From: Acholeplasmatales bacterium
GTDB lineage: Bacteria; Bacillota_I; Bacilli_A; Acholeplasmatales; Anaeroplasmataceae
DNA length: 6,493 nucleotides
NCBI GenBank assembly: GCA_017388605.1
Contig: JAFPIE010000265.1
Span: 1 to 6,493, forward strand
Reading direction: 5' to 3'
A program made the position numbers and the translations under genes. Below the pieces are notes generated by a model that saw nothing but the letters and a program-made list of their open reading frames with translations, did not search any database and had not been told where the DNA came from. This document shows, in pieces, positions 1 through 6,493 of this stretch (position 1 is its first letter; each line of letters starts with the position of its first letter).

Positions 1-8
1 ATAAATTT

Positions 9-72
9 CGGGAATGATGTTCTCCCTTGCTATTATGCAAAACCGCTTATTCAAGCTGATGACGTCTATGAT
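9..72 (+). promoter_or_regulatory. Fluoride riboswitch aptamer (crcB motif RNA)
   Basis: This leader matches the crcB/fluoride riboswitch architecture. Seen in the sequence: GGGA (10-13) can pair with TCCC (23-26) as the pseudoknot helix. GATGT (16-20) pairs with ACGTC (62-66), with one G-U, as the long-range helix. The conserved AAAC lies at 40-43. GCTT (45-48) pairs with AAGC (53-56) as a hairpin, followed by the conserved GCTGATGAC (55-63) and CTA (66-68). An extra small hairpin, TTGC (27-30) with GCAA (37-40), sits between the pseudoknot strand and AAAC. Known of the class: Mg2+-dependent binding of F- stabilises this fold and turns on genes for fluoride resistance. The 3' part overlaps a terminator, which fits an 'on' switch acting on transcription. 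The promoter must lie upstream of the window. The assignment is from motif memory and hand pairing, without a covariance-model score. Confidence 0.86.
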
Positions 73-101
73 TTTTTATCATGGATAAATCAGCTTTTTT
101 T
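53..101 (+). terminator. Intrinsic terminator, expression platform of the fluoride riboswitch
   Basis: AAGCTGAT (53-60) pairs perfectly with ATCAGCTT (89-96). An inner ATGAT (68-72) / ATCAT (78-82) hairpin closes on a five-T loop, and the stem runs into a seven-T tract (95-101). The left arm includes the 3' strand of the aptamer hairpin (53-56) and the conserved GCTGAT. The internal loop contains the ACGTC strand of the long-range helix. Aptamer and terminator are therefore mutually exclusive folds: ligand-bound RNA should read through into the antiporter gene, and free RNA should terminate. Confidence 0.85.
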
Positions 102-110
102 CATTTTAAA

Positions 111-116
111 AGGAGG
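111..116 (+). promoter_or_regulatory. Ribosome binding site of the antiporter gene
   Basis: A perfect AGGAGG stands four bases before the ATG at 121. It decides the start, because the reading frame remains open upstream to the window edge; the upstream part of that frame is riboswitch and terminator RNA rather than protein-coding sequence. It lies just past the terminator U-tract, so it is only transcribed on read-through. Confidence 0.85.
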
Positions 117-120
117 AATT

Positions 121-1335
121 ATGAACATTTTTTTATCATTATTTATTATTTTTACCTGTGGTATTTTGGGTGGAATTCTATTTGAAAAAATAAAATTACC
201 AAAGCTTGTTTGGTATATTATATTAGGAATATTCATTGGCCCATCCGTATTAAATATTGTAGATGATACATTAATAAATATATCATCCTATCTAAGACAA
301 ATTGCTTTAGTTATTATATTAACTAGAAGTGGATTATCCTTAGATATCCATAATTTAAAGAAGATAGGTAGACCTGCTATATTTATGTGCTTTTTACCTG
401 CAGTATTTGAAATTGTAGGTATCGCTATATTTGCTCCAATATTTTTAGGAATATCCTATTTAGAGGCATTATTACTCGGTAGCGTTCTTGCTGCAGTATC
501 ACCTGCAGTGGTTGTACCTAGAATGATTAAATTAATGGATGAGGGCTATGGAATGGAGCATAATGTTCCTGAGCTCATAATGGCTGGAGCATCCTGTGAT
601 GATATTTTTGTAATTGTATTATTCTATTCCTTTAAGAGCTTAGTTGCAACCTCTAATTTTCAAGCTTGGGATATAGCACAAATACCAATAAGCATAGTAG
701 GAGGAGTATTCTTAGGTATTGTTGTTGGATTTTTCATTGTTTTAATCCTCCATAAATTAAAAATGAATAAGGTAATTCATGTCATATTTATGCTAGGAGC
801 ATCCTTTGGAATGATTGCCTTAGAGAGTGCATTAAAGCCATATTTTAGCATTTCATCGCTTTTAGCCATAATCGTTATGGCTTTAATCGTTCATATCTTT
901 AAAAGGGAAGAAGCAAAGGAAATTCAAAAAACCTATAATTCCTTATGGAGTGGCTTTGAAATATTATTATTTACCCTAGTTGGTATTGCAACCGATATAC
1001 ATTATGCTTTTTCTATAGAAGGTGCCATTTTAATTGGTATTGTTCTTATAGCATTAGTATTTAGAAGCATAGGTGTTTTTGTATCTTTAATCGCTACAAA
1101 ATTTAATAAAAAGGAAAAACTATTTATTATATTATCCTATCTTCCTAAGGCAACCGTTCAGGCATCCATTGGTGCTATTGCATTACAGGAGGGATTGGGA
1201 TGTGGAACTGTTGTTTTAACGGGTGCAGTCATTTCTATTTTAATTACTGCACCACTTGGGGCAATATTAATGGATAGAACCTATAAGAAATTATTAAACC
1301 CAAAGGAAGAAATAGAAATTAATTTAAACAACTAA
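121..1335 (+). CDS. CPA2-family cation:proton antiporter, fluoride-riboswitch controlled
   Basis: This is a 404-residue polytopic membrane protein with about 12-13 hydrophobic helices, consistent with the NapA/NhaA-like CPA2 fold and the usual length for a transport core without a C-terminal regulatory domain. Visible landmarks are the N-terminal helix and FEKIKLP segment (21-27), RSGLSLD (69-75), the SPAVVVP stretch (127-133) expected in the broken helix of the core, an Asp-Asp pair D160-D161 in ASCDD corresponding to the ion-binding aspartates, and LPKATVQA (341-348) with K343. The last motif is typical of the SLC9B/NHA branch. Such proteins exchange H+ for Na+, K+ or Li+ across the cytoplasmic membrane. 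The upstream fluoride riboswitch implies induction by fluoride, so its role is probably relief of fluoride or the accompanying proton/ion stress; direct fluoride transport is possible but unproven. The ATG at 121 is chosen for its RBS and the family N-terminus. The gene stands alone, followed by a new regulatory region. Confidence 0.9.
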   Translation: MNIFLSLFIIFTCGILGGILFEKIKLPKLVWYIILGIFIGPSVLNIVDDTLINISSYLRQIALVIILTRSGLSLDIHNLKKIGRPAIFMCFLPAVFEIVGIAIFAPIFLGISYLEALLLGSVLAAVSPAVVVPRMIKLMDEGYGMEHNVPELIMAGASCDDIFVIVLFYSFKSLVATSNFQAWDIAQIPISIVGGVFLGIVVGFFIVLILHKLKMNKVIHVIFMLGASFGMIALESALKPYFSISSLLAIIVMALIVHIFKREEAKEIQKTYNSLWSGFEILLFTLVGIATDIHYAFSIEGAILIGIVLIALVFRSIGVFVSLIATKFNKKEKLFIILSYLPKATVQASIGAIALQEGLGCGTVVLTGAVISILITAPLGAILMDRTYKKLLNPKEEIEINLNN

Positions 1336-1352
1336 ATATTTGGATATTATAT

Positions 1353-1385
1353 TCTATTTTTCTTTTGAAAAAGAAAATGCATAGA
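1353..1385. repeat. AT-rich inverted repeat after the antiporter gene, weak terminator candidate
   Basis: TTTTCTTTT (1358-1366) pairs with AAAAGAAAA (1369-1377) around a two-base turn. The stem can be extended by TCTAT (1353-1357) with ATAGA (1381-1385) across a three-base bulge. It lies 17 bases past the antiporter stop, where a terminator is expected. However, it contains almost no G-C pairs and no T-tract directly follows, so termination here would be inefficient. A two-base loop is also sterically tight. Confidence 0.3.
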
Positions 1386-1393
1386 TAAATATC

Positions 1394-1407
1394 AGCAAAC
1401 GCTTTCA
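1394..1407. promoter_or_regulatory. Candidate cre site (CcpA or another LacI-family operator)
   Basis: AGCAAACGCTTTCA matches the catabolite-response consensus TGWAANCGNTNWCA at 12 of 14 positions on either strand, including the central CG and flanking T and CA. It lies about 100 bases before the kinase start, upstream of or within the likely promoter region. In Bacillota such sites link transcription to glycolytic flux through CcpA. That would suit an operon built around a solute-binding protein. Inferred from consensus matching alone. Confidence 0.45.
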
Positions 1408-1429
1408 TTTTTACTTTTTTTATGTAATA

Positions 1430-1456
1430 ATATTGTTATACAATATCTTATATTAT
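1430..1456 (+). promoter_or_regulatory. Possible promoter region of the kinase/solute-binding-protein operon
   Basis: Two -10-like hexamers occur, TACAAT (1439-1444) and TATTAT (1451-1456), but neither has a convincing -35 at 16-18 bases. A perfect inverted repeat, ATATTG (1430-1435) / CAATAT (1441-1446), overlaps the first hexamer and could be an operator, although such short AT-only palindromes arise easily by chance in this background. A promoter somewhere in 1386-1480 is expected because a riboswitch-controlled gene precedes this operon. Confidence 0.3.
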
Positions 1457-1494
1457 GTTTACTATTTAAGATTTAAATGAGTGAGATTGATTTC

Positions 1495-1500
1495 AGGGGG
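1495..1500 (+). promoter_or_regulatory. Ribosome binding site that sets the kinase start at 1508
   Basis: AGGGGG is a five-of-six match to AGGAGG and stands seven bases before the ATG at 1508. An in-frame GTG at 1481 would start nine residues earlier, but has no Shine-Dalgarno sequence before it and would place this RBS inside the gene. The ATG also gives a clean positive-then-hydrophobic N-terminus (MLLKKTG followed by a membrane helix). Confidence 0.7.
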
Positions 1501-1507
1501 CAAAAAA

Positions 1508-4045
1508 ATGCTACTTAAAAAAACTGGGGTTATTATTGTCAATATATTCATTATGATTGCCATGCTGACCTTTGTTATAGTATATTCTGTTATTGAGAAT
1601 AAAAATATGACACAAAGGCAAATTGAGCATTTCGAAAATACAACCATTTCTATGGAGCATGTTACAGAGAATTATCTTGAAGGAGAGCAGCGTATATGTG
1701 ATGTTTGGGCAAGATACATCAATAGCCAAGAAATGACTATGGAGGATGCCATATCCTTTATTCGAGTTTCTCATGTTTTAGCGAATGCATCCGCACATAT
1801 CGTATTTGAGGATTCCTTAGTGGGCTTATCTACAAGAGGTAGTGCATCAAATCCAACGGATTATTCTGTTTCCTATGAAAGATTAGGCTTGTTAAATGAT
1901 GATAGCTGGATTTATGGAATGGGAGAATCCATTAATATATCTAGAGCGTATACGAATCCAGTAAATGGTGAGCAATCGATTGCGTTCTGTAATTTTATTA
2001 ATCTTAAGGATGGCCTAGATATGAAAAGAGCGATCCTACTTAGAGTATTACCGATTTCTGAATTAAAAGAAAAATGGAGCTTCCCTCAGGAGGCATTTGT
2101 AAATGCGGAGCTATCCATTATTGATGGGGATGGAGATTATATTATTAAAGGACATTCCTTCAAGAATTCTAGCTTCTTTGAATTCTATAGATCCTATAAT
2201 TCTATAGACCCACAGGAATCCGATAGCTTCTTTAAGGGAATAACATCGAAGACAGGCTCATTTATTATGCTTAATTCTCGTGGTGAGGAATGTATCCTTT
2301 CCTATACCCCATTTGCCCAGACTGGTGGATGGACCTTACTTAGCTTTATGCCACTAAAGGATTTAAATGTAAATACAGAAAACTGGCTTTTAATTGGATT
2401 TGTTTCTATAGGTCTTATCATATTATTTGTCTTCGATTTAGTTGTTATGCTGTATTTTAATAAAAAGCTTCAAATTACTGCAAGAGAGGCAAGATCCGCA
2501 AGTAAGGCTAAAACAGATTTCCTATCGACGATGTCACATGATATTAGAACTCCAATGAATGCGATTATTGGTCTTACAACCATCGCACAAAAGAATATTG
2601 ACGATAAAAAATCAGTTAGTGATGCTTTGCATAAGATTACTCTTGCAAGTAATCATTTGTTGACATTAATTAATGATATATTAGATATTTCTAAGGTGGA
2701 AAGTGGAAAATTGAATTTATCCCCACAAACCTTCTCTATCGTTTTAACTGCTGAAAATTTAATGAATTTATCTCAGCCTTTAATTAAACAAAAGAATATT
2801 GATTTTAGCTTCCATATCAGTCGTATAGAAAAGGAATATCTATATGCAGATCAGCTAAGATTAAATCAAATTTATATTAATATCCTATCGAATGCCATTA
2901 AATATACCGAGCCTTATGGAAAGGTTAGTGTAGATTTAAAGGAGGAGGAGTCCAATAAGGAGGGCTGTATTAAGCTTACCTACAGGGTTTCTGATACAGG
3001 TATAGGTATGAGCAAAAGCTTCATGCAGACGATGTATCAGCCATTCTCCCGTCAAACCGATAGTAGAATCAACAGCATTCAGGGTACAGGCTTAGGTCTT
3101 GCCATCACCAAGCAAATGGTAGACCTTATGGAGGGCACAATTGAATGTGAAAGTGAAGAGGGTAAGGGTACAACATTTACTGTTGTATTAGATATTCCTT
3201 TATCCGATTATCAAAGAGGAGAAATGAAGCTTGAGGCATTAGATGTCTTAATTGCGGATGATGATGAGGTTTTATTAGAGACAGCTAAGGATACCCTATC
3301 CTCCTTAGGCTTAAATGTGGAGGAGGCAAGAAGTGGTCTTGAGGCAATCGGAATGATTAAGCATAGGCATGAGCTTGGTAAAGGCTATAATATTGTCATC
3401 ATTGATTTAAAAATGCCTGATATTGATGGTATAGAAACTATAAGAAGAATAAGATCGGAAATCGATTCCGATACACCAATTTTACTTATTTCTGCATATG
3501 AATGGCAGGATGTAGAAAGAGAGGCTAAGGAGGCTGGAGTAAACGGCTTCTTAAGTAAGCCATTATTTAAATCTACCTTATACGATAAGATTAATGAGAT
3601 TTTAGGTACAGAGGCAAAGACAGCTGAGCCTGATGGTGATTATTCCGATTTAGAGGGTGTAAATGTCTTAATTGCAGAGGATTATGATATCAACTGGGAA
3701 ATTATTTCTGCCTTACTTTCTATGTATGGAATTACTGCAGAAAGAGCGGAAAATGGTAAGGTTTGCTTAGAAAAGATGAAGGCGGCAAAGCCTAATGAAT
3801 ATACATTAATCTTCATGGATATTCAAATGCCAGAGATGAATGGACTTGATGCAACAAGAGAGATCAGAAAGCTTGAGGATAAATATCAATCCTCTATCCC
3901 AATCATCGCTATGACGGCAGATGCCTTCTCTGAAAATGTTACAGAATGCTTAAATGCTGGTATGAATGGACATATCGCAAAGCCTGTAGATATTAAGCTT
4001 GTAATTAAAGAAATAAGAAGAATAAAGGAGGAAGCAAAGAAATGA
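1508..4045 (+). CDS. Membrane hybrid sensor histidine kinase with two receiver domains
   Basis: This is an 845-residue protein counted from the ATG at 1508. A membrane helix (about 7-29) is followed by a 260-residue extracytoplasmic region, probably Cache-like (it contains ELSIIDGDGDYIIKG, 201-215), and a second membrane helix (about 293-317). The HisKA domain carries SHDIRTPMNAIIG with phospho-acceptor H344. The HATPase domain shows an N box (N462), DTGIG (496-500) and GTGLGLAI (526-533), so it looks catalytically intact. Two receivers follow: REC1 with D584-D586, phospho-acceptor D633, S662 and K684; REC2 with E724-D725, D771, T803 and K825. No HPt domain is present after REC2, so onward transfer requires a separate HPt protein or another route. 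The stop overlaps the ATG of the solute-binding lipoprotein, suggesting coupled translation and a joint sensing role. The identity of the ligand cannot be read from the sequence; the domain calls are secure. Confidence 0.95.
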   Translation: MLLKKTGVIIVNIFIMIAMLTFVIVYSVIENKNMTQRQIEHFENTTISMEHVTENYLEGEQRICDVWARYINSQEMTMEDAISFIRVSHVLANASAHIVFEDSLVGLSTRGSASNPTDYSVSYERLGLLNDDSWIYGMGESINISRAYTNPVNGEQSIAFCNFINLKDGLDMKRAILLRVLPISELKEKWSFPQEAFVNAELSIIDGDGDYIIKGHSFKNSSFFEFYRSYNSIDPQESDSFFKGITSKTGSFIMLNSRGEECILSYTPFAQTGGWTLLSFMPLKDLNVNTENWLLIGFVSIGLIILFVFDLVVMLYFNKKLQITAREARSASKAKTDFLSTMSHDIRTPMNAIIGLTTIAQKNIDDKKSVSDALHKITLASNHLLTLINDILDISKVESGKLNLSPQTFSIVLTAENLMNLSQPLIKQKNIDFSFHISRIEKEYLYADQLRLNQIYINILSNAIKYTEPYGKVSVDLKEEESNKEGCIKLTYRVSDTGIGMSKSFMQTMYQPFSRQTDSRINSIQGTGLGLAITKQMVDLMEGTIECESEEGKGTTFTVVLDIPLSDYQRGEMKLEALDVLIADDDEVLLETAKDTLSSLGLNVEEARSGLEAIGMIKHRHELGKGYNIVIIDLKMPDIDGIETIRRIRSEIDSDTPILLISAYEWQDVEREAKEAGVNGFLSKPLFKSTLYDKINEILGTEAKTAEPDGDYSDLEGVNVLIAEDYDINWEIISALLSMYGITAERAENGKVCLEKMKAAKPNEYTLIFMDIQMPEMNGLDATREIRKLEDKYQSSIPIIAMTADAFSENVTECLNAGMNGHIAKPVDIKLVIKEIRRIKEEAKK
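4026..4031 (+). promoter_or_regulatory. Ribosome binding site of the lipoprotein, inside the kinase gene
   Basis: A perfect AGGAGG is embedded in the last codons of the kinase gene, ten bases before the ATG at 4042. Start and stop share the bases ATGA, so ribosomes finishing the kinase can reinitiate on the lipoprotein. The strong site also permits independent loading, as expected if the lipoprotein is needed at or above the level of the kinase. Confidence 0.75.
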
Positions 4046-5346
4046 AAAAGGTAATGGGTTTGTTTTTGGGTGCTTTAATGGGTGTATCACTTTTATCCTG
4101 CGGACAGGGTAATTCTTCCCTAACTGAAGGCGAGCAAAGTGAGGAATTTGTTCCATCCTTAGATAAGAATAAGGAATGTGATATCGATATTGTAGGAAGC
4201 TATGATAATTTTGAAGCATTAGAGGCAGAATTTGATAAGTTTAATGAGTATTATCCTAATGTTCGCCTAAGCTATAGAAAGCTTGATGATTATAATAATA
4301 CCTTAGCTACGGTATTAGATTCTTCCGATAAGCCTAATATTTTCTTTTCCTACACATGGATGATGGGAAATGATAAATATAACTCTGTAGTTTCTCATAT
4401 GGAGGAGCTTTCGAATAAAAATCTTAAATTCAATTTGAATTGTATTCGTCAGGGTTTAATTCATCAGGATGCATCTTCTAAAGTATATATGGTACCTGTT
4501 TTCTCTAGAACCTATGGTATGCTTGTCAATAATGATTTATTTAAAAAGGAAGGAATTACTGTACCTTCTACATGGGATACCTTAGTTTCTACTTCCTTAT
4601 CCTTCAAGGATAAAGGATATGTAAGCCCAATCATGGGCTATAGCCTAACGTCTTCAAGCTGTTTTATGAATACGATTGCCTATCCACTATTTGTTGCAGC
4701 ACTAGAAAAGAATCCTAGCGCCTTAGCACTTGCGAATGATTTAAATCCATCTGCAGGAGAATATATGAGAGATTCTTTAAAGGCTGTTACAGATTTAGTA
4801 GATAAGGGATGTATCAATTTAGATGAATGCGATAAGATTGCAGATAATTATAAAAAGGTATTATTACGCTTCTTTGAGGGCGATGTACCAATGATGGTAT
4901 GTACGGCAGATACAGTATCTGGTACTAAGAAAAGAGAAGCAGAATCTGAAGCATTTAAGGCTTCTCCATTTAATTATTCCTTCTATCCAATTCCTTTAAC
5001 AAAGGATGGTGGCTATTTCATAGATAGTCCATCTGTTGAATTTTCTGTAAATAAGGATTGCAAGAATTTAGATATGACCAATGAATTCATGAAATTCTTA
5101 ATTTCAAGCAAGGAGCTAAACGCTATGGCATCGATTAAGAGGCTTGTAACTCCAACAAAGGATATGCCGCTAGATTCTGTATATGAGCCATTTGGTAGCA
5201 TTGCCAAGGAAAGAATCATTTTCCCAGAGGTTATCGGTATAAAGGATCCTCTAACCGTTCAGCTTAGAATTGCATCCTACAAGGTAGGAAGAGGAGAAAT
5301 GACGATTGATGAGGCTATAAGCAATTACGGTAGCTTTAAGGACTAA
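4042..5346 (+). CDS. Extracellular solute-binding lipoprotein (family 1), sensor-linked
   Basis: This is a 434-residue protein with a lipoprotein signal: MKK, a hydrophobic stretch, then lipobox LLSC with lipidated C20, followed by a Ser/Glu-rich linker. The mature part has the usual size and layout of family 1 (MalE-like) solute-binding proteins. It begins with a beta-strand and helix (CDIDIVGSYDNFEALEAEF, 46-64) and YYPNVRLSY (70-78). It also has MLVNNDLFKKEGITVPSTW (160-178), in which the P-x-TW motif is characteristic, and FFEGDVPMMVCTAD (277-290), corresponding to the family's G-x-x-AM segment. It should be anchored on the outer face of the membrane and bind a sugar, oligosaccharide or other small solute. 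No permease or ATPase gene is adjacent; its only operon partner is the hybrid kinase, with ATGA overlap. A role as ligand-binding co-receptor for the kinase is inferred; service to a remote ABC transporter is the alternative. Confidence 0.9.
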   Translation: MKKVMGLFLGALMGVSLLSCGQGNSSLTEGEQSEEFVPSLDKNKECDIDIVGSYDNFEALEAEFDKFNEYYPNVRLSYRKLDDYNNTLATVLDSSDKPNIFFSYTWMMGNDKYNSVVSHMEELSNKNLKFNLNCIRQGLIHQDASSKVYMVPVFSRTYGMLVNNDLFKKEGITVPSTWDTLVSTSLSFKDKGYVSPIMGYSLTSSSCFMNTIAYPLFVAALEKNPSALALANDLNPSAGEYMRDSLKAVTDLVDKGCINLDECDKIADNYKKVLLRFFEGDVPMMVCTADTVSGTKKREAESEAFKASPFNYSFYPIPLTKDGGYFIDSPSVEFSVNKDCKNLDMTNEFMKFLISSKELNAMASIKRLVTPTKDMPLDSVYEPFGSIAKERIIFPEVIGIKDPLTVQLRIASYKVGRGEMTIDEAISNYGSFKD

Positions 5347-5356
5347 GAAAGATAAG

Positions 5357-5387
5357 ACCATTCTTCTTTTGAAGAGTGGTTTTTTTT
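5357..5387 (+). terminator. Intrinsic terminator of the kinase/lipoprotein operon
   Basis: ACCATTCTTC (5357-5366) pairs with GAAGAGTGGT (5371-5380) through ten base pairs, one of them G-U, around a TTTT loop. Seven more T follow directly (5381-5387). It begins ten bases after the lipoprotein stop. It separates the operon from the downstream response regulator gene, which therefore needs its own promoter. Confidence 0.93.
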
Positions 5388-5417
5388 GGAAACAATTTCG
5401 TTGTTTTTGTTAAAAAA

Positions 5418-5454
5418 TTGGCTATAAATTGAATTATTTTTGTCTATAACTGGA
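5418..5454 (+). repeat. Pair of 15-base direct repeats, candidate regulator-binding site
   Basis: TTGGCTATAAATTGA (5418-5432) and TTGTCTATAACTGGA (5440-5454) agree at 12 of 15 positions. Their start-to-start distance is 22 bases, about two helical turns, so a dimeric or tandem DNA-binding protein would meet both on the same face. The second copy begins with TTGTCT, the best candidate -35 for the downstream gene, and lies just before a consensus -10. This arrangement resembles an activator site overlapping a promoter. Neither the regulator nor any other copy of the repeat is identified within the window. Confidence 0.4.
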
Positions 5455-5470
5455 TAAAATATTATATAAT
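5440..5470 (+). promoter_or_regulatory. Candidate sigma-A promoter of the REC-GGDEF gene
   Basis: A perfect TATAAT lies at 5465-5470. The best -35 is TTGTCT (5440-5445, four of six), but the spacer is 19 bases, longer than the optimal 17. Such a stretched, weak -35 often goes with activator dependence, and the direct repeat covering it fits that idea. Transcription would start near 5477, leaving about 50 bases of leader. Confidence 0.5.
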
Positions 5471-5513
5471 AATATAAAGTGTTAAAATGTATTTTCAAAA
5501 AACCTAAGGAAAT

Positions 5514-5518
5514 AGAGG
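5514..5518 (+). promoter_or_regulatory. Ribosome binding site of the REC-GGDEF gene
   Basis: AGAGG stands eight bases before the ATG at 5527 and supports that start. AGGTT (5516-5520) could pair with AACCT (5501-5505) across a ten-base loop, partly masking the site, but five base pairs are too few to claim translational control. Confidence 0.6.
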
Positions 5519-5526
5519 TTCATTTT

Positions 5527-6493
5527 ATGAATAATAATATTATTAATAAGCTAAAAAGATATATTTTAATTGCAGATGATGAATATATCAATCAAGAAAT
5601 ATTAAAGGAAATTTTATCTAGTGAATATGAGGTTTTAATTGCGAATAATGGTCTTGAGGTAATGCGTACCCTAGAGGAAAGTCCAAAGCCAATTTCACTT
5701 ATTTTACTGGATTTAAATATGCCATTTATGGATGGATTTACGGTAATCCGAAAAATAAAGGAAAGCGATGTATATAAGGATATCCCTATTATTGTAATTA
5801 CAGGGGATAAGGATAGTGAGCTTGAGGCACTAACCCTAGGTGCAGTAGATTTTATTACTAAGCCATTTGACTTAAATGAAATTATTATGGCTAGAGTCAA
5901 TCGTTCTATCGAATTATCTGAAAAAAGAATTATCGTAAGTACTGCAGAAAAGGATGAATTAACAGATTGCTACAACAAGCCTGTATTTATGGAATATGTG
6001 GAAAGAATTGATAAATACGGAAATGGTGAGGCAAAGGATATGGTTGTTTTAAATATCTCTCATTTCCATTTATATAATGAGCTTTATGGTAAAGAAGAGG
6101 GCGATAAGGCTTTAGTATATATTTCCAATATCCTAAAGGCTATCGCATTACAAAATGATGGTATTGTATCTAGAATACAAGCAGATTATTTTGCATTATA
6201 TGTCAATCATTTAGAGGATTATGATAAGGTTATTGTTTTTATTCATAAGGAACTAAAGGAAAAATATAATGCATCAAACATTTCTGTTCGTTTAGGTATT
6301 TATTCTTCAAATAAAAAGGAAGAATCTGTTGATGCAATTATCGATAGAGCGAAGATGGTTTGTGATGAAATCAGAAGTGCAAACACAAAATTTTATAATA
6401 TTTATAGCGAGGATTATCAGAAAAACCAATTATTTAAGGAAAGATTAAATTACGATTTCCTAAAGGCAATTGAAAATCAGGAATTCTGTGTAT
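5527..6493 (+). CDS. Response regulator: REC, degenerate GGDEF, probable EAL (3' end missing)
   Basis: The frame is open for 322 codons and runs off the window. Residues 10-125 form a complete receiver: D17-D18, phospho-acceptor D62 in LLDLNMPFMDG, T92, and K112 in TKPFD. A GGDEF-like domain starts at DELTDCYNKPVF (143-154). Its metal-binding strand reads VVLNISHF (173-180) where active cyclases have Asp at both N176 and S178. The signature GGDEF is replaced by QADYF (218-222). The domain should therefore be unable to make cyclic di-GMP and may act as a GTP sensor or structural module. FKERLNYDFLKAIENQEFCV (303-322) resembles the usual entry into an EAL phosphodiesterase domain, whose catalytic part would lie beyond the window. 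The protein is likely cytoplasmic. Its position after the kinase/lipoprotein operon, behind its own promoter, makes it a candidate output for that sensor (inference). Confidence 0.88.
   Translation, partial: MNNNIINKLKRYILIADDEYINQEILKEILSSEYEVLIANNGLEVMRTLEESPKPISLILLDLNMPFMDGFTVIRKIKESDVYKDIPIIVITGDKDSELEALTLGAVDFITKPFDLNEIIMARVNRSIELSEKRIIVSTAEKDELTDCYNKPVFMEYVERIDKYGNGEAKDMVVLNISHFHLYNELYGKEEGDKALVYISNILKAIALQNDGIVSRIQADYFALYVNHLEDYDKVIVFIHKELKEKYNASNISVRLGIYSSNKKEESVDAIIDRAKMVCDEIRSANTKFYNIYSEDYQKNQLFKERLNYDFLKAIENQEFCV

Follow-up and report, generated by a model that had tools for sequence, protein, structure and literature searches.

A fluoride riboswitch ahead of an NHA2-like antiporter gene, a candidate stand-alone fluoride-defence cassette in Anaeroplasma bactoclasticum and uncultured relatives

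The DNA analysed here (the window) is a 6,493-nt stretch of an Acholeplasmatales contig. It opens with a riboswitch leader that runs into an antiporter gene, with the following features:

1-75, + strand: fluoride riboswitch aptamer (crcB motif), from the match to RF01734 (48.4 bits, E 2.5e-11)
27-40, + strand: variable P2 hairpin inserted in the aptamer, from the fold and from two-sided pair changes in two of four pairs among 28 leaders
53-101, + strand: predicted intrinsic terminator (hairpin 53-96, T95-T101), mutually exclusive with P3, from the minimum free energy fold (z -3.8) and pairing in 28 leaders
111-116, + strand: likely ribosome-binding site AGGAGG, from its sequence ahead of the ATG at 121
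121-1335, + strand: NHA2/SLC9B-like Na+/H+ antiporter, 404 aa, from PF00999, NHA2 structure matches and a residue table

The Rfam covariance model RF01734 is matched over its full length (model positions 1-64 of 64), well above its gathering score of 34, and this is the sole Rfam match in the whole window at E<=1. By its sequence, the segment 1-75 is confirmed as a fluoride riboswitch. A chance RNA match is ruled out by the E-value and by the presence of the riboswitch in 32 of 32 loci from relatives (see below). An earlier sequence-only reading had recognized a crcB-motif aptamer with all its pairing elements, and rightly: P1 (10-13/23-26), P2 (27-30/37-40), P3 (45-48/53-56) and the pseudoknot (16-20/62-66, with one G-U) can all pair in the window. 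Its start, placed at position 9, cuts off the 5′ flank of the model; the match begins at window base 1, so any promoter must lie outside the window. Of 33 leaders, 28 were aligned; since the rows are related, shuffle controls overstate the support for their pairing. P1 is invariant. P2 has 88.4% of its cells paired, and P3 has 77.7%, its two outer pairs being invariant and the inner two failing to pair in 11 and in 14 rows. For the pseudoknot the figure is 72.6%, and its last two pairs fail in most rows as aligned.

The predicted fold of the leader (1-112) retains P1 and P2 and replaces P3 with the hairpin 53-96, after which comes the T run. Its energy, -28.2 kcal/mol, compares with a mean of -15.9 (s.d. 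3.2) for shuffled leaders, of which 1 in 200 was equally stable. The hairpin takes up 53-56, the 3′ strand of P3, and its outer stem has 99.6% of cells paired in the 28 leaders, with two-sided changes in three of eight pairs. The bases common to the terminator and P3, together with covariation among these related leaders, identify an expression platform that competes with the aptamer, as the sequence-only reading had proposed. A simple terminator scan of 1-1600 called no terminator, because its rule needs a loop of 3-8 bases and the outer stem here encloses an inner hairpin. Since the 3′ part of the aptamer doubles as half of the terminator, fluoride should switch transcription on: the layout is that of a fluoride ON switch. 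Without fluoride the hairpin would form and transcription would halt ahead of the antiporter gene; with fluoride and Mg2+ the aptamer would lock, P3 and the pseudoknot would tie up bases required for the terminator, and the antiporter would be produced. Passages of a 2010 paper describe crcB RNAs with overlapping terminators, for which expression was expected to rise on ligand binding (PMC2864571).

The ORF at 121-1335 matches PF00999 (Na_H_Exchanger, 159.1 bits) and no other Pfam domain at E<=0.001, the Fluc and CLC-F domains (PF02537 and PF00654) included. Its nearest solved relatives are NHA2/SLC9B2 of human (7b4l, E 9.2e-50) and bison (7p1i, 1.3e-46), followed by MjNhaP1 (5.4e-6). Foldseek likewise placed NHA2 at ranks 1-5 (top hit 34% identity, TMq 0.75), using a structure model built from 17 sequences (pLDDT 77). 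NCBIfam gave three matches, all far below cut-off, which do not settle the branch: the best was NF003716 (K+/H+; 80.9 against 355 bits) and the third TIGR00932 (CPA2; 47.2 against 238.3 bits).

Passages of PMC8850199 describe the NHA2 ion site and an NHA2-specific salt bridge, composed of two Asp, an Arg, a Glu, a Lys and a Thr that replaces a Glu of NapA. D160, D161, E97, R315, K343 and T345 of the antiporter correspond to these residues, which are kept almost without exception among 89 riboswitch-linked proteins (R315, E97 and T345 in 89; D160, D161 and K343 in 88). The same source reports NHA2 as electroneutral by measurement and points to the Arg that stands in place of Lys; by that reasoning the antiporter here should be electroneutral too. 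The protein had been labelled SLC9B/NapA-like; the SLC9B part stands and the NapA part does not, since R315 and E97 are as in electroneutral NHA2, and the Lys of electrogenic NhaA and NapA is not there. By its structure matches and these residues the protein is of the NHA2 exchanger type, with a probably electroneutral exchange of Na+ and H+. Residues that would mark off the riboswitch-linked antiporters, whose pairwise identity falls as low as 29%, were sought among well-conserved positions and none was found: each position conserved at >=90% in linked proteins is also conserved at >=75% in unlinked ones.

The 4 kb downstream of the antiporter, with as many as four ORFs, was compared between the window and 18 of the 32 loci; the most widespread gene family across these 19 is shared by only 3. 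The window itself carries a sensory cluster at 1508-6492. It comprises a hybrid sensor kinase that has two receiver domains, a solute-binding protein encoded by an overlapping gene, and a protein that combines receiver and GGDEF domains. Antiporter and kinase as one system was considered and rejected: of the 32 loci, many of which are short, L001 is the only one where the genes for kinase and binding protein turn up again.

To find relatives of the locus, genome contigs were scanned with the antiporter protein alone. This yielded 32 loci in 31 genomes, and in all 32 a riboswitch lies directly upstream of the antiporter gene; direct control of that gene, which had been claimed, is thus borne out by position. 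The loci come from Anaeroplasma bactoclasticum (classed as Mycoplasmatota in NCBI) and from uncultured bacteria mostly labelled Bacillales, Bacilli, Acholeplasmatales or Erysipelotrichaceae, and 12 of the 32 records name a rumen, reticulum or omasum in their titles. One above-cut-off fluoride riboswitch was found in each of 30 of the 31 genomes; the other genome, G030, has two, each ahead of an antiporter fragment at the end of a contig.

Riboswitches and their targets were also listed across two classes, that of A. bactoclasticum (G004; 296 genomes sampled) and that of G028, a genome whose record is titled Candidatus Epulonipiscium (226 genomes), with stricter RNA filters that make the riboswitch counts lower bounds. 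In the first class a member of the antiporter family lies within 1 kb downstream of 62 of the 67 riboswitches above the gathering score, and of 66 of all 75 listed, the gap between riboswitch match and antiporter match having a median of 45.5 nt (n=66). The other targets among the 67 are crcB (one), CLC (one) and neither (three); the CLC-neighbour test used the positions in G204 and G054, and, going by contig numbers, none of the remaining unassigned riboswitches shares a contig with a CLC gene. The 49 riboswitches of the second class precede the antiporter in 27 cases, crcB in 7 and neither in 15, two of which (G467 and G390) have a CLC gene with CLC-F motifs 340-365 nt downstream. Antiporters had been called a known but minority target. 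They are known, and passages of a 2024 review, citing Baker et al. 2012, rank Na+/H+ antiporters directly behind the exporters in frequency among riboswitch-linked classes (PMC11139923); rare they are not, this family being the commonest target in both samples here.

Beyond G467 and G390, the riboswitches of the second class with neither target were inspected in genomes G364, G405, G445 and G532. Tandem fluoride riboswitches in G532 precede an antiporter of another subfamily (L306:123-1412), nearest to CPA2 though below cut-off. In G199 and G364 the riboswitch stands before a protein of 239 or 245 aa with a weak NifU_N match (L301:243-959, + strand, and L304:635-1369, - strand), and the ORF after that gene is alike in both. 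A dynamin-like GTPase follows the riboswitch in G405 (L303:1-1425, - strand). A strong riboswitch in G061 (L300, 50.7 bits) has no ORF of >=70 aa within 1.25 kb downstream in the three forward frames, and tandem riboswitches stand ahead of a single antiporter in L256 (G137:C6:22500-24154).

Five named replicons, taken from rows 1-4 and row 6 of a plasmid search, were examined as well. They belong to Acetoanaerobium, Peptoclostridium, Cetobacterium, Ilyobacter and Picosynechococcus and represent Clostridia, Fusobacteriota (two replicons) and Cyanobacteriota. A riboswitch was found upstream of the antiporter on all five; the one in Peptoclostridium is separated from it by a CBS-domain gene. The plasmid search returned 790 matches, mostly from Klebsiella and Escherichia, and only six records cover 80% of the query. 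The nine listed rows of the Klebsiella/Escherichia type, H7-H15, match the C-terminal half of the query only (46-48%), and most are annotated as cation:proton antiporter.

Antiporters without a riboswitch make up 28 of the 117 in our tree, which excludes L137 and L237 (<300 residues) and contig-end fragments, and in which five second-class rows are unlinked by the class-wide riboswitch listing. For the unlinked first-class antiporters, no upstream fluoride riboswitch was matched at E<=1 in 25 stretches (one of which, L175, has only 192 bases), so the family is not devoted to fluoride alone. That the riboswitch-linked antiporters form one clade was rejected, as the label switches 17 times on the tree and starred branches force 11 of these switches (a quick method, with some long branches).

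The usual fluoride exporters were sought in the same genomes. No crcB was found in any of the 31 relatives' genomes by a search that was positive in 10 of 14 controls. CLC genes were found in two, both without the signature motifs GREGT/V and GEVTP that define CLC-F in section 11 of PMC11139923. These genomes measure 0.7-2.2 Mb, all except A. bactoclasticum are from uncultured organisms, and no completeness is given for them. The 31 and the class samples overlap, with G004, G010, G015, G017 and G025 counted both here and among the 65 cassette genomes of the first class, and G028 both here and among the 31 antiporter genomes of the second.

In the first class, none of the 65 cassette genomes has crcB, against 9 of the 231 others, a difference that is not significant (two-sided p 0.21) because so few of the others carry the gene. 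In the second class crcB is missing from all 31 antiporter genomes and present in 43 of the 195 others (one-sided Fisher test, p 8e-4, with genomes counted as independent of ancestry). When antiporter clusters are taken as the lineages, for 30 of the 31 second-class genomes, the chance of seeing no crcB is 0.004 at 70% identity (22 clusters), 0.11 at 60% (9 clusters) and 0.78 at 50% (1 cluster), so shared ancestry may explain the exclusion. Matches to crcB below cut-off, in the cassette genomes G256 (30.5 bits) and G303 (20.3 bits) and in G364 (31.1 bits), were left uncounted.

CLC genes occur in 17 of the 65 first-class cassette genomes: one is a canonical CLC-F (G054, with GNNLI, GREGT and GEVTP), two are CLC-F-like (G060 and G292) and 14 are without the signature. 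Sixteen of the 31 second-class antiporter genomes have a CLC gene, none of which combines GREGT/V with GEVTP. Several antiporter genomes carry CLCs with GREGA and with GEIVP, GEVVP or GEVIP (L109, L110, L116, L213, L214 and L219-L221), which are neither of the GSGIP type nor canonical CLC-F. The claim that the riboswitch controls an antiporter instead of CrcB or CLC-F is therefore stronger for the relatives than had been stated, as none of the 31 has crcB or a CLC-F signature, which makes the locus more interesting than the sequence-only reading held; exclusiveness does not hold, with CLC-F or CLC-F-like genes in 3 of the 65 cassette genomes. Where both usual exporters are apparently missing, the antiporter may be the main fluoride-controlled defence.

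These counts bear on an explanation that we consider very unlikely, in which several genes respond to fluoride, the antiporter among them, and an exporter was missed by the models or is absent from the draft assemblies. It would fit the uncultured origin of 30 of the 31 small genomes, whose completeness is not given, as well as the CLCs with GREGA and GEIVP-type motifs and the CLC-F and CLC-F-like genes of G054, G060 and G292. Against it, the crcB search that drew a blank in the second-class antiporter genomes succeeded in 43 of the 195 others and in most controls, and the relatives' riboswitches, single in 30 of 31 genomes, lead to the antiporter even in G030, where there are two.

We think it somewhat likely, then, that riboswitch and antiporter form a stand-alone, fluoride-induced defence cassette, in which the antiporter counters acidification by HF and replaces Fluc and CLC-F in this lineage. 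The aptamer, the terminator, the pairing with the gene, the exchanger-type ion site, the lack of crcB and recognizable CLC-F in the 31 relatives and the lack of a recurrent partner were all computed here; the fluoride response, the transport of Na+ and H+, its direction and its benefit are inferred. HF would enter as a weak acid and acidify the cytoplasm, and the likeliest role of the antiporter would be to exchange H+ for Na+, in which it would stand in for Fluc or CLC-F and not assist them. Passages of the 2024 review tie Na+/H+ antiporters to pH homeostasis under fluoride, with HF entry acidifying the cytoplasm (PMC11139923). Of the roles considered, pH homeostasis is the best supported, because of the exchanger-type ion site and because G532 has an antiporter of another subfamily behind fluoride riboswitches.

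By the weak-acid equilibrium, cytoplasmic F- follows the pH difference, and when H+ is pumped out F- goes up, not down. Homeostasis of pH alone is therefore no obvious replacement for an exporter, and since a restored pH would trap more fluoride, such an exchanger is odd as the only fluoride-controlled gene of a cell.

Na+/H+ exchange by itself would leave F- no lower, which speaks for an alternative that we still judge unlikely: the antiporter itself may move fluoride out, with F- coupled to H+ or Na+, as a third exporter family beside Fluc and CLC-F. It is consistent with the antiporter being the commonest riboswitch target in genomes mostly without crcB and recognizable CLC-F, and with the lack of a recurrent partner gene downstream. 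Fluc and CLC-F are also usually mutually exclusive, both occurring in ~3% of strains (PMC11139923, section 11). The same section names Tenericutes and Fusobacteria among examples of groups without an exporter, described as mostly obligate intracellular symbionts, and the cassette is found in Anaeroplasma and on two Fusobacteriota replicons. The tested ion-site residues are nonetheless those of a cation/proton exchanger, no conserved position is peculiar to the linked proteins, and the riboswitch-linked antiporter of another subfamily (G532) suggests a common cation/proton role. In its widest form, this idea would make SLC9B-like antiporters a third defence route that replaces Fluc and CLC-F across phyla, couples fluoride or HF to Na+ or H+ and serves some of the Tenericutes and Fusobacteria listed as exporter-less, a generalization that we find doubtful.

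The exchanger might also run in reverse, with H+ moving in and Na+ out, so that the pH difference shrinks, less HF is trapped and the cytoplasm becomes more acid. Exchange by NHA2 is electroneutral, so the Na+ and pH gradients would presumably set the direction, and the 2024 review reports, in its available passages, that fluoride-acclimated yeast tolerates a lower homeostatic pH (PMC11139923). Direction is unreadable from sequence, however, and an acid cytoplasm is itself harmful; we take this mode to be quite improbable.

The lineage is valuable since it is free of the usual confounder: its riboswitches hardly ever have a target other than the antiporter, and no recognizable Fluc or CLC-F is found in the 31 relatives. 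Fluoride tolerance may need nothing beyond pH control, or else cytoplasmic fluoride is lowered by an SLC9B-type protein. Both outcomes are informative; the latter, if true, would extend the known fluoride exporters by a family akin to human NHA2. In the literature searched on antiporters in fluoride defence (bioRxiv and most subscription journals excepted), the available passages (among them those of PMC11139923, PMC11477304, PMC5533749, PMC2864571, PMC9495176, PMC7266159 and PMC8850199) report no functional test of a riboswitch-linked antiporter. No fluoride work on Anaeroplasma appears among the matches listed, judged by title or the start of the abstract.

The locus is a member of an already described pairing, in which a fluoride-sensing leader precedes a Na+/H+ antiporter gene, as in PMC11139923. 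It differs in that the antiporter is the sole riboswitch-linked gene in nearly all relatives, in genomes without crcB or recognizable CLC-F, of which the available passages of that review make no statement. The stand-alone set-up without recognizable exporters, the near-total share of the regulon in the class and the SLC9B identity across phyla are apparently new, none having been found in the passages of the literature searched. The CD0656-7 operon of C. difficile is reported to place an antiporter, there of NhaP type, under a fluoride riboswitch, but with a CLC gene under the same riboswitch (passages of PMC11477304), a co-occurrence that counts against exclusiveness. CLC-F (EriC-F) genes behind a fluoride riboswitch, such as those of G467, G390 and G204, share with our locus the same sensor before a membrane transporter; the CLC-F family is unrelated to the antiporter, and F-/H+ exchange has been shown for it, according to the review (PMC11139923). 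NHA2/SLC9B2 of human (7b4l) and bison (7p1i) resembles the antiporter in fold, with 31-34% identity by structure alignment, and in its DD motif, Arg-Glu pair, Lys and Thr; in contrast to NHA2, the antiporter is bacterial and predicted to be riboswitch-regulated, and has a Tyr (Y340) at the position of NHA2 W457.
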